DNA of 8,714 bases from JADFSZ01 sp022560555 [NCBI: PVC group bacterium]. GTDB taxonomy: Bacteria; GCA-001730085; JADFSZ01. Below, one piece after another: positions 1 through 8,714 of the stretch. Numbering within the stretch: the stretch's first letter is position 1; each line of letters opens with the position of its first letter. Made by a program: the position numbers and the translations under genes. The stretch covers positions 1 to 8,714 of the forward strand of contig JADFSZ010000068.1 of NCBI GenBank assembly GCA_022560555.1, in the 5' to 3' direction. Below the pieces are notes generated by a model, which saw nothing but the letters and a program-made list of their open reading frames with translations, was not told where the DNA came from and made no database searches.

Positions 1-389
1 GGATGATTCCCTTTAATAAACACATACAAAGGCGGGTGATTTATATAAGCGTTTCCCCCGGTATCTATAAATTCAATTTCGTTCTTTTTTAACTCATCTG
101 CCATAAATCTTCCAACATGATTGACAACAAGCAGGACAGGATGAGGAAGCTCCTCTTGCAATTTTATCAGCTGTCCAATCATGGCCCGATGAACATGCGC
201 CTTGATCTCTACACAGAACCGCACCTCTTCATTCTGCCATCTTATCTGCACGACTTTGTCTACATATGTCCTGTCATTAAGCCGCTTTTGGGTCGCCTCT
301 ATTTTGTAATCGACCGGTGTATTAAAATTGTCCTTGAATGCCTTTAGGGCAGCATCAAAGATCGTTTCTTCTTTGTGGTTCATTTCCAT
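1..389 (-). CDS. AbiEi-type antitoxin/regulator, N-terminal fragment (runs off left edge)
   Basis: An open reading frame of 129 codons reads from ATG at 389 (a second ATG is at 383) off the left edge without a stop. The end of the visible part, FIDTGGNAYINHPPLYVFIK (residues 107-126), closely resembles, from memory, the FIDTAGNAYI.PPLYIFIKGN signature of proteins annotated as type IV toxin-antitoxin AbiEi-family antitoxins. Residues 59-63 read CVEIK; with D44 upstream this has the look of a PD-(D/E)XK-like core, which is inference only. In the family, a winged-helix DNA-binding part usually follows, and here it would lie beyond the edge. AbiEi antitoxins repress their own operon by binding inverted repeats, and two elaborate inverted-repeat arrays sit directly upstream (403-455 and 520-572). 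No good Shine-Dalgarno is seen; AAAGA lies 6-10 nt upstream of 389. The toxin partner, if any, would be outside the window. It could instead be an orphan regulator of the same family. Confidence 0.72.
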   Translation of the reverse strand, partial: MEMNHKEETIFDAALKAFKDNFNTPVDYKIEATQKRLNDRTYVDKVVQIRWQNEEVRFCVEIKAHVHRAMIGQLIKLQEELPHPVLLVVNHVGRFMADELKKNEIEFIDTGGNAYINHPPLYVFIKGNH

Positions 390-402
390 TTAAAGGTCTT
401 TT

Positions 403-455
403 TGTTCAAATTATTATAGTGTTCAATAATAATGAACATACCATATATTTGAACT
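403..455. promoter_or_regulatory. operator array 1: nested palindrome with four half-sites
   Basis: Half-sites TGTTCA begin at 403 and 420, and their inverted copies TGAACA at 433 and TGAACT at 450. The start-to-start distances are 17, 13 and 17, so inner and outer pairs share one centre at 429. The inner pair forms a 19-bp dyad (420-438, 7-bp spacer). The outer arms extend symmetrically as GTTCAAAT and ATTTGAAC. The array covers the -10 box and start region of the AbiEi-like gene. The layout suggests two dimers, or a tetramer, of a wHTH-type regulator; the binding protein itself is inferred. Confidence 0.7.
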
Positions 456-464
456 AAATGTCAA
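435..464 (-). promoter_or_regulatory. predicted promoter of the AbiEi-like gene
   Basis: On the minus strand a consensus -35 box TTGACA (464..459) is followed after 18 bp by TATGTT (440..435; 4 of 6 matches to TATAAT). Transcription would start near 428, about 40 nt before the ATG at 389. One half-site of operator array 1 (450-455) lies in the spacer and another (433-438) covers the -10 box. A protein bound to the array would therefore block RNA polymerase, as expected for autorepression. Confidence 0.5.
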
Positions 465-519
465 CTCATTTTTACAATAATATTTGTAACATATTTATAA
501 ACAATATATTATGAATAGT

Positions 520-572
520 TGTTCACTATTTTTATATGTTCATTAATACTGAACAATATAAATAATTGAACA
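520..572. promoter_or_regulatory. operator array 2: second copy of the four-half-site nested palindrome
   Basis: Half-sites TGTTCA begin at 520 and 537, and inverted TGAACA at 550 and 567, all four exact. The distances 17, 13, 17 are identical to array 1 and the centre is at 546, 117 bp from the centre of array 1. The spacer bases differ from array 1, so only the half-sites and the geometry are shared rather than a simple duplicated block. No promoter with the geometry of array 1 is visible here. It may be an auxiliary operator that lets one regulator bridge or loop between the two arrays, or serve an unseen promoter. Confidence 0.68.
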
Positions 573-579
573 TATTTTT

Positions 580-599
580 GGAGTTGGTGGGAGTTGGGG
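580..599 (+). repeat. G-rich tandem repeat with two-tier G-quadruplex pattern
   Basis: GGAGTTGG occurs twice (580-587 and 590-597) in an otherwise AT-rich gap. The G runs at 580-581, 586-587, 589-591 and 596-599 fit a two-layer quadruplex pattern on the plus strand. It lies 8 bp beyond operator array 2, between that array and the oxidoreductase stop codon. Its function is unknown. Confidence 0.35.
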
Positions 600-607
600 T
601 CAGCCAC

Positions 608-681
608 TGAAATGTGAAATTACCTGATTTACTTCTTTTTGAATGACTCTCTGGGCAAGTTTGGACCTTGAAATGGGAAAT
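608..681. repeat. 13-bp imperfect direct repeat downstream of the oxidoreductase gene
   Basis: TGAAATGTGAAAT (608-620) and TGAAATGGGAAAT (669-681) match at 12 of 13 positions. The second copy also starts a small dyad, TGAAAT (669-674) with ATTTCA (683-688). The rest of 600-708 shows no open frame, RNA gene or clear terminator. It is probably the 3' untranslated region of the flavoenzyme gene. Confidence 0.3.
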
Positions 682-708
682 AATTTCACCAGCTTCCTAA
701 GTCTGTGC

Positions 709-2307
709 TTATAACTCATAACGCCCGGGAGATATGATCCCATTCGGGTCTAACACAGCTTTGATCTTTTTCAGCATGTCAGTGTAATTTGGATTGTGTG
801 ATTTAATTTTCGACATATTCTGAATCCCCAGCCGATAAGGGTAATACCCTTCGTCGGTCAGGTAACCAAGCAGTTTGTCATGACAATTCATAGCTGCCAA
901 ATCCTGGCCCGGTGTATCCCTGTCATAAACAATACTAATAATAAAGTCCATCGCCCGTTCGGTGATCATCGTGACACTGATCATCGGCTCGAACTTGAAT
1001 TCAAGTAGAATATCCTTTGTGATTTGAAAAATTTCTTGAGCATGACATCCTTCAAGGGGCGCGACGGCGGACAACCAAATAAGACCGCACCGGTCCCGAT
1101 CCGGATCCATGGGATTTTCAATGTCGCCTTTTTTCCTCCAGTAAACACTTTTCATCATCGTGTCTGTGGGTATACCCAAGTTAAGTCCATAGATCGGTTT
1201 TAATATCTCAAGCTGACGGAACAAATGAGAATTTCGAAGCCAGGGAATCAATTTAAGACACGTTTGGAAAAAAGAAATCTTAGAATCATTTAAAAAAACC
1301 AATTTATCTCCAACCCCATTCAAGGCTTTTGATACTTTGCGTTTTGCTTGAATCACATCAAAACGAGTGCCGTATAAAGCGCCTGAAACGTTCCAAGCGC
1401 CAATCTTATGTTTCTTTGCGATCTTTTTCATCTCTTGAGGCTTCAGAGGAAACTGCCCATTGGTCTCATCCCAGGGATATCTTTGAAATGTATTTAGAAC
1501 TTTATAATCATTTCCGATATGAACAGCACTCCGGAGGATTCCACTCAACCTGAGAGGACGTAACTGATCTATGATCAGTGCCAATTTTTTCTCTGAATCC
1601 ACTCGACAATAAAAAGCTTCAAACTGCTCGGGTTTCGGCATCAGCCAAAAGGTCATCCGAGTGACAATTCCCAAATTTGACTGACTGAACAATCCGTCCA
1701 AAAATGGGCCAACGCCCCACCGGTATACCGGAGACGCTTTGGCATTTCTAAAATGGCTTAACCCTGTTTGAATCACCTCACCCGTCGGCAAAACGACCTC
1801 AAATCCACAAACAAATGAAAAATGATCCCCATACGGTGTGTGCCCGAATCCACGTTCTACGGCATTTCCTATGAGACTGCAGCTTTCACTGGCACCTGTC
1901 ACGTCCATAAAAAGATTGGATTGCTGTTCGATTAAATACTGATAAAGATCTTTTTGGGTGACACCCGGCTCCACCGTCACATAGGCTAAATCTTCATGGT
2001 AATCGATAATCCGATTCATTCGCCCCAAATACAGAATAACATTATTCGGCCCCGTTGGAACACCGGAGCCATATCCCCAGTTTTTCCCTGTGCTGACAGG
2101 ATAAAGAGGAATTTTATATGTGTTAGCAACCCGAACACACTTCTCTACTTCTTCACGAGTACCGGGTTTAATAACAGCCAAAACCTTTTGATCAGTTTGA
2201 AAAGTTGTATTTTGGAACGTTTTGAGCTCTTCGGGATGAATGCTGGCATGAACAGATCCTACAACATCCTGCCATTCTTTTAATGCTTTTGTAAAATGAT
2301 TATCCAT
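709..2307 (-). CDS. FAD-dependent oxidoreductase of the VAO/PCMH family (4-cresol dehydrogenase flavoprotein-like)
   Basis: The 532-residue product is about the size of the p-cresol methylhydroxylase (PCMH) flavoprotein and resembles it throughout. The FAD-binding domain has PVSTGKNWGYGSG (residues 70-82), RGFGHTPYGDH (152-162) and WGVGPFLDGLF (197-207) running into NLGIVT and FWLMPKP. By comparison with remembered PCMH sequence, Y79 matches PCMH Tyr95, Y491-R492 match Tyr473-Arg474, and R529 in SPGRYEL matches Arg512. Y389 in VYWRK lies about where PCMH has Tyr384, the residue that carries FAD covalently. Family members oxidise para-substituted phenols such as 4-cresol, vanillyl alcohol or eugenol; the substrate here cannot be read from sequence. 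No signal peptide is seen, and no cytochrome c partner like PchC is present in the window. The ATG at 2307 is preceded closely by GAAGG. The gene lies just after a terminator, so it probably has its own promoter, which I could not place convincingly. Confidence 0.88.
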   Translation of the reverse strand: MDNHFTKALKEWQDVVGSVHASIHPEELKTFQNTTFQTDQKVLAVIKPGTREEVEKCVRVANTYKIPLYPVSTGKNWGYGSGVPTGPNNVILYLGRMNRIIDYHEDLAYVTVEPGVTQKDLYQYLIEQQSNLFMDVTGASESCSLIGNAVERGFGHTPYGDHFSFVCGFEVVLPTGEVIQTGLSHFRNAKASPVYRWGVGPFLDGLFSQSNLGIVTRMTFWLMPKPEQFEAFYCRVDSEKKLALIIDQLRPLRLSGILRSAVHIGNDYKVLNTFQRYPWDETNGQFPLKPQEMKKIAKKHKIGAWNVSGALYGTRFDVIQAKRKVSKALNGVGDKLVFLNDSKISFFQTCLKLIPWLRNSHLFRQLEILKPIYGLNLGIPTDTMMKSVYWRKKGDIENPMDPDRDRCGLIWLSAVAPLEGCHAQEIFQITKDILLEFKFEPMISVTMITERAMDFIISIVYDRDTPGQDLAAMNCHDKLLGYLTDEGYYPYRLGIQNMSKIKSHNPNYTDMLKKIKAVLDPNGIISPGRYEL

Positions 2308-2347
2308 AGCCTTCGGTTCATTTTAAATATTGGTGTGCCCACCTAAC

Positions 2348-2377
2348 AAAAAAGAAGGAGGATCGATATCCTCCTTC
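2348..2377 (-). terminator. intrinsic terminator of the rpsU-HAD operon
   Basis: Arms 2377..2368 and 2363..2354 form a perfect 10-bp stem (GAAGGAGGAT with ATCCTCCTTC) around a 4-nt loop. On the minus strand it is followed directly by six T's (2353..2348). There is no T tract on the plus-strand side, so it acts in one direction. It lies 30 nt after the HAD stop and 40 nt before the flavoenzyme start, separating the two transcription units. Confidence 0.93.
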
Positions 2378-2407
2378 ATCAAACAAATTTGCTCGAAATC
2401 CATTTTA

Positions 2408-3037
2408 TTAATACTGAATAGACAATTCATCGAGAGATCTTTCTAAAGATTGAGGGTCTTTATAATGCACTCCATAAAATCCCATCTCAGATGCGGCTTC
2501 GACAAAGTTTTCAATATCGTCTATATACACACACTCGGACGAAGGTAAACTTAGCTTATTTAAGGCATCCTGATACATTACAGCGCTTGGTTTTAACGCA
2601 TGGACCTCAAACGAAAGCGAGACCGAATCAAAAAGATTAAACACATCCGACGGACAAATTTCTGATTCATAATGCGACTCACACGTATTGGATATAAGCC
2701 CGATCTTGTAATGACCCTTTAATCTTTTTATAAGCGCGCGGGTTTGCGGAATCGGTGTGAATATTTGCTCCCAGGCATCAAAAAATTCGATACGTGTCAT
2801 TTTCAATGAAAGCCGGGTATGCATCTCGTCAAAAAACTCATCGCTTGATATCAGCCCCAACTCATGTTTCTTTAACAGCTCTTTTGATTGATCAAAAGCG
2901 CGTTGTATCTCCCATGGTTTTTTTGATGTTTTTTTTAGAAGCTTGTTCCGGAACAAACCCCAATCAAACATGGAGATAACATTGCCGTAATCAAATACTA
3001 TCGCTCTAATATTCACACCCTCATTATTCAAAACCAC
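2408..3037 (-). CDS. HAD-superfamily hydrolase, subfamily IA, YihX-like motif I
   Basis: The 209-residue protein has the four HAD motifs in order: FDYGNV (nucleophile D16), LISNT with S116, LKP with K149, and YIDD with D173/D174. A mostly helical cap lies between residues 25 and 95. Motif I is DxG instead of the usual DxD, as in E. coli YihX (FDLGNV), so the second catalytic Asp is absent. Members are typically cytosolic sugar-phosphate or nucleotide phosphatases; the substrate is unknown. The frame opens with GTG at 3037, but the Shine-Dalgarno AGAAGG lies only 1 nt from it. AGAAGG is 7 nt from an in-frame TTG at 3031, which is the better-spaced start and would remove two residues. The gene follows rpsU after 14 nt and shares its promoter, and the terminator at 2348-2377 ends the operon. 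The reason for linkage to a ribosomal protein gene is not evident. Confidence 0.87.
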   Translation of the reverse strand: MVLNNEGVNIRAIVFDYGNVISMFDWGLFRNKLLKKTSKKPWEIQRAFDQSKELLKKHELGLISSDEFFDEMHTRLSLKMTRIEFFDAWEQIFTPIPQTRALIKRLKGHYKIGLISNTCESHYESEICPSDVFNLFDSVSLSFEVHALKPSAVMYQDALNKLSLPSSECVYIDDIENFVEAASEMGFYGVHYKDPQSLERSLDELSIQY

Positions 3038-3051
3038 ACCTTCTAAAGTCT

Positions 3052-3225
3052 TTAAAGCTCTTTATCCTTGCGCGCACGCGCTTTTCTCTTTTTTTCACTC
3101 GGTTTTTCAAAATGGGCCCTTTTTTTCAGCTCTCTCATTATCCCTTCCTTGGCTACCCGGTTTTTAAACCGATTGAGGGCCTTATCAATCGATTCTCCTC
3201 TTTTGATTACAATGGTTGTTACCAA
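3052..3225 (-). CDS. rpsU: 30S ribosomal protein bS21
   Basis: A 57-residue basic protein reads from TTG at 3225 to TAA at 3054..3052. It begins MVTTIVIKRGESIDKAL, continues NRFKNRVAKEGIMREL and KKRAHFEKPSEKKRKARARK, and ends KDKEL. This is the bS21 pattern of a short beta start, two helices (the ALRRFKR and EVRRREFYEKP regions in E. coli) and a very basic tail. It is shorter than the 71-residue E. coli protein, mostly in the tail, as is common outside Proteobacteria. bS21 binds the 30S platform near the 3' end of 16S rRNA and assists initiation. The TTG start is set by a strong Shine-Dalgarno 7 nt upstream; the only GTG nearby (3233..3231 on the minus strand) is followed at once by TAG. The gene is transcribed from its own promoter (3318-3346) and leads the rpsU-HAD operon. 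Confidence 0.93.
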   Translation of the reverse strand: MVTTIVIKRGESIDKALNRFKNRVAKEGIMRELKKRAHFEKPSEKKRKARARKDKEL

Positions 3226-3232
3226 AACTACA

Positions 3233-3240
3233 CCCCCTTT
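3233..3240 (-). promoter_or_regulatory. extended Shine-Dalgarno of rpsU
   Basis: The minus strand reads AAAGGGGG at 3240..3233, followed by T. AAGGGGGT can pair with eight bases of the standard anti-Shine-Dalgarno, with one G-U wobble. It ends 7 nt before the TTG at 3225 and therefore decides that start. It is the strongest ribosome binding site in the window. Confidence 0.8.
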
Positions 3241-3317
3241 AATATCAAGTACTTACAAAAGTTTTGAGTTTCATATTTGCTATGGGATTCAGCAGATAAT
3301 TTTAAAAAAGATCACCC

Positions 3318-3346
3318 ATGATACACTTGGGGGCCATCTTTGTCAA
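3318..3346 (-). promoter_or_regulatory. sigma70-type promoter of rpsU-HAD
   Basis: On the minus strand TTGACA (3346..3341, full consensus) is separated by exactly 17 bp from TATCAT (3323..3318, 5 of 6 matches). The predicted start near 3311 gives a leader of about 85 nt before rpsU. The -35 box lies 20 nt beyond the transposase-like stop codon, so rpsU is not dependent on that gene. Confidence 0.8.
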
Positions 3347-3366
3347 TCCAAGGAAATAGGTAGTTA

Positions 3367-4347
3367 TTACGTCTGATTGACAAAATCATTCAGGGCGCGA
3401 AATTCACGGGCTAAGGAAGGATTTGTGTTCAATTCACCGGAAAATGTGCTGTAAATATAACTCACCGCAACATAGGTGTTAAACTTCATAATGTTCATAA
3501 TTTTGATTAAAGTGTAGCCGTGAAGACGCAGAAGGTATACAGCCGCTTTACGATACTCGTTGGGTTTCCCTTTCTTAGAAAAATACAACTCCTTATTCGT
3601 GATCCCATAATACTTTTTTAATTTATTCAAAATAACGCTTGCCTCGATAGATATCCGGTCCTTTTTGGAAGCCCACAGAGCCGCTTCCAATTTTACAGGA
3701 TCCTTGTATCTTCTTTTGAGCTGATCAATAAAATTTTCATCGCCTAAAAGAAAACCTTTTTTTCGATTTTTATAAAAATTTTCGACTGTCTCATTTATAG
3801 GTTTTCGTTCGTACGCTTCATAAGCCGAAGAAATATTATCCCCGTATTCCGGGCATAGCATAATCAACGCTTCATGAAGATAGATCCATTCCGGCTGTTT
3901 GTCGATGTTAAAGACATAATATCGGCTTGACGCAAGAGAATTTTTCCAACCCGTTTTTTTTGATGTGTTTTGAGATATTCGATGAATCCATTTAATGATA
4001 TCCAAAAAATAATTATCTATATCGATCAAAATGGATTGAAAACGCCCGCGGAACAGGGGGCCTGTTTTTCGGTATGCGCGATTATAATGTTGAGTATACA
4101 ATCCATTGATGTGACGCATGGCCAAAGATATGTTGGCCCGAGGGGTAACAATCATGAGATGATATTCTTTATCGCAAAGAGCGTAGGCGTAAATTTTAAT
4201 ACGATAAATTTTTGCGGCAGATCCGAGAAGACCTAAAAAGAACTTACGGTCGTCAGTTGTTCGAAACAAAGAACGATTCTGGGTGGATACTTGGTTGGAA
4301 ATGTGGTAACAGGCTCCGGCATATTCAATCCGCAATGCTCTCGCCAT
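3367..4347 (-). CDS. REP-associated-type Y1 transposase homologue with DnaA-like C-terminal HTH, catalytic residues lost
   Basis: The 326-residue product has an N-terminal Y1 transposase domain (about residues 1-135): MARALRIEYAGACYH at the start, the SLAMRHINGLYTQHYNR helix (residues 74-90), and GPLFRGRFQSILID. Active members use an HUH metal site (NHYH) and a Tyr in RYIHLNPV to nick single-stranded DNA. Here the HUH site reads KEYH (residues 60-63), so the first His is Glu61. The Tyr position reads KWIHRISQ, so Trp120 replaces Tyr and the NPV motif is gone. The C-terminal region (about 236-320), with KGKPNEYRKAAVYLLRLHGY and a following helix, resembles the DnaA domain IV-like HTH found on many of these proteins. 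The frame is intact, which suggests a retained DNA-binding role rather than decay. GGAGG lies 12 nt before the ATG. The gene follows purF by 48 nt in the same direction. No terminal inverted repeats or target duplication are seen. Confidence 0.85.
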   Translation of the reverse strand: MARALRIEYAGACYHISNQVSTQNRSLFRTTDDRKFFLGLLGSAAKIYRIKIYAYALCDKEYHLMIVTPRANISLAMRHINGLYTQHYNRAYRKTGPLFRGRFQSILIDIDNYFLDIIKWIHRISQNTSKKTGWKNSLASSRYYVFNIDKQPEWIYLHEALIMLCPEYGDNISSAYEAYERKPINETVENFYKNRKKGFLLGDENFIDQLKRRYKDPVKLEAALWASKKDRISIEASVILNKLKKYYGITNKELYFSKKGKPNEYRKAAVYLLRLHGYTLIKIMNIMKFNTYVAVSYIYSTFSGELNTNPSLAREFRALNDFVNQT

Positions 4348-4395
4348 GACAGATACTTTCCTCCGGCTTTATCAAATATATTTACCCACAAAAAT

Positions 4396-5817
4396 TTAAC
4401 GGGGTATGTTTTCTAAGCAGTCTTTTCTCATATCTTTATTCACAGCAATGGGGTAATCTCCCGAAAAGCATGCCGTACAAAACTGATCATTGTTCTGAAA
4501 CATGGCATTCAGCATTCCCTTGAGGCTAAGATAGGCTAGGCTGTCTACACCCAGAAATTTTGCGATTTCATCTTCGGTTTTATCTGAGGCTATCAGCTCC
4601 TCGGGGCTGGGAAAATCAATCCCGTAATAACACGGATGCCGAATCGGCGGACAGCTAATGCGCATGTGAATTTCTTTGGCTCCTGCCTTCCAAAGTGTTT
4701 TGACACGTTTTTTACTTGTTGTTCCACGGACAATCGAATCATCAACAAGAATCACGCGTTTGCCTTTGATAACACTGGCAATGGGATTCAGTTTTACACG
4801 AACGGCAAAATCCCGAATGCTTTGTGCCGGATGAATAAATGTCCGTCCCACATAATGGTTCCGGATCACTCCTACTTCAAAGGGAATTCCGGACTCCTCC
4901 GAATAACCTAAAGCCGCGTAAATCCCGGAATCAGGCATCGGAACCACAATATCCGCATCCACCGGGGCCTCAACAGCCATACGCTTCCCCAGGCGTTTTC
5001 GAGTCAAGTAAACATTCTCACCAAAAATGTTACTGTCAGGACGGGAAAAATAAATATACTCAAAAACACAATACTTGTGTTTTATCTTGGGCGTGTATCG
5101 AAAGGATTTTAATCCTTGGTCCGTAATCTCTATGATTTCCCCGGGTTCAACATCTCGTATATAATCCGCTTCGATCAAATCAAGAGCGCATGTTTCTGAT
5201 GTAATAATATACTTTTCACCGATTTTTCCTATACAAAGAGGCCGCACGCCATGAGGATCACGAGCCGCAATGATCGATTTTTCCGTCATAAAAACCAGGG
5301 AAAAGGCTCCCCGTAACTTTTTTAAAGAGTCAGCAAGTTTTTCGACAATGCTTGGCTTTCTCGACCGAGCCATCAAATGAACAATAATTTCCGTATCCAT
5401 CGTTGTTTGAAAAATGGATCCTTTTGACTCGAGATCCTTTCGGAGTTTTTGAGCATTAACGATATTGCCGTTGTGAGCCACAGCCAATTTTCCGGACAAA
5501 AAATTCACCAAAAACGGTTGGGCATTTTCGATGTGAGACCGTCCCGTTGTCGAATACCGGACATGACCGCAGGCCGTATCCCCTTCCAATGTTTTGAGAA
5601 TGTTTTCTTTAAAAATATGTCCGACAAGCCCCATTCCTTTATGGCTAAATATTTGCTCTCCATCAGTCGAAATAATGCCGGCACTCTCTTGTCCGCGATG
5701 CTGCAAAGCGTAAAGACCAAGATACGTCAGACGCGCGGCGTCCTGACATCCTAAAATAGCAAATAAACCGCATTTTTCACGGAGATCATGATTCATGGAT
5801 ATTTTATTTTCCTTCAT
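4396..5817 (-). CDS. purF: amidophosphoribosyltransferase, [4Fe-4S] type
   Basis: PurF makes 5-phosphoribosylamine from PRPP and glutamine, the first committed step of purine synthesis. Numbering from the upstream TTG at 5820, C17 (EKCGLFAI) is the N-terminal nucleophile exposed after propeptide removal. The glutaminase part has ALQHRGQESAGI (38-49), GHVRYSTTG (85-93) and HNGNIVN (116-122). The PRPP loop is VILVDDSIVRGTT (356-368). C251, C397, C448 and C451 (CTAC) match the four cluster ligands of the Bacillus subtilis enzyme. About 470 residues is normal length. I chose ATG at 5817, which overlaps the pyrG stop as TGATG. TTG at 5820 is also open and sits 7 nt from a GAGG; a later ATG (residue 9) would also leave a short propeptide. 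The gene is translationally coupled to pyrG. Regulation beyond the shared pyrG leader is not visible. Confidence 0.97.
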   Translation of the reverse strand: MKENKISMNHDLREKCGLFAILGCQDAARLTYLGLYALQHRGQESAGIISTDGEQIFSHKGMGLVGHIFKENILKTLEGDTACGHVRYSTTGRSHIENAQPFLVNFLSGKLAVAHNGNIVNAQKLRKDLESKGSIFQTTMDTEIIVHLMARSRKPSIVEKLADSLKKLRGAFSLVFMTEKSIIAARDPHGVRPLCIGKIGEKYIITSETCALDLIEADYIRDVEPGEIIEITDQGLKSFRYTPKIKHKYCVFEYIYFSRPDSNIFGENVYLTRKRLGKRMAVEAPVDADIVVPMPDSGIYAALGYSEESGIPFEVGVIRNHYVGRTFIHPAQSIRDFAVRVKLNPIASVIKGKRVILVDDSIVRGTTSKKRVKTLWKAGAKEIHMRISCPPIRHPCYYGIDFPSPEELIASDKTEDEIAKFLGVDSLAYLSLKGMLNAMFQNNDQFCTACFSGDYPIAVNKDMRKDCLENIPR

Positions 5818-7439
5818 CAAGTTTTCGCCTCTTCGTGCCGGACGGCCGCTTTAATAAAACCCGCGAATAAGGGATGGGCTTCCAGAGGCCGACTCTTAAA
5901 TTCGGGATGAAACTGAACAGCAACAAACCACGGATGTTTTGGAATTTCTACAATTTCAACCAAATTCCGATTGGGCACAACACCGGCAATCTTCATTCCC
6001 CTCTTTTCAAAAATCTCGGTATATTTATTGTTAAATTCATAACGATGACGGTGTCTCTCGTGAATAAGCTTTTGCCGGTACAGCTTACTTGAAAGGCTTC
6101 CTTTTGTCAGTTGACAGGGATTCGCGCCTAAACGCATCGTGCCTCCCATCATAGTCACATCCTCCTGCTCGGACAAGAGGCTGATAACGGGGCTTTTTGT
6201 CGTTGAATCAAACTCCGTGCTGTTCGCGTGAGCTAAGCGGCACGCATGGCGGGCAAACTCGATGACAGCGCACTGCATGCCAAGACAAATTCCCAGAAAC
6301 GGAACTTTTTTTTCTCTAGCAAATCGAATCGCGCGAATTTTTCCTTCGATACCGCGAGTTCCGAATCCCCCGGGTACCAAAATCCCATTTGCTAGTTTTA
6401 ATGTTTTCAGCCATCCGTTTTTTTTCAGATCTTCCGCGTCAATTTTGTCAATAATGGTTTTCGTATTATTATGGATTCCGGCATGTGCAATGGATTCATA
6501 AATGCTTTTATACGCGTCCTGCAATTCAATATATTTTCCGACAACCGCTATTCGAACAGTTCGTTTCGGGTTTTTTGTCCTGTTGACCACGCGCTTCCAA
6601 GCACTTAAATCAGGTTCTTTTTTCCTCCGCAGATGTAAACGCTTAAGGATCACACGGTCAAGACCGTTTCTTTGCAGCATCAAAGGAAGCTCATAGATCG
6701 TATGATCCACATCCTTTTCCTCGATAACCCCATCATCATCGACATTGCAAAACAGACCGATCTTCTGACGGACTTCTTTTGTGAGCCGCTTCTCCGTCCG
6801 ACAAACAAGAATATCCGGCTGAATTCCGATTTCTCTTAATTTACCGACACTATGCTGGGTCGGCTTTGTTTTCAACTCTTGGGCCGATGTGATATACGGA
6901 ATGTACGTTAAATGAATATAGAGAACATGCTCCCGTCCAATATCCAGAGCAAATTGACGAAAGGATTCCAGAAAAGGCAAACCCTCAATATCTCCGACGG
7001 TTCCGCCCAGTTCGGTAATGACAATGTCAATTTTATTTTTTCCGTTTATTTTTTTGATACGGTCTTTGATTTCATTGGTAATATGCGGGATCACCTGAAC
7101 GGTTTTTCCTTGATACTTCCCTTCACGCTCCCGGGTGATCACCGAGTCGTAAATAACACCCGCTGTCACATTATTGTCCTGAGTTAATTTGACTTTTGTG
7201 TAGCGTGCATAATGCCCAAGATCCAGATCTGTTTCCGCGCCGTCATCTGTGACATAAACTTCTCCGTGCTGATACGGGCTCATTGTTCCCGGATCCACAT
7301 TTAGATAGGGATCAAATTTCTGAATCGTGATAGAAAAACCCGAGGCTTCAAGAAGGGTGCCGATCGCAGCGGATGTAAGGCCCTTGCCCAGCGAAGAAAT
7401 AACACCACCTGTAACAAATATATATTTGGTTGGCTTCAC
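5817..7439 (-). CDS. pyrG: CTP synthase
   Basis: CTP synthase converts UTP to CTP with ATP and glutamine-derived ammonia in the cytosol. The 540-residue protein is close to the usual length (545 in E. coli). The synthetase domain starts [16 protein letters not shown] with the nucleotide loop at residues 10-20, followed by [20 protein letters not shown] (41-60) and [10 protein letters not shown] (143-152). The class I glutaminase domain (about 295-535) has GGFGTRG (357-363), nucleophile C385 in GICLGMQ, and H511/E513 in QFHPEF. The start is GTG at 7439, with AGGG 5 nt upstream. The gene lies 160 nt after carB, and that gap contains a structured leader with a terminator-like hairpin. The stop overlaps the purF start by one base. 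Nothing is missing from the active sites. Confidence 0.98.
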
Positions 7440-7456
7440 AAGTTCCCTAACTATAA

Positions 7457-7465
7457 ACCATATCA
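7457..7465 (-). promoter_or_regulatory. possible extended -10 promoter close to pyrG
   Basis: The minus strand reads TGATATGGT at 7465..7457, a TGn extended -10 with TATGGT (4 of 6). The -35 region is only a T-rich run. It would start a transcript with a very short leader, downstream of the 7472-7502 terminator, allowing pyrG-purF expression independent of carB. The match is weak. Confidence 0.25.
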
Positions 7466-7471
7466 GTCGTC

Positions 7472-7502
7472 AAAAAAACAAAAAACAGTTCATCGCGATG
7501 AA
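7472..7502 (-). terminator. terminator or attenuator between carB and pyrG
   Basis: The palindrome TTCATCGCGATGAA (7502..7489) gives a 5-bp stem with a CGCG loop, extendable to GUU/AAC if one T is bulged. It is followed on the minus strand by six T's (7485..7480), a G, and seven T's (7478..7472). The stem is short but the T tract is long. It ends about 33 nt before pyrG, so it either terminates carB transcripts or controls read-through into pyrG. Confidence 0.6.
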
Positions 7503-7507
7503 ACAAT

Positions 7508-7560
7508 AGAGAGCACAAAAGATCGTTTTTGGATTCAGTAAAAGAACCCTTGTACTCGCT
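7508..7560 (-). promoter_or_regulatory. structured leader hairpin upstream of pyrG
   Basis: In minus-strand RNA, AGCGAGUACAA (7560..7550) pairs with UUGUGCUCUCU (7518..7508) with one mismatch and one G-U pair. The adjoining GGGUUC (7549..7544) pairs with GAAUCC (7536..7531) around a 7-nt loop. The 5' strand is continuous and the 3' strand carries a 12-nt internal bulge (7530..7519). It ends 5 nt before the terminator-like hairpin. A possible -10 box TATAAG (7589..7584) followed six bases later by GGG (7577..7575) could start this leader, but it has no good -35. Pairing was done by eye and not energy-tested. Confidence 0.4.
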
Positions 7561-7599
7561 TCACGACCAACTGTCCCATAAAACTTATATTCTATTCAC

Positions 7600-8714
7600 T
7601 TAGGACGTTTTGACAAGTGGTTTTATATCCTGATCAACCCAATCCTGGATACACTTAACCTGCAAATCATCTGTCTTTAAGAATTTCAGACCATGAACAG
7701 CTGCTTTGGCCCCCTGGAGGGTTGTGATACACGGAATTCCCCGCATAACAGCTCCGCTCATGATGGGCCTCACATCCATTTGACTTTTCGGCCCCGAGGG
7801 AGTATTAATAACCAGGTGGATTTCACCGCCTAATATGCGCTCTAATATATCATTCGGGCCTTCACCGATTTTATTGACACGTTCGCACGAAATATCTTCA
7901 TTTTTAAGCGTTTCGTACGTTCCTTTGGTCGCAATAACATTATAACCGAGTTTGACGAGAACCTTGGCGATATCCACAACAAAAGGTTTATCCGAGTCTT
8001 TGACACTCACAAAAACATTCCCTTCTTTGGGGAGGTCTTGACCCGCCGCAAACTGAGATTTAATAAAGGCCACACCAAACGAGCTGTCAATTCCCATAAC
8101 CTCGCCTGTGGATTTCATTTCGGGTCCCAAAGTGATATCCACCCCGGCAAACCGGGAGAAAGGCAGTACGGATTCTTTAACAGAAAAATGTTTGACGGTC
8201 TTTTCTTCGGTAAAACCCAAATCTTTTAAGGAGCACCCCATCATCACTTTTGCCGCCAACGCAGCCAAAGGGACGCCTGTAGCTTTACTGATAAAAGGCA
8301 CTGTTCTGGATGCTCTCGGATTGACTTCAAGAACATAGACGGTTTCGTCCTTGATGGCAAACTGAATATTGAGGAGTCCTTTGACGGACAATTCTGACGC
8401 GATACGTTTGGTTTGATCTCTTATGGCTCCTTTAACAGTTTCACTCAAGGTATGCGGCGGAGTCACGCAGGCAGAATCTCCGGAATGCACACCGGCATAC
8501 TCAATATGTTCCATAATTCCGCCGATAACAACATGATGGCCATCACTGATCGCGTCAACATCCACCTCAGCGGCTCCCTCAAGAAACTTGTCAATCAAAA
8601 CAGGTGTTTCCGGACTCACATTGATCGCTTCATCCAAAAACCCCTCAAGCGTATCTTCATTGTAAGCAATCCGCATCGCTCGTCCGCCAAGTACATTGGA
8701 AGGCCGGGTTAAAA
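7600..8714 (-). CDS. carB: carbamoyl-phosphate synthase large subunit, C-terminal part (runs off right edge)
   Basis: The frame is open to the right edge, so this is the last 370 residues of a protein usually near 1,070. It opens LTRPSNVLGGRAMRIAYN, the second ATP-grasp (carbamate-phosphorylating) half, where families have VRPSYVLGGRAM. The internal ATG at 8676 is therefore not the start. The ATP-grasp core shows LLNIQFAIKD and the metal-binding EVNPRASRTVPFISKATGVP stretch near 8320-8280. After SQFAAGQDLP comes the MGS-like allosteric domain, with ATKGTYETL, INTPSGP and IPCITTLQGAKAAVHGL. CarB acts with CarA, which supplies ammonia from glutamine, to make carbamoyl phosphate for pyrimidines and arginine. 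The gene lies upstream of pyrG-purF in the same direction, separated by the 160-nt leader region, which may partly insulate the two units. Confidence 0.96.
   Translation of the reverse strand, partial: LTRPSNVLGGRAMRIAYNEDTLEGFLDEAINVSPETPVLIDKFLEGAAEVDVDAISDGHHVVIGGIMEHIEYAGVHSGDSACVTPPHTLSETVKGAIRDQTKRIASELSVKGLLNIQFAIKDETVYVLEVNPRASRTVPFISKATGVPLAALAAKVMMGCSLKDLGFTEEKTVKHFSVKESVLPFSRFAGVDITLGPEMKSTGEVMGIDSSFGVAFIKSQFAAGQDLPKEGNVFVSVKDSDKPFVVDIAKVLVKLGYNVIATKGTYETLKNEDISCERVNKIGEGPNDILERILGGEIHLVINTPSGPKSQMDVRPIMSGAVMRGIPCITTLQGAKAAVHGLKFLKTDDLQVKCIQDWVDQDIKPLVKTS

What the first reader, a model, noticed from the sequence alone, without database searches (positions are those of the whole stretch)
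403..572. Two operator arrays with identical nested four-half-site geometry
Eight copies of one 6-bp half-site (one with a single mismatch) fall into two groups at 403/420/433/450 and 520/537/550/567. Both groups have start-to-start spacing 17, 13, 17, with the first two copies direct and the last two inverted. Spacer sequences differ between groups, so the geometry itself seems to be under selection. Each group is a palindrome within a palindrome, which suits two stacked dimers or a tetramer. The centres are 117 bp apart, close to 11 helical turns, which would allow looping. Array 1 sits on the predicted promoter of an AbiEi-type gene. I do not know this exact layout from any described system.
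Basis: partly seen in the sequence, partly recalled or inferred. Interest (0 to 1): 0.8.

Follow-up and report, generated by a model that had tools for sequence, protein, structure and literature searches.

The report
Toxin-antitoxin operator copied by phages
The two repeated DNA patterns are very probably the self-control switch of a bacterial toxin-antitoxin (anti-phage type) gene pair, a layout found in several bacterial phyla, and many phages carry a lone copy of the same switch without the genes, perhaps as a decoy.

Summary
In detail: two 53-bp arrays (403-455, 520-572), each TGTTCA-N11-TGTTCA-N7-TGAACA-N11-TGAACA, one mismatch at 455. They lie upstream of an AbiEi_2-type antitoxin gene (3-389, minus) that runs off the contig. 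Of 29 AbiEi_2 loci examined, 21 have the array with at most 3 of 24 mismatches. In a sample chosen by protein family alone, 15 of 17 places have a nested four-half-site array in one of several half-site 'dialects' (TGTTCA, TGTACA, TGTCC, TTTCA, CTTG). Array 1 overlaps the predicted core promoter. Best reading: autorepression operator of a type IV toxin-antitoxin operon, a variant of the known AbiE operator; array 2 is auxiliary. Regular phasing for looping is not supported.

The surprise is in viruses. At least 120 IMG/VR stretches carry the TGTTCA array, 17 the TTTCA and 6 the TGTCC array; shifted-spacing controls gave 0 each. Of 30 whole viral records, 29 have exactly one TGTTCA array and one encodes AbiEi_2. 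I propose that phages carry stand-alone AbiEi operator mimics, probably decoys. Binding and function are untested.

The parts
403..455 (.). Array 1 (proximal operator): TGTTCA-N11-TGTTCA-N7-TGAACA-N11-TGAACT, i.e. two 23-bp inverted units with a 7-bp centre; overlaps the predicted core promoter of the AbiEi gene
520..572 (.). Array 2 (distal, perfect in all four half-sites), centre 117 bp upstream of array 1; no TTGAC/TATGTT embedded; proposed auxiliary operator
459..464 (-). Predicted -35 box TTGACA, just upstream (minus strand) of array 1
   Evidence: sequence; TTGAC found 3-4 bp before the proximal array in 5 of 21 loci scanned, this one included
435..440 (-). Predicted -10 box TATGTT, 18 bp from the -35; its last four bases are the first four of a half-site (TATGTTCA)
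   Evidence: sequence; TATGTT at this place in 12 of 21 loci, this one included
3..389 (-). First 129 residues of an AbiEi_2-type antitoxin/repressor; cut by the contig end (N-terminal domain only; wHTH, antitoxin domain and toxin gene not found in the assembly)
   Evidence: 46% identity to L005, a full AbiEi_2 followed by AbiEii; A1 alignment; rest not found in own genome

Best explanation
The two arrays are the operators of an abiE-like type IV toxin-antitoxin operon whose antitoxin/repressor is an AbiEi_2-family protein (PD-(D/E)XK-like N-terminal domain, central winged HTH, C-terminal nucleotidyltransferase-fold antitoxin domain, as modelled for a homologue). Winged HTHs of AbiEi_2 molecules bind the four hexamers of each 53-bp array. 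Bound to array 1 they cover the promoter spacer, the -10 box and the start region and shut off transcription (negative autoregulation); array 2 binds further molecules and strengthens or tunes repression. Shown: presence, conservation, position on a predicted promoter, tracking of the protein family and of its HTH sequence. Inferred: binding, stoichiometry, repression, the toxin partner in this genome and the role of array 2.
For: 21 of 29 AbiEi_2 loci have the array upstream with at most 3 of 24 mismatches, against 6-9 as the best of 100 mononucleotide shuffles per locus; four of the 29 (L142, L143, L145, L074) came from pattern searches, so 17 of 25 without them, and 16 of 24 without the window too. 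Pattern-first: of 386 genomes 5 have the TGTTCA array; in 4 (window included) it lies upstream of an AbiEi_2 gene and in the fifth (G152) about 7 kb from a broken one on the same contig; reversed control 0. Family-first: 15 of 17 PF09952 places have a nested four-half-site array above all 40 shuffles, with different half-sites. TTTCA dialect: 8 of 10 exact arrays in 386 genomes lie directly upstream of AbiEi_2-type genes, one of them frame-broken. The recognition helix covaries: 20 of 23 proteins with Gly at '[LIV]G' have the TGTTCA array (3 mm or fewer; 4 of the 20 pattern-found), 0 of 4 with Lys/Asn there; the five HTHs read at TTTCA-dialect loci differ from these. TATGTT -10 box in the proximal array in 12 of 21 loci. 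Seven of eight annotated plasmid relatives are annotated as AbiEi antitoxin plus AbiEii toxin.
Against: The window's own gene is a 129-aa fragment with no Pfam or NCBIfam match; its wHTH and toxin are not in the assembly. Eight of 29 loci lack a good TGTTCA array; L006, L194, L195 and L187 (start approximate) show nothing like it (10 mismatches). No binding data. One TGTTCA array in a bacterial genome (G152) is not upstream of AbiEi_2, and one TTTCA array (G278) lies at the 3' end of a gene that looks by eye like DNA polymerase III, with no AbiEi in the stretch.
Confidence: 0.93

Rival explanations
1. The array is a general site of another widespread factor (host or viral) which AbiEi_2 antitoxins merely share, so its main role is not toxin-antitoxin control.
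For: At least 120 viral stretches carry the array, with AbiEi_2 found beside only one; two bacterial arrays stand away from AbiEi_2 (G152, G278).
Against: In 386 bacterial genomes TGTTCA arrays occur only in genomes with an AbiEi_2 gene or fragment. Viruses carry three of the dialects AbiEi_2 uses, each with its own spacing, which one other factor would not explain.
Confidence: 0.05
2. The array is a phage attachment or recombination site (attP-like), nested half-sites being recombinase and zinc-ribbon contacts.
For: One copy per viral record in 29 of 30; often flush with tRNA or gene 3' ends; in phage Naca near a serine integrase gene.
Against: Naca and Benedict integrases are 479/481 identical but only Naca has the TGTTCA array. 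Bacterial arrays overlap a predicted promoter upstream of one gene family.
Confidence: 0.02
3. RNA-level element (terminator or folded leader).
For: Some viral arrays are perfect or nearly perfect 53-bp palindromes between convergent genes (L040, L124).
Against: In 66 non-redundant viral arrays the N11 spacers are not complementary (mirror identity 0.14-0.53); bacterial arrays sit on the predicted promoter.
Confidence: 0.02
4. Looping operator pair: array 1 and array 2 are bridged by one assembly over about 11 turns (an addition to the operator reading, not an alternative to it).
For: Two arrays in 8 of 21 loci; 117, 117, 106 and 137 bp are near whole turns.
Against: 99.5, 100 and 76.5 bp are not, and 13 of 21 loci have one array only.
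Confidence: 0.25

Closest known systems
abiE operator of Streptococcus agalactiae (AbiEi/AbiEii, type IV toxin-antitoxin)
   Same: Two 23-bp inverted repeats over the core promoter, bound by the antitoxin, negative autoregulation (PMC3985639, passages; PMC7319586, passages).
   Different: Published repeats TGTTGCTTTTATACCACAAATAT-N3-...: no direct hexamer inside the unit, 3-bp centre. Here each unit is TGTTCA-N11-TGTTCA and the centre is 7 bp. The published AbiEi has an N-terminal wHTH; AbiEi_2 homologues have a central one behind a PD-(D/E)XK-like domain.
Rv2827c-Rv2826c promoter, M. tuberculosis
   Same: Two sets of paired 23-bp inverted repeats upstream of an AbiEi-type antitoxin gene (PMC7319586, passages).
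   Different: 13-bp gap within pairs and 4 bp between pairs; here 7 bp within and 64 bp between arrays; different half-site and domain order.
Single array in Benedictvirus-type mycobacteriophages (Naca, Chadwick, Theia, LittleCherry, George)
   Same: TGTTCA 17-13-17 array with one mismatch.
   Different: Stand-alone, in the 3' end of a gene; no AbiEi_2 found in the Naca record G129.

Membership tests
AbiEi_2 antitoxin (PF09952) for the window gene | PF09952 domain | not testable with these tools
   C-terminal domain lies beyond the contig end; the fragment has no Pfam match; nothing further in own genome
AbiEi_2 antitoxin (PF09952) for the window gene | Homology to full-length AbiEi_2 proteins | tested here: met
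   E 3.2e-24, 46% identity to L005, which scores 154.8 bits to PF09952; shares the FIDTxGN...FIKGN block
Type IV toxin-antitoxin operon (AbiE) | AbiEii nucleotidyltransferase toxin gene next to AbiEi | not testable with these tools
   Contig ends; no relative of the L005 toxin in own genome. Present in L005 (PF08843) and annotated beside AbiEi in 7 of 8 annotated plasmid relatives
AbiE operator | Paired 23-bp inverted repeats over the promoter | tested here: met
   6+11+6 = 23 bp units inverted about 7 bp, on a predicted -35/-10
AbiE operator | Bound by the cognate antitoxin, represses | not testable with these tools
   needs protein
Serine-integrase attP (for the viral copies) | Changes together with the integrase | tested here: not met
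   One pair compared: 479/481 identical integrases, different array allele
Anti-defence operator decoy (for the viral copies) | Matches host operator specificity and spacing, lacks own regulator and promoter | tested here: met
   Three dialects, controls 0; AbiEi_2 in 1 of 30 records; TTGAC near the array in 1 of 132 and TA before the inner half-site in 15 of 132 orientations
Anti-defence operator decoy (for the viral copies) | Helps the phage against AbiE | not testable with these tools
   needs infection assays

The most novel reading that the evidence does not exclude
Phages of several kinds carry a stand-alone mimic of the AbiEi_2 operator, in the half-site dialect and spacing that host antitoxin-repressors use; one viral contig (L236) carries two, in two dialects. 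As phage DNA multiplies, these decoys titrate the antitoxin-repressor off the host's abiE promoter and so disarm or mistime an abortive-infection toxin-antitoxin system (or, in the opposite version, let the host sense the phage). The mimic can be gained or lost at one locus among close relatives. This would be anti-defence by a DNA site rather than by a protein.
Probability: 0.45. Interest if true: 0.92.

Novelty: new variant of a known kind. Interest (0 to 1): 0.78.

Why it matters
It gives a widespread antitoxin family, for which I found no operator study in the papers I could search, a readable operator code: fixed geometry, variable half-site, covarying recognition helix. That makes specificity, stoichiometry and cross-talk directly testable. 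If the viral copies are decoys, phages would be shown to fight a toxin-antitoxin system with a 53-bp DNA site, which would also explain why so unusual an operator recurs in phage genomes without its gene.

Tried and rejected
attP reading of the viral arrays: rejected because Naca and Benedict integrases are 99% identical while the array alleles differ. RNA hairpin/terminator: disfavoured by non-complementary spacers. Chance: rejected by shifted-spacing viral scans, all 0, and reversed patterns, 0 in 386 genomes. Viral arrays as operators of a phage-borne AbiEi_2: only L074/G117 fits. Benedict, Tiger, Zolita and UnionJack alleles as a further dialect: not significant (44 to 159 of 200 shuffles as good); the Swirley allele was better than all 200. 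Helical phasing: not regular. Structure search: Foldseek gave no E <= 0.001; VIA-align Z up to 8.7 for the wHTH, 7.5-7.8 for a nuclease-like and 7.5-7.8 for a nucleotidyltransferase-like domain, middling values. The E-x-K of the N-terminal domain is not conserved, so I make no nuclease claim. Literature: the listings of searches (the top rows only where many papers matched) showed no paper whose title or abstract start describes this array or viral copies; passages of PMC7319586, PMC3985639, PMC11062541 and PMC8436566 were seen, no whole paper. Hampton 2018 (J Mol Biol) is not held and was not seen. Scans that found nothing: the search for related loci with the fragment and of viral contigs with the alignment; AbiEi_2 in the phage collection.

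Full report
OBSERVATION. The eight hexamers, their orientation and the 17-13-17 spacing are as described. Read as units, each array is two 23-bp inverted units (TGTTCA-N11-TGTTCA) about a 7-bp centre. In 1000 dinucleotide shuffles of the intergenic stretch 390-708 the best array had 6 mismatches of 24; the window has 0 and 1. In the whole assembly (G000, 1.66 Mb, 222 contigs) the pattern with up to 3 mismatches occurs only here.

THE GENE. The gene 3-389 (minus) is the first 129 residues of a protein cut by the contig end. It has no Pfam or NCBIfam match of its own but is 46% identical to the N-terminus of L005 (genome G042), a full AbiEi_2 protein (PF09952) followed by an overlapping AbiEii-type nucleotidyltransferase (PF08843). 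Neither the rest of the gene nor a relative of the L005 toxin was found in the own genome. An AlphaFold2 model of the homologue L013 (mean pLDDT 82.5) has three domains; in the VIA-align second look residues 14-138 resemble proteins that I know as PD-(D/E)XK-type (1y88 Z 7.8; 2vld, residues 14-115, Z 7.5), 143-227 winged HTHs (CRP/MarR, Z up to 8.7) and 236-350 the nucleotidyltransferase ANT(2'') (Z 7.8). These Z values are middling and a shared fold shows no function.

CONSERVATION UPSTREAM OF HOMOLOGUES. I scanned 29 AbiEi_2 loci (300 bp before and 60 bp after the start; three starts only approximate) for TGTTCA arrays with 16-18/13/16-18 spacing. 21 have one with at most 3 of 24 mismatches; the best of 100 shuffles per locus was 6 to 9. 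They include MAGs labelled Nitrospirae, Actinobacteria, Geobacter and Desulfobacteraceae and plasmids of Hymenobacter, Spirosoma, Cupriavidus, Fibrella and Prevotella. The other 8 are L016 (5 mismatches), L197 Arthrobacter (6), L188 (7), L191 Vibrio (8) and L006, L194, L195, L187 (10 each). Four of the 29 came from pattern searches; without them it is 17 of 25, and 16 of 24 without the window as well. The inner spacing of 13 was fixed by the scan; the outer spacing varies between 16 and 18.

PROMOTER. In 12 of 21 loci the proximal array carries TATGTT at its second half-site (TATGTTCA), and in 5 of 21 TTGAC lies 3-4 bp before the first half-site, the window among both. Distal arrays, found in 8 of 21 loci (threshold 6 mismatches, 450 bp), have neither. 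Centre distances are 117, 117, 106, 99.5, 100, 82.5, 137 and 76.5 bp, i.e. 7.3 to 13.05 turns, so phasing is not conserved.

DIALECTS. A family-first sample avoids the bias of pattern searches: PF09952 has 17 places in 15 of 386 genomes. A scan for any half-site in a nested four-site layout finds an array above all 40 shuffles at 15 of the 17: TGTTCA (L198, L199, L203, L204), TGTACA (L200), TGTCC (L209 17-13-17, L210 17-14-17), TTTCA with 18-13-18 spacing (L201, L205, L207, L211, L214; L213 18-14-18; L208 weaker) and CTTG (L212, weaker) (spacings). The two misses are a broken gene (L202) and L206, the same protein as L006. Proteins without Gly at the '[LIV]G' of the recognition helix (L006, L187, L194, L195) have no TGTTCA array, 0 of 4, against 20 of 23 with it, four of these 20 being pattern-found; the broken L188 and the window fragment were left out. 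So the geometry is held while the half-site moves with the protein.

PATTERN-FIRST CONTROL. TGTTCA arrays with up to 2 mismatches: 5 of 386 genomes, reversed control 0 of 386. G000, G246, G411 and G334 arrays lie before AbiEi_2 genes; G152's array lies between an AbiEii gene and an AAA ATPase gene, with a broken AbiEi_2 about 7 kb away. TTTCA arrays, exact: 10 arrays in 8 genomes, control 0; 8 of 10 directly upstream of AbiEi_2-type genes (one, in G135, frame-broken and below the Pfam cut-off), one (G086) upstream of an AbiEi_4-like protein below the family cut-off (22.2 of 25 bits), and one (G278) at the 3' end of a gene that looks by eye like DNA polymerase III, with no AbiEi in the stretch.

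VIRUSES. With the outer spacing shifted to 18-20 there are 0. A sub-pattern found 15 in all, 6 of them among the first 120, so the total may be near 300 (my extrapolation). The TTTCA dialect gives 17 (control 20-13-20: 0) and the TGTCC dialect 6 (control 19-13-19: 0). One TGTCC contig, L236, also carries a perfect TGTTCA array 6 kb away. Of 30 whole viral records, chosen from the TGTTCA hits, 29 have exactly one TGTTCA array and one has none at 53 bp. A profile of AbiEi_2 hits 1 of the 30 (G117/L074, whose array is directly upstream of the gene), and a wider profile of 37 proteins hits only that contig in the viral stretches held, which are mostly parts of contigs. In 66 non-redundant viral arrays the hexamers are fixed by the search itself; the spacers, which were free, are not complementary, TTGAC stands near the array in 1 of 132 orientations and TA before the inner half-site in 15 of 132. 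By a crude ORF of 111 arrays fall inside an ORF of 60 or more residues and the rest between ORFs, often 2-6 bp after a stop codon or a tRNA end. 13 of 120 TGTTCA, 8 of 17 TTTCA and 2 of 5 TGTCC loci (L236 counted with TGTTCA) have a frame of 150 or more residues open across the array, several near the C-terminus or in Pro/Ala/Glu-rich stretches.

One array-bearing record is Mycobacterium phage Naca, 100% over the 20 kb compared. Its array lies in the last codons of gene 32, ending 8 bp before the gene's end. Of ten related genomes that I aligned (from 56 matching records), five (Naca, Chadwick, Theia, LittleCherry, George) have it with identical letters; Benedict, Tiger, Zolita and UnionJack have a different segment there, and Swirley a third that is itself a nested four-site palindrome, better than all 200 shuffles. 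The neighbouring integrases of Naca and Benedict are 479/481 identical, so this is not that integrase's attachment site. The element seems to be gained, lost or exchanged on its own.

MECHANISM. Operator role: the AbiEi_2 repressor occupies four half-sites over the promoter and represses its operon; array 2 is auxiliary. The published AbiE systems do this with two 23-bp repeats (passages of PMC3985639 and PMC7319586). Viral role: the simplest reading is titration of host AbiEi by a decoy, because the viral copies follow the host dialects and lack promoter and gene. I cannot tell whether titration helps the phage (more antitoxin made, mistimed toxin) or the host (sensing). Gain in phages favours a benefit to the phage. 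A different, unknown binding protein remains possible.

LIMITS.

Noticed in passing
IMG/VR loci L022-L141, L178-L186, L216-L238: Mostly stand-alone, mostly single-copy arrays in viral contigs in three AbiEi_2 dialects, often flush with tRNA genes or stop codons.
   Followed up: partly
L236:5095-5145 and L236:11227-11279: One viral contig carries two arrays of different dialects, TGTCC and a perfect TGTTCA, about 6 kb apart; no AbiEi_2 in the stretch held.
   Followed up: no
L031, L042, L059, L079, L080, L044, L048 around the array: In several large phage contigs the array lies in a seemingly non-coding region of several hundred bp rich in other palindromes, as if several binding sites were collected there.
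   Followed up: no
L169, L173, L174, L175, L177 (3' end of gene 32 in Benedictvirus-type phages): The place of the Naca array is held by other segments in relatives; Swirley's is another nested palindrome (GTTCGG/GTTCCG, about 17-15-17).
   Followed up: partly
L144:1501-1553 (G152): Perfect TGTTCA array between an AbiEii gene and an AAA ATPase gene, about 7 kb from a broken AbiEi_2.
   Followed up: partly
L242:809-1540 (G086): TTTCA array upstream of an AbiEi_4-like protein (PF13338 22.2 bits, below the cut-off), suggesting that the layout reaches another AbiEi branch.
   Followed up: no
window 3367-4347 (-): REP-associated tyrosine transposase-like gene (Y1_Tnp, PF01797 25.5 bits; NCBIfam match below cut-off).
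   Followed up: no
L213:3257-3309: A second TTTCA array (53 bp, one base shorter than usual) downstream of the AbiEi_2 gene, unlike the usual upstream place.
   Followed up: no
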